Below, in pieces: positions 1 to 64,000 of a DNA stretch of 64,000 nt. The position numbers were made by a program, and so were the translations under genes. Positions within the stretch are counted from its first letter, which is position 1; the number at the start of each line of letters is the position of its first letter. The stretch is from contig CM022372.1 of the NCBI GenBank assembly GCA_011800155.1, positions 1,612,001 through 1,676,000 of the forward strand. Reading direction: 5' to 3'. The notes under the pieces are model-generated. The model was not told the origin of the DNA. It made no database searches and worked only from the letters and a program-made list of their open reading frames with translations. The stretch comes from Flammulina velutipes. Taxonomy: Eukaryota; Basidiomycota; Agaricomycetes; Agaricales; Physalacriaceae.

Positions 1-201
1 CCAAGATAAGATTGGAGATCAAAAGAATGCCACTAGGACATTGTCAAAGGTCAAAGACAAGGGGAAGACCATGCAACGAGGCAAACGCACAGCAAACATG
101 TGTCGTGATTGTTTCCCACACATAACAAAAAGGCCTTATTATTACGGCGAGCGAAGGCTGTCAAAGGACGAGCGCCTTTGCCTTTGAAGACACAGCTTGT
201 A

Positions 202-1187
202 TCAAGATGCGTCGTCGTGGAGAAGAACATATTCCCTTGGCGATAGTCCAAATTTGATAACTATCATGTATGATTCAAGGCCAGTACGAAAATGGATGAA
301 GAGACACGTACCATCGGAGGCGCGCAGCTCGTAATAGCGAGATTTAGGTATGGTTTCTCCGTTGACGTGTGTTCCGTTTGTTGACTCTAGATCAATTATA
401 AAAGGTCTTGTTAATCTAGTGAGTACTACAGTGATGTAGCGTAGACGGAAAATAACGCACTTGATGGAACCTTTGACAGCGCCATATTCGTCCTTTTCCT
501 GGAGATAGCGATCTGTGTGCATCTCAGATAAGTAAAAATCTCAGGCGTCGCTTAGGGTGCTTACATTGAATGGCAGCGTGTTGTTTCGAGCATGACGGGT
601 GGTCGATAAAAATGTCTGCTACGAGGCGGTCTCTGCCAAATAAGTACGCACTCTGGCGCTGAATGTGAAGTAAATCTGCAGCAAGATAATCAGAAGAATA
701 CTCTCGCCATGGAGGTGGGCGCACCTTGCTGCTCATCCCCCTTGAAAACGTACAGCCGCCATCCGACAACAGGTTTACGTGCTTCTGGAGGTTCGTTATA
801 TTTCAGAACAGTGGAGTTCTTGCCGTCTACACTCTGTACGGTATTCGTCTCTGCTGCCAGAAGGCCAGAATTGCCAAAGTTCGGTTTGACTTTCTTCGAG
901 CGAGGTGAGGGTGAGCGAGAGCCAGACTGCCTCGCGCCGGGTGATGCTGACCGTCTCGATGAGCGTCCACGTTGGTCGTCGTATCTATCCCTGTCTCTTT
1001 GTCGCTCTCGCTCTCTGTCGCTCTCCCCGTAGCCGTATGCTGCGTCCCGACCACGTTCTCTGCGGCTATGACGATCCTCTTCCCGACGTCCGTTGGCTCG
1101 GTCGTCTCTAGGTCGTCGATAACTGTCTTCCGGCGCTCTTCGTCGTCGCTCGTCTGTATTGTCGGCTCGGCGATGAGATGAAGACAT
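202..1187 (-). CDS. FHA-domain pre-mRNA splicing factor, SNIP1/Pml1/DAWDLE type
   Basis: A five-exon gene of about 250 codons. The N-terminal third is a low-complexity Arg/Ser/Asp/Glu-rich tail, as in SNIP1 and the yeast RES-complex subunit Pml1. It is followed by a forkhead-associated domain: WRLYVFK, RQSAYLFGRD, HPSCSKQHAAIQYR and IDLESTNGTHVNG give the phosphothreonine-binding FHA signature, and the protein ends in FGLSPREYVLLHDDAS. Clean GT..AG introns lie at 676-724 and at three further points, and the IQYR join is created by splicing. The family acts in the nucleus in pre-mRNA retention and splicing, and in plants and animals in small-RNA processing. The start at 1187 (MSSSHRR) is preferred, but an in-frame ATG at 1223 is also possible. 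The identification rests on motifs and is strong at family level. Confidence 0.88.
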
Positions 1188-1235
1188 GGTTGTTGGGCTA
1201 CCTCGCTTTGCCGCCATCGGCATACCATGTGTCAA

Positions 1236-3046
1236 ATATCACGTGACATTAGCGCGCCACATTTCATTAATAACACTGAACTCATTGGCGAAGCTTAAGA
1301 TTTGATAGCCGAAAATTGCAATCTATCGTTGTTATATAACACTTGCACGGAAACTTCCAACATGTCTAAAACTTAATACTACCCTATACAGTAGTATAGA
1401 GAGATCTACAAACTCATTTATATTGACCCCAGATGTTAGTGAATCACACGACTCAAGCTCTATAGATGTTTATGGCCTCGTGCGGCTCATATCTACAAAA
1501 AGCTAATACGATTGGCCAGTCTCTTCCTCCGCAAGTATCGGAACCGTAGTCTATGTCACGGCATTCAAACTCGAAGTGGCTTTATTAAAAAAATGTACTA
1601 TGTAGTTCCTACAAAGTCAATCTGTTTTCCTTGCTCACTTTTTCCCCAACGACAGTGGATTATTTCTGTGGCGCAGTGTAGATCAAGATCGACGTTGGGA
1701 CTCGGAAGAGAACGGATGCAATGCATGATGAAGATTTGATCACTTAAATATTTTTAATTATAACAATTGATCGCTGATCCGTTGGTGAGTGGGGAAGCGT
1801 GCTACCTTATGTATTGAAGTTGGGCTGTGACTTGTAAACAAGCGATACAAGCGCGACGCCACACTAGCAGTGGAGTGCCCAGCTCGTCGAAGATCTGGTA
1901 CAGATATAACACCAGGGATACGAGAGCTGAGGAAACGATCGGTGGGAATAGTTTGCACGAGCTGCGTGATTGATTAAACCGTACAGCTCGAAGTGAATTC
2001 ATGGATAAGCATAGGACTGGGAGGAAAGCCAATCAAATATCCAACACGAGATGATGAGTCTTGTATGCTTTGTATTGAGCTTGAACTCTGTAGGTTATGA
2101 GTCTTGAAGGCAACTTGAAGGTGGTGTGAACTTTTAAAGCGACCGATACGATGGGGAGCCTTCTCGTTGTCAGGGGGCGTGATGTATCCTGATCCGTACG
2201 GGTTAACTACAGGGAGGCACAAGTCCGGTTTGGGCGTAAATTGAAAGCAGGGAAGGGGCAGGGATCAGGTCGACCTGCGTCTTTCCATGACGAAGTACAT
2301 ACATGGATTTATTCCCACGCCACCACATACTGAGGATGGTCTTCTCCGGTTACGAGACGACATGTCAAATTACATGATGATAAACGTCTAGAACAGCAAG
2401 CCCGAGAGGCTATATGTGCGCTCCAAACGGTATCTTATCTGCTCTTCTCGTCTAGGATCTCATACTTCTTTGATTCTGTACTGACGGCTAGAATTGTGAT
2501 CTGGCCGGAACATACATCCAACAGACATACTAGTGCGATTATGAGGTCCAAAATGTACCGCAAATGGCATGTATCACTCCCCCAGGCGACAACTTGAGGT
2601 GGACAATCAATGCGTCACCGATGATAATTTACGTACCTTGAGGCGCCACTGCGCGCGACCGGTTGTAAGGTTTACAAGTCGATCTGATAGAGTTTCGGTA
2701 TTCTCAGTGCCGAAAGGCCGAGAACTATACACCTGTAATAGTAGAATAAGACTCTAGAGCTATGGAATGAATTTTTTAGTTGCCTGGACGCTCACACAGT
2801 GCTCCATTTGACACAATGCATGTCTCCGAACGGCGTTATAATGCCATAATGAGAAATACGGCGGCCCGTTGTCGGCAGCGTGCAGCCTAACGCGTCCCTT
2901 ACCTAAGGGATCTGAGATCGATCGAGAGGTGACGCTTAAATTCCAAGTACGACTACAAAAACATGTGAGGTTCAGGGATACGGCGCGTTCGAGTTTCCTT
3001 TCCCCTTCTCACTTCACGCCGTCTATTATCACTTTTCTCGCCTGCT
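1236..3046. other. Long intergenic stretch, no gene recognised
   Basis: About 1.8 kb between the divergent FHA gene and the Zn2Cys6 gene. It is AT-richer than the flanks, and all frames are broken by stops. The longest open frame (1974-2222, minus strand) has no ATG start and no recognisable motif. The stretch probably holds the upstream regions of both neighbours; no tRNA-like B box or long repeat was seen. Confidence 0.5.
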
Positions 3047-4437
3047 ATGTACCCACCAGCTGGAGAAGGCTCTCGTCACCGAGACGACTACAATGTCTCG
3101 CAAGAGGTACATGACCATAGGCACTACTACTACCAGGACAGCGCTGTATTGCAGTCACCGTCATCTTCTGCTCCCGACGCGCACCACTATCACTTAAATC
3201 GCATGGAAAATCAAATGCCGCAATTCAATAGTCATTCAGAGGGACAGATGCTGTCGTATACAGCTCCTCGCCAATACTCCTCTATCTCATCCGTCAGGAT
3301 ACCAACTCTAGAGACATCCCACCTACACCCGAACGACACGTACTCCCAACACAGCGACCTCCATGTCAGACAGTCTCCTCCAAATACCTATCCTACGGCT
3401 CCTAGCCGACGTCCGGGATTTCTTTCGGCCCTGGACACTTCAGAATCCAGCCTACATAACGCCAATTATGGCCTTCTCGCGTCTGCTTCCACCACAGATG
3501 CCTCTACCGATTCTGATAAATGGGAGACGCCTGTATCCGACTCAACTCGGTCTCTGACCCAACCAACGCGCAAGCGACGAACGAAAGAGAAGATTGCTCT
3601 TGCGCCAGACCAACCACCTACCACGCAAGGGAAGCCTCGCTCACGGGTATACGTCGCTTGTCTTCAATGGTAGGTAGTTTATCGACGCTCCTGATCTCCT
3701 TGTATTGACCACTTTCATAGTCGAACGCGTAAGATACGCTGCGATGGTGCGAAGCCTACTTGTTACAATTGCTCTAAACGCGCCGCCGGCGGCAGCGATT
3801 GCAATTACGACGCGGTCCCCAAGCGGCGGGGCCCCGACAAAAACCCGGGCGCGCGACAGCGTCTAGCTCGAGATCTACAATCAGATATCGAGATGGATGA
3901 AGAACCTCGTCGACGGCGCCGGCTCACAGACACCTCGGCCTATCAATCACCAGCTGAGTCGCCTAGTTCAACACCGAACAGTGCATACTTTTCGGGCTCT
4001 AATGTTGGCACTTCTTCCCTGCCATTCAGCGAGCCGTCTTCCCCCTACGGAGGGCATCATGATTCGGTAGGACACCTATCACATGTGTACTCCCCTCCTG
4101 TGTTGCATGGTTGTCTTTGCCACGGAGCTGACCCTTGTCCCGTTGCTCTTCTATCACTCAACGAGGTATACATTAGAAGAACCGAGGTGAGCACCTGCGT
4201 GATTCGTGCCCTGAGTTTTTCAAACTGAGGTGGTTTTCATAGCCAACAGAATATCCTTTGCCTTCTCCTAGGGCTGGTCTTCGGTCGCGAGGTTACATTC
4301 GTCCAATCTACAATGACAACGAGGGTCTCGGAGAAGATGGAGAGATCCAGAATATCTCACAACAACCTTCCAGTGAATACACCCGCTGGTGAGTTTTCCC
4401 TTTATCGTTATTGACAAGCTCCTAACGGTTTTACAGA
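3047..4437 (+). CDS. Zn2Cys6 DNA-binding protein, apparently lacking the regulatory domain
   Basis: Three exons (3047-3669, 3721-4186, 4243-4388) give about 411 residues. The first 200 are Ser/Pro/His-rich and disordered. The Zn2Cys6 cluster is completed by the first splice: Cys205, 208, 215, 222, 225 and 235, in the context VACLQCRTRKIRCDGAKP, followed by the basic linker PKRRGPDKNPGARQR typical of basidiomycete regulators. After a Ser/Pro-rich stretch the frame ends at SSEYTR. If the intron at 4389-4436 is removed, the junction itself makes TGA. If it is retained, TGA follows one codon later, at 4390-4392. Related proteins, as I remember them, continue at this point into the fungal-specific transcription factor domain, which I cannot find here. 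It is either a short regulator or a truncated gene. Confidence 0.75.
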
Positions 4438-6651
4438 CCCCCCGCCACATGTCAAGAACGAGAAGACGTCTCCGATACATGCTTTTCATTAAAGTCCTCC
4501 CGGTCCTCGTTCTTTCACCTCCTAACGTTCCTCGTCTACTTAATTCGGTGGGGAGAATATAACCCAGTCTTAGCCTCTCTACTCTACCGCTATCGACGTT
4601 CTGAAAGAGGGAGCACGCTTTGTATCTCAAAGAACAGACTCTTAGTACACTTTGACGAGTTACAGCTCCGGATGGATTGATGAGAGCGTCGCGCTGGGTC
4701 CGTTTCCTTTCCTGTTCCATCCATGACGACCGCATTCACACGATTGACAGTGTTTGCGATCTCTAAGCTGTGCGCGCATCCTCAAACATTCGCCAGTGAC
4801 GTCCTTAATACTACTGGATTCGTACATACGAAGACTTGTTATGGTTGTGGCGGTAGTGACTGGTAGTGATACGAAACATCCGGCGGCGTGAACTACCAGT
4901 CCCGGAGGTCAGCATCAGGCTGATTATGCAGCCCGAAATGGAATATGGTGAACTCGGACAAATGCGCGGATGATCCTCAGGCAACTCACCTAACTGTAGG
5001 GATATATACTGCCTACGAAATCTGTGACCAAAGACATCCGAACCTTATGCTTCCCTCTGGATCTCAGGCAACCTTCGTGAGCCTACTATCCCCATAGTCT
5101 CGTCCCGAATGCCGAAGAAGTCCCGTCTGGATTCATTTACGATCCTGAGTCTCAGTGGCGCTCAAAAACCAGAGGTCCGATACAGTATGCTAGAGTATGC
5201 TCCTATGCGAGCGCTACTCGTCGATAGGGCTACTTCTGAAACGGCAGCAGTATGCAGTACCAAGGAAGAAGTCGTCCGCCGGCTATCTTTGAAAGCACTA
5301 GCAATGTTACAGGCTCTCGGTCACATTCTCCCCGCAAAGTCGAACCGATAGGCGGCCCGGGAGCGTACCTTCTAAGGTCTAAGGTTAGTTCCTGAGTTCA
5401 CGCTCCCCTCTATCCAATTGAGAATCGTCCTCATGGCACATTTCTGTTTTGTTCTACAGATTCTGCCATCGTGCGATCCGTGAATTCGCCTACGACGAAT
5501 AGATTGAGCCGTTCTACCTTCAATTGTTCCTCGGTGGGCTCGAAGCACTTCTCAGCGGCGAACTCTACCTTATCGGACTCCGTGGTGACTGTCATGGCCA
5601 GAGAATCTTTGGAGCCGTTCTCAGCCAACGTCACGGTCTGCTCCAATGCGCTTCCAACTTCCGGGATATATATTGTATCCCTTCAAGATCAAGCGCTACG
5701 TTCTATTTCACACCTATGCTCTTGACAGCTGACTGACGAGATTATCTCACAGAACGACGATGTGTATCACGTTAGGTGGCGCTGGTTTTGAATTCCAGAG
5801 ATCCACCCCATTGATTTCCTCGTGCACTTACCAGTAGCCATTCTAATGACCTTCATCTGCTGACTGACTCTATCGCCGCAGCGACGTTCAAACTCGTGAT
5901 AATGATCCCAACAAAACAATTATGGTGCAAGTAAGTGGCGAATACAATATTCATATAGTAATATGATTGCTCAGAGTTGTTGCAGTGGAGAACTAAATGC
6001 CGTCGCTCCCTTCTTTACGCAAGGACTGGCCTCGGATATCACCAAAAATCTTCGTAGCCATCCAGCATCTGTCCTTCGATTTGGGGCACTGGAACTCATG
6101 TTTAGGGAGAAGACAAATTTTTTTTCATCAAGTGCGTTGAGCCTGTATCAACGGAGCTCCAGAGGGCTGGACGTTTACACATACACGGTACAGTCGAGCT
6201 AGAATCGACGCTTTGCTTATGAGTAGCCGGCCGGTGGCAGCTATTGGCTGGTACATGCTGCTCTGTTGTCCCTCTAGATCACTGGTCAGTATCACTGCAC
6301 CCGTTATAACCTTTGCCTTGCTTCAGGAAGCTGGCTGCCTTCGCGTCTACCTGTGTCTAGAATTGGCAAACGCACGATAGAACAATGTTACCAGTGTACC
6401 GTCAACCTGAAGTATGACATAGACTTGCGCGTCATAACCATGCTGCACGAAGGGATATTTACCTGAAGGCCTCGTGTAGTGAGATGCGGACAGTTTCTAT
6501 CCCACTGTACTGGTAGCACGTATTAAAATGATTTTCTTCCATGCCGTATTAAAGAAAGCACTATTACCCGATTTAGCTTGCTAGGTCTTAATGAGCGTGA
6601 CACTAACCTTACCTTCGTGCCACCTTCATTGTTCTCATTCTAGACACTGCC
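4438..6651. other. Unresolved region, possibly decayed coding sequence
   Basis: About 2.2 kb downstream of the short Zn2Cys6 gene. Several short uninterrupted frames exist on the plus strand (5109-5351, 5471-5736, 5963-6202), and some intron-like GT..AG signals occur, for example around 5390-5460. No combination gave a convincing protein or a recognisable domain. One plus frame across 4900-5390 shows protein-like composition broken by several stops, which could be decay of the missing C-terminal part of the upstream regulator. No function is assigned. Confidence 0.35.
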
Positions 6652-8485
6652 ATGTCTGACCAGACATCGACGACAACACAAGAACAACCATTAGAAATGC
6701 AGGCGTCTTCAAGTCAAGGATTAAAGCGACGGGCTTCGCCTGACGCTGAAATGGACGATGTTATCAGTCGAAAGAGGCTCAAGGAGGACGACGCTCGCCG
6801 GGACGAAGACGCAGTTGCATTGTCGCTTGGCGTCGTGGGCACTGTCCCAGGCGTCGATGGCTTAGCCCTAGCTGAGGATCTGGCACAAGAACTGCAATGT
6901 GGATGCTGCTCCGAGCTGGTGTATAGGCCGGTTGTCGTCTCACCTTGTCAGCACTTTTTCTGCGGAAGGTGCGTATCCACTGGCTTCTTTTATCCGGCTT
7001 TCATGAACTGAATGTTTCCATAGTTGTTGTGCTCTTTGGATTCGTGTAAGTGACACTTCTTGTCTCCGGAACCGTCATATTGCATAATGATTCATGCTCA
7101 TTCTTATTGGCAGAATGGAGGAACGAATTGTCCGGCCTGTCGTGGAATTTCTAGTGCCGTCGTGCCTTCCCGCCCCCTCCAGAGCATCGTTGACGTCCTC
7201 CTTCGTGCTATGCCGAGCAAAGTGCGCGCCGAACGCGAGCGCCAACAAGCGGATGCAATCTACACTGGGGGAACTATCATGAGGGTATGTTTTCGTACTA
7301 TTGAATCGTGTTTTGAAGAAGCTAATAATCGACTTAGATCCCGCCACCCCGAGAACCATCCCCAGCACCAAATCTTAGCTTAACTGATTATGCACGTCCT
7401 TGCCCACACTGTCTGCCTGGAAACCCTTTTGGTTACACTTGTCCTCGCCCTATTGTAGACCCCAACCTGGACGCGGAGCATGCGTGGCCCCTTGAAGACG
7501 GCTCGCCACCTGGTCATCTTTCTTGTGGGCACTGGTATGTCAAGTTCATCTCATTTAACTTCTGGAGCTGACTTCATGGATCTCAGTGAACATTTATTAG
7601 CCATCAATGCACCGACGACTACGAGATGCGACTTTTGTCAGGTCTCATTTTGTGGCATCAACATTCCGACTCGATGTGTAGCGACGAGCATCCAGGCCCA
7701 GCACCTCCACGATATGTCGGAACTGGAGGATTTCATCCAGTCACCCGATGTCTATGAGTGTTTCTACAACAACACGATCGAAGTTGATCTTATGCTTGAA
7801 TACTTGACTGCTCGTAACTTTACGCCGAGGCATATTTATCGCGATGTAAGCTCTAATTCTCCTGTGTCACTCGCTACTCAACTCTTCTTCAATAGATCGT
7901 CACCCATATCATGAACTCACCTCAGAAGTTCCAACCGCTTTTCGACTTGGATCTTTTTTCAGATCTTCATCAAGTTGGGTCGTCTCCGGACCCAGATCCC
8001 TCCGCGGAGAGACGACGGATCTGCAGAATGTGTGCCACTGAGGTGATGCTGTGGGGATTGAAGGAATGGTGGCTTAGGGTTCGCACTGTTGATCCTACTC
8101 GAAAAGACTGCCCAGAAGCAGGACAATGCCCGCGTCAGAAAGATCTCGGTATGTCGAAATGCCCGTACAAAATATTGCGAACTAATCTTCGGTGTATCAT
8201 CGCTTTCAGCTCATGCGAAGGAATGTAAGTCTGGCCTGTCATTTACCTGGGATTATTGTCTAAATGTGCTTTCAACTAGTCAATCATATCATCGGAAATG
8301 TGTCGACGAGCAACATCGCGGCAAATGAGCAAGATGAGGTCGTTCAGCCTCCACCGAGCGTGCCTCTACCGATGACGGCTGAGGCCAACCCCGGACACGA
8401 ACCAAATGAAGAAACCATTCACATAACTGACGATATGCGCCCAGTGGCAGTCCTCCCCACCAATCAAGGTGGGGGATTCCTTTAG
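6652..8485 (+). CDS. RING E3 ubiquitin ligase with CHFR-like cysteine-rich region
   Basis: A multi-exon gene of about 460 codons. A short acidic N-terminus leads into a C3HC4 RING finger (CGCCSELVYRPVVVSPCQHFFC, then CCALWIR and CPACRG), whose last half is assembled over two introns. Downstream lies a cysteine/histidine-rich region (PCPHCLPGNPFGYTCP, CGHCEHLL, RCDFCQVSFCG, RRICRMCATEV) like the C-terminal part of the mitotic checkpoint ligase CHFR and its fungal relatives. Human CHFR also has an N-terminal FHA domain, which is absent here. The predicted role is transfer of ubiquitin from an E2 to substrates, probably in cell-cycle or stress control. The ligase class is sure; the CHFR link is likely. 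Start ATG 6652, stop TAG 8483-8485. Confidence 0.82.
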
Positions 8486-8749
8486 GGCTTTTTTCGTTGT
8501 ATATTTGTGCTGTGTACATTGCTTTCCATAACGCATTCCCAGTTTCCTACTCGCACTTCATTACTTACGATCTTCCTTTCTTGAATACATACTTATCCTA
8601 CGTTTAGAACCCAACGAGGTAGATATATGATTTGATTATTATTCTCGTCCGAGAGTTCGAAGAGTATGAGCTTCCATGGATGAACAGTCTTGACGGAAGG
8701 ACGATATGCAAAGTGTGGCGTACATATAGAGTAAGTACTAGATTGCTTG

Positions 8750-9325
8750 TTAATTGCCTCCTTTCGCTCGCGCCTTGGCTTTGTTCTTGGACTTTTCCAC
8801 ACGCGAACGCAAACGTTTTCCGTTCTGTACTGCTGGCCCCCAGCTACAAGGTGTGAGCATCTGGGGGATACGTTAGGTAGTTTGACGTACCCGCGTATTG
8901 TTTTCTTCGGCCGTGGTTCATGTGCGAATTGCGCTATTGGCTCTCCAGTTTTGTATTTCTTCATGCACCAAAGTAAATACCTAGTGTGGTCGGGATATGC
9001 CAGCAAGAGGTATAATGAATGTACGCACCTGCGCTCCTGAACACCAACGCCTGCCTCCTTGAGGTCTGGCCCTCGCTTCTTCCAAAAGTCATCCCAGTCC
9101 TCAGAGGTGTATTTTGTTTCCATTTGCCGACCGATAGCCTTTAGAAAGTCCGCTGGTGTTGCTATCCCGTCTAAACGAACACTTCAGCGTTGGGTCTTTT
9201 TTCTGTGATTGGCACACACTTTGTGGCTTTGGGACGTGTGCAGTCGACATGTTGCGTGCAATTGAAAGAGAGCGCGACGACGCAAGACATTGGCGGCCGG
9301 TGTTGAGCCATGACATGAAGCTCAT
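8750..9325 (-). CDS. FYV4: Mitochondrial small ribosomal subunit protein mS41 (Fyv4, IGR motif)
   Basis: Four exons give about 143 residues. An N-terminal Arg/Ser-rich presequence (MSFMSWLNTGRQCLASSRSLS) suits mitochondrial import. The diagnostic IGR motif TPADFLKAIGRQ is followed by WDDFWKKRGPDLKEAGV, ERRYLLWCMKKYKTG and a basic C-terminus with IRGWGPAVQNGKRLRSR, the pattern of mS41. The family is a component of the mitochondrial small ribosomal subunit. Splicing of a 49-nt intron just before the IGR motif puts the presequence in frame with the domain. Its start codon lies 33 bp from the start of the divergent PET8 gene, so the two mitochondrial genes must share a promoter. ATG 9325 is preferred; ATG 9316 is the alternative. 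Confidence 0.9.
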
Positions 9326-9358
9326 GGTGGTAGAAAACAAAAAGATCAGGTGACGACC
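9326..9358. promoter_or_regulatory. Very short bidirectional spacer between mS41 and PET8
   Basis: Only 33 bp separate the two divergent start codons. Transcription of at least one gene must therefore begin inside the other gene, and both encode mitochondrial proteins. Confidence 0.5.
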
Positions 9359-10231
9359 ATGTCCTCTCCGACCTTCATTCATTCGCTCATCGTAAGTCGC
9401 GTCGCTGGCGTTTGGTAATTATTTAAATAAAGTATCTCAATGCAGGCAGGCGGAGCGGCTGGGACAGCTGTCGATGTTCTCTTCTTCCCCATCGACACGA
9501 TAAAGACGCGACTCCAGTCTTCGCGTGGATTTTTCGCGTCGGGAGGCTTCCGGAATATCTACTCTGGCATCGGCTCAGTAGCGCTGGGATCTTCTCCTGG
9601 CGCTGCAACTTTTTTCTCGGTCTATGACACGCTCAAGTCCGTCTTGGCCCGCGATACGAATATGCCCGCCCCGCTGGTCCACTTGACGGCGGCATCGGTC
9701 GGCGAAATCAGTGCTTGTCTTGTCAGGGTGCCCACAGAAGTTATCAAAACCCGTACGCAGACAGCCCAGTACAGCTCGTCGTGGAAAGCGCTACGAGCGA
9801 CGTCTCTCCCCGGATTATACAGAGGATTCGGCATCACCGTCTTCCGAGAGATCCCGTTTACATCCATACAATTTCCATTGTACGAGTATTTGAAGTCCCA
9901 GAACGTTGCTCCATATGCCCTCTGCGGGAGCGTGGCTGGCGGTGTTGCAGCTGCATTAACCACACCTTTGGACGTGTTGAAAACGAGGATTATGCTTTCA
10001 AAGAACAAGGTATGTTGTAATAGCTTTTCTTACCCATCTTAATGATTAACCATTACTCAGACTAGTGTATTCACTGTCTTGAACGATATACTGCGGACAC
10101 AAGGTCCGAAAGCCTTGTTTGCTGGGATTATCCCGCGAACATTGTGGATTTCCGCTGGCGGGGCTGTCTTCTTGGGTGTATACGAGCTAGCAGTAGATAC
10201 TCTCAAGCCAGCCAAGGTCATAGATCTCTAA
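9359..10231 (+). CDS. PET8: Mitochondrial S-adenosylmethionine carrier (SLC25A26 type)
   Basis: Three exons give about 270 residues with the three-fold repeat of the mitochondrial carrier family. The signatures PIDTIKTR, PTEVIKTR and PLDVLKTR end the odd-numbered helices. GTAVDVLFFPIDTIKTRLQSS, GEISACLVRVPTEVIK, REIPFTSIQFPLYEYLK and CGSVAGGVAAALTTPLDVLKTR are the sequences expected of the SAM carrier Pet8. It exchanges cytosolic S-adenosylmethionine for matrix S-adenosylhomocysteine across the inner membrane, supplying methylation, biotin and lipoate synthesis. A tiny first exon (MSSPTFIHSLI) precedes the first intron. The last exon begins at TSVFTVLNDIL and stops at TAA 10229-10231. Confidence 0.92.
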
Positions 10232-10354
10232 CTTACCGTTTGAACCATTGCTCTCGCATCTCACATAGACTTATTCAGCATTGCACATAAATCGAAGTCC
10301 ACCATTCCGATCGCATGACTTTATGACGCATGATCGCATCGCCGATGAATGCTT

Positions 10355-10360
10355 TATAAA
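10355..10360 (+). promoter_or_regulatory. TATA box of the DUF427 gene
   Basis: TATAAA lies 50 nt upstream of the ATG at 10410, with no closer candidate. Confidence 0.45.
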
Positions 10361-10409
10361 GACGGGATTACTGCGACTCTGAGACTTCCCATCTCTTACG
10401 TCTCCCACC

Positions 10410-10851
10410 ATGAAGGTCACTTTGAATGGAACCACACTTGCCGAATCCAACGATACCGTTGTCATCGAGAACAACCATTACTTCCCTCCCGCCTCTATCA
10501 ACAAGGATCTCTTCTCCGATTCGAAGACGAGCACCGTGTGCCCGTGGAAAGGGTATGATCAAATGTTCGATATGAACCAGAACGACTTATGCTTAGAACC
10601 GAGCAGAACGGCGTCGTATTACAATGCTACAGTTGGTGGCAAGACCGTGACAGACGTTGCATGGTAGGGTGGATAGTCTTGTCACAATACTTCTCGCTGA
10701 TGCATGCCTCTAGGTATTATCCACAGACCTACGAGAAGGCCAAATCGATCGAAGGTTATGTGGCGTTTTATAAGGCAAGTATGCATCGGCTACTTGAATC
10801 ATTATCGTGCTTATAGCTAGCTTTTAGAACAAAGTCGAAATTGTAAATTAA
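10410..10851 (+). CDS. Small DUF427-domain protein
   Basis: Four exons give about 94 residues forming one DUF427 domain: VTLNGTTLAES, VVIENNHYFPPASI, TSTVCPWKGTASYYNATV, VAWYYPQTYEKA and GYVAFYKNKVEIVN. The family is a small beta-rich fold found in bacteria and fungi whose biochemical role is unknown to me. The third intron starts with GC (AAG|GCAAGT, 10775-10827). Only this non-canonical splice restores the conserved tail NKVEIVN, so the GC-AG intron is well supported. The length matches the stand-alone form of the family. Stop TAA 10849-10851. Confidence 0.88.
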
Positions 10852-11275
10852 GAGTCGAAGGTTGTTAAGCTGCTTCGGTATCATGTGCGCACTGCGAAAT
10901 GAATGAAATCGACCTGTCACCTTGAGTTACTAAAACAAGCCATGTGCATGACCGCTTGCAGTGGAATCTGAATGTCAGTTCATATGCGTGGCTTCGAGTT
11001 CCCAGGAATTTGGAGTATTAAATCTCAAGCTGCCTTCACGTTCTGTTCGAGTTTGTTTGATGACCTTTCAATTTCACAAGTCTCGATGACACATTCCATA
11101 GTCAAAATCTTGGGTATCATTAGGTCACTACTTTGAGTACACCCATCTTATGGGGGCGCCACAATGAACGTTTGGATAGAGGGGTTTCGCCCGGAACGAA
11201 AAGTGGAAGGGAGTATGGAAACTAGTGCTAGTAATAAGGTTAAATTATCTATCATACAGGATGCTCAACATATTA
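10852..11275. other. Intergenic, convergent 3' ends
   Basis: About 420 bp between the DUF427 gene and M35 peptidase A, whose 3' ends face each other. Nothing was recognised in it beyond probable 3' UTRs. Confidence 0.5.
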
Positions 11276-12889
11276 CTAATTAGACTCGTCCATCGAAGGA
11301 TCATAGAGGCCCTCAGAGAAATACTCATAAGAATCTGCATTAATTACCGCATCAAACGGTTTCAACCTGAGGGCATGAGCATCTACGGGGTCATACGCAA
11401 TGTCACTCGTAGGAGGGTGAACGAAGGGGAAATGTGTAGCCTCATGTATCAGTACTCCCGCCTTCGTATTCGTCCCACCGGCATATGGCGTCGTTTGGGA
11501 GCGGAACCCTTGGCAGAGATGAATGAGCGGATTTTCTGGCGCGTCATAAAACCTGAGTGACAATGAATGACAGGTGCGGAGGAACGTTGAACGAGACTAA
11601 CTCTTCCATGTTCATATATGCCATGATATTCCGGTCGCAGGCACAATCATAGGTGTACCCGCCCCGATCGCCAGCAGTATCAAAAGGGCGAAGACCTTTG
11701 TATACAGCTTTAACATGATCCCTAGGCCGGTAAGGTCGACGCCTGGTTTTCTTGGTATCCCAGTCCCCGAACCAATACTCGTATGGACCCCGGCGCGAGC
11801 TGTGTGCATGCATATCTTCGAGAGACCTGTATCATGTATAAGTATTCAGAGGACCTGATCAGTGTTCTGAACGGACTCACTTGAGCGATGCAGCTACAAG
11901 CTTCATCGCGATCTTTACCGATCGCAAAATTATAGGAATAGCAGCAGCAGGGCAGTTTATTGTTCCTAGTGAGGATTCTTCAGAATCATCCACGTCCCCA
12001 TTCCTAGCTTGGATTTTCTTTCGCGAGGGAAATTTACCAGCAAGTTTCCCATTGATTGTCACTTTGCTAGACTTGACATCTACCTTGACTTTTGTAAGGT
12101 CATCATGGATCAGAACCCAGAAGAAGTCACGCGAGAGTTTGACGTCGTAGACACCAGCACCAGATTTTCTAAAATCGTAACCCTTGCCGACTATAAAACC
12201 ACGATTAGACAGACATGTATAATCGTGGATGTGGCGCACCTTTGTATTCAAAATGCATTGGTTCCCCAGCTTTTAGATCTCGAGTCGTGTGAGGAGGGTA
12301 TATTTTTCCACCTACTCCCGAGCTTCCTGTACTGCTTTTAGACGAGTCTGAGTCTGAGACTTGAGAACTATGTGCGTCGTCGTCGCTGGCGTAATCCGAA
12401 GATTCCGAGCTGCTTTCGTCCAGCGCCCAAGATTGCGTATCCTTACCCCCATTGTCCGAGTCAGTGCCCCCCGAGTTGTAGTCAATCAAATAGGTCTCAA
12501 TAGACCATTTTACCCTGTCGCCCATAAAGGTAGGCATAGTCTTTTCGTTCCACTCCTCCTCTGTCTCGTCCAACTCCTTCCGGAAATCAAGTACATCCGC
12601 CGTGAAGTAATCGGAGAGTATACCGCTCGGATCTGTGACGACTTTGATATCTCTGGGGTCATCAGATTTCAGAGTACCAGTTATGGTGAAGTCGCCGACA
12701 TCGTCAACGGAAGATGGAACTGGATAGTTGCGCCCGTGAGAATCGGTGGGAGCCATAGATGAGGTACACTATACCTTCGAGGGATAGTGCCAGACTTAGC
12801 CCCTTTGGAGGCTGCGAGTGCGGCAACGCGTCCGCGCTCAGGAAAAGTGTCGCTAGGAAAGCCGATCCGGAAAACAAGAGAAGAAGCAT
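11276..12889 (-). CDS. Secreted M35 (deuterolysin/aspzincin) metalloendopeptidase A
   Basis: A multi-exon gene of about 440 codons. The signal peptide is MLLLLFSGSAFLATLFLSADA. A propeptide-like module follows (SVDDVGDFTITGTLKSDD, VVTDPSG), then a long Ser/Asp-rich insert, and then the catalytic domain with GPYEYWFGDWD, GYTYDCACD, IHLCQGF, the zinc motif HEATH, an Asp ligand in PTSDIAYD and the end NADSYEYFSEG. M35 enzymes of mushrooms are peptidyl-Lys endopeptidases that coordinate zinc through HExxH plus a downstream Asp in GTxDxxYG. Here the Asp and Tyr remain, but both glycines of that motif are replaced. It is probably active in extracellular protein digestion or wall remodelling. A paralogue lies at 44524-46120. 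Confidence 0.87.
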
Positions 12890-14223
12890 TTTGTGAGTAT
12901 CAAATGAATCTCCTCGGCTTTTAAGGATAGTGGTGTTGCATAGCAGTGACTGTGATCACCATGTTACGAGAGGATATCATGCAACTCATGCCCTAACCGT
13001 CAGAACGGAGGGATGAGTAAATAACGTGAGAGCGCGCGAGAGGAAAGTTCTCAAGTCAACCGGTCAATCCGTATCTCAGTGGAGCCATAGACGTTTGCGG
13101 TATGGCTCATTGCCATCTAACATCGACCTCGAAGAGCCCGGGCCTTGCCCACATTTCTCAACCGTTGTGCTGTCCGACGACGATGATTTCCGGTCAAGAG
13201 CACCGCCCGGATTTTCCTACCCCAACCGGTGTAAAGTCCGTTGATCAATCAACCCCGGATTTCTCAACCGTTGTAAGGTTACGAGCGTGGGAGTTGGCCG
13301 CCCTTGACTTCCGCCACGTCGCCTTTACGAACGTCGTTACCCCCTAGCGACGTCAACGCGCCTCGTAACACTGAATCGATATGACGTCCAAACTCAGTTT
13401 GGATGTCCGCCATCAACGAACGAAATAAACTGAATGCAATAAACCAAGAATTGAGGAGCACTAATATGTCGCCTTGCAGCTCCGAAGGTCGATGTTCTAT
13501 TGCTATATGCCGCCGTGAGCTATGTCAAGTCATTAAATACATTTATGTCACATCAAGGAGGGTATACGCCCCATCTTGTATCGCAATGGGGCACCGGTGA
13601 CTGGACAATACTGGCGATTCGTGAACTTAAGTTTAAGATCGGCCCGATATGCCGTAAATCTGAGCGCGTGACCGCGTTGAACCGTTCAACTTGGGTTTTC
13701 GCACTCCACGACTCTTAGTCTACGCTTGCTGCTCTCAATTTCTCTGACAATGGCTACGAAGTCCTTGCCTGCATGCTCAGCGACTCGTAGAGACCTGTTC
13801 GCGAAATGTCTTTCCCATCTTGAACTCCCACTTTCATCGTCTTTCGGCATCTTGTACTCTTGCCATGATATCTATTCGCCTTAGTTTCCTCAAGGCAAAG
13901 CGTCGGTTGATGTCAAAGGTCGCTGCCAGACCGAAAGTGATTGGTGCGCCGAATGAAATTTCCTAGAGCGACACCCTGAAGTTTTCCATCGCTTAAAGTT
14001 CGCAGGCTTCCGGGATGACTACGCCAATTGTACGCCAAAGCGTCTTTAAATATAACTAGCCGGGATTTTGATTTCAACCTCTTCCCATTCTCAACCCTAT
14101 ACACAAGATCTACCAATGATGCATATGAATACACATGAAGAGTGCTGTATACCTTTCCTGATAAAAGGCTTATAGCGAATAAATACAAGGATAAAATGCG
14201 AGAGAACCTCACGTCCAAAAAAC
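12890..14223. other. Intergenic region with a degenerate short repeat
   Basis: About 1.3 kb between M35 peptidase A and the 3' end of the Cep57-like gene. A TTAAAAG element at 12918-12924 (minus strand) could serve as TATA box for the peptidase. The 16-mer ATTTCTCAACCGTTGT occurs at 13153-13168 and 13259-13274, with a looser copy near 13210. The open frames at 13026-13347 overlap these repeats and have no recognisable domain. No gene is called. Confidence 0.45.
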
Positions 14224-17200
14224 CTACGAGCGACCCCGTCTGCCCAAGTCTCTGTCTTTGAACTTCAATAGATCATACAGGTCGGCTATTTGATCTCCCT
14301 ACATGCTAGATGAGCACTACGAAATCAAGAAGCCTGAGAAAACTCACCTTCTGTTCAAGGAGATCGACCACCTCCCGGAGATGTCTTGCAACAAGATTAC
14401 GCTTTGGAACATCCGACACGGCATCCAAGATCTTGTACTGATCAGCAATCTCGACATAGACGCTAAAGAAACTGTTGTCAGGATATGTTTGTCATGACGC
14501 TGCGTAAAACTCACCTCTTATAGTGTGTAAAGTCGTCCTCTAGCTCCCGTATGACCTTGGTGAGTACCGTTTGAGGTGGAGTACCATTCTGGGTGCCCTG
14601 TCCGGCGAAAGGTATGTGACGGTTCGTCGGGCCATTTCGTCGATCCTCAACATCGTCAGACCCCTCCGCGAAACCTTCGTCCTCGTCCTCGTCATCCTCG
14701 GCCCCAGCCTGATCGTCGTCCCGATGTCGCTCCAATCTACTAGGCAGCCAAGTTGGAGAAACCGCTCGCCCTTCCCCACAGTTTGCTCTGCGCCTAAAGC
14801 ACACGTTGCAGGTCTTCGAATTGTGGTCTGGAGCATTGAAGAATAGGCGCTCCAATCTCGCTCCTCGAATTTGGGGGAAAGGCGTATTCACCTCGTCGTT
14901 GCTCAGGCGACGTCGGTTGGAGTTACGCTTAGCATGGCCAGGCGTTGGAGCAGCAGGTCGAGGACAAGGGGGTTGACGAGAAGGACCTGGCGTCGGAACA
15001 CGTTCTTCCAGTTCCTCATGGTTATCCAAGGAACGTTCAGGCGCAGATATAGGTTCCATTGTCGGTGATTGCGATCTTGAAAACTCGACACGGGATTGGG
15101 ATGCAACCGACTCAGCATGTCCAGAGCGCCTCTCGTCAATGTCGGCAGAGATTTGGTCCAACTCTTCTTCGTCGATGAATCGGCCAGGATTAACAGAAGT
15201 CGATACGCCTGCACTCATGGAGCCAAGGGTGGCGTGGTCTGTTCGCATTGTCTTGTCCGCAGGTGCCATGTTGGCTCTCGACGATCCAGGAATGGAAACT
15301 GCATCGAACTCTCCATCGTCTTCTTCTTCAGACTCTTCCTCCGAAGCGCTGTAGGCTGGTTGACTTGCTGCCACGGATGAAGGTTCCGGTTCAGGCTCGG
15401 GCTCGGGAGCAACAACTCGGGATCTTGTTGCCTCGGATTGCTCTCTGGACAGTCGTCGTTCCTTCAAGCCCTCCTCAACCACGCCCCGAAGGACCTCCAC
15501 CTCGCCGGCTAGCCTCTCAACTTCAGAGCGCAAGCGATCGATATCCGCTGACTTCTCCTTCAAAGTCTTGCTGTCCGTGTCTCGCAAGTTTCGTAATTCC
15601 GCCAGCAAGGCCTGGTGAGATGATAATTCCTCGGTTAGTCGCGCGAGATGAGAGCGAAGAGTCTTCACGAGAGCTTCCAAAGCTAAGCGACACATGGCTA
15701 AGTTATTGCATTTGCTTCATAGAAAATTGCTGGCTTACCTTTCTTCTCTTCCACAACTTCTTGATAGCGAGAGACGTCCTCGTTATATACCGAGACATCG
15801 CGAGCTTTTGCTTTGCCCTTGCCCTTGCGCCGACGTGTCTCTTCGGCCTCCCTTTCCCACTGCTGCTGCGCGGCGAACTCTTCTCGTTGTACTGAGATCG
15901 CACGTTCCCGCGCCACCTCGATCTTGCAAAGTTCTAGCTCATGTTCAAGCTCTCGAACTCGTCGCCTACTGATTCCGTTTTCGTCTTCCAGCTGTCTCAA
16001 CTTCGACTGTACAGCACTGATAGCAGACAATAGGCGCGCTAAAGATAGTTGAGCAAATCGCACTTCGAAGGACAACTGAAACTTACCATCACTTTCACGA
16101 GCCTCTCGTGAGGCATTGAACGGATGATGCTGAAGACCGGTCTTCATCGGAGATGCTACTGCACTCGTCAGACCCGTTACATCTGGAAGGTAGATTCTGC
16201 TCTTCGAGTTATGCCCGACAGGAAACTGAGGCTGCTTGAGGGAACTTCTACGCGGTGTGGGTTGGGCGGGCAAAGAGTATTCTCTACTTTCGTCCATTGA
16301 ATAGTCTGACCGTCGACCGCGTCTACGAGTCTTTTCTAGTTCCTCGTCCAACTCCTTAGTTATGCCTCTAGCCATCTTGCTGAATTTGGAACCTCCTGTA
16401 GAAGGTGTCGGTGGATGTAGACGAACTTCAGGCTGGCGAGTAGTATTGGATGATTTAGCATGACGGGCTTTGGGAGTAGAAATGTCCTGTTCGTCAACAC
16501 TGGGAGCAGATCGACGTCGTAGAGGTGAGGGAGCGTGCCGGCTTTGGTTGGAGGGAAGCTTGCTGGGTTGTGCCCTCGGAGATCGTGGTCGTTTAGGAGA
16601 GAACGAGACTCGCCTAAGAGAATCAGAGATTTTGGGACGCGAGCTTGTGCCTCCCTCAGAGTCTGAGGAGGAGGACGAAGAGTGGTGTGACTGGACGCGG
16701 ACAGAACGCGAGTTGTGCGATGCAGGCGGTATATACCCTGATTCAAGCAGTTGGTCCAGTTCAGCAGTATCTTCCACTACCAGTGGGTCGAAGGAGGTTA
16801 AGTTGTGTGGAGGCTATGCCAAAATTTAGGCGCCGAACGGTAAATTATTATTGGCCTGACTTACGGGATACCTCGACCTCGATGGATCCGCATCGAAAAT
16901 GCTCATCTTGCTGTCCATGCCGCCCATAAGATCTCGCAGTGGTCGCTCCGGGTCAAATTCGGCGCCGCTGAGACTGACGTCCCGCCGATTCCTCCCGTGC
17001 AGTCCAGCGCTCAGCGTGAGGCCACTGGCATGATGTGCTGCAGTCGACATGGTCTCGCCGCCGTAGGGACTAACGCCCTCGTCGTCATCGTCGTCCATTG
17101 TGCGATAGGACCAGGCGTGGTTCATGTCGCTATCAAAGTTGTCCGTAGATCTATTGACGAACGACCTGAACTCTGGAAAAGACGACTGGTTGGAGGTGTG

Positions 17201-17383
17201 TCTGGGATACTCGATGCTGTCGTTGTAGTTGTTGAGGTCGTCCTGAGATGATAGTTGGAGAGAAAGGTCGGTGCGCTGTAGATTGTGCTCTAGTTGTATT
17301 CGGTCGTGCTCGAGCTCGTCACCCCGAATGGTGAGGTCAAGAACCTGTGCTCTTGGCTGCCTTTTGGAAGATTGGCGGGACAT
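14224..17383 (-). CDS. Spindle-pole/centrosomal protein with Cep57-type microtubule-binding domain (Ppc89-like)
   Basis: At least six exons give roughly 970 residues. The N-terminal half is Ser-rich and disordered. A central coiled coil follows (QSKLRQLEDENGISRRRVREL and RSEVERLAGEVEVLRGVVEEG), then an acidic linker. The C-terminal Cep57 microtubule-binding domain is assembled from three exons: PPQTVLTKVIRELEDDF, VYVEIADQYKILDAVSDVP, HLREVVDLLEQK and GDQIADLYDLLKFKDR. In fission yeast the related Ppc89 scaffolds the spindle pole body, so a structural role in spindle-pole assembly is expected. The start ATG 17383 (MSRQSSKRQ) follows a short 5' leader shared with the divergent BMS1 gene 220 bp away. 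Splice sites were checked for each join. Confidence 0.83.
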
Positions 17384-17603
17384 TTTTGGATGGAAAGACG
17401 TCGTCGTCGACGTTCTCTGGTGTCGCAAATGAGAGCGGGACGATGAGAGAATGGTGGCAGTCAAGAGCAAGCTCGGCCCTGCCAAAATACTTATCAACAA
17501 CCAAACGCGCTTTTCATCACGTGTACCGTGCCGAACCCTAACGCACAATCGAAATTATTCTTAACCCTAATTCTTACTCTCATCGCATTCAAATTCATTG
17601 TTC

Positions 17604-20600
17604 ATGGACGAACGTCCACACAAGGCGCATCGTGCAGCGCAATCTGGCGGCAAGGCCGAAAAGAAAGACAAAGGAAAAGGGAAGGAAAAACAGAAAGGCT
17701 TCAACGAAAAGGTATGTATACTCAGTCTGTCTGCATATAAAAACTAATCATCCAGGCCTTTGCGCCGAAATCAGGACGTCGAGCTGACCGGGATGGTCGC
17801 CGCACTGCAGAACGAGACCAGACACGCCTCCATGTTCCTCTTGTCAATCGCACGCCCGACGACGAGCCTCCTCCGGTCGTTGTAGCCATCGTCGGGCCGG
17901 CTGGCGTCGGGAAGACCACTCTACTCAAGAGTCTTGTTCGCCGGTTCACCAAGCAGACACTTACAGAGGCGAAGGGTCCAATCACTGTCGTCAGCGGCAA
18001 AAAACGGCGGCTCACTTTCATCGAATGCAACAACGATCTAAACAGCATGATCGACATTGGAAAAATTGCAGATCTAGTGCTCCTCATGATAGACGGTTCC
18101 TTCGGCTTCGAAATGGTGCGTCCGTTTGTTTCTAGGCCAAATCTTTGTTAATTCCGTATCTAGGAAGCCTTCGAATTTCTCAATGTTCTCCAATCTCATG
18201 GATTCCCAAAAGTTATCGGCATCCTCACCCACCTCGACCTAGTGAAAAAAGCTGCAACCCTCAAGGACACCAAAAAGGCTCTCAAAAAGCGCTTCTGGAC
18301 CGAAATCTACCAGGGCGCAAAACTTTTTTACCTCTCCGGTGTACTCAATGGTCGATATCCCGACTCCGAAATCCTGAACCTCACTCGCTTTATCAGCGTC
18401 ATGAAATTCCGTCCCCTCGTCTTCAGGAACACCCATCCTTACCTTCTAGCCGACCGCCTTGAAGACCTTACACCTCGCGAGGAAATTCGCCAGTCAAAAG
18501 GCAAGTGCGACCGCACAGTCACCGTCTATGGCTACATTCGTGGTACGAATCTCCGGATGGGTACCAAAGTCCATATACCAGGAGTCGGTGATCTCGACAT
18601 GAAAAGCGTATCCATACTCGGAGATCCCTGTCCGCTACCAGATGCCGACTCTGAAAAGCGTCGCCGACTTTCAGAGAAAAAGAAACTCCTAGTTCACGCT
18701 CCCATGAGTGATATTGGAGGTGTCATGTACGACAAGGACGCAGTTTGGATCAATGTGCCGGGTAGTTTTACTCGCGGGAACGCAGACGGTAACTTTCTTC
18801 CATCTCAGCCTCAGTGACTTTCTCATATTATTCCAGTGCCACAGGGAGAAGGAGAGCAAATGGTCATGGATCTCCAAGACGCTAGCGGTACTCTTGAAGA
18901 TGCCGTGGCACAAAGTCAAATTCGTCTTTTGGGAACTTCATCTGCCAACCTCGCGATTCCGTCTACAAGCAAGATCGCTGCTGACGAGGACGATGACGAG
19001 GACGAGGAAGAAGAAGACGAAGAAGATGGCCAGGAAGAGGACGACGAGGACGACGATGGCCTGGACATTTCCCAAGATCCCCGCAACACTGGACGTTCAT
19101 CTATGCGAAACATAACACGAAATCTACCCTCTTCCAAGACAGCAGGTCGGGATGCTGTAGAATACGCAGACAGCGACTCTGACCTTGGCGACGACGAACA
19201 AGACGCTGGAGGCAGCCGAGTACGGTTCGGTGATTATGACAAAGACATCCCTAGTGACGATGAAGATGAGAAGGACGGAGACGAAGATGATGCGCCGAAA
19301 TGGAAAAGCAACTTGGCAGAGAAGGCACAAAACGCGCTATCGCGCACACGGAAGAAGAAAGAATGGACGAAACTAATTTACAACTCGACGCTTACTCCCA
19401 TGGAGATATTATCTAGCGATGGGGGAACACAGCAGGTAGACGACATGGATGAGGACGAGGACTTTTTCAAAGTGGAGAAGGACACGACGGCTACGAATGA
19501 GGAGCTGGATAGGACGAAGGATGACATATCGCCTGAAAGCCTAGAAAAGTGGAAGGATGACGCCCTCCTGGATTCAATACGGGGTCTTTTTATTACAGGT
19601 GACTCTTCTCATGCACCAGTCGAAGAAGGCGAAGGCGACGCGGAGAAGTACGAGGACTCGGAGGGCGAGCTTGACGACGAGGCCAGTTCCGACACCGCAC
19701 CGGAGGATAATCGTACTACTTCGTTGGCTGCCAAGAAGGAAGCGCTGAAGCGTAAATTCGATGAGCAATATGACGATCCGGAGGCATCGACACTGGACTT
19801 CTACGACGAGAAGAAGGAAGAGATGGCTCGTCAATTACAGCTCAATCGTGCCGAATTCGAAAACGTCGACGCCGAATCGCGGGCCTTGGTTGAGGGCTAT
19901 CGACCTGGCCAATATGTTCGTATCGAGCTGACCGATGTTCCTTGCGAGATGATCGAGCACTTCGACCCCACATATCCCATCGTCATTGGTGGTCTCCTTC
20001 CTACCGAGGAGCGCTTCGGCTACGTCCAAGTCCGCATCAAACGACACCGTTGGTATACCAAAACCCTCAAAAACAATGACCCCCTCATCTTCTCCCTCGG
20101 TTGGCGTCGCTTCCAGTCTGTGCCCATCTACTCCCTCGACGACCACTCTATACGGATGCGCATGCTCAAGTACACCCCAGAGCACATGCATTGTTACGCT
20201 ACCTTTTACGGTCCTGTCTCGCTACCGAATACTGGTTTCTGTGCCTTCAACTCCCTTTCCGCCGACGCGCCTGGCTTCCGCGTATCGGCTACGGGTGTCG
20301 TCCTCGACATCGACCGATCAGTAAAGATTGTCAAGAAGATAAAACTCACTGGTGTGCCGTATAAGATCTACAAGAACACGGCATTCCTAAAGGACATGTT
20401 CACTACTGCGCTGGAGGTGGCCAAGTTTGAGGGTGCCAACATCCGAACTGTATCAGGGATCAGAGGGCAGGTGAAGAAGGCTCTGTCAAAACCGGATGGA
20501 GCGTTCCGAGCGACCTTTGAGGATAAAATCTTGAAAAGCGGTATGTGATTTCTCAAATAGTTGGGATATTTTATCCTTACTTACATCCCGTCTAGACATT

Positions 20601-21158
20601 GTATTCCTACGTGCTTGGTATTCCATCCAGCCCCGCAAGTTCTACAACCCCGTAACATCTCTTCTGTTATCCGACAAGGCGCGTTGGACTGGGATGCGTC
20701 TGACGGGCCAAGTCCGACGTGACGAAGGGGTCAAAACGCCTCTGGACGCAGACTCTCAATACAAAAAGATTGAGCGCGCGCCACGGCGCTTCAATCCTCT
20801 CTTCGTACCCAAAAAGCTACAGGCCTCTCTTCCCTACTCTTCTAAACCGCATCAAATGGCGCCCCAGAAGAAACAGACGTATCTTCAGAAACGCGCTGTC
20901 GTCATGGAGCCGGAGGAGAAGAAGGCAGTGGCATTGATGCAGCAGCTGCGCGCTCTACGAAAAGACCAGGTGGTGAAGCGGAGGGAAAAGAAGGCCGAGA
21001 AGAGGGCCGAGCATGAGAAGAAGGTGGCGAAGGAGGAGGAGAAGAAGGGGGATAAGGATAAGGAGAGGCGGAAGGGCCAGATGAGGATTGCGGGGCAGAA
21101 GGCGAAGCGGCAGTCCGATATGGAGGAGGGCAAGTCTCGTAAGCGACAGAAAACATAG
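17604..21158 (+). CDS. BMS1: Ribosome biogenesis GTPase Bms1
   Basis: Five exons give about 1,120 residues. A basic N-terminus ([16 protein letters not shown]) precedes the GTPase domain with P-loop [49 protein letters not shown] and ILTHLDLV. The AARP2CN region ([21 protein letters not shown]) comes next, then a long acidic stretch, then the conserved DUF663 C-terminus ([50 protein letters not shown]) and a Lys-rich tail. Bms1 binds Rcl1 and drives assembly of the 40S pre-ribosome in the nucleolus. Length and domain order match the family. Introns lie near 17712-17755, 18115, 18790 and 20541. Confidence 0.95.
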
Positions 21159-21670
21159 AACACACTACTATGGACACTGAATCGAACAGAGTTGATTGTG
21201 TACTCACGAAATTTTCTCGGACTAGTATGTGAAGTTGAACCTTGCGTCATCTTCATTCCCTTGCATATAGTGCCAATATTGGTGAATCACGAACTAGACT
21301 ATAGAATATGGAGGATCAAAACTGACTGGAACTCGGAAAGATCAACTACTGCGTATCATAAGGAAAGCTAAGAACTAAAAGGGACTATAACGCGAGAAAT
21401 TACATCGAGAAAAAGATAAAAGTAAAAAAAGAAACATAACACAAGGCGAAGCTCAAGACAGCAGGACTGGACTAATAGTCTGCACTCGACTCGAGATGCC
21501 TTGGTCAACCTCCGAACGGAGGGAGACCAATATTTGATCCGTTCATCAATGATGACACGTTGCGACACGTACCGACCTTGTTTCCTCACCTCCAACATAG
21601 AGCGCGTTTTCCACTCTCCAAAGAGTGCCTAACCAACCACGAACTAATAGATTTATTGAGATAGACTGTT
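21159..21670. other. Intergenic, BMS1 terminator and HUT1 promoter
   Basis: About 510 bp between two same-strand genes. It should contain the BMS1 3' UTR and the HUT1 5' region. No gene or repeat was recognised. Confidence 0.5.
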
Positions 21671-23062
21671 ATGTCATTTATACGGTACGCCAAGTCTATC
21701 AACTGTTATGTCAATTGCTTAATGTCGCAGGCTGATAGTATGTGTGGCTGGTGTCTACTCTATGTTTCTTGTGCGTGTCATTTCTGTGCTTCACAATCAC
21801 GTTACTGAACTTCTTTAGCTCTGGGCCATCGCACAAGAACGCCGTAAGCTCCGTCCCACAACTATCCCCAGCTGCAATTCAACGAACCGTCCCAGTTTCC
21901 GTCCCATTCAAATCAATAGAAGATGACTCTTCCGCCAAATTCCATTCTGCCATCTTCCTGGGAACATGTCAGAGTATCCTAAGCTCCATATCCGCGCTAG
22001 TCTACATACTCTTCCGACGTAGTAGCAACGCAACCCTCGCTCAAACGCTTGGACTCGGCACGCATCCTGTTCCCACATCCACCTCAAATGGCCACGCAAA
22101 GCACCCCGAAAAGCCCAGCACGCGTTACTCCCATACTGCGCTACTCCTGCGCTACCTCCAATGCGCCGCCTTCATCACTGCGGCCGCCCCATTCGGCTTC
22201 GCTGCCCTCTCATACGTCTCCTACCCAGCAATGGTCCTCGCGAAATCCTGCAAACTCGTTCCCGTCATGATCATGAATGTCCTCCTCTACCGCCGCAAAT
22301 TCGCTCCGCACAAGTACCTCGTCGTGTCCATGGTCACCGCCGGCATCACCATCTTCATGTACATGGGCAACGACAAGAAACATGGCAAATCCGAAACGAC
22401 CAGCGATTCTCCCTATGGCAACATCATCGGTATTACCTACCTGCTCATTAACCTCGCGCTAGACGGTGCCGTGAACTCGACACAGGACGAGATATTTGTA
22501 CGGCATAAAGTGACGGGACAGCAGATGATGTTCTGGATCAACGTTATGTGCTCGGGGATCACCGTCGTTCTTAGTTTGCTGCCACTGCCTCATATTCCTG
22601 TCATTCATCCCTCGGCGGCTGGTACCAGCGAGATGATGGAGGCCCTGGCGTTCATTCGCTCCCACCCATCCATAATATCTCCATTGGCGCAATTCGCGTT
22701 CACTGGAGCACTCGGACAACTATTTATATTCGAGACGTTGCAACATTTTGGAAGCTTAACTTTGGTGTTCGTGTACCTTTATCTGTCCCTGTCATTCACC
22801 TGCTCACATCTTCGCAGAACCATTACTTTAACGCGAAAATTGTTCACCATGCTACTATCGGTGGTCATCTACAAACACTCACTGACTCCTGGACAATGGG
22901 TTGGCGCAGCTGTCGTGTTTGCTGGCATATCAGTAGAAGCCGTCGTTAAGCGGAAAGGTTTGTTTCTTAACGAACGCGAACGACACTATCTGACTTGTGA
23001 TAGATGTACACGCAAAACGGGTGATACAAGAAAAAGAAAAGGCTAAGCTCAAATCATTATAG
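21671..23062 (+). CDS. HUT1: UDP-galactose/nucleotide-sugar transporter HUT1 (SLC35B1 type)
   Basis: Six short to long exons give about 400 residues of a multi-spanning ER membrane transporter. The first exon is only MSFIR (ATG 21671). Splicing then gives LIVCVAGVYSMFLLWAIAQER and LSVPFKSIEDD before the long exon with KFHSAIFLGTCQSILSS, YVSYPAMVLAKSCKLVPVM, YLLINLALDGAVNSTQDEIF and GALGQLFIFETLQHFGSLTLV. A 45-nt intron at 22773-22817 is a multiple of three without stops, so read-through would add 15 residues. Removal restores the family sequence SLTLVFVTITLTRKLFTMLLS. The last exon ends KEKAKLKSL, a lysine-rich ER-retention-like tail. The family carries UDP-sugars, and in animals ATP, across the ER membrane. 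Confidence 0.92.
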
Positions 23063-23255
23063 ACTCCCGACCTGATAGATTCAGCATTGTAGCTTAATGC
23101 AAATTGATATTGGCAACTTGAACCAGAATTGACGAGTAGTACTTGTGGTGAGAGAAATAGATACAATTGAGTACAAAGATATTGCAGAAAGAGAAGGACG
23201 AGGGAGATCCCACTAGGGTATCAACGTTATATCAACGGCCACCGATGCAATGGTA

Positions 23256-24290
23256 CTATGACACTTCCATTGCGTTGGGATCGTGTTGCACTGTAGCGGG
23301 AACGGGGATATGAACAGGGTGGTGTTCGCCAACGAGCGTACGTTTGCGATCGACCCTTTCGTCCTCGCTGTGAAGGGTCAGTGTCAGTGGAAATGTAAAG
23401 GTATTATGGACAAAGATGCGCACTCAGTGTCACTCTCGTCATCTTGACGTTTCCGACGTTGTATAGCACCGCTGGGGCGCGTCGGGTAGTCTTTCACGGC
23501 ATGGCTGGCACGGTATATGGCCTCATATTCCTGATTCCATGAGCTTCGAAAGTCGGATGAAGGGGGGAGAAACTTACCTTGAGTTGTGTGAGAAAACCTC
23601 CGTTAGGAGAGATACAGTATCGGCGATTCTGGACCATGTGAAGAGCTTCCTCCCAGCTCAATCGCTCTTGCTGCATAACGAACATCACGACAAATGCAGG
23701 TGACATGCTGATACCTCCTGGCATTTTTTAGATATAGGACACTACGGATCTAATGCCACTTACCATTACAGTGGACGAGAACCTTCCCGCCTTCTGCGAT
23801 GGCTTTATCAATGAATCCTTTTGCTCTGGGGTAGTGTAAGTGTCAAAAAGAGGACAGGAAGGCAGGACACGTACGTGGGGAACAACCGTATCAAATTCTG
23901 CTCTTCGCTGTCCTTGACATCCAACACGAGATATTTGAACTGGTCCGGGAAACGAGGCTTGACAGAGAAGGCCTCGGTGATGTCCCGTATGCAGACACTG
24001 AGAGACAAAATGAGCGAGGATGGAGGATCAAGAAGAGGCGGGATGGTACACGTGTGTTATACCGAGAGAGTGAAGCGTCTCTGCAGACTTTGAGACGACA
24101 AAGGATCCCAACCATAGATTTGGCAGTATTTCCTGACATTCGCGACGCATTTCGTATCTGAGTTGTGTCAGAACGAGTCAAGGATAGCCACGAGAGCGAC
24201 GCACCTCCATTCAACGTCTGCTGGGCCTTGGATAAGATCTTTCTTGCGCCGTTCTTCGTCGGTGGGCGCGCTGTCTGTGGCAATGTCCAT
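23256..24290 (-). CDS. STYX-like dual-specificity pseudophosphatase
   Basis: Multiple exons give about 230 residues. The fold is that of a dual-specificity phosphatase closest to STYX: EILPNLWLGSFVVSKSAETL, THVVCIRDITEAFSV, YLVLDVKDSEEQNLI, GFIDKAIAEGGKVLVHC, ALHMVQNRRYCISPNGGF and EYEAIYRA. In the signature loop Cys125 is present (VHCNGGISMSP), but the invariant Arg of C-x5-R is Met131, so phosphate binding and catalysis should be lost or very weak. Human STYX is also dead but through Cys to Gly with the Arg kept. STYX proteins bind phosphoproteins and F-box or MAPK partners. The gene starts at ATG 24290, 60 bp from the divergent ZNG1 gene. Confidence 0.87.
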
Positions 24291-24349
24291 GGTGGTCAAA
24301 AGCAGAGCGGCAATTCAGACGCGTGACAGCGTGACCCCGGTACTTACTC

Positions 24350-25725
24350 ATGGACGACGATCAAGTGCCGTGCGTTGCCAAACAATCCTTTGGTTCAATC
24401 GTGTCTGACCCTCTAGCACAGAACGCTCATTGAACATGACCCGCAGCCAATCGCAGAGCCGGATGCCGTCAGAGTTCCCCTTACAATCATCTGTGGCTTT
24501 CTCGGCGCGGGCAAGTCAACGCTGCTCAAGTACGCAACGATCTCTGACGGAATACGTATCTCATTCATATTTACAGGCGAATTCTTACTGAACGCCATGG
24601 CTATCGCATCGCCGTGATCATGAACGAATTCGGAGACTCTGCTGTAAGTACGTTCCCCCACATTTTTACTGGCCCCGTTCATTAAAATCCCAGGATATTG
24701 AAGGTCTGATTTTCTCACGCGTCGTATCTATCTCTCTCATCTCGGACCAGCAAAAACAATCAACGTCTCGGACACCTCTGGCACCGAGTCTGAGGAATTC
24801 CTCGAGCTCGCAAATGGATGTCTCTGCTGTAGCATCAAAGACACCGGAGTAGCTGCCATCGAAAAGCTCATGCAGCGAAAGGGCGCATTTGATTACATCC
24901 TACTGGAAACAACAGGCCTTGCCGATCCGGGACCTGTCGCGTCACTCTTTTGGCGGAACGAAGAGTATACCTGTGGTTTGGGCAAGGATATCGTGCTGGA
25001 TGGGGTTGTCTGCGTAGTAGACGCGCTCTTCGGCAGGCAACAAATGGAAGAAGACCACTCTGAAGATGAAGAAAACCAGGGCGAAAGCTTGCGGTAACTA
25101 CTTCCCTTCAACGCTCACAAATACCATATTGATTTTTGTTAGTCAGATTGCAGGCGCAGATGTCATCATACTCAACAAAGTAGACCTCGTCGATGCCGAC
25201 AAAGTTTCCGCTATCGAGAACACTATACGGCTCGTCAATCCCGTTGCACCCCTACATAAGACTGTTAAAGGCGAAATGGACATTGGGCTCCTCCTCAATA
25301 TGGAAGCTTATTCCTCTCATCGACAGCTCATCCGTCCTACTCAACACGAACACCATGACCATGATCATGATCACATCCACCCAACCCATTACGAAACACG
25401 CGGCATCTCTAGCCTCCAGATCACCATTCCCATCGTTTCCACCGCGGGACTGGATGCCTTGGACGCATGGATCCGCAGTGTCCTCTGGGAAAATCGACTT
25501 CCAGAAAGCGATGAGGCCTCGCTCGAGATATTACGCTGTAAAGGACTCTTTGTCACCGACACCGGCGAGCAGCACGTTTTACAGGGCGTCAGAAGTATGT
25601 ATGACATGTCAAAAGTGGAGGAAGAGGTATTGGGTATACCTGACCAGGGAAAGTTGGTACTAATTGGCAAAGGCTTAGACGACAACGTTAGAATTAGTCT
25701 GCGGTCAGTGAAGTTCAACCAATAA
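24350..25725 (+). CDS. ZNG1: Zinc-transferring GTPase ZNG1 (CobW/CBWD family)
   Basis: Several exons give about 360 residues. A five-residue first exon (MDDDQ) is spliced to [25 protein letters not shown], the CobW P-loop. Next come [27 protein letters not shown], the metal-binding [15 protein letters not shown] with its CxCC motif, [23 protein letters not shown] and a His/Asp-rich stretch ([15 protein letters not shown]) before the CobW C-terminal domain. ZNG1 delivers zinc to methionine aminopeptidase 1 using GTP. The short CPEL-like N-terminal docking motif known from vertebrates was not found; the N-terminus is very short. Two introns interrupt the NEFGDSADIEAK stretch, and the family sequence confirms both joins. 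Confidence 0.92.
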
Positions 25726-25870
25726 CTATAGTGTATATTTTGTAAGACGTTCGTTGTTCTATGGCGAAAATAAGCAGCAAGCAAGCTCATAGTCCATGTG
25801 GCGCAATGAAATGTGAACAATGTCTATCCCAAGTATCGACTTCGTCCAGACTTTCTTGCATCGTTACAAG

Positions 25871-28030
25871 CTAATTACCGCTAACAACAATCTCCTTGAC
25901 TTTGGAAAGTTTTGAGATGGTTTCGTCGTCGATATGGAGGTGCGCTTTTACAAGTTCCGGAGGTGTCAACGCAAGCCACTATCGGGGGACTGTGAGTTGT
26001 GAAATGGCACGACGGAGACAAGAATCATACTTGGCTGAGACTAAGATCCTGGTATCGGTCTACAAAACATCAGACATTGCAATAAGCACAAATATGAAAC
26101 CACCACTGACCTGTATTGAAGATCTCAAGGTAGCGCAATGTAGTGTTCCCTGTGTTCTCAACGTAGTGACCTGTATGGATATGTCAATATTTCCTCAATA
26201 TATAGCCTTGATGGTTCATGTACCCATGGATGCAGGAATGTATGCTGAAAGGAACATGAGCGAGAGAACACGATCTTCGAGAAACAAAGAGCCTACCGAT
26301 ATCACCAGGTTGATAGTTGAACGTAGTCGCAACGCCACCAGAAGCGAAGATCGTGACGCGAGCAGTGCCTTCTCTACACATATAGGTTAGAAACGGGATG
26401 CAAGGTCATTATCATCTGGTCGACAACGCACAGGAAGAAACTCCATTCATCCATCGTCGGGTGCCAATGAAGCTCCCTCATAGCTCCCGGGTTGACCGTA
26501 AGTTCCGCTGCAGCAATTGTGTTCGACACCTTGAACGTGGTGGAATCGACGACTTTGACCGTGCCGCCGGGGAGTTGCGTAGCGTTGACTTGAGACAAAG
26601 CGAACGTGTATGGGTCGGGGACTGTGCCCTGTGGGCTAACAGGAGCTTGAGCATCATCGGGAGGAGGTGCTAAAGCACCAGTAAATAGATATCATATGAT
26701 ATTGGGATTTTGACTGACCGCTAGGAAAGATGTATAATTCTTGTTCGGGTATGTGCGCGAAGGCTTCTGGGTCGGTGACGTGGAAATTCTTGCGAATGAC
26801 TATGTAGACAGTGAGCAATAGATCCCGGAATCGGTCCGTTCATACTGACCTTCGGCAGGGACATGGGCCAACCAATCTGTCAGCTATAAGAAAGTTTTCA
26901 GATGGCGATCGTGAGGATATCCGATACGAAGGGCTCACAAGGAAAGTACCGTCTTCATTGAAATCGCCAGTATCAAAGACCTAGTGCATCCAATCAATAC
27001 TTTTCTCAAGACACAAGAGTTTCTGCGTACCAGAATGAATTCTGAACCTTCCGGATCGTCATCAGTCGCCTGCAGTGAATGGGGCACTCCAGGAGGGAAG
27101 AACCATAGATCTCCCGCTTTCTGTTAGTCACATCAACACACTGCGTCCAAAAGGATGCCGCAAAACTCTACGTACGACTGTTCCCAAGAAGTTACGTCCC
27201 TCGGAGTCGACAGCAGTGACTTGTGTCGTTCCCTAGACACTGTCAGGATCTTGTACAGAGAGATTACGACTTAGAATGGCGAACCTTAAGAACATACGCC
27301 CACTCAAGTAAGATATCAGTAAGATACACGTCAAGATAATTCTGAATAGCTTACTTCGGAATTCTTGTGCCAATGTAGCTCCCTAAAGTTGAGTGTGAAT
27401 ATCGATAATACACTATGGTGCAAACTTCTGTGCCATACCTGATCGCACCGGGTTCGAGCCTCATGTTGACACTAGACATCTCTGGAGGGAGGGAATAAGC
27501 AACGCTCCAGGATTAGCCACTGCAATGAACGCTTACTTGTGGCAATAGGCAGCACCTCCTCTAAGGATACGTTAACACGGCGCTACACCATTCAATGAAA
27601 GAAAATAGCCGCACCATTCTGCTGCCGAGCCCAACCGCCCGTTTGCAGTCTGTTATGGCTCAGAGAGAACGGCCATTTGGCGTTCCCGCTGTGCATCCAT
27701 ATCCATGAGCTATGATAGCAACAAGAGGAATGGTGAGAAGACCACATACACAAATCCCTTGTCAGTTGTGGGTGGAGCAAAGAGATCTGGGTTTTCCAAG
27801 TCTATGGGTATGTTGTCGGGACCCATGATGGGAGCCCCGAGCGAGCCACGAATGGGGGCGACGACAGAAGGTGAGCTGTAGGGGCCCCAGAGTGGCTCAT
27901 TAGGCTCTGTACCGGCAAAGGGAACTGTAGCCCATGGAGGCTGAGCAGACCCGGAGCTCGATGGTGTTGGGATTGAAGCAACCTGCACGGCGCACAAGAC
28001 GAAAGGAAGAAGAGATCTCAGAGATAGCAT
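25871..28030 (-). CDS. Secreted oxalate decarboxylase (bicupin)
   Basis: A gene with many very short exons and introns encodes about 460 residues. The signal peptide MLSLRSLLPFVLCAVQVAS is followed by two cupin domains. Cupin 1 has MRLEPGAIRELHWHKNSEWAY and FFPPGVPHSLQ. Cupin 2 has ELTVNPGAMRELHWHPTMDEW and MGHYVENTGN. Each keeps the HxH, Glu and His residues that bind manganese. The enzyme splits oxalate to formate and CO2 and is common in wood- and litter-decay fungi that secrete oxalate. The last exon ends LSKVKEIVVSGN with TAG 25871-25873. Exon limits in 26700-27700 are approximate. Its 3' end faces that of ZNG1. Confidence 0.88.
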
Positions 28031-29190
28031 GTCAAGGAGTAGGAGGGAAAGCCAAAGGTGAACTTGAAGCTGATTTGAGACCTCCGAACGGGTCTCCTTA
28101 TAAAGGGATTTTATAATAGTTATTTGCACTTTCATGACGTCTGACTCTGAAGTCCTGGTTGTAAGGATCGCACCTAACCCAGTCGTGTCTCAAGGAACAC
28201 TAGTCGCCATAGAGCGGCCACAAATAAGTTTTCCGGTTTCCGCCGGGCGTTCATGGGGATGCAATCGGTAATGAATATCCGGGGCGCACTAAAGGCGCAG
28301 TCAATAGCAGGTAGACCATAGTCAACGGCACAGAGATGTTCCCATCGAGCGGAGGTCATGAGGTCAATGAGACATTTTTAGTATTGAATCGTAGTAAGGA
28401 TGATCCCAGAGGGCGGCTTGCGCGGATTTGGGAAGCGACACTGGGGAATGGAGCGTTCGTCAGCGAGTCCTTCGCCTGCCACGAGCTATATTTGGTTGGT
28501 AAGAATCCAATGGTTAATAGGGTTGCTCAGCAGCAGCGCCAATACAGCGGCTGCACTCAAGTGTGTAGAGCTAGAGCAGAAATGGAGACTTGACTGTTAA
28601 CGTTGTTGACAGAGATGTGGACCGAGGGCCGAGGCTCCGAGCGTCCGTTTTTGCAATTTCTCGTGCCATCAATATCGTCCTCATTGGCATACGCTCTCAT
28701 CTTCGTCACGGTCGAAAGTCAGGCCTTGGTCACGAACGCCATACGAGGAGCTTCCCGACCGCCATATTCTTCAATATTGAATATTGCAATCTCTGAGCAT
28801 GATCAGATGTAAACGTTTCCGAGTTCTTCGCCGTGACACCTATGGTCGGGGTATCGCTCAGGCATAAGGCTTATAGGAGCATACGTCTACTCTGTATGTA
28901 TGGCCATTGTCACCGCACTAATGAGCTGTAAGCCGCTGTGAGTGTCGGTTTTCCTTCCTTTGCAGGGAGCTACTCGACATGGAAAGTATTTTCAAAGGAA
29001 CAATCGATCAGTATTGGCCACACACCACAGTGACCCCTGGGGATGACTGAAACGTTCTCTTAATATCGCATTATATTGGCCAACTGCGCAGCTTTCGAGG
29101 ATCTGCCATCTGGGTGCCGCAGCAGTAATCGGCCCGGAAGGCCAACATCGAAGTGCGTTCGACCTGCTTTCCACTCCCATCTTCCTTGCA
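28031..29190. other. Intergenic, divergent promoters
   Basis: About 1.16 kb between the divergent oxalate decarboxylase and Zn2Cys6 genes. Short frames exist, but none shows a start, splice pattern or motif that supports a gene. It is likely regulatory sequence for both. Confidence 0.45.
28098..28103 (-). promoter_or_regulatory. TATA-like box of oxalate decarboxylase
   Basis: TTATAA within CCTTTATAAGG lies about 70 nt upstream of the start codon at 28030 on the minus strand. Confidence 0.4.
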
Positions 29191-30457
29191 ATGGGAGTCA
29201 AACGCCCACATAGAAAAACAAGAACTGGATGCCAAACTTGCCGGAGTCGCAGAGTAAAGGTGTGCTTAGAACACTTTCTGAATTCTTGTATGACGCGCTC
29301 AGAAGTTCACTCAGTGCGATGAAGAGTCCCCTGTCTGCAAAAATTGCAGTAGGAGGAGCATTGAATGCATCTGGGGCCATTCTATCACTTCCTCTTCCTC
29401 TGCGGCGTCTTCCAATCCGCAGACTCCGTCTCAGAGCTCAATATGTGGACTCGAACAGGCTTTAACATTACACGGCGCGTCGATTATCCCGTTGGACCTA
29501 CCCACGCTAGAGCTCATGCATCACTACACCAATACCATATGCTTCACTATATATGGCTATGAACCTATCGCCGAGGTCTGGAAATCCGTCGTACCAACCC
29601 TTGCTTTCTCCTCCCACGCACACTTCCTCCTACACGCGATGCTTGCCGTCTCAGCCTTGCATCTCTCTCAGATGCAGGTCAACCCTTCGAACTCCCTCAA
29701 ATACACCTATGCTGCCACAGGCCATTTCAACAACGCGAAGCAAGCCTTCACAGCCTTGCTTGACAGAGTTCCCGAACCAGATGGCCTGGGCATCCACTTC
29801 GTCACCCACCAGCTTCTGGCTATTTACAGTTATGCGTGTCCCAAGGCCGTAGTCAACGCGGATTGGATTCTTTTCTTTCGTCAGCATTGCAGTCACTCAG
29901 ACATCCGTAAAATGTGGAACCAATATGCTGAGAGTCCTATAGCACCAATGCTCTTTCATCTCTCCGAAAAATACCAACAGAGCGTAAATCTTCAATCCTT
30001 CCAATCCAACTCCATCTTCTATCACTTCCCCGAATGTTTATCAACTATCCATCTTCCGGGTTCTGGTGCACCAAATCCGCAGGAAGTGATGGATCCTCTC
30101 GTGTCGGAAGCATACGCAGGTGCTGTACGGGAGACGATGAACGTGTTATCGATTCCTTCCACTCCCGGGGGCGACATGCAATACCTCGGTTGGTTCATAA
30201 ACGTGCCACACGAGTATATGTCGCTGCTCCGGCAGCGAAGGCCCCGCGCTTTGGTAATCGCAGCACACTACTGTGCCATCATGGCACATATTAATGTCGC
30301 TCAAGTTGCGCCTTGGTGGGTTTCATCTGGGCAGAGATGGAGGGATGAAGTGGACGATATTCGGCGGCAGCTTGGGGACGAGTGGAAGGATTGGTTGCCC
30401 CCAGAGATATCCTTGTTCGAAGGAATGGGCTCTCTGACAGCCTGGATAGGGTCTTAA
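29191..30457 (+). CDS. Zn2Cys6 transcription factor (UPC2-like regulatory domain)
   Basis: One 55-nt intron (29260-29314) splits the zinc cluster. The join gives Cys14, 17, 24, 31, 34 and 41 in the canonical form GCQTCRSRRVKCDEESPVCKNC. The total is 403 residues. After a Ser/Pro linker the C-terminal part resembles the fungal-specific domain of Upc2/Ecm22-type regulators: PTLELMHHYTNTICFTIYG, HFLLHAMLAVSALHLS, YAATGHFNNAKQAFT and RRPRALVIAAHYCAIMAH. Such proteins bind CGG-type sites, and several control sterol or secondary metabolism. The target genes here are unknown. The adjacent oxalate decarboxylase is a possible but unproven target because the two share an upstream region. Confidence 0.88.
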
Positions 30458-30742
30458 TCTTTTTGGCTTGGAATATTGGGAAAATGAAGTTGGAAGGGCG
30501 ATAGCTGTATACCTAATGGAACTATGACTAGATATTCATCGTTATTGACTCATCACGCGCTGTCTTATGGTTTTGCGATGCGTGGCGTGATTTAAGACTT
30601 CGGACCGATCTACCGTGACAACCGCTTTCTGCCAAACAGCAATCCATTGCCAGAGCTTTTCCGTTGATAACGTCTGTGTTCTTTCGAAAACTTTTGAATT
30701 TATGGTGATACTTGCGTCTTTAATGTAGTCTCTATCCTTCAT

Positions 30743-32397
30743 ATGGCCGAGTTATCTATGCCTGAACAAGCGAAGTAAGTAAATATTCTTATCTTGCCTG
30801 GCCTTTCTAACCAGTGCGTAGCCACTCGCACCATTATTGTCAGGCTGGGACTAAAGTGTGTCCAATCAGCGCATTTGAAGCTTCCATTCCAGCCTTCGAG
30901 CTCGACGCGCATAGTCAAACATTTTTTACCACGAATGAACCCCCGGATGTCGCTGCCCTCCCCACCCTACTCTCCGGTCTCGCGATCTCGCGTTCCATCT
31001 ATGCCAATATCGATGAACGTATCACGGCCATGCACGTCGTTCTGGAACAGATGCAGAAAGCGAAAGCTGCTGCCGCCTTGACCGTCAAGCAGTACGAAGG
31101 AGCTACCCATCCCATCCGTTCGCTTCCCGACGACATCCTTCTCTCTATCTTCGAGTGGTGCACATTTGTAAGACAGCCACATATCGATTATCTTTCTTCC
31201 AAGACTACACCTTGGACAATAGCCCGAGTCTCTAGTCGCTGGCGCACACTGGCGCTTGCGTCGCCGCGCCTGTGGTCCCTCATTGACATCTATTCCAATG
31301 ACTATCGTCCCACAGGACTGAAACTGCACAGACTGGCATTGACAATCAATCGTTCCAAAGATTGCGACCTTTCCGTCAAGATCTGGCATAATCATCCGCA
31401 AGATACTTTCCTGGAAGAATGCTTTCGTCTTCTCGAACCGACGACGGACCGCTGGAGATGGGCGGATCTGATGCTCTATTCCACCTTCCTTACACCTCTT
31501 ATGGGACGCACTCTCCGTCGTTTAACGCAAGCACATATCTTTTTACTCCACAACAATCGGACAAACTCAACATATCTTGACATGGATACTGCATTCAAGT
31601 TCTGGTACACACCGAATCTTACCAGACTCAGCCTACCGAGTTCGACGAGTATGAGGCTGTCGTTGGACAACATTACATGGTATTCTTGCAACGAGCGCGC
31701 GCTTCAATATCTCCCCAAACTCACATCATTGGAGCATCTATCGCTGTCTTCCATTAGAATGGGAAGTTCGGAGCCAGAGATGAAGGATGATCTCGGGGCC
31801 TCTTTTCCATTAACAATGCCCACTGTACGTTCTCTTTCCGTGGCGCATGCTGTAGGAAGCATCCAGGAATTCTCTGAGCTCCTCGTATTACCCTCCTTGA
31901 TTACCCTCGCCTTATCATTCGAAACCTTCCGCCCGCCATTTCCAACTTTCCGTGGATCCATTCGTCACCTTCAAAACCTCTCCATATGCATTAGGACTGC
32001 GTCAGGACGTTTTGACAATGCCATCACCCATAATAAATTTCTATCGTTCCTCGCAGAATGCACATCGGTGACGGCCATCTATCTGGGGGCGCATATTGCC
32101 GATGTGGCTACATTGAATGAATTGCAAAGTTTTGCCATGCTACCAAAACTCACGAGCTTGCGTACCGATGCACAAGTGATGCGAGTCCATCCTGGTTGTC
32201 TCATCGACCTTGTAGAGTCTCGATGTAGCTGGGAGGGTCAATCAGCGAGGCTGACGGAGCTGAGGATCGTGGAAGAGGAAACACAAAGAAAGGCGAGGTG
32301 GACAGAGTTGGATATTGCGACAGAGGAACTGTTGGAGAGATGGGAGGTCCTTCGTACGAAGGTAAACGTCCTTGACGTCTATGAGAACCTCTTCTGA
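30743..32397 (+). CDS. F-box protein with LRR-like C-terminus
   Basis: A small first exon (30743-30774, MAELSMPEQA) and a long second exon from 30822 give about 535 residues. A coiled region (SIYANIDERITAMHVVLEQM) comes first, then the F-box-like motif HPIRSLPDDILLSIFEWCTF and WTIARVSSRWRTLALASPRLWSLI. The remaining 350 residues have the leucine-rich, weakly repetitive character of the large F-box family of agaricomycetes (LTSLEHLSLSSIRM, LTRLSLP, LPKLTSL). The F-box would bind Skp1 and the C-terminus would recruit substrates to an SCF ubiquitin ligase. The family is expanded in these fungi, and individual targets are unknown. Confidence 0.85.
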
Positions 32398-32488
32398 AAG
32401 TGTACTGTTTTAATTATCGTTGGTGACAATGCGCCGGTGCCGATTATCTCGGACCGGTAATCCGTTAACATTTTGCTCCATTTCCACC

Positions 32489-35400
32489 ATGGCCGACTCT
32501 CAAAACGTACGCATAATAACAACTCTAGGGCATGTCGACCACGGAAAGACTACGCTTATGGACTCCCTTCTCGCTGCAAACAACATCATCTCTTCAAGAA
32601 TGGCTGGAAAGATGAGATATCTCGATAGTCGAGAGGACGAACAAGAACGCGGAATCACGATGGAGAGCAGCGCAGTGTCATTGAAGTTCCAAGTCATGAA
32701 CAAAGGATCGGATGGAGGTTGGCTGTTTGTTTTTCTTCACGTCCGAATGTCTTGAATGAAATGCCTAGAAAGATCTCCGATAAATTATCTCATTAACATG
32801 GTGGACACACCGGGACACGTCGATTTTTCAGGCGAAGTGTCTACTGCGTCGCGCCTATGTGACGGTGCGCTCGTACTAGTCGATGTTGTGGAAGGAGTCT
32901 GCACTCAGGTAAGCTGCGCATAGACCAGAAGTGATCCAGTTGCTCATGACACAATCAGACGATCTCAGTGCTTCGACAAGCCTGGAAAGATAGATTACAG
33001 CCTATCCTCGTCATCAACAAGTTTGACAGATTGATAACAGAACTGCAGCTTGCCCCGTCAGAGGCTTACCATCATCTGGCCCGGCTCATTGAGCAGGTGA
33101 ACGCTGTGATGGGAAGCTTCTTTGCCAGTGAGCGGATGGACGATGATTGGCGATGGCAGCAAGAGAGAGAGCGGCGGCTGGCGGAAAAAAAGGAACGACA
33201 CGCCGATGAAACTGACGCGACCGTTAACGAGCAAGAAGAATTTCAAGAAAAGGACGATGAAGATATCTACTTCGCCCCGGAAAAGGGCAACGTAGTCTTT
33301 GCTTCTGCCATCGATGGTTGGGGTTTCCGAATCGGCAAGTTCGCCCAGTTGTACGCTGCCAAACTCGGCATTAAGGAGGCCAACCTTCGACGCGTCTTGT
33401 GGGGCGACTATTACTTGGATCCCAAAACCAAGCGAGTAATCAGTTACAAGCATCTGCGCGGACGCGCCCTCAAACCTCTCTTTGTGCAGTTTGTCCTGGA
33501 TAATATTTGGGCAGTTTATGACGCCGTCGTCTTAAATCCGTATGTGGCCCGGTTCGTCTCATCGAACTACACTAACAGATGACTAGCAATCCCGAAAAAG
33601 TTGTCAAGATTACGACTGCTCTCAGCCTGAAAATACCTCTGAGAGACCTAAAATCCAAGGACACTCGTCATCTTCTCGCTCTCATCTTTTCCCAGTGGCT
33701 CTCCCTATCCACATGCATCATCCAAGCTGTCATCGATATAGTCCCAGCACCTCCCGTCGCCCAAGCCACAAGGATACCGAAAATGCTATATCCAGAGATT
33801 TTCGATGCTACGATAGAGCCCAAAAACAAACTTGAACAAAACCTATTCCGAGCAGAATCCGGACCAGATGCATCTATCTGCGCGTATGTGAGCAAGATGT
33901 TTGCTGTTTCACCGAAGGATCTGCCCGAGAACAAGAAAAAGAGCTTGACAGCAGAGGATATGCGCGCTCGTGCTCGGGACGCCAGACTAGCACAGCAGAA
34001 AGCTGCAGAAGAGGCTGCGGCGGAAGCTCCTGAAGCTGCTCTAGAGGGCCTTGATATCTCATCGGCCCAGGCTAGTACACCTGTGGAAGCAAGCACGCCC
34101 AAAGAGCCTGTAGATGATGTCGAGATCATTCTTGGATTCGCGCGATTATATTCTGGCACCGTAACAGTCGGTTCCAAGGTCAATTGTGTACTACCCAAAT
34201 ACAACGCATCCCTGCCGTCAGGCCATCCCAAAAATACGAAGTTCCTCAAAACGGCAACGGTGGATGGCTTGTATGTGATGATGGGCAAGGAATTGGTGGC
34301 TGTGGATTCGGTGCAGGCTGGAAATCTCTTTGCGATCAAAGGCTTGGAGGGTATCGTTTGGCGAAGTGCTACGTTGTGCGCGCCTGGCGGAGGCATCGTC
34401 GACGATAACGTCTCCGACGATTGTTTAATCAACCTGGGACGCGTCGACCGTTCGGTATGTCATTCTCCTTGTTTTCATTATGGGTTGTCTTTTAATTCGA
34501 CTTCTAGGTCCCTCCGATCGTCCGGGTAGCAGTCGAGTCGGTAGTGCCAGCTGATATGCACAAAGTTGTACAAGGGCTCAAGCTTCTAGTCCAGTCTGAT
34601 CCTTCTGTTGAGATGTTCCAGCAGCAGACCGGCGAGTATGTTATTGTTGGCGCTGGTGAGCTTCACCTCGAGGTGAGTTGAATGCTAGATTCGGAGGCTG
34701 GGCCACTCATTGTCCGTGTAGCGATGCTTAAAGGATTTGCGAGAGCGCTTCGCAAAGGTTGAAATACAGGCTTCGAAGCCCATAGTACCATTCAGGGAGA
34801 CTACTGTGAAAGGAATTGGTGATTGGCCCCGTCTCTAGAAGAAATATCATCTAACCACATGCAGATATGGCACCTCCGAAGAATGCTGGTCAGCCCCGAG
34901 GGACGACCAAAGGTTCGAGTTCGAACAACCTTGTGAACTTTACGATACGTGCATCCCCGCTCCCTCGGCCTATTCTTGACTTTCTTTTGGACAACATTGC
35001 GATTCTAAGGAAGCTGGAGAGAGATCGTAAGGGATTGGACACGTCCTCGGAAGAAGAAGCAGAAGAGGAATCCGTCGAGGTTGACGGGGAGATAACGCGA
35101 AAGCCGACCGTCAAGGCTGACCAGTTCTGGAGTGCGCTCGAAGAAGTGCTGAAGAGCGCTGGTGGCGAATGGGCTGGTATCCTTGAGCAGATATGGTCAT
35201 TTGGTCCTCGGCAGGCTGGGGGTTGCATCTTAATTGATAGCAGAAAGAGCGGTACTATACGGTCGTAGGTTTTTCCCATCTTCTTTTGATGACAGCAATA
35301 TTGAACGAACGCGCAATTTCAGGTTCAAGCAGCGTCTGGATCGAGCAAAGGCGGGAGAAGCTGCAGACGTTGATTATTCCGACAAGACGACGCATGATTT

Positions 35401-36244
35401 CCACAACTGTGTGGAGACCGGCTTCCAGCTTGCTACGTTCCAGGGACCTCTTTGTGCGGAGCCCGTGGAAGGTGTGGCGTACTTTTTTGAGGACATGACG
35501 ATCAATGATGAGGGGCTTGAAAAGGAGATTGGTTCGTTGCCGATCCGATTTGTTGAGATTTCTGGCTGACTGTTTGGTGTAGAGCAAAATCGACTGGCAC
35601 AGGTTACGGGTTCGATGATCTCAGCTGTGCGAGATGCGTGCAGGAATGGGCTACTGGATTGGTCCCCTCGTTTGATGCTGGCGATGTACACGTGTGATAT
35701 ACAATGTTCAAGTAAGGTCGGGATTATTTTTGGTGAGATTGTGTTGCTGATGATCATTACAGCGGACGTGCTTGGTAAAGTGTACGGTGTTGTGGCGAAG
35801 AGACGGGGACGGATTGTATCCGAAGAGATGCGCGAGGGCACGTCGTTCTTTACTGTGTCAGCTTTGCTCCCTGTGGTGGAGAGCTTCGGGTTTGCAGACG
35901 GTGAAGTGCCTCAGGATTGGAGGACGATCATATTGCTCATGATTGACATAGATATACGCAAGAAGACATCTGGGGCGGCGAGTCCTCAATTGATTTTCAG
36001 CGGGTGAGTTGCATTATGGTGACCTGAATTTTAAATAACCAAGGGCGTGTTCAGGTATGAGATGTTGGACCAGGATCCCTTCTGGGTGCCTACCACTGAG
36101 GAAGAATTGGAAGATCTGGGTGAAAAGGCTGACCGGGCGAATGTGGCGAAAGTGTACATGGATGCGGTGCGAGAACGCAAAGGACTGTTTGTGGACCGAA
36201 AGATAGTTGAGTTTGCGGAGAAGCAGAGGACACTGAAGCGGTAA
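32489..36244 (+). CDS. EFL1: Elongation factor-like GTPase EFL1 (Ria1)
   Basis: About ten introns and roughly 1,050 residues. The EF2-like G domain has [44 protein letters not shown] and VINKFDRL. A family-typical acidic insertion follows, then EF2 domains [62 protein letters not shown] and [25 protein letters not shown]1 acts with SBDS to release eIF6 from pre-60S subunits in the cytosol. The start at ATG 32489 (MADSQNVR) matches the usual N-terminus. All joins in the last third were checked by frame. It ends at [11 protein letters not shown], only 183 bp before the RasGEF start. Confidence 0.94.
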
Positions 36245-36427
36245 AGCCTAAGATCAATTTAGTGGTCAGGGCTATGGAGATTACATAATCATTTGCATCA
36301 GAAGTTGAGCAGCAGCGCATCGACTTGAAGCTTGACTGCGATACTCGCGAAATCTGTCTGCGTTTGTGTGGGTAAAATTTTCTTGGAAAACCGGAGCCCT
36401 TGGAGGCAGGCAACGGACGAGGCCCCT

Positions 36428-39400
36428 ATGTATGGAAATCCGACGAGCATTTCCCAGGCGCAACTTGAGCAGGACGTTATGGACGACTATCCGACTCTTT
36501 TCTGCAAGGCTCTGTACGACTACGATGCCCAGGACGCATCTGCGCTTTCGTTTCGACGCGACGACATTATTGAAGTCCTGACGCAGCAGGCATCCGGCTG
36601 GTGGGATGGTTTACTCGGAGAGGAGCGTGGCTGGTTTCCGTCTAATTATGTGACCATTATCTCGGACGAGGAGGCGGACATGGCGTTCTCTGGCTCAGAT
36701 GCGTCCAACGTCGATGTCCTACCAAACGGTCACTCGTCGCGCGATTCGGTGGTCGACATGTCGCATGCGATGATGGGCGGTTCGCAGGAGGAGAACGAGG
36801 ACTGGCTCAACGGCGAGGTGAACGGCGCGCGGGGCACTGTGGACGACTCAACGCCCTCAACGTGGCATGCGGCGACGTCTCCGAGCGACTTTTGGATGCC
36901 TCAGGTTGCGCCAAATGGCCAGGTGCGTCTGTCCCAATATTTCGCACGAACGATACTGATTGCGACCAGATATTCTACGTCAATACGCAGACAGGCCAGC
37001 AGTCGCTCGACTTGCCGTCGGAGAACGACGAAGAGATATCGGACACCGACCTGGCTGGCCTCGCATCGCAGACGAGCTCGCGGTCTGGGACAACTGCCGG
37101 CCTCGGATTTGGACCAGACGGCGCATTTGAGGCCGCCCACAGTGACTCTGACGTGGACGGGCCAATGGCAGGTTTCGGGCTGCCCCGTCGTTCTGGGACG
37201 CCAGAGCCGTGGGTCAAGAAGCTCGCGGATGACGGGATGGCATACTTTTATTTGAATACCGTCGACGGACAAGTGAGCTGGACACGGCCCGAGGCTCCCC
37301 CGCCGCCGTCGAGGGCGGAGCGACCGGTCCTGACGCCCGTCCCAGCGGCGCACAGGTCGCCTGAGCTGCCACCGCCACCCCCGTCACATGACGAGCCAAC
37401 CTCAAACAGACTCAGTGTCTACTCTGACAACTCGGACATCATCGACCCCTTTCTGGACAATCGCGCTCTCCTTAATGGTCATTCCAACCCCGCCCCGCAA
37501 CCAGAACCAAGGGAGCCGTACGTCGATACCCTCGCCCTCGAACTTACGGCAGCTGAGCGGATCGCACGCTCCCTGCAGCAAGCTCTCGCCCCGCCCCCTC
37601 CAGATCAACTCACGGATCTCTCTGCCTTTGTCAAAAATGCCATCCAAGATGTCGTCGACAATGTGCAACGTGGTGACATGTTGCGCGGCCCAGACGAAGA
37701 TCTCACCATGGAAGAACTGGTCAATTCAATCATCGCTTCCGTCCGCAATCTGCTCTATGTCTCTGCGCCACCCACAGCACAGATCCCCAGCAGTGTTCTC
37801 CCCCCGAGTGCGCGCAGCACGTCGAAATCCACGTCTTCCCAGTCCACACTCAAACCCGCGCAGCGCAAGGTCACCGCCACACTCTCACGCCTCGTTCTTT
37901 CGGCCCGTGCTATTCAATATGAGTCTGGGACGACGGAGACTCTAAATAAGATCGAGATTGATGCTGATGAGCTGGAGCGTGCCGTTCTAGCCTTCGTCCT
38001 AGAGGCACAGCGTGCACAACATTCAGGCAGCCCACTGAAAAGATTATACGCCCACTTTGGTACAGCGAACATCGGACTTGGTCTTGTCGGTGGAGGCGCC
38101 GCAGGATCGTGGCATGGCTTTGGATGGGTAGCTCCAGACGAGGCCAACTCCAGCCCTCAGATTCTAAACCAGGAAGTAGTTGCCGAGTCCTCCAAGCAGC
38201 TATCTCAACTCTCCGCCCTCTTCGCCCAAATCGACCAGTCTCTTCGCTCTCCAGATGCTGATTCAGGTATGCATGTTGTTACAAAAGAAGTTCTTTTGGC
38301 GCTAAAATGGAGCAATCATAGTTATTTTTGAAACTCGGGACATCGTCTCGCAACTGGCATCCTATGTCGCGTTCATTGGGCAGGTTCACATCGCTCGACA
38401 CGTCGATATCGATGGGATGCGGCAAGATTCAAGCCACCGTGCAAACGACTTGTATGTGCAGTCGGTTGTCCGTGCTCGCTCCCTCGTGCGCTCGCTAGAA
38501 TGTTTCGTGCAAGCCATCTATGATGACACCGCAGCCCTTTTCAGCTTACTGCAATTTTGGCCAACCGACGAAGTCCCTCCACACAAATTGGCCGCCGACT
38601 TTGACCGCCTACTCACACCTATTCATGACAACCTTGGTCAAGTGCAGCAAACTTTGGAATCTCTGTTGGCTGTCGGGCACGAACAGGCCGAGCTAGGTCA
38701 GGCCGATTATCGTGAAAATATCGGACGTCGACTTTCTCGTCTCAGTCTCATGGACGAGCATCTCGGTGGCGGGGCGCGCCGTATGTCGACGTTCCCAGAA
38801 GAAATGGAAGACGTGGTGGATATGGACTATGCTTTCCACAAACCCGCAACTTCTTCCTCTGCGCACAAACCCTCCAGTTCTTTTGGTAAGGACAGCGAAT
38901 ACATGAGATCCACCCATCGTTCCCAGCGTTCAGTGGCGGATAGCGTCACCACGGATCCTACCATCGTCGCTGAGGAGGAATTCCAGGATGAGCCAAGTCC
39001 GTTCGATGACGAGAGTGCGTGCTTTCCTCTTGAAAGAAGATGATGTGAGGCTAACTTCATTTGCAGCACCTCGTCCGAAACCCCAAGGACGACAGAAGGA
39101 TCTCAGTAGGCTTCTAGGGCCTGGTTTCTCAGAGCCCCAGCCACCACCCGAAACCCCGTGGTATCTTCTACCTAATTACAACCCCGAGGAAATCCTTATC
39201 GACACCGATAACTCTATCAAGGGAGGAACAGTTCCTGCTCTAGTGGAACGGTTAACAGCACACGAATTCTCTGGCGAGTGCTTCCCTTTCTGGCTTGAGT
39301 TTCGTCTCTGACCACGAAATATACAGATCCTACATATGTGAAAACCTTCATGATGACCTTCAAATCATTTACCTCTGCACAAGAGTTATTTGAACTTCTA

Positions 39401-40767
39401 GTGGATCGATTCAGGATACAACCTCCACCAGAGTTAACGGCGAAGGAACTCGAGACGTGGGCCAAATTGAAGCAACATGTCATTCAGATGAGGTGTGGAA
39501 TTTCTCTACATCTTCTGAAATCAAAATCTGACGTATGTGGGCAGAGTGCTGAACATCTTCAAGTCGATGGTCCTCGATGACGATATCCTCGACAAAGAAG
39601 ATTTCTTCATTTTGGAGCGAATAAAGGAATTCGCTCTTTCGGACGAAGTGTCTCACTTCGCTGCTGCTAAGCAACTACTTCTGCATGTCGAGCGAGCCGT
39701 AAGTGACTTCAGTTATTCATATCGACAGGATCGCTGATACATGGGTGCAGCAAAATGGCCGTGACCGCGCAAGGATTATTCCTGTGAACCTTTCGCAAGC
39801 TCCTCCGCCTATAATACCCAAGGGCAAAGGCAAACTCAAGCTACTGGATATCGAGCCTCTAGAGCTGGCTAGGCAGCTCACTATTATGGAGAGCACGCTG
39901 TTCCAGCGTATCAAGCCGATAGAATGCTTGCAACGCGCTCGAGAACAGAAGACTGAGAACCAGGATAACATTACAGTTTGTATCCATGCTAGTAACAGGG
40001 TAAGTCCTTTCCATACTCTCCATGTGATCCAGATATCTGAAAGGTTGCGATAGATTGCGGATTGGGTTGCCGACTCTGTGTTGAACAAGGATGATTCTCG
40101 TCGGCGTGCTAGCACAGTCAAACATCTGATCAGTATTGCCGATGTGCGTCAAAATCTATGATCCAAATGTCTTTACTGACTTGCCTTCTATAGCGCTGTC
40201 GAACGCTAAATAACTTTTCGACCATGATTGCGATAACATCGGGTCTGAATACACCGCCCATACGGCGACTCAAGCGAACATGGGAACAAGTCAGCCAGCG
40301 CTATATGGCTCAGTTCGGAGCTTGCGAGATGACGATCGATAGTAACAAGAACTTCAACAAATACAGACAGTTGATGGCTACAGTGACACCACCTTGCGTA
40401 CCTTTCATCGGTCAGTGTCGGTCTTCCTTCTTCCAGCCTTATCTGAAGAAATACAGGTGTCTTCCTTTCTACGCTTCAATTTATCCAGGATGGTAACCCC
40501 GACACTCTCCCCGGCGGAATGGTCAACTTCCGAAAGCGCCAAAGAGCATCCGAGGTCATTAGTGATATCCAACGGTGGCAGGCGCAGTCGTTCAACTTCC
40601 AAACTGTCCCGTCGGTGCAAAACTACATCGAGGAGAGCCTGTCGCGGTTCAACGACACGACCAAGGCGACTAGTGACATGTTTTGGCAGCTCAGTTTGGA
40701 GCGGGAGCCGAGAGAACGGGAGGATGAGAAGATGGCGCGCTTGCTGCAGGAAAGTGGGTTCTTGTAG
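36428..40767 (+). CDS. CDC25: Cdc25-type Ras guanine nucleotide exchange factor with SH3 and WW domains
   Basis: About ten introns and some 1,260 residues. The N-terminal SH3 domain reads ALYDYDAQDASALSFRRDDIIEV, GWWDGLLGEERGWFPSNYV. Two WW-type units follow: a degenerate one (FWMPQVAPNGQIFYVNTQTG, second Trp replaced by Leu) and a complete one (PWVKKLADDGMAYFYLN, QVSWTRP). After a long linker come the RasGEF_N module (IKGGTVPALVERLTAHEF, DPTYVKTFMMTFKSFTSAQEL) and the catalytic Cdc25 homology domain (DIEPLELARQLTIMESTLFQRI, RCRTLNNFSTMIAITSGLNTPPIRRLKRTW, VPFIGVFLSTLQFIQDGNPD). It should load Ras with GTP at membranes, upstream of cAMP and MAPK signalling. The first ATG in frame is 36428. 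Confidence 0.93.
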
Positions 40768-40971
40768 GGCTGAGGTCCCCGTTTTCATTGGTTATCGGAG
40801 GGAGTCTTATCATCGCAATCTGTATCATTGTTACTAACCATCGTCTGTAAATGCTCTGGTGTACCATAGACTATCTTACTTATCTTCTTCAGTTTAACTT
40901 CTAGGCGTGAACTTGATTATTTTTGGGCCGAGATTTTGATATGGGATCTTGAACTTAAACCACCACCAGTG

Positions 40972-43559
40972 ATGACCACTCCCCACCAAGCTGGTAGGAT
41001 ACCGTGGCATTGTGAGTTAGATCTCAATTAATGACTTCCATGGCCAAGACTTACAGTGAACAGGCCTTACAGATCATGTCGATTTCAGCGACACATCAAT
41101 GTTTCCTACTATTGACAGAGTTGCAGAGCTCGAGTTCAAATATCGACCTTCTTCCACTGCTGACGCACGGGCAAAATCATTCCTCCACTTCGCTCGTACA
41201 CTTTCTTCCCGGATTGTCGAGTTTGCTGAAACTCGAAGAGCGCTTGTTCCTCTCCCCGATGAATGGTCGACAAAAAATGACAAGCTGGTTACGGTGGTGG
41301 ATAACGCCCTATTCCCACGGGACTTGCTACGGCAAGAAAGGCTACTTCCATTTACATCTCTCCCAGCTTGGGAGGATATCGACAAGGAATCCGACGAGGC
41401 AGCCCTTGTCGTGATTCTGGTGCTTAGCACGCCACAGGACCCTTTTCAGTACCTGCCCGCTCTGTTGAGGGCAGCGCAACATGCTAGAATTTCCTTTCAC
41501 CATTTGCAGTCGGTCTATACTTCTGGTGGGTATTGCGTCGGTTCGTAAATCGTGATTCGTTACCTGGAACTGAACAATTCATCATTAGGAAACGGGGATC
41601 CAGGCGTGACTCCGTACGCGAAGATAACACTAGAGTTTTACCTCTATGTGAACTTGATGGTGGCACTAGGAGTGGGTCATTTACTGGAGGAGACGCCATC
41701 GTTAGTGGAGCGTCGATTGAGTGGGGGATTTTCGTTCTATTGGCAACAGGTCGATGGGCTTCACCGCATCTGGGGGCCCCCGGGGATCGTGGAGCAGCTG
41801 GATGACCTAGGAAATGCAGATAACCGAGCAGCATATAGCTATCGGTGCTTCAAATTCGTGGTCGCGTGGTACGCGATCTTTCGGGAAGCGCACGAGAGAA
41901 ACTGCGCCATTGGTCTATCGATGTTCACTTTCGGTGAAGATGACCTCACCCAAATGATTTTGAACTCTCTGGCTAGCATGTCGTCTGTCTTTCACATCGA
42001 GGCATTCCACGATGATCCTCTCCAATTCCTCTATGTCCCCAAACCTGGTCCACCGCCTACGACATCTGGAGCTACTCCTAGTGCACCTCCACGTACTAGG
42101 AATAAATCGCGACCACAGTCAAAGTGGGTCACGTTGCTTCCCACTGAAATCCTCATCTACATTGCTTCGTTTCTTCCGCCTCGAGCCCTCCTCTCCCTCG
42201 TGTCCGTATGCAGGCAAATGAGGGACGTTTCCACCCCGATTCTCTACTCTGACCCTTTGAATGCAGTGGTTCTTCCCCATGGTATCTATGCAGAAGAAGT
42301 TGCCTCGAAGGAGATTCTCGACAGGCTATTGGGAGTCTTATCTTCTCGCCCAGACCTTACGAGGATGGTGCGAAAGGTCGAAATTCCTCCGGGAGATATT
42401 GACAGGATACTACATTTCCCAAACCTCCAACAACTTACCATTTTCGAGAGCAATCACCACCCGACACCTAGTGGATGTATCCTGGAGAAGATTTCTCGAT
42501 CCTTCCCTTTCCTAACGGTCCTAAAATTCCGCCCGCCTTACGAAAACTCTTTCATTCATTGGTGTGACGAACCATGTATCCCCAATTCTGTAGCATGGCG
42601 CAACCTGACATGCTTGAAGGTTACAGGGCTGCTTCAAGAGGGGGTACCAGCGTTTCGACAGCTAATTGCGTTGGTGGCATCTTCCCTCGCGTCGCTGCAT
42701 ATCTCGGCGGAGATGATTCCCATAGAAGACGTGGCGTCTTTTCCTGTCTGCTCAGCAGTCCAGGAGCTCGTAATGTCCATCGAACATTCTCCGAACGCGC
42801 TACTCGCTAGATGCTTCCCGTCGGTCAAAACACTCTCCATTACCGATCCAGATGCCAGGGATATCCCGTACGATTTGGATCTCTCCCGCACGGCGCCTCT
42901 GGCTGAGCATGTACACCTCTCGAATATAGCCGGACATGTCAAGCTTCCTGACTCTATCCGCACGCTGTCATGCGAGTGCTCGAACAGAATACCCTCTATC
43001 GTGCCATCACAACATGTGACCGCATTGGCCTGCTCGTGGTGGGTTGGCGAGAATACGTTCTTCGAGTCATTTGGAAACAGCTGTGGGGCTTCACTAAGAA
43101 GCCTCGAGATGCAGTGCTATTGGCCTCCCCTTGATGTCCATGTGCTGGTGAGTGATTATTGTCATGGCGCGGAACATGTATCGTCTCAAAGCCTCAATGT
43201 AGCCAGCGCTCGCCGATGTCATCGAAAAGAATTTTCCGTCTCTTGAGGTTCTAATCGTGACACTGCAATCTCTGTCCTACCGTCCTCGACGTTCTGACTA
43301 TCCTGTCGATGATGGCATCGATGAAGTCCAGAGACATCACGCGTTAATGTTTTTCGAAACGTGTCCTACTCTAAACGCTATGTCGTTCAATGGGGTACCA
43401 GATGAAGAGGAGCCTGTGGGGAAATTTCCAGGGCGTGTTTGGGTACGAGTGGTCGATGAAAACGCAGAGGACGAATTCGACTTCGAGGTGGTGATGAAGG
43501 GGAGGGCAGCTTTGCCTTGGAAATTGACTGAATTTTGGGAAAAGCGTGTGCATTACTAG
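40972..43559 (+). CDS. F-box protein with long N-terminal extension
   Basis: Four exons give about 800 residues. The first exon (MTTPHQAG, ATG 40972) is spliced to LTDHVDFSDTSMFPTIDR. The next 330 residues are well-formed but match nothing I recognise (FLHFARTLSSRIVEFAETRR, YLYVNLMVALGVGHLLEET, YRCFKFVVAWYAIFREAHERN). An F-box follows near the middle (WVTLLPTEILIYIASFLPPRALLSLVSVCRQMRDVSTPILY), and then an LRR-like part (LQQLTIFESN, LTVLKFRPPY, SLASLHISAEM). Most fungal F-box proteins begin close to the F-box, so the extension is unusual. Introns near 41534-41588 and 43147-43205 join in frame. Its likely role is a substrate adaptor of an SCF ubiquitin ligase. Confidence 0.78.
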
Positions 43560-43808
43560 GAGACACCAACGCTAAATGAACCTGTCACAGTCATTTTATG
43601 TAAGAGCTAGGCAAATTGTGTAAGCACCCACAATTTTATGTACGCCGGCAAGTCCACTGAGTTTCATTGTGTGTCCTCTGGTTTCCGCTTCAACAGCGGA
43701 ACTCCGGTGTCCATTTCGTCGAACTTCCTGGGATAACAGACTCTCAGCAATCATAGCATTCAAGATGTCCCTAGTCCACGTCCGGCAGCTGTTGACGACG
43801 GATTTGGG

Positions 43809-44150
43809 TTAAAACGCGGCAGTGTTTGCAAGGACAAGTATCCGGTCACGCTCTGCACGAGTATGTTGTCCCAGAGTGAAGATAGTGCTCTTCTCGCGCA
43901 ACGCAGGTAAGCTCCTTTCAGCGAAGGGAGCATAATAGGCGTAGTTGCCTGCTTGTCCTGTCAGCTGAACGATTTGGGTAATAGCCTGAACACAGGCTTC
44001 TCCGTTCGTCCATTGAATTGATACGTGGCGATCGCTATAGCCGTCGTGTGTGTGGCCAGCAGCCATTAACTCCACAAGTTTTGTCAAGTCATTGTCTGGG
44101 AATTCGCCGTATTCATCTTTCATGAATCTCGGGCATTTCTTCGCAGGCAT
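43809..44150 (-). CDS. Small orphan protein, 113 residues
   Basis: A single open frame from a true ATG (44148-44150) to TAA. Composition and codon use look coding. The middle reads DDLTKLVELMAAGHTHDGYS-like sequence, then EACVQAITQIVQLTGQAGNYAYYAPFAERS and a charged C-terminal helix. I recognise no domain. An acceptor-like CAG lies directly before the ATG, so an upstream exon is possible. It lies 370 bp downstream of M35 peptidase B on the same strand and converges with the F-box gene. Confidence 0.45.
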   Translation of the reverse strand: MPAKKCPRFMKDEYGEFPDNDLTKLVELMAAGHTHDGYSDRHVSIQWTNGEACVQAITQIVQLTGQAGNYAYYAPFAERSLPALREKSTIFTLGQHTRAERDRILVLANTAAF

Positions 44151-44523
44151 TCTGATTCTATAACTCGAATTTCATTACTGCAGTTTGTGACGTGTTGACA
44201 TACCGTGGGGTTTGAAAAGAGCAAATGTCGTCTCCAAAAAAAAGGAATCAGAACAAGCAGCTTGCTGGATGAACCTTTTCGAATGTGTAACTTGCTGGTG
44301 GTATTTGCGAAGGTGTAGAGTGTGTGAAATGGGGCCGGAAAAATCTGTTGCAATCTAATCTTATCTGGCGTGGTGTGGCGCTGATGAGCGCTGCCATCTA
44401 GCCATCCTATAGTAGCAGTAGCAATGCCGTGTTCACACCTCAGACCAGTAATATTAGCTCGGATGGCGTATTTCAGATTAAGGATCAGTGGTAAGTGCAT
44501 CTACAGTAAAGCCAACGTATTAA

Positions 44524-46120
44524 TTATCTAGTGGGAAGTGGCAGTGTGTAGCCGTATTCCGAAAAAAACTGATAATTGTCTGCATTTCCAGTTGCCCAAT
44601 ATGCATCGTCTTCCGCTAATGCATGACAAGCTTCTTCACCATACACAGAATCAGTGGCGCTCAGCCCACCACGGTTACCAAAATGTGTGCCCTCGTGAAC
44701 AAGTGAACCAGCTTTCGAATCGGGGCCCGTTAGCAGAAGGCGCTCGGAGCGGAAATGATTACAGAGATGTATGACTGGGTTTGTGATCCTAAAACAAGAT
44801 ACTCAGGCAAAGCAGAACGTGAAATGGTACGGAAGGCTTACCGCCCCAGATGTACCCAAGCCACCATCTCCCAATCGCACGAACAGTCATAAGTGTAACC
44901 ATTGTACCTGGCGGGTTCACTAAACAGGCGCATAGACTTGTAGATGAGATTGACAGATTGCCATGGAGTACGGCGATAGGGAACGACTAGTTCAGTGTCC
45001 TTGTCTCCAAACCAGTACTCGTATCTCTCCGTGGTCTCCGTTCCATCCTGTATATCCTTAAGATGGCTAATTATGAAGGTTAGTGTATACGCGTTCCGGA
45101 GGTTGAACAATCTAATATCCACCTTTTAGAATCCGCGAGATATCTGTCTGCAACCCTTGCCGCCGCTTCAATAACCTCAGCCTCGAGAGGAGAGCATTCT
45201 TGGGTTGTTATCGAAGTCTCACGTTTGTCAACGGTTCCCTTCTTGTCGTCTTGCTCTACGTGAGACCCCGCCAACTTCCCATCAATTTTGACGGTACTGC
45301 TCTTCACAACTACGGGGACGCGTGAAACCACGTTGCCGACTATGACCCAGAAATAGTCGCGCCGAGGCTTGATAGTATACACACCAGGACCTGAATCGGT
45401 AAAATCGTATGCGTCACCGACTACCAAAAAAAGGTCAAATGGAAAACATAATAGTGTGGATATGTGGCGCACCTTTGTACTCAATCTTAATCGATTCGTC
45501 TGGGCGGAGATCGATTGTGGTACCTGCAGGAGGCGGAGCATCGAGTTTCAGAGACTCTAATCGCTCCGCGAGGTCTTCGATGCTGGTGTGCGACGAGCCA
45601 GAATTTGTCGTACCCTCCTGCTCGTCACTGGACGAGTCCTCACCAGGGCCCCGCTTCTTCGGTTTCGACGATTCGCTATATTTATCCGGAATCTTAGGTA
45701 CAGATGAATCTGACCTCCCCTGATCCGTCAGGTATTTTTCCAGCGACCATTTCGCGATGCCGCCCACAAACGTGGGATTTTTTATTTTCGCCTTGGAGTC
45801 TGTATTCTCGATATCGAGAACAGGCGGTGTGAAATGGGGCCATAGAAGCCCGCTGGGGTCTTTGACGACCTTTACGTCTTGGGAACCAGCGTTCTTGAGG
45901 GCACCGGTGATGATGAAGTCGTCGATATCATTAACATTAGGTGGAACTGGTCATAGTGATCAGCGCCTAGCAATGGGGTAGGAGGGATGGACATACTTTC
46001 GAGGGATAGTACTAATTTGGCGCCATTCCCTCTTGCCATGTGTGGAATAGACGCTGCATGTAGGAAGAGGGTGGCGAAGAATGCGCCCCCATAGAAAGTA
46101 TGTTTTAGTTTGGGATTCAT
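44524..46120 (-). CDS. Secreted M35 (deuterolysin/aspzincin) metalloendopeptidase B
   Basis: A multi-exon gene paralogous to 11276-12889, with the same plan: signal peptide (GGAFFATLFLHAAS), propeptide-like module (NVNDIDDFIITGALKNAGSQ), an acidic Ser-rich insert, and a catalytic domain with RYEYWFGDKD, GYTYDCSCD, HLCNHF, zinc motif HEGTH, Asp ligand in SATDSVYG and NADNYQFFSEYGY. Here the final Tyr-Gly of GTxDxxYG is kept, so the active site is closer to the family consensus than in copy A. It should be a zinc-dependent secreted endopeptidase. The first intron falls at the same place as in copy A, directly after the signal-peptide exon, which supports gene duplication. Stop TAA 44524-44526. 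Confidence 0.87.
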
Positions 46121-46569
46121 GTGAGTCTAGTGTGGTTGATGCAATCCACGGGGGTCGACAAGGGGCTTTTATACACACTAGAGTGATCCTATGAGCTGCA
46201 TACATGGGCTATCAATTGGCGCGACGGATACTAGTAAGTGGTTACTTGTGCGTCACTGGCAATTTAAACTACCTAGGGGACCCGTGACTGAGTTTGTAAG
46301 TAATCGTCTGGATGAATTGTTCGAATACGCACCCGTCTGTACCACATACATCCTCGACACGATGCGTCGGTCAGAAACTTTCAGTATCCGACTGTCAATG
46401 ATCGATGATCGCCGTTAGACGACGCAGACGGTAACGTGGTGGGCTGTGCAGTCCAACCAGTATGGTAGAAACATGTTGTCAATTGCGACACTCTCCAAAG
46501 ATACAGGCCAAAAGTAGACAAATAGAACATAAGTGAGCAACAAAGATACATGAAAAAATCAAGCACAAA
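46121..46569. other. Intergenic between M35 peptidase B and WD40 gene
   Basis: About 450 bp. It holds the peptidase promoter on the minus strand, including its TATA box, and the 3' flank of the WD40 gene. No other feature was recognised. Confidence 0.5.
46166..46173 (-). promoter_or_regulatory. TATA box of M35 peptidase B
   Basis: TATAAAAG on the minus strand, 46 nt upstream of the start codon at 46120. Confidence 0.55.
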
Positions 46570-49074
46570 CTACGAGTCCTGTATATCATCATTGATCTTC
46601 AGGAAACACGAAAGGTTATCATAGACTGATACAGTCCCATCTGATCCCCCACTATCACAAATGAGCTATTAGGGTTTCGTTTCAAGCTCGGTTGACTCAC
46701 ATAATCAAATCACGCTCCTCTCGATATCGGTCCCCGAGACTGAAGTATCCCACCTCCGCATCAATCTCAGCCATTACCAGTCCATTGCTACGATCGCCAG
46801 CCGCTACCGAGACATCCCAGAGTCGGACGCACCCTATACCGACGCGTAAATCACAATCATCGGAATAAAAAAAGATGACGCACCATCCTCACCACCGGAA
46901 ACTAAACCATGACTCCCTCCCGACTTCGACCGGGACACCCACTCCGAGCGAACGACACCACACGCTGAATTGCAAACATCCTTGCTGCTTCCATGGCTGA
47001 ACTTGTGCAGCAACCTCCCATCCCATCTAGAGTCGTAGACGTGCACCGTGTTATCACTTCGCGATACGGCAAGATATATCCCGTCAGGACTGAACGTAGC
47101 ATTGTTGACCTCCCGGTGCTCCAAATCCGCTGAGAAAGGCTCCAGCTCCAGTTTCGTTGTACAGCGCGAGAAGGATTTCCTTGCGATATCGTAAAGCCGC
47201 ACGCTATGCCATGTATCTTGGACAGTGACCAGTGCCAGGGTACTACCTAAATCGAGTGTCAGACAGTAGCTAACCACGTATTAAGCAGATAACACAGACC
47301 GTCATAGCTGATGGCAATCTCATCGCCCGCCTCATTATTGTCAAACTCGTAGGAAGTTTGAGAAGTCCCGCGGAGATCGAACGCCCTATGCGAACCAGCT
47401 TTATTAGCGTCTGCCTCTATTGACGCGTAGAGATATGACGCCGTGGGACCCCGGCCCCAGTTCAGAGGGCCAACTCGATATTCGCCGCCACTCGAACACA
47501 TCCTGAATGTCGTTTGGCTGCGTCCGAGTACCGAGAACGGATTGTAGTGGACTTCTAGTTGCCTATGGAAATATTAGGATAGAGAGAAAGAGAAGAGTGG
47601 AATCTGCTTACTCGCCAGCTATCGCAAGAATTGGATCTTTCCTCGTTGGGTCAAATGCCAGCTCATGCGGTACTTCGTGATCAAATTCGATTGGTTCCAG
47701 CGGAGCTTCGTCTTCCAGCAAGGAATGTAACCGTATCATTTTGTCTGTGCCAGACGAGGCTACCATACCACTGTAAAGATGTTAAATTTGTTCAGATTGA
47801 AAAGCTCCGGACCGGACCTTTGACGGTGGCATGCAAGGCTGTTGACCGTGTGTAGTTTGAGGTAGTGATGTTCTTGCCATTCATATTCACTCGTTGGCTC
47901 GTGCGGACTCCGTGCCTTGACTGCCTTCTCTATGATCTCGAATTCATTCCTACGGCGGGCGGAACTGGGATAACAGTACCGGAAACTTCCAGCTGCAAAG
48001 CCAAATTAATGAGGTTCAAGAGAAATTTGAGGCCTTACTATCTGAGTCCTTGAGCTTATACGCCGTGTGGTTAGACGTATGCTCGTCTACGAACTTGAGA
48101 AAGAAGTTGCCTGGATTGTGCAGAGTGTTTCCTTCACGTAATCGTCTGGCCTCTAGTTCTTGGCGAGTTTCGATTTCCTTTAAACGGGGCGGTTTTTGAT
48201 AGTACGATTCAGCAACCTTGGAGGGTTGCCATATCTTGAGGGAGCCCGACTTGTTGTAAGGATTTTCCACCACTGGGCTCAATGAGCAACATAATTATAA
48301 GACAGGTAAAGCTTACGGTCGACGTCGTCATCACCGCCATTTGCAACGGATGTGGCCACAATAATGGCACCGTGATGTTGAAGAATCTTGTTGATAGCTG
48401 TAAGAGAGTCTATGAGAGTAGATTGAGAGACCTCGGGAAGGACGTACAGCCTGCGCCTCTTGATAACTCGGTATGGTATGATTTGGTTGGTTCTGGGGCG
48501 GGGAGGAGTGGTGTGCCAATGGGTAGCCACGAGCGGGGTTGAGAGCGCGCCTGGAACTGGTCGAAGGGGCGGTAGTGATTTCGATAAGACTGGTCAAGCG
48601 ATGAGATATCGGGGACGCGACATGTAGGTCTGGGTGGGATTTCGTCTGGAACATAATGTGTGGCGAAGGCGCTGACGGTAGTTGGCTTAGGGATTGGTTT
48701 GAACTGCAATTTCTGGGCTTAGCATAGAAAAGATAGAGTGAAGGCGACGCACCATATAGTTTGGAATAGCGTTTTCGTATCCCTCTTCTTCATATTGCTC
48801 CTCTTGTTCGGCTTTGTAGATTTTGGGGTCGATAACTTCTAGGCCGTCGCCGTCGAGGTCGTAGACTTGTATCTTGATTTTGGATGGTCCTGCGACGTTT
48901 GGTGTGAGACGAGAACTTGGTCCAGCCGAGGGTAGTTTCCTGCGCTTTGCCTCAGGCTCTCCGGATGGCGTTGCTACTCGCTGGATACCAATGAGCAAGT
49001 GTGTTGTATGTGCAAGCCATACGCACCTTGTTATAGAGAGGCTTGATGGCTGACTGAAAGTCTTGAGTGAACAT
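46570..49074 (-). CDS. WD40-repeat protein of unknown role
   Basis: Many exons and about 690 residues. The N-terminal 250 residues are basic and proline-rich (SGEPEAKRRKLPSAGPSS, then an acidic YDLDGDGLEVIDPK). The rest forms WD40-type blades: LAFDPTRKDPILAIAGE, NNATFSPDGIYLAVSRSDNTVHVYDSRWDG, GGEDGCVRLWDVS and IIGGSDGTVSVYDN. The last splice (ending in GTGAGT, acceptor GATAG) changes a stop into the blade IIGGSDGT and gives TAG at 46570-46572. I do not recognise a named orthologue. The likely role is a scaffold, possibly nuclear given the basic N-terminus. ATG 49074 is the most probable start; an in-frame join to a further upstream exon was not found. Confidence 0.75.
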
Positions 49075-49524
49075 GGCGTCTGTTTTACTTGTGAGAGTTA
49101 GTCTTTGAGTGACGGAAGGCTGTAGTAGATCGGACTTGCATTGTCACGTATTGGGTATTCCTGTTGGGCCCTTTTGTCAGGTCGATTTCGTTGTTGTCGA
49201 CGTCGGTGATGGTTATTCCACGGCCTACATATTGGATGTCGGGATCCATGCGGAGTCGCGAATGTCGCGGTCAGAGACAAGTCACGTTTGGGTGGCTGTG
49301 CAGGATTGGCAAGATTTGCCGATGTTCAACATTCAACTTGATGCTCAAGCGTTCAAGATCACCCCGGGCCACTGGTCTGTATGACATGCAGAGACAACCG
49401 CTCAAAATACAATAACAGCATATGTATTAATCTTTTCCAAAATATTACAGGTGTAAGCAGCAAGGCGCTCGATCAATTGATTCCCGAAGGCGGTGAATAA
49501 ATTAAAGCTTCTCCTCTCACCGTC
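49075..49524. other. Divergent promoter region with one possible extra exon
   Basis: About 450 bp between the WD40 and secreted-protein genes. On the minus strand a clean ATG frame at 49249 (MDPDIQYVGRGITITDVDNN) looks protein-like but could not be spliced in frame to the WD40 gene. It may be a small 5' exon or a chance frame. Confidence 0.4.
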
Positions 49525-50794
49525 ATGACTAGACTTCACGATATCCTATTCCTTCTTTCCTCCCTAATCCTTACCACCTCCGCTGCAGATGGCTACACAA
49601 ATCCCAACGACAATGGTGGATCCATGCTCACTGTACTAAGCGCTCTCACTGGTCCAGCCAAATTTCGTCTTGACCTCTTGCATTAGACTTTGCTCAGTCA
49701 AACATTCCCGGACGGGCAAAAAGAACCTATAAATACGATCATCTCTGGCTCTTCCGACCCCGTTGTCCTCGTCAACAGCAGAGAGCACGGAGGGCTGCTC
49801 AATTACTTCCTGTGCGCAACTCCTCCCCTTCCAGTCTCATATCTGTTCAAGTTGGCATACTAGATCCCTATCATTCACCACACCATGCTTTGGAAAAGTC
49901 GACGACGGCTCCATCCACCAAGCCAATCTGGGAGACGGGAACGGCTCAAGTGCGTCACTGTGCTCTACAGCCCTCTGCCGTTCATTCATCCTCCGTCACA
50001 CATCCTCCAGAGAACCAAACCCAAATGATGCGCTACGATTACGGCGACCCCGTCTTTGGTGCTTGCAAAGAATCAGCAATAGGCGGAAACCACTTCCGCT
50101 ACTGGGTCCAAAACGGCAACGAGGCCAACACGTACGTTTCTCGTCTTCGTTCTCGCATCCTTATCAACATGATTCTTATCATAGGAGCGCCGTATTTATG
50201 GCCGTATCATACGAGCTGCCGGCAGAGCGTGAGTTCCACCATTCCTTGAAGATCGCGTCCGGCTGACAGATTGGATGCGGGCAGTGGGGCACGACATCAT
50301 CCCGAATGGATACAACTTGGGGCGGTACGCCACTTCCACACCCGTCCAAACGTGTGATTAATATCGGCCCTCTACAGCGACCTCATCGTGGGCAATATTA
50401 CCGGCTCAGCCATCGCTACTCTCGGACTTAGCGCCGATGGGTCTTCGTACTCTGGCTCAACAAGTAATGACGGATTCACGTACCAGACCACCATCCAATA
50501 CGTCTCCGGGCTTCTAGCTAACACTAGCATCGGCATAAACCACAACGAGACGGTGTCCATAGGCGGTGTGACGAATGCCGTAGATGGCCTGGTCGCAGTT
50601 TATGAGGTGACTATCACGGAGAGACCAGCGAATGAAACAAGTTCAAACTCGTGCGCCTTGTTCTGTCATCGCGTCTTCAGACTTACTGACAGCATTCTAG
50701 CGACTCGGATGCGGCTGAAAATATCAAGTCAATGTCCCTCGTCGCGTGTTTACTGACAGCCGCACTTGTATCGCTACTGACCTTGTTTGCTTGA
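49525..50794 (+). CDS. Secreted or GPI-anchored protein of a basidiomycete family, function unknown
   Basis: A multi-exon gene with signal peptide MTRLHDILFLLSSLILTTSAA. Conserved blocks follow: SGSSDPVVLVNSREHGGLLNYF, GKVDDGSIHQANLGDGNGS, MRYDYGDPVFGACKESAIGGNHFRYW, FMAVSYELPAE, IIPNGYNLGRDLIVGNITG and GLLANTSIGINHNETVSIGGVTNAVDG. Several N-glycosylation sites are present. The last splice leads to a hydrophobic C-terminus (MSLVACLLTAALVSLLTLFA) that fits a GPI signal or membrane tail. A paralogue sharing the same blocks and intron positions lies inverted at 56262-62518, where it is split by a transposon. I know no biochemical role for the family. Stop TGA 50792-50794. Confidence 0.8.
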
Positions 50795-50992
50795 GCACAA
50801 TTAGAGCGGACTCAGGGAACTATCTCATAATCACGGACCACTAGCATTACATAGTCTACCATGCACACTCTTGGACATGCTCTATCTCTGACAGGACTAC
50901 CTACCAATAGACAATTTGAATATCTATCCTGGAATGTGGACAAATTCGAAGCTTAGTCAGCTCACGCGCCTATCCTTCGACGATCATCATCA

Positions 50993-51499
50993 ATGGACGC
51001 CACAGTCTCTTCATTTCACGCGTACGATTTTGACAACGACCCAGAATTCCAGGTTTATTCTCTCCCATCCCAACTCTAGATCGCTCACCCCTTCGCAAGC
51101 AAGGTCTTTCCGCCATCCTCGCCCAAAACCCCAACCCCGATCTGGCTCCCGTTAAACTCTTCTACTTCAACCGGTACAAAATAATACTTGGCTTTTACAT
51201 TCCAATCTAAGGCGCGGTATCGCTCTAGCTTGAAGGGCACGACGCTCACCCCAGCCGACGTCAACCCATCAGATCCGCCCCAACTAAGCTTCGCCCAACT
51301 CCAAGCGCTCATCGAATCAGGCAAACTGGACGAAATCCCAAATAATAAACCAATATCCGGCGAACTAAATGTAAGACTCCTCCCACCCGCCCATGAACAG
51401 ACCATTCGTTGACCGCTTGCAACGCAGCCCGATCCGCCGAGCGACTCAAAAGCCACTTTGCGGAAGAAGCCATGGGAGAGAGACGACTCGGAGGCTTAG
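50993..51499 (+). CDS. Small KPWE-motif protein, Pex39-like (PEX14-like KPWE domain)
   Basis: Four exons give about 115 residues. Exon 1 is MDATVSSFHAYDFDNDPEFQ. Splicing then gives GLSAILAQNPNPDLAPVKLFYFNR and the conserved core LSFAQLQALIESGKLDEIPNN, ending in LRKKPWERDDSEA with the KPWE tetrapeptide at residues 106-109. The combination of an F-x-x-L-x-x-L-I-x-x-G-K-x-x-x-I-P box with a C-terminal KPWE motif is that of the family recently named Pex39, a cytosolic factor helping Pex7-dependent (PTS2) import into peroxisomes. Pex20-type co-receptors share the KPWE motif. The gene model uses one weak donor (GTTTAT). The identification is by motif only and is likely but not certain. Confidence 0.72.
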
Positions 51500-51642
51500 A
51501 AGTGTGTCATATCAAAGCATTAGTATTCCATCCAGTATTACAATGTCCAAAGGGAAGAAAGGCAGAAAGCAAGTATGTAATAACACATTAACGATTAAAA
51601 GGGATCGTATGAGTAATAGGACCCATTCGCGCTGGGCTTTGG

Positions 51643-53161
51643 TTACATCGCGCTCCACTGGCCCTGCTGCATCTGCTGCTGCTGGTACATCGGCTGAGGC
51701 CACGCACCCCCTCCCATCGGCGGTAGCGAATACTGTTGTTGTTGCTGCTGCTGCTGCTGAGGCATGAGCATATTATTCGGGGAAGGCGCCATCTGCATCT
51801 GAGGCGTATGAGACATCTGCATCTGCGGCGTATGCGACATCTGCAGCTGCGGTGTGTGCGACATCTGTATCTGAGGCGTCGTAGACATGAACTGCGGGGT
51901 CGTAGACATCATCGGTGCGATCTGCGGCGTCGTAGAGTACTGCAACTGGGGCTGGGGCGCGAACATGTAATTGGAAGGCTGCGCTACTGGAGACTGTACC
52001 TGCATCTGATTGGATAGGTACTGCATTTGCTGGTGTTGGGGTTGGGCAAATTGCTGCTGGTTTTGCTGGCCGTAAGGGTTAAACGAGGGAGGTTGTTGTT
52101 GCTGTTGGTAGCCCATCCCCATTGTCATCGTCGGCTGCTGCTGGAACTGGTTCATCATGGGGTACGAGGCTGTGGAGTTGACCGATGTTTGTTGATACTG
52201 CAAAGGCAGCGACGAGCTTGCCGAAGGCGCCTGGAGGGAGACAAGGTCCGCCCACACACCAGCTTGCGGTACTTGCTGAGGCTGTTGGGCGTACTGGAAC
52301 GAAGACTGTAATAGAGACGGTTGGGTACTCGCGGTAACCTGGGGCAAAGGCTGTGACGCGGACCGGGCTTGTTGCGGAAGGGTTGCGGTTGACGGACGCG
52401 CTGGTGCTGGTGCTGGTTTTTCGAGAGGCGTCGTCTGTGGGCGGGGTGCGGATATCGAGGTTGCAGACCGCGACGGCCCAAGTTTGGAAGCGACCAGCGC
52501 AGATTTGTCAATGAATCGTTTGTATTCGTATTTTGCTGAATAAAGGCGCGGTTAAGGTATGTAAAAACGATGACACCAGATGCGCTTACACCGAATGTAT
52601 TGTTCGAGCTCGTTGTCGCGCGTAGCATCCATAAGGGGCGGGGGAGGCGGATGTCTCGTCTCGTTGGGGTTGAAGATCGCATTGGATTTGACGTTGCCGA
52701 TGTTCTTCATATTCTACAGTTCGCCGACGGTTAGGAACTCGAGTGGCGTGTCAGGCGAAAGACGTGCCTCTGCTTGCTCTTTTGTCCACGAGTCCATAGT
52801 GACACTCTTCCTGTGGCTCTTTAGATTGGCTTATACGTCGGAAGCAGCGCGAGACGTACACTTTGGTGATATGTGTACCGATCTTCCGGTGGATACTGGC
52901 ACAATGCACACTAGATTTCCGTGTTGTGTTAGCCAAACAGGTAATAAGAATGTCGCCGTGACTTCTCACCAAAGGAATATACCAAGATTGTGCGATGTCC
53001 ATCGCGGGGCCTTCGTCTTGCAGTCTGCACAGATGTCTGGGGGCGTACAGAGTCAGATTGGTCGAGCAGATTATTCCTCGGGGTTGCTCACCATTTCCTG
53101 GAAGGAGAGCCAGCTCCTGAACAAGTTTCGCGCTGCGTTCGCTGGTGATCTTCGAGGTCAT
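51643..53161 (-). CDS. AGE2: ArfGAP protein (Age2/SMAP type) with Gln-rich tail
   Basis: Multiple exons. The ArfGAP domain has the C4 zinc finger CADCKTKAPRWTSHNLG, FLCVHCASIHRKIGTH with the catalytic arginine in SIHRKIG. VKSVTMDSWTKEQAE, NMKNIGNVKSNAIFNPNETRHPPPP, DNELEQYIRSKYEYKRF follow. The second half is a Gln/Met/Pro-rich disordered tail with repeats of MSHTPQ. It stimulates GTP hydrolysis by Arf at the Golgi and endosomes. One intron (52714-52767) starts with GC (GAG|GCACGT), and only its removal joins KEQAE to NMKNIG as the family requires. Start ATG 53161; stop TAA 51643-51645. Confidence 0.88.
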
Positions 53162-53844
53162 CGTGGTATAAGTAAAGCAGCGACGGGTGTGGCATCATAT
53201 TTGCCAACCCGGTGCCGCCGGCAAGGCAAACAATCCTCATTCTCCTCTCTCAACATGGTGTATGTAACGAGCATGTCAAACTGGACGTCCACTGCCAGGT
53301 AAGTAAAGTATGGTTACTCTCTTCAAATCCTCCCATTAAGTAACAACCGTAGCAATCGGCGACGGCTAGGGCACACGAAGCTCAAGGCGCTGCGTTGAAC
53401 TCTTTCTACAAGGCGGTGACAACAATTTCTTGGCCAGAAGCTGATCGGGCTACCGTCGGAGAGATCCGTGAAATGAGTGAAAGTCTTCTCCGACGGTGTA
53501 TACTCCAGTTCTGAAACATCGGCGTGTCCGCAATACATCAACAGATAAGTTAGGATCCAACCTCTGCAGCCTTCCAGCATAATGGTCTCAATCAAGACGC
53601 CTTCCCACCAGCTGGCAGCAATTTCCTATTGAGCCTTGTAACACAAAGAACACTTTCTCCAAGCTGTCCCCGTCGCGACCGACCTGTTACTATGCAGCTA
53701 TGATGTGGCAATAAAACAACAGCTTCAAGCCACTTCAGGTCAACCGCATCGGCTACATCTCTAGTCCAATATTGCGGTGCCCCTTCTTGGCCCCTCTCCT
53801 CTTATAAGAACGAAGCAGTATGGATTTCTTGTACGACTCCAAGA
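53162..53844. other. Intergenic, divergent promoters of ArfGAP and kexin-like genes
   Basis: About 680 bp. A TATAAG element near 53803 precedes the kexin-like gene. No open frame with a supporting motif was found. Confidence 0.45.
53803..53808 (+). promoter_or_regulatory. TATA-like box of the kexin-like gene
   Basis: TATAAG, 37 nt upstream of the start codon at 53845. Confidence 0.4.
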
Positions 53845-56031
53845 ATGTGGCCCCTCATGACTCTGCTGGTGGCTTCAGCTTCAGCTTTTTTTCACCATCC
53901 AACTCACGAAACACACCACTATTATGTTCTCCACCATGATGCCTCTTACGCGTCGCTGGCTGACGTTGCGGGTCTTCTTGGCCTTCAAATCGTAGAACCT
54001 ATCGGCGAACTTCAGGATTTCTGGCTAGCAAGGACGGAGGCAAACCGAACGCTGGCTGCAAGGGCTGGAGAACACCCCGATTCAGTAATGGATACGTACT
54101 GGAATCTGCGACGCCGGTCGTTGAGCTCGCGAAGTGGTGAGGACACCACAATCAAAGCTCTGAAGCATATCTCGCGACAAACACCCCAGCAGTACACACA
54201 TAGTTCTCCTTTCAATCTCAAACGAGCCCCTCCAGCGCCGGAGGATGATCCTAGTGCTGTCGCCAAACGCCTAGGTATCAAGGACCCATACTTCAACAAA
54301 CAATGGTCCATTGTAAATGAGGAGGACCCCAAAAATTCACTCAACGTCGTTCCGGTATGGGATTTAGGCTACACCGGAAGAGGCGTAATCACTGCCATCG
54401 TAGATGACGGGCTATTCTTTGATCATAAAGATATCAAAGCCAATTTTGTACGTGCCAATTGGCCCGTCATTCATTGACTGACATATTCTTCAGGTCGAAG
54501 AGTACTCGTATGATTTCTTGGAGAAGGACACCTTAAAATCAGTGTCCGCCAACCGACACGGCACGGGCGTCGCAGGAGTCATAGCATCCGTGAAAAATGA
54601 TCTATGTGGCGTGGGTATCGCATACAACTCAAAAGTAGCCGGTGTCCGTATCCTTGGGAAAGATGGAATCTTCCCTTCCGATATCGCGCGGGCATTTAAC
54701 CACAAGTATGAAGATGTATCCATCTACACCTGTAGCTTTGGGCCGGGAATTAACAAAAGCCCTAACGTCGCCGGTCCAGCATATGTTACACGACAAGCGT
54801 TGTTGAATGCCGTTAATAAGGGAAGGAAGACGAAGGGGAACATATTCGTATTCGCGGCCGGGAATGGCGGAAACTGGGGCAATGATTGCAATTATAATGG
54901 TTATGTTAACAGGTGAAGTTGCCAACTTTGAACAGTTTGATTCATAATTGACGTGGTGCCACATCGTTCACAGCATCTACACCATCGCGATCGGCGCTCT
55001 GGATCATAAAAACAAACACCCAAGTTACTCCGACAGTTGTGTTTCTCTGATGGCCGTTGCATACAGCCATACTAAAACACACCATTATCTTGTAAGTAAA
55101 ATTATAAGGCAGTTGAGGGTAGTGTTCTGTTCTAACAACGTCCAATATGTAAGCCTACTCTCGGTATCACTGCGTCAGATTCCTGCAGCGACTCAGATTT
55201 TGGCTCTACCTCCGCTGCTTCAGCCTCCGGGGCCGCCATCTTCGCTTTAGCCTTGGAAGCACGCCCCGAGCTCACCTGGCGAGATATGCAACACCTCTGC
55301 GTTGAAACTGCGCGACCGATCATTAAAGACGAGAAGTTCAAGCTAGCTTCTAACAAGTACTTCAGCCCCCAGTTCGGCTTTGGGGCTCTTGATGCGTATG
55401 AGTTTGTCACGAAGGCGAAGTCCTGGCCGCTCGTCAAGCCGCAGGTATGGATCATGCCCCCGCCCATCCAGTTCGAAAAGGGGACTATGGATGAAGACAA
55501 GGATATGTCTGGCGGAACGCGTCTGAGTACGGAGGGAGTTTCGGGATCTATCGAGATTACCAAGGAGATGGTGGAAGAGCAAGACTTTAACAAGATCGAG
55601 CATGTCCAAATCCGAGTCTGGGTGGGGCACAAGAGAAGAGGCGATATCAAAGTCACCCTCACGAGCCCCCGTGGTATAGTCAGCGAGATTCCTCGCCGCC
55701 TCTTGGACAGTGCTGCCACCGGACTTTTTGGATGGACGTTTTCGTCTTTGAAACATTGGTGAGTCTTCGGATATCCTCTTGTTCATGTTTCAGAAAATTC
55801 ATACCACTTATTAGGGGAGAAGAACCTGCAGGAATATGGAAGGTCGTTGTATCCGACGATAGCACGCAAACCGGGAGGACAGGTGAACTCATCGGCCTCT
55901 CAGTAATATTCTGGGGCAACGCGAAAGGAACACGCAAAGACTATGAGCTATACGAGATACCTGAAGACGATTATGATATATTCCCTCCTGAGGAATGGCT
56001 CAAGAAGTCTCATATACTCAATCCTCCCTAA
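53845..56031 (+). CDS. Kexin-like subtilase (S8B) without membrane anchor
   Basis: Several exons give about 650 residues. A signal peptide and prodomain end at dibasic sites (NLKR, VAKR). The catalytic domain has Asp in ITAIVDDGLFFDHKDIKANF, His in SANRHGTGVAGVIAS, oxyanion Asn in FVFAAGNGGNWGNDCNYNG and Ser in GSTSAASA. A P domain follows (HVQIRVWVGHKRRGDIKVTLTSP, GIWKVVVSDDS, LIGLSVIFWGNAKGTRK). The family cleaves secretory precursors after Lys-Arg in the Golgi. Two oddities: the active-site serine box is GSTSAASA rather than the usual GGTSAAAP, and the protein stops right after the P domain, with no transmembrane helix or tail. Around 55085-55200 the splicing is doubtful because one intron would be only 31 nt. 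Confidence 0.8.
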
Positions 56032-56493
56032 TTTTTTGATCCATATCGTACTTGTATCTACTTCGAATAAAATTTTGTAATGTGACTGTTGGCAAGTTGA
56101 GAATAGTACTGAATGAGTTTGTGCTTGTGCTGCTCGCAGTATCAAGTACTACGCCGCATCTACTTCCTTCTGTACGCGTCTTCGACGCACGTTCCGGGGC
56201 ACGACCTCTGCTTCATGTCCGTTGAGTGTTGTTGCATATATCGAACCACTTTGTCGGTGTGTCAGTTCAACGTCAACACGCTCTTGGATCTCGGATCTTT
56301 AGTATTGCTACTACAAAACTCTCAAAGTTACTCGAAGGAATCAATATAGCATTGGCTGCTCCTCCCATCCTCTCTTGTATACGGTCGCTGGACGATAGTC
56401 ACCTCAAATACCGCAACAAGCCCATCAACAGCATTTGTCACTCCACCTATGCCGACGGTTTCGTTATGGTTAATTCCAATGCTCGAGTTGGAC

Positions 56494-56498
56494 AAGAG
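56494..56498. repeat. Target site duplication, left copy
   Basis: AAGAG directly before the left LTR, repeated after the right LTR. Confidence 0.9.
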
Positions 56499-56605
56499 TG
56501 TTGGAATTATTGAAGTACGAGTAGGAGCATGGACCGTGGGAACTTATGCACATAATCGGACAATTACCGTAGATGCGTCTCAGCGTTTAACCACCACGCT
56601 GAGAC

Positions 56606-56657
56606 GTGAGTACTTCACTCATTTATGCACCGTATAGCTACTAATGCCCTTTCCTAG
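56606..56657 (+). other. Intron-like segment inside the left LTR
   Basis: 52 nt starting GTGAGT, with a branch-like CTACTAAT near 56638-56644 and ending TTTCCTAG. Length and signals match the introns of genes in this window. The same segment is at 61344-61395 in the right LTR. The flanks recur, joined without it, at 56696-56748. Confidence 0.75.
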
Positions 56658-56695
56658 TTATAAGCTAACTAGTCTATTCATCTAGGTATAATACA

Positions 56696-56748
56696 AGCGT
56701 TTAACCACCACGCTGAGACTTATAAGCTAACTAGTCTATTCATCTAGG
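56696..56748 (+). repeat. Intron-less second copy of the flanking LTR sequence
   Basis: 53 nt equal to 56582-56605 (24 nt) plus 56658-56686 (29 nt) joined directly, without any mismatch. The join is exactly at the GT and AG borders of the intron-like segment. The corresponding copy in the right LTR is 61434-61486. Confidence 0.9.
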
Positions 56749-56803
56749 ACAACAACGTGTAAACGTCAACATACGGAACCGCGTCTTCGGCCTGCGTTCA
56801 ACA

Positions 56804-56816
56804 GGTTATGGGCCCC
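56804..56816 (+). other. Putative primer-binding site (initiator tRNA-Met anticodon arm)
   Basis: GGTTATGGGCCCC begins directly after the left LTR. Twelve bases would pair with the anticodon arm of initiator tRNA-Met as known from yeast, with one G-U wobble. The gag-pol ATG lies inside it. Confidence 0.55.
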
Positions 56817-59800
56817 GAGGTCGACTTAAATGCGACGACACAAGTCAAGGTCGTCAGTAGCCTCAAGCTCGACGACGATGGTTCCAATTGGACGACATGG
56901 AGCGAAAAGATCCTGACGAAGATACGGGCTCACGGACTTGGACGACACATACGCTACGACGTCCCTCCGCCTCCAATCCCTGTCTACAAAGACGACAAAA
57001 TCTATCACCCCGACGACCAAAAGGAAGTCAGCGGCACGACCGCGGAGTGCATGGAACTCGTTTACGACAAATGGGAAACAAACGAGGCGAAAATCAAGAC
57101 GTACATCTACGAGTCAGTCAGTAACACGACGTTCAACAACATCAAGCGCAGCGGGTCAGCCCACAAGACCTGGATGAAGCTCGAAGAGCTCCAGACGCAG
57201 AAGGGCGACATCGTACGCGAGCACCTGCTTACCCAACTTGGGAACATGCACTGTGCCGACGACGACGACATGCGCGCTCACCTGAGCAAGATGACGAACA
57301 TTCGCGAACGAATCGAGGGCATGGGCATGACCATCCCCGACGTGCAATTCGTGTCGATGATCCAGAAGTCCCTCCCGCTCCGATATAAACCGACCCAAAT
57401 CTCACTCTCTAATGCCACCCGTGTCGTAAAGACAACCCTCACCTCCGAAGTCCTCATGCAGGCGCTCACCGAATGCTACGACGAGAACTGCCAGGACGCG
57501 AAGACGTCCGAAAATCTCGCGCTCTCGGCGTCGTCGAAGGGAGGTAGCTCGGTGCAGTGTACCAACCCCAACTGCAAAGGAACCGGGCACACGAAGGAGA
57601 ATTGCTGGAAGAAAGGTGGCGGCAAGGAGGGTCAGAGTCCATGGGCGAAAGCGAAGAAGAAACGCGAGGAGCAGAAGCAGAACGGCAAAGGGAAAGGCAA
57701 GGCAGGAGCAGCCATCGGAGATTCCGACGAGTCCGAAACCGAGTCCACCCATATCGCCGTAGCCGCCTGTATTGAAGATGACCACCCTAACGTGGCAATG
57801 CACATCAGTTCCCTTTACGACGAAGAGTGCAAGGCGCTCGTGTCTGACGGTTTCCTTGTTGATGCACTTCTTGACAGTGGCGCCTCTAGTACTTTCTCTC
57901 CCGAACGTGATCGCTTTTCTAATCTAGTCGACATCACTCATAAGCCTATCACTTCCTCCAATGGACAAGTGATTTATGCGGTCGCTCGTGGTGACTTGAC
58001 TGTCCCAATGCCGACGGGCAGAAAGAAGTCGACGTCGACGGTGACAATCCGCGGCGCGTTCTATGCCCCAAAGATCGCTTATACACTCATTTCACTATCT
58101 CAGCTCAGTCGCAGCGGAATCCGCATCGACATTGATCCTACCACTCGCACAATGTCTCTTCACTCGCCTGGTCCTAAATCACACATTTTCGCTCGTATTC
58201 CTGAACGGCGCGGCCTATATCCCGTCTATCTGTCTGGTGCTCCTGTCCCAAAACGCAAGCCAGAAATCTCACTTGTTAGCGCGACGCAGCATGTATCGAT
58301 TGACATGCTCCACCGAATATGCGGTCATCGAAACCACGCAGCTTTACGACGAATGTATCTAGACGGCCGCGTCCTGGGTATCAAACTTGATTTGAACTCG
58401 AAGCCATCTGTCTGCAAGACCTGCCCATTGGCGAAGGCGAAGCACTTACCTTTTCCAAAAGAGGGGAAGTACGAATATGTGGAAAAGACTGGCGACAAGA
58501 TCGTTGTGGACCTAATGGGTCCCATGGAGGTTGCATCGATTAACGGAGCAAAATACGCCTGCACATTCCGCGATCTTCATAGCCGCGAGTCGAAAACCGA
58601 ATACCTCAAAAAGAAATCGGAGGCGTTCAAGGCTTACAAGCACTACGAGGTCTGGATGAAGGTACAACGAGGGGTGGAGGTTATCAAAATCCTGGGCTCG
58701 GACCGAGGGGGAGAGTTTACCAGCGATGAGTTCAACAAACATCTCGCTGGGAAAGGCACTATCCGTCATCTGACGGTGCACGACTCCCCGCAGTCCAACG
58801 GTGTGGCAGAACGTGGAAACGGCTATCTCATGGACATGGCTCGGGCATTTCGCATCGAAGCCAGATTGCCGAAATTCCTGTGGGCTGAAGCTCACCGCCA
58901 CGCTGAATGGGTCTCAAATCGGATTTCTACCAAAGCCATTCCCTCCGGAAAAACACCGCACGAAGTAGCCACCAAGTCGAAGCCGAACCTCTCCGTTCTA
59001 CGCCCATGGGGTAGTCTATGCTGGATCAAGCTGAAAAAGCCTGGCAAGCTCAATGAGCAAGCTTTCGAGGTTCGTTTCGTTGGAGTCGACAATGAATCTA
59101 AAGGCTGGCGCGTCTATTGGCCTGGGCATAGGAAGGTTTCTGTCGAACGGGATGTGTACTTTTCGAAGTATGATCAACACCCAGAGCCCTTGCTGTTCGA
59201 GGGGGAGGGAGAAAAAGCCGTGGCTGAAGACGTTGCCGATCCGCCAGTGGTCGACGAAGTTGTCGAACAGCCAGAGGCACCTCTACCAAAACCTATCATT
59301 CCAGCACCCATCACGACCACCATACCTCCTGCCGCCGTTGCGCCGCCTCCTGTCGCTCAACAGGAACCACCTCTATCACCTCTATCACCTCTATCACCTC
59401 TCACTGAGTCGGATGAGGAAATTGAATCCATTCTTCCACGTCGCTCATCGCGCAAGGCAGCTCAACCTTCCGGAACGTACACCGAACGCGATCTGCGAAA
59501 ACGTCCCACGACAGCCGGATTTGCTGAGTTATTGGAATCCCTCATCGCTGAAGCTGACGACGACTTTTACGAACGGTCTATCGAACACGCTTTTTCCATG
59601 TTCACGGAGCCTATGTCACTCCGAGAAGCACTCAACGGCTCTGACAAGGACATCTGGACCGCGTCAATCCAGGACGAAATTCATCAATGCGAGAAGTTCG
59701 ATACCTGGAGACTCATTGCTGCAGACGACGTTCCAAAGGGTACCAATCTAATTGGAACCCGTTTCGTGTTCCGTGTCAAGCGCAACGAGTACGGCGAGTT

Positions 59801-61211
59801 CGATCGTGCCAAATCTCGTCTGGTTGTTCGTGGCTTCTCCATGATCAAAGGTGTGGATTACTATGACAGCTACGCTCCCGTTGTTCGTCAATCTACCCTT
59901 CGCATCCTTCTCTCCTTCGCAGCCTCTCTCAACGCCGTCATCGACCAAGCAGATCTCAAAAATGCGTACCTCCATGCAGAGATCAAGGAAGACGTCTACA
60001 TCACCTTCCCTTCGGAATGCGAACACATGTTCACCGTTCCCGCACATCTGCAGGGCAAGAAACGCGTTGGAAAGCTGAAGAAGGGCTTGTATGGCACCAA
60101 ACAGGCTGGCCGCGGACTCTACAAGAAGCTGAAAACGACGTTCACCAGTTCTGGCTTCAAAGTCTGCACTGCCGACGAAGCAGTTTTCTATTGCTTTTCG
60201 GGTGACGAATACATCATCGTTGCAGCTGCTACTGATGATTTCACCATCATAGCGAGCTCGCAAGACGTCGCCAACCAGTTCAAGCATGATCTCAGCAAGA
60301 CGTTCGAGCTTGTTGATCTTGGACCCATTCATTGGCTCCTCGGTATGCAGATCACGCGCGACGTTGAAAAGCGAACCATCAGCATCTGCCAGAAGGCCTA
60401 CATCGAGACCCTAGAGCGAAGATTCCACATCGAGGACTCCAAATTCAATCCGCTGACGCCTATGGAAGAATCCATCCAACTTGACCCCAAATCCTCCGCC
60501 GTCTCATCTAACGCTCTTTCCAACAACGACAAAACTCTATATCGTGAACTTATAGGCTCTCTAATGTACGCCATGGTCGCATCTCGCCCTGATATTGCTT
60601 TTGCAATAGCTACTCTTTCCCAATACTTCGAAAATGCGACCGCCACACATCTCAAGGCAGCATTCCGGGTTCTTCATTACCTTGTACGCACCAAGGATCT
60701 CAAACTTACCCTTGGCGGAAAGGATATCACCATACACGCCTACCACGACGCTTCTTTTGCATCCCAACCTGGCAGGAAGTCAATGTCCGGTTTCCTTCTA
60801 TTTGTTGGAGAAGGTGCGGTCATGTGGACTTCAAAGAAGCAACCGCTGGTCACATTATCCTCTGGCGAAGCGGAGTATGTTGGTCTTACCCCCGCGTCGA
60901 CCAACGTCATTTGGCTTCACAAGCTATTGACCGACTTGGACCCCATCATCAAAGTCCCTTCTATCTATCCGGTCAATCCTACAACTCTATACACGGACAG
61001 CGAGAACGCGATTGCGATTTCAAAAGACTCTGTCTTTCATGAACGCACCAAACACATCGGTGTTCGTTACCACTTCGTCCGGCAAGCGATTGAGATGGGA
61101 GATGTGGCACTGAAGTGGATTTCCACTGATCAGATGATAGCGGACGCGTTGACCAAGGCGCTAGGGCGAACCAAATTCGTCTACTTTCGTGGTAAGCTCG
61201 GATTGCATTGA
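56808..61211 (+). CDS. Copia Gag-Pol polyprotein, 1467 residues, intact
   Basis: One open frame without stops. Gag comes first, with a CCHC zinc knuckle near residue 251 (spacing C-x4-C-x4-H-x4-C). The aspartic protease core LDSGAS is near residue 355. Integrase follows, with an HHCC zinc region around 500-545 and catalytic Asp, Asp (SDRGGEF, near 632) and Glu (SNGVAERGNG). Reverse transcriptase spans about 945-1200, with LKNAYLHAEI and the catalytic pair ATDD at 1141-1144, where most copia elements have YVDD. RNase H has HDASFA, SSGEAEY, TDSENAI and ADALTK. The start codon is only 4 nt after the LTR. A Pro/Ser linker with three SPL repeats separates integrase and RT. Confidence 0.95.
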   Translation: MGPEVDLNATTQVKVVSSLKLDDDGSNWTTWSEKILTKIRAHGLGRHIRYDVPPPPIPVYKDDKIYHPDDQKEVSGTTAECMELVYDKWETNEAKIKTYIYESVSNTTFNNIKRSGSAHKTWMKLEELQTQKGDIVREHLLTQLGNMHCADDDDMRAHLSKMTNIRERIEGMGMTIPDVQFVSMIQKSLPLRYKPTQISLSNATRVVKTTLTSEVLMQALTECYDENCQDAKTSENLALSASSKGGSSVQCTNPNCKGTGHTKENCWKKGGGKEGQSPWAKAKKKREEQKQNGKGKGKAGAAIGDSDESETESTHIAVAACIEDDHPNVAMHISSLYDEECKALVSDGFLVDALLDSGASSTFSPERDRFSNLVDITHKPITSSNGQVIYAVARGDLTVPMPTGRKKSTSTVTIRGAFYAPKIAYTLISLSQLSRSGIRIDIDPTTRTMSLHSPGPKSHIFARIPERRGLYPVYLSGAPVPKRKPEISLVSATQHVSIDMLHRICGHRNHAALRRMYLDGRVLGIKLDLNSKPSVCKTCPLAKAKHLPFPKEGKYEYVEKTGDKIVVDLMGPMEVASINGAKYACTFRDLHSRESKTEYLKKKSEAFKAYKHYEVWMKVQRGVEVIKILGSDRGGEFTSDEFNKHLAGKGTIRHLTVHDSPQSNGVAERGNGYLMDMARAFRIEARLPKFLWAEAHRHAEWVSNRISTKAIPSGKTPHEVATKSKPNLSVLRPWGSLCWIKLKKPGKLNEQAFEVRFVGVDNESKGWRVYWPGHRKVSVERDVYFSKYDQHPEPLLFEGEGEKAVAEDVADPPVVDEVVEQPEAPLPKPIIPAPITTTIPPAAVAPPPVAQQEPPLSPLSPLSPLTESDEEIESILPRRSSRKAAQPSGTYTERDLRKRPTTAGFAELLESLIAEADDDFYERSIEHAFSMFTEPMSLREALNGSDKDIWTASIQDEIHQCEKFDTWRLIAADDVPKGTNLIGTRFVFRVKRNEYGEFDRAKSRLVVRGFSMIKGVDYYDSYAPVVRQSTLRILLSFAASLNAVIDQADLKNAYLHAEIKEDVYITFPSECEHMFTVPAHLQGKKRVGKLKKGLYGTKQAGRGLYKKLKTTFTSSGFKVCTADEAVFYCFSGDEYIIVAAATDDFTIIASSQDVANQFKHDLSKTFELVDLGPIHWLLGMQITRDVEKRTISICQKAYIETLERRFHIEDSKFNPLTPMEESIQLDPKSSAVSSNALSNNDKTLYRELIGSLMYAMVASRPDIAFAIATLSQYFENATATHLKAAFRVLHYLVRTKDLKLTLGGKDITIHAYHDASFASQPGRKSMSGFLLFVGEGAVMWTSKKQPLVTLSSGEAEYVGLTPASTNVIWLHKLLTDLDPIIKVPSIYPVNPTTLYTDSENAIAISKDSVFHERTKHIGVRYHFVRQAIEMGDVALKWISTDQMIADALTKALGRTKFVYFRGKLGLH

Positions 61212-61227
61212 CGTCCGTGCTCCACTC

Positions 61228-61236
61228 GAGGGGGAG
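61228..61236 (+). other. Polypurine tract
   Basis: GAGGGGGAG immediately before the right LTR, the expected primer for plus-strand synthesis. Confidence 0.8.
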
Positions 61237-61541
61237 TGTTGGAATTATTGAAGTACGAGTAGGAGCATGGACCGTGGGAACTTATGCACATAATCGGACA
61301 ATTACCGTAGATGCGTCTCAGCGTTTAACCACCACGCTGAGACGTGAGTACTTCACTCATTTATGCACCGTATAGCTACTAATGCCCTTTCCTAGTTATA
61401 AGCTAACTAGTCTATTCATCTAGGTATAATACAAGCGTTTAACCACCACGCTGAGACTTATAAGCTAACTAGTCTATTCATCTAGGACAACAACGTGTAA
61501 ACGTCAACATACGGAACCGCGTCTTCGGCCTGCGTTCAACA
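61237..61541 (+). repeat. Right LTR
   Basis: 305 bp, reads identical to the left LTR, including the intron-like segment (61344-61395) and its intron-less copy (61434-61486). Confidence 0.95.
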
Positions 61542-61546
61542 AAGAG
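61542..61546. repeat. Target site duplication, right copy
   Basis: AAGAG directly after the right LTR. Confidence 0.9.
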
Positions 61547-62566
61547 GTTTGGCACATATGTGATCGAGGTGTTATAAGTGTATCCGCCGTTCGATGTAGT
61601 TCCCGAGTAGAAGGCGCCTTCCGGGCTGAGGTCGAGGGTAGGTATTTCGATACCAGATATGTTACCGACTATATAATCTCTAGAAGTAGAGTAAACGTGA
61701 ATAAGAAAAGGTTTGATTGACTTTGAAGGACATACCGTCCCAAGTTGTATCCATTTGGAACGATATCATGATGCTCTGTTGGAATGAGGTATATGGCATT
61801 GGAATGAGGGAACAACACATACTGTCGAGCGGGAATTCGTATGAAATAGCCATAAAAATGGCCCCCCTGCTAACAAGTCAGCGTCTATCGTCTTAACCCC
61901 GAGTTCCTACGTGTTGGCTTCAAAACCGTTCTGAGTCCAGTATCGGAAATGGTTTCCTCCACGGACCACCTCGGTACAAGACCCACCATCCACGTCGTTG
62001 TAGTTATACCGCATAACCTCAGTCTGATTTCCTGTATTTCTAGATGAGCATCGAACCAACACCCGTCAAAGGGGAAATTCGCATACTTGGACCGAGGCCG
62101 TCTCCCAGATCAGCCTGCTGCATTGCAGTAATGCCATTATCATCCAGACAGTTCCCAGAGAAGAGCAAGGAGCTGAATCTCACGTCAAGTTCAAATTTCA
62201 GGTCGATAGCGGCGGTCCAACGCACTAGAAGTAGTTCCTCAACCCGCCGTAGCTATCGCGGTCAACAAGAACGTCAGGATCAGACGTGGCAGAGACGATG
62301 CCATTCAGCGGTTCCTTTTGGCCTGGTGGATATGTTTCGCTCAGCAATGACTGTAGGTCTAACGGTTCAGCTTCCCAGGGTATCGGACTGACAGTCTGTC
62401 ACATACAGCCAACATGGATCCACCACCATTGCGGGGGTCCTCGAAGCCCTTTTCTGCCAGCACACCAATGAACGGGCCAAGCAAGAGTACCAAGATGGCT
62501 TTCACCATAATGGTCTGAAACGAAGGCAGCTAAATTTCCCACGCTCTCTTGCTCTGAACCATCACC

Positions 62567-62892
62567 ATGTCAGATGAGGAACCAAGTTTCTTTGACAGGG
62601 AACGCGACAGACTTGCTCGCGAAATAACAGCGGTAAAAATCAACGCGTCTTCGACGCGTTCTCTTCGCTAAACATCATGCAGGGCTTCGAAGATCTCCTC
62701 TCATCTACCAACGGCCTAAACCGCAAACTCGAGGAAGTCCTCGGCATGACCAAGGAATACGACACAATCGCCACTCTTTGGAGCAGCTTCTCCGAGCTCA
62801 TGAAACAACCCGAACCCACCCACCCAACCGACGAACGACAAGGCCTCCCAGGAACCGGCGGTCACTTCGTCTTCGGCTCCTCCAAATCATAA
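62567..62892 (+). CDS. DAD1: DASH complex subunit Dad1
   Basis: Two exons separated by a 50-nt intron (62633-62682) give 91 residues. The protein begins MSDEEPSFFDRERDRLAREITA and continues GFEDLLSSTNGLNRKLEEVLG, EYDTIATLWSSFSELM, the conserved helical core of Dad1, and ends in a disordered tail. Dad1 is part of the DASH/Dam1 ring that couples kinetochores to microtubules in fungi. The intron contains a perfect 8-bp hairpin. The gene starts 48 bp from the divergent, transposon-split secreted-protein gene. Its 3' end faces the PKC gene with only 165 bp between the stop codons. Confidence 0.93.
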
Positions 62893-63056
62893 AAAGAAGA
62901 AGAAATTTCATAAATCGTAAGCGTAACTGCACTAGTAGTACGAGAATGGTTTATTTATGTAGGGGCGTTCAGATACAGGTCACAAACAACAATACCACTT
63001 GCCGCTGTAACAGTCCGAGGGTGATATATTTACACAAGACAATGTTCATACGGAAA

Positions 63057-64000
<944 letters not shown>

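Follow-up and report, generated by a model that had tools for sequence, protein, structure and literature searches.

The long terminal repeats (LTRs) of a copia retrotransposon, F1, each hold two intron-like segments, the second of which ends in a ready-spliced copy of the sequence flanking the first, and this kind of arrangement is not unique to F1: it is found in six families of one genome. The explanation that best covers the data as a whole, and that is probably correct, is that the leader introns are spliced out of the RNA and are then restored by way of the ready-spliced copy, R2, at strand transfer. The evidence is a comparison of sequences within a single genome. The DNA studied is a 64 kb window (G000:C5:1612001-1676000), in whose own numbering the F1 positions are given, and the genome searched is a 38.1-Mb assembly of 23 contigs. 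The host is a mushroom of the Agaricales, probably near Physalacriaceae: the named proteins most similar to a UDP-galactose transporter of the window (21742-23043) come from Hymenopellis, Cylindrobasidium and Armillaria, with Mucidula at 70%, and one metagenome protein matches it at 100% identity over 62%.

Why should this matter? The loss of introns serves as the classic test of retrotransposition (PMC12786077). If the proposed reading is true, an LTR that removes and restores its introns in each cycle would be a clear exception to the loss of introns on passage through RNA, and the mechanism would be a simple one, apparent from the sequence and open to testing by ordinary RNA reads. Such an LTR would also tie the design of a retrotransposon to the need of basidiomycetes for introns in expression. 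In Cryptococcus neoformans most of the genes tested are reported to lose much of their mRNA when their introns are removed (PMC3744415), and efficient expression of a reporter is reported to require an intron in Armillaria mellea (PMC4935854) and in Ganoderma lucidum (PMC7017817). A retrotransposon in such an intron-requiring host would gain from an intron that it cannot lose.

Anatomy of the F1 element and its LTRs

F1 is a copia element of 5043 bp at 56499-61541 on the plus strand, bounded by two identical LTRs of 305 bp each (56499-56803 and 61237-61541). Its features are as follows.

56494-56498, plus strand: left copy of the target site duplication AAGAG; the right copy is at 61542-61546
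56499-56803, plus strand: left LTR, TG...CA, an exact repeat of 61237-61541 with AAGAG on both sides; U3 is about 56499-56581
56552-56556, plus strand: weak TATA-like word ATAAT, about 30 nt 5' of the repeat start; a slightly better F1 word lies at -74
56582-56605, plus strand: exon A of R1, at the repeat's left edge; transcription is proposed to start at 56582 (C/A)
56606-56657, plus strand: putative intron 1, 52 nt, with GTGAGT, branch CTAAT and CCTAG, missing from the second copy exactly at GT and AG; length and motifs are host-like
56658-56685, plus strand: exon B of R1, 28 nt, ending in CTAG, delimited by comparison of the repeats
56686-56747, plus strand: putative intron 2, 62 nt, GTATAATACA followed by a complete spliced R copy; AG/GT ends B1 and AG ends B2, as in all four type II families (defined below)
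56696-56719, plus strand: A block of R2, the ready-spliced R copy, identical to 56582-56605 at 24/24 positions
56720-56747, plus strand: B block of R2, identical to 56658-56685 at 28/28 positions
56748-56803, plus strand: proposed third leader exon inside the LTR (U5), 3' of the intron 2 acceptor; the LTR ends in TTCAACA
56804-56820, plus strand: primer binding site GGTTATGGGCCCCGAGG, directly 3' of the LTR and containing the gag ATG (56808)
56808-61211, plus strand: gag-pol, a single intact open reading frame of 1467 aa in copia domain order, integrase before reverse transcriptase (RT)
61227-61236, plus strand: purine tract CGAGGGGGAG, plus-strand primer, adjoining the right LTR
61237-61541, plus strand: right LTR, with the same order (intron 1 at 61344-61395, intron 2 at 61424-61485, R2 at 61434-61485)

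A first-pass annotation had described 24, 52 and 29 nt in the left LTR followed by an exact copy of the outer two blocks, with the same layout in the right LTR, and a letter-by-letter comparison bears this out. The 24 nt at 56582-56605 recur at 56696-56719 and the 29 nt at 56658-56686 recur at 56720-56748; the 52-nt segment between them (56606-56657), GTGAGT...CTACTAAT...CCTAG, is missing from the copy at a junction that is not shiftable by one base in either direction. The ends of the blocks did need refinement. The natural blocks measure 24 and 28 nt, and the 29th base of B is the G of the next GT (56686) in one case and the first exon base (56748) in the other: both B blocks end in CTAG, the first (56658-56685) running on into GTATAA and the second (56720-56747) into GACAAC. 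What had been missed is a second intron-like segment around the copy, at 56686-56747, made of a short donor piece and then the whole spliced copy.

Do these segments look like introns of the host? Over both strands of the window, both F1 LTRs included, the pattern GTRNGT...CTRAY...YAG occurs 28 times at lengths of 40-59 nt against 5.8 expected, and at 60 nt or more the window has no clear excess. The 52-nt intron 1 fits this host mode, with its GTGAGT donor and CTAAT 13 nt from its end. Intron 2 has GT, AG and CTAAC, the branch CTAAC and the terminal CTAG sitting within the R copy, and its donor GTATAA and length of 62 nt lie outside the mode. A codon-score intron finder gave 11 candidates, and that approach failed.

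Two further observations concern the leader. A perfect 11-bp inverted repeat, CGTCTCAGCGT/ACGCTGAGACG at 56576-56586/56596-56606 with a 9-nt loop, has as its last base the first of intron 1 and is present in the right LTR too; an RNA hairpin over the intron 1 donor was rejected, the left arm lying partly 5' of the proposed RNA start. In F1 every ATG that precedes the gag ATG in the proposed leader lies in intron 1; a uORF switch built on this was dropped, since F2 has an ATG in exon A.

F1 has the hallmarks of a Ty1/copia element: gag and RVT_2 domains, integrase before RT, TG...CA LTRs, a 5-bp target site duplication and a purine tract. A domain search finds the copia gag (PF14223, E=6.3e-20) and RVT_2 (PF07727, E=4.3e-46), and the order along the 1467 aa is rve at 561-651, SH3 at 723-787 and RVT_2 at 965-1212, the rve match of 24.4 bits being under the curated cut-off of 32.6. 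Over the aligned parts, the 15 best-matching outside proteins share 32-40% identity with F1, and the remaining copia matches in the genome are 25-36% identical to it. The primer may be half of an initiator tRNA-Met, which the letters of the primer binding site resemble; the 64 kb window contains no tRNA genes.

A search of the 38.1 Mb for F1 gave five elements and one solo LTR, and all six insertions, the solo LTR included, have a 5-bp target duplication of their own sequence. The first-pass annotation had advised looking up related LTRs in the same genome; 11 of 11 F1 LTRs proved letter-identical over 305 bp, all with both introns. Because the 11 are identical, F1 has evidently transposed recently. 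One copy, at G000:C2:3151516-3156267, has an internal deletion (LTR spacing 4447 as against 4738) and an open frame of 1385 aa; residues about 620-714 of the F1 reading frame have no match in it.

Six families with the arrangement

The arrangement takes two forms. Type II consists of exon A, intron 1, exon B, a donor and a spliced A-B copy, and is that of the copia families F1, F2, F3 and F6; type I consists of R, an intron whose 3' end is an R copy terminating in AG, and U5, and is that of copia F5 and gypsy F4. The families were found by reading copia LTRs and then by a scan of 330,195 bases (overlapping loci included). Type II is seen in two LTRs of F2 (contig C7), in two of F3 (C10), of which the right one is interrupted by an F4 insertion, and in the one, decayed LTR of F6 (C7). 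Type I is seen in two identical LTRs of F5 (C6; intron of 54 nt, R 24/24), and F4 has 33 LTR matches that are 93-100% identical, its reference copy having an intron of 58 nt and R 23/23. The reverse transcriptase, RNase H and integrase zinc domains of F4 place it in Ty3/gypsy. The arrangement is present in five of the six copia families with an LTR examined, a count outside which one further RT fragment (C7:636200) lies, and is absent from copia family F7 (C9).

The edges agree closely from family to family. Intron 1 of type II measures 52 nt in F1, 48 in F2, 52 in F3 and 49 in F6, and in all four it is cut from R2 exactly at GT and AG. In 4/4 families, moreover, a GT comes directly after B1 and an AG closes B2, features that played no part in the search for type II; the B1 borders read CTAG/GTATAA in F1, ACAG/GTAATG in F2, ATAG/GTAATT in F3 and CTAG/GTGAAT in F6. 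Intron 2 measures 62, 54, 62 and 61 nt in the same order and ends each time with R2. Spliced R1 and R2 differ at 0/52 positions in F1, 0/44 in F2, 0/54 in F3, 0/23 in the F4 reference, 0/24 in F5 and 3/52 in F6. As for host likeness, the type II intron 2 donors (GTATAA, GTAATG, GTAATT, GTGAAT) are without a +5 G, and the 61-62 nt of intron 2 in three of the four families are beyond the host mode. A CTRAY or TTRAY branch motif is absent from both F3 introns and from intron 2 of F6, and F2 intron 2 has only TTAAC.

The few differences between copies deserve a word. The three of F6 (L047 5043-5300) are all transitions in B, in an LTR that adjoins an RT stretch with stop codons, and they look like decay after insertion. 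For F4 the comparison set was the reference and seven fetched LTRs (of the 33 matches), one fetched LTR being truncated; R1 equals R2 in four of seven full LTRs, and the other three differ by 2, 4 and 2 changes, all C-to-T or G-to-A, which fits decay after insertion and is no positive test of renewal.

F2 and F6 are relatives. Their RTs are 53% identical over 334 aa, and the similarity score of their LTRs is reached by 0/200 shuffles. Their A blocks differ from each other, yet the two copies agree inside each LTR (27/27 and 26/26), and therefore the copies have changed in concert. Over 21 compared LTR pairs the families are otherwise mostly unlike, with weak similarities in F1-F7 (0/200 shuffles), F3-F6 (1/200) and F3-F4 (4/200). 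In an RT-region tree of F1, F2, F3, F5, F7 and outside proteins, whose base is not resolved, F1, F3 and F5 join different outside proteins (support 0.98, 0.96 and 0.96) and F2 stands apart with F7 (support 0.37). An arrangement that recurs in mostly unlike LTRs, with matching copies in each, points to renewal by replication.

This bears directly on how the second copy arose. The first-pass annotation had proposed that it came from a spliced element RNA reverse-transcribed into the LTR, and the comparison supports this. It had also pictured a single template-switching accident, later fixed, and here the data part company with it: four copia families share the full order, and a further copia family and a gypsy family have it in simpler form. 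One accidental switch from a spliced RNA, fixed in F1 only, would account for the block order and the exact junction; five other families share this kind of arrangement, which largely refutes it unless each had a recent accident of its own, and we hold it to be very improbable.

Could the order of events have been the reverse? Introns born by tandem genomic duplication have flanking direct repeats and AG/G at both borders, and intron 2 resembles them, since it spans copy 1 to copy 2 with AG/G at both ends. A tandem duplication of the leader in DNA might then have created the introns, or an intron might have been inserted into one of two tandem copies, with replication uninvolved. The differences from duplication-born introns are that copy 2 is here the spliced product and that what is repeated is the R region of an LTR. 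Against this origin stands the fact that copy 2 is without intron 1 exactly, in four families. A duplication should moreover leave the same AGGT continuation in both copies, whereas after AG copy 1 of F1 has GTATAATACA and copy 2 has GACAACAAC, which is no plain duplication. Nor was a source of the 52 nt found: a search of the genome with its first 32 nt, at up to 3 mismatches, returned only the 11 F1 LTRs, and intron gain in one of two tandem copies, the converse raised in the first-pass annotation, thus finds no support. We give these DNA-level origins very little chance.

Where would the RNA begin? A TATA-like word lies 30-34 nt 5' of the repeat in each of the six families (TATAAA at -33 in F3), the words of F1, F2 and F6 being weak and the single best word of F1, F5 and F6 lying elsewhere upstream. 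When the TATA scores of the six families are added up, a single sharp peak stands at -36 to -28 from the repeat start (23.1, against a window median of -21.9). Among 5000 shuffles with a 7-nt window, none reach the peak in place and 6 reach its score anywhere, in a test that was post hoc, the positions being known beforehand. The left edge of the repeat is Y/A in only 4/6 families. By this summed signal, the left edge of the repeat behaves like a candidate RNA start.

A proposed replication cycle and its alternatives

From the anatomy of the LTRs, its repetition in six families and the TATA spacing we infer a cycle in which actual splicing, an RNA start, a poly(A) site past R2, a 3' LTR left unspliced and a strand transfer would each have a part. 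The plan of the LTR would be U3, R1, intron, R2 and U5, with R2 as a ready-spliced R1 copy at the 3' end of the intron; in F1, R1 would hold an extra intron (A, intron 1, B). Transcription from the left LTR would begin at about the first base of A (56582), and both introns would leave the cap-proximal leader, giving an RNA that starts with A-B joined to U5. The predicted spliced leader of F1 has 112 nt before the gag ATG, compared with 226 when unspliced. The 3' end of the RNA, which comes from the right LTR, would stay unspliced and end in the contiguous A-B of R2.

In the usual cycle, strong-stop DNA made from the 5' R pairs with the R at the 3' end of the RNA. Here, minus-strand strong-stop DNA copied from spliced A-B-U5 would pair with A-B of the 3' LTR, and would land on R2 because only R2 has A-B in one piece there. 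With the unspliced 3' LTR as template, extension would then run through intron 2, R1 together with its intron 1, and U3. Each new LTR would thereby recover both introns, and R2 would be rewritten from spliced R1, so that the copies stay alike. Such a transfer would explain the exact junction, the block order, the likeness of the copies, the borders of intron 2 and the survival of introns through an RNA stage. The block order suits strand transfer, with the unspliced R next to U3 and the spliced R next to U5, and both introns are kept in 11/11 F1 LTRs despite evidently recent transposition.

The proposed cycle makes one demand: the 3' LTR of the copied RNA would have to escape splicing although both introns are complete there, and the sequence reveals no means. 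A poly(A) site close behind R2 could deprive intron 2 of a downstream exon, and intron 1 would not be protected by it. Failures would amount to intron loss; type II could in this way be reduced to type I, and a type I LTR could become intronless, as that of F7 is. A strong-stop jump from end to end, with 9 untemplated bases, is not favoured as the main reading of F1, though it may have produced the first duplication.

An alternative, which we consider unlikely, dispenses with the splicing of one end only. The copied genomic RNA would be wholly unspliced, splicing would serve only mRNA, and R2 would have arisen once by a strand jump from a spliced RNA, being kept alike by rare later events or simply by recency. 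The two ends of one RNA would not have to be spliced differently; the 11 F1 LTRs are identical and hence young; and in barley BARE1 an unspliced pool separate from the spliced mRNA is what is replicated (PMC3735527). Left unexplained are the equality of R2 with spliced R1 in six families of mostly unlike sequence, the intron 2 sites exactly at the ends of R, and the joint change in F2 and F6.

How does this proposed cycle compare with known systems? Retroviruses such as HTLV-1 and foamy viruses have, like the elements described here, a splice donor in the 5' R region; their acceptor lies far downstream, and none is known to carry an intron confined to the LTR alongside a spliced copy of R. BARE1 of barley, Drosophila copia and EVADE are, like F1, Ty1/copia elements with spliced RNA, and they have separate spliced and full RNAs, with introns in the internal part that make a Gag-only RNA, whereas the F1 introns lie inside the LTR (PMC3735527, PMC12786077). 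The replicated RNA of BARE is considered to be unspliced, whereas the F1 introns are apparently removed and restored by replication (PMC3735527). Intron-marked Ty elements show that a retrotransposon intron is lost through the RNA stage; the introns here persist in the LTR, apparently thanks to the ready-spliced R in the 3' LTR (PMC12786077). Within the portions of open-access full text that the literature search covered, no LTR intron of this kind was found.

A wider claim is one that we take seriously but would not yet back: self-renewing LTR introns may be a general solution, at which several copia lineages and a gypsy element have arrived, for carrying introns through reverse transcription, and possibly favoured since basidiomycete hosts express intronless genes poorly. 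The LTR would store a ready-spliced R as a landing site, and splicing would be a built-in step of the cycle that rewrites R2 in each round.

Wider scans and nested elements

LTRs often contain tandem repeats, and one may ask whether ordinary promoter repeats with a chance GT and AG at their edges could mimic the arrangement. A looser scan did give one additional, unrelated match (L045 minus 7500), and the strict scan had one hit besides the families, a repeat in the coding part of F2 on the opposite strand (L044 minus 1548). Scanning both strands of 20 randomized sequences of the 64 kb window (first-order, dinucleotide) turned up neither type of structure, and four readings of the real window minus the F1 element gave none; a chance repeat was rejected on the random-window scan, and exact GT and AG stand at ten intron positions in six families. 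Ordinary tandem repeats are, in our judgement, hardly credible as the explanation.

Among gypsy elements, 13 3' stretches, chosen from 62 integrase matches and some perhaps without an LTR, had no such arrangement in the strict or looser scan; the single match there, of 11 nt and 237 nt, is chance-like. Relatives elsewhere came from two collections: viral_contigs gave no loci by protein and one by alignment, and genome_contigs gave 55 copia loci, in prokaryote bins. In these 56 outside loci, mostly distant, no arrangement was counted; 19 of the 56 have a direct repeat of at least 60 nt spaced over 3 kb, some of them assembly-overlap-like, and few real LTRs were covered. Scan matches in four of the 56 (L083, L111, L125 and L126) all lie on the strand opposite to the copia match and were set aside; in nearly all of them identity continues past GT as in plain tandem repeats, and one L125 match stops at a contig end.

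Three minor observations concern the families themselves. The TATA region of F7, GGTATAAAAGCGAAGCGT... (L042 about 2503-2537), resembles the end of B1 and the start of the R copy in F1, GGTATAATACAAGCGT... (56683-56715), at a level reached by 0/200 shuffles, with 21 pairs compared. The F4 gypsy element that splits the right LTR of copia F3 is inserted in its R region (L045 349-6369; C10:2316756-2316932). Lastly, the two identical LTRs of F5 (G000:C6:358022-383180) stand about 25 kb apart, and a large nested insertion is therefore likely.
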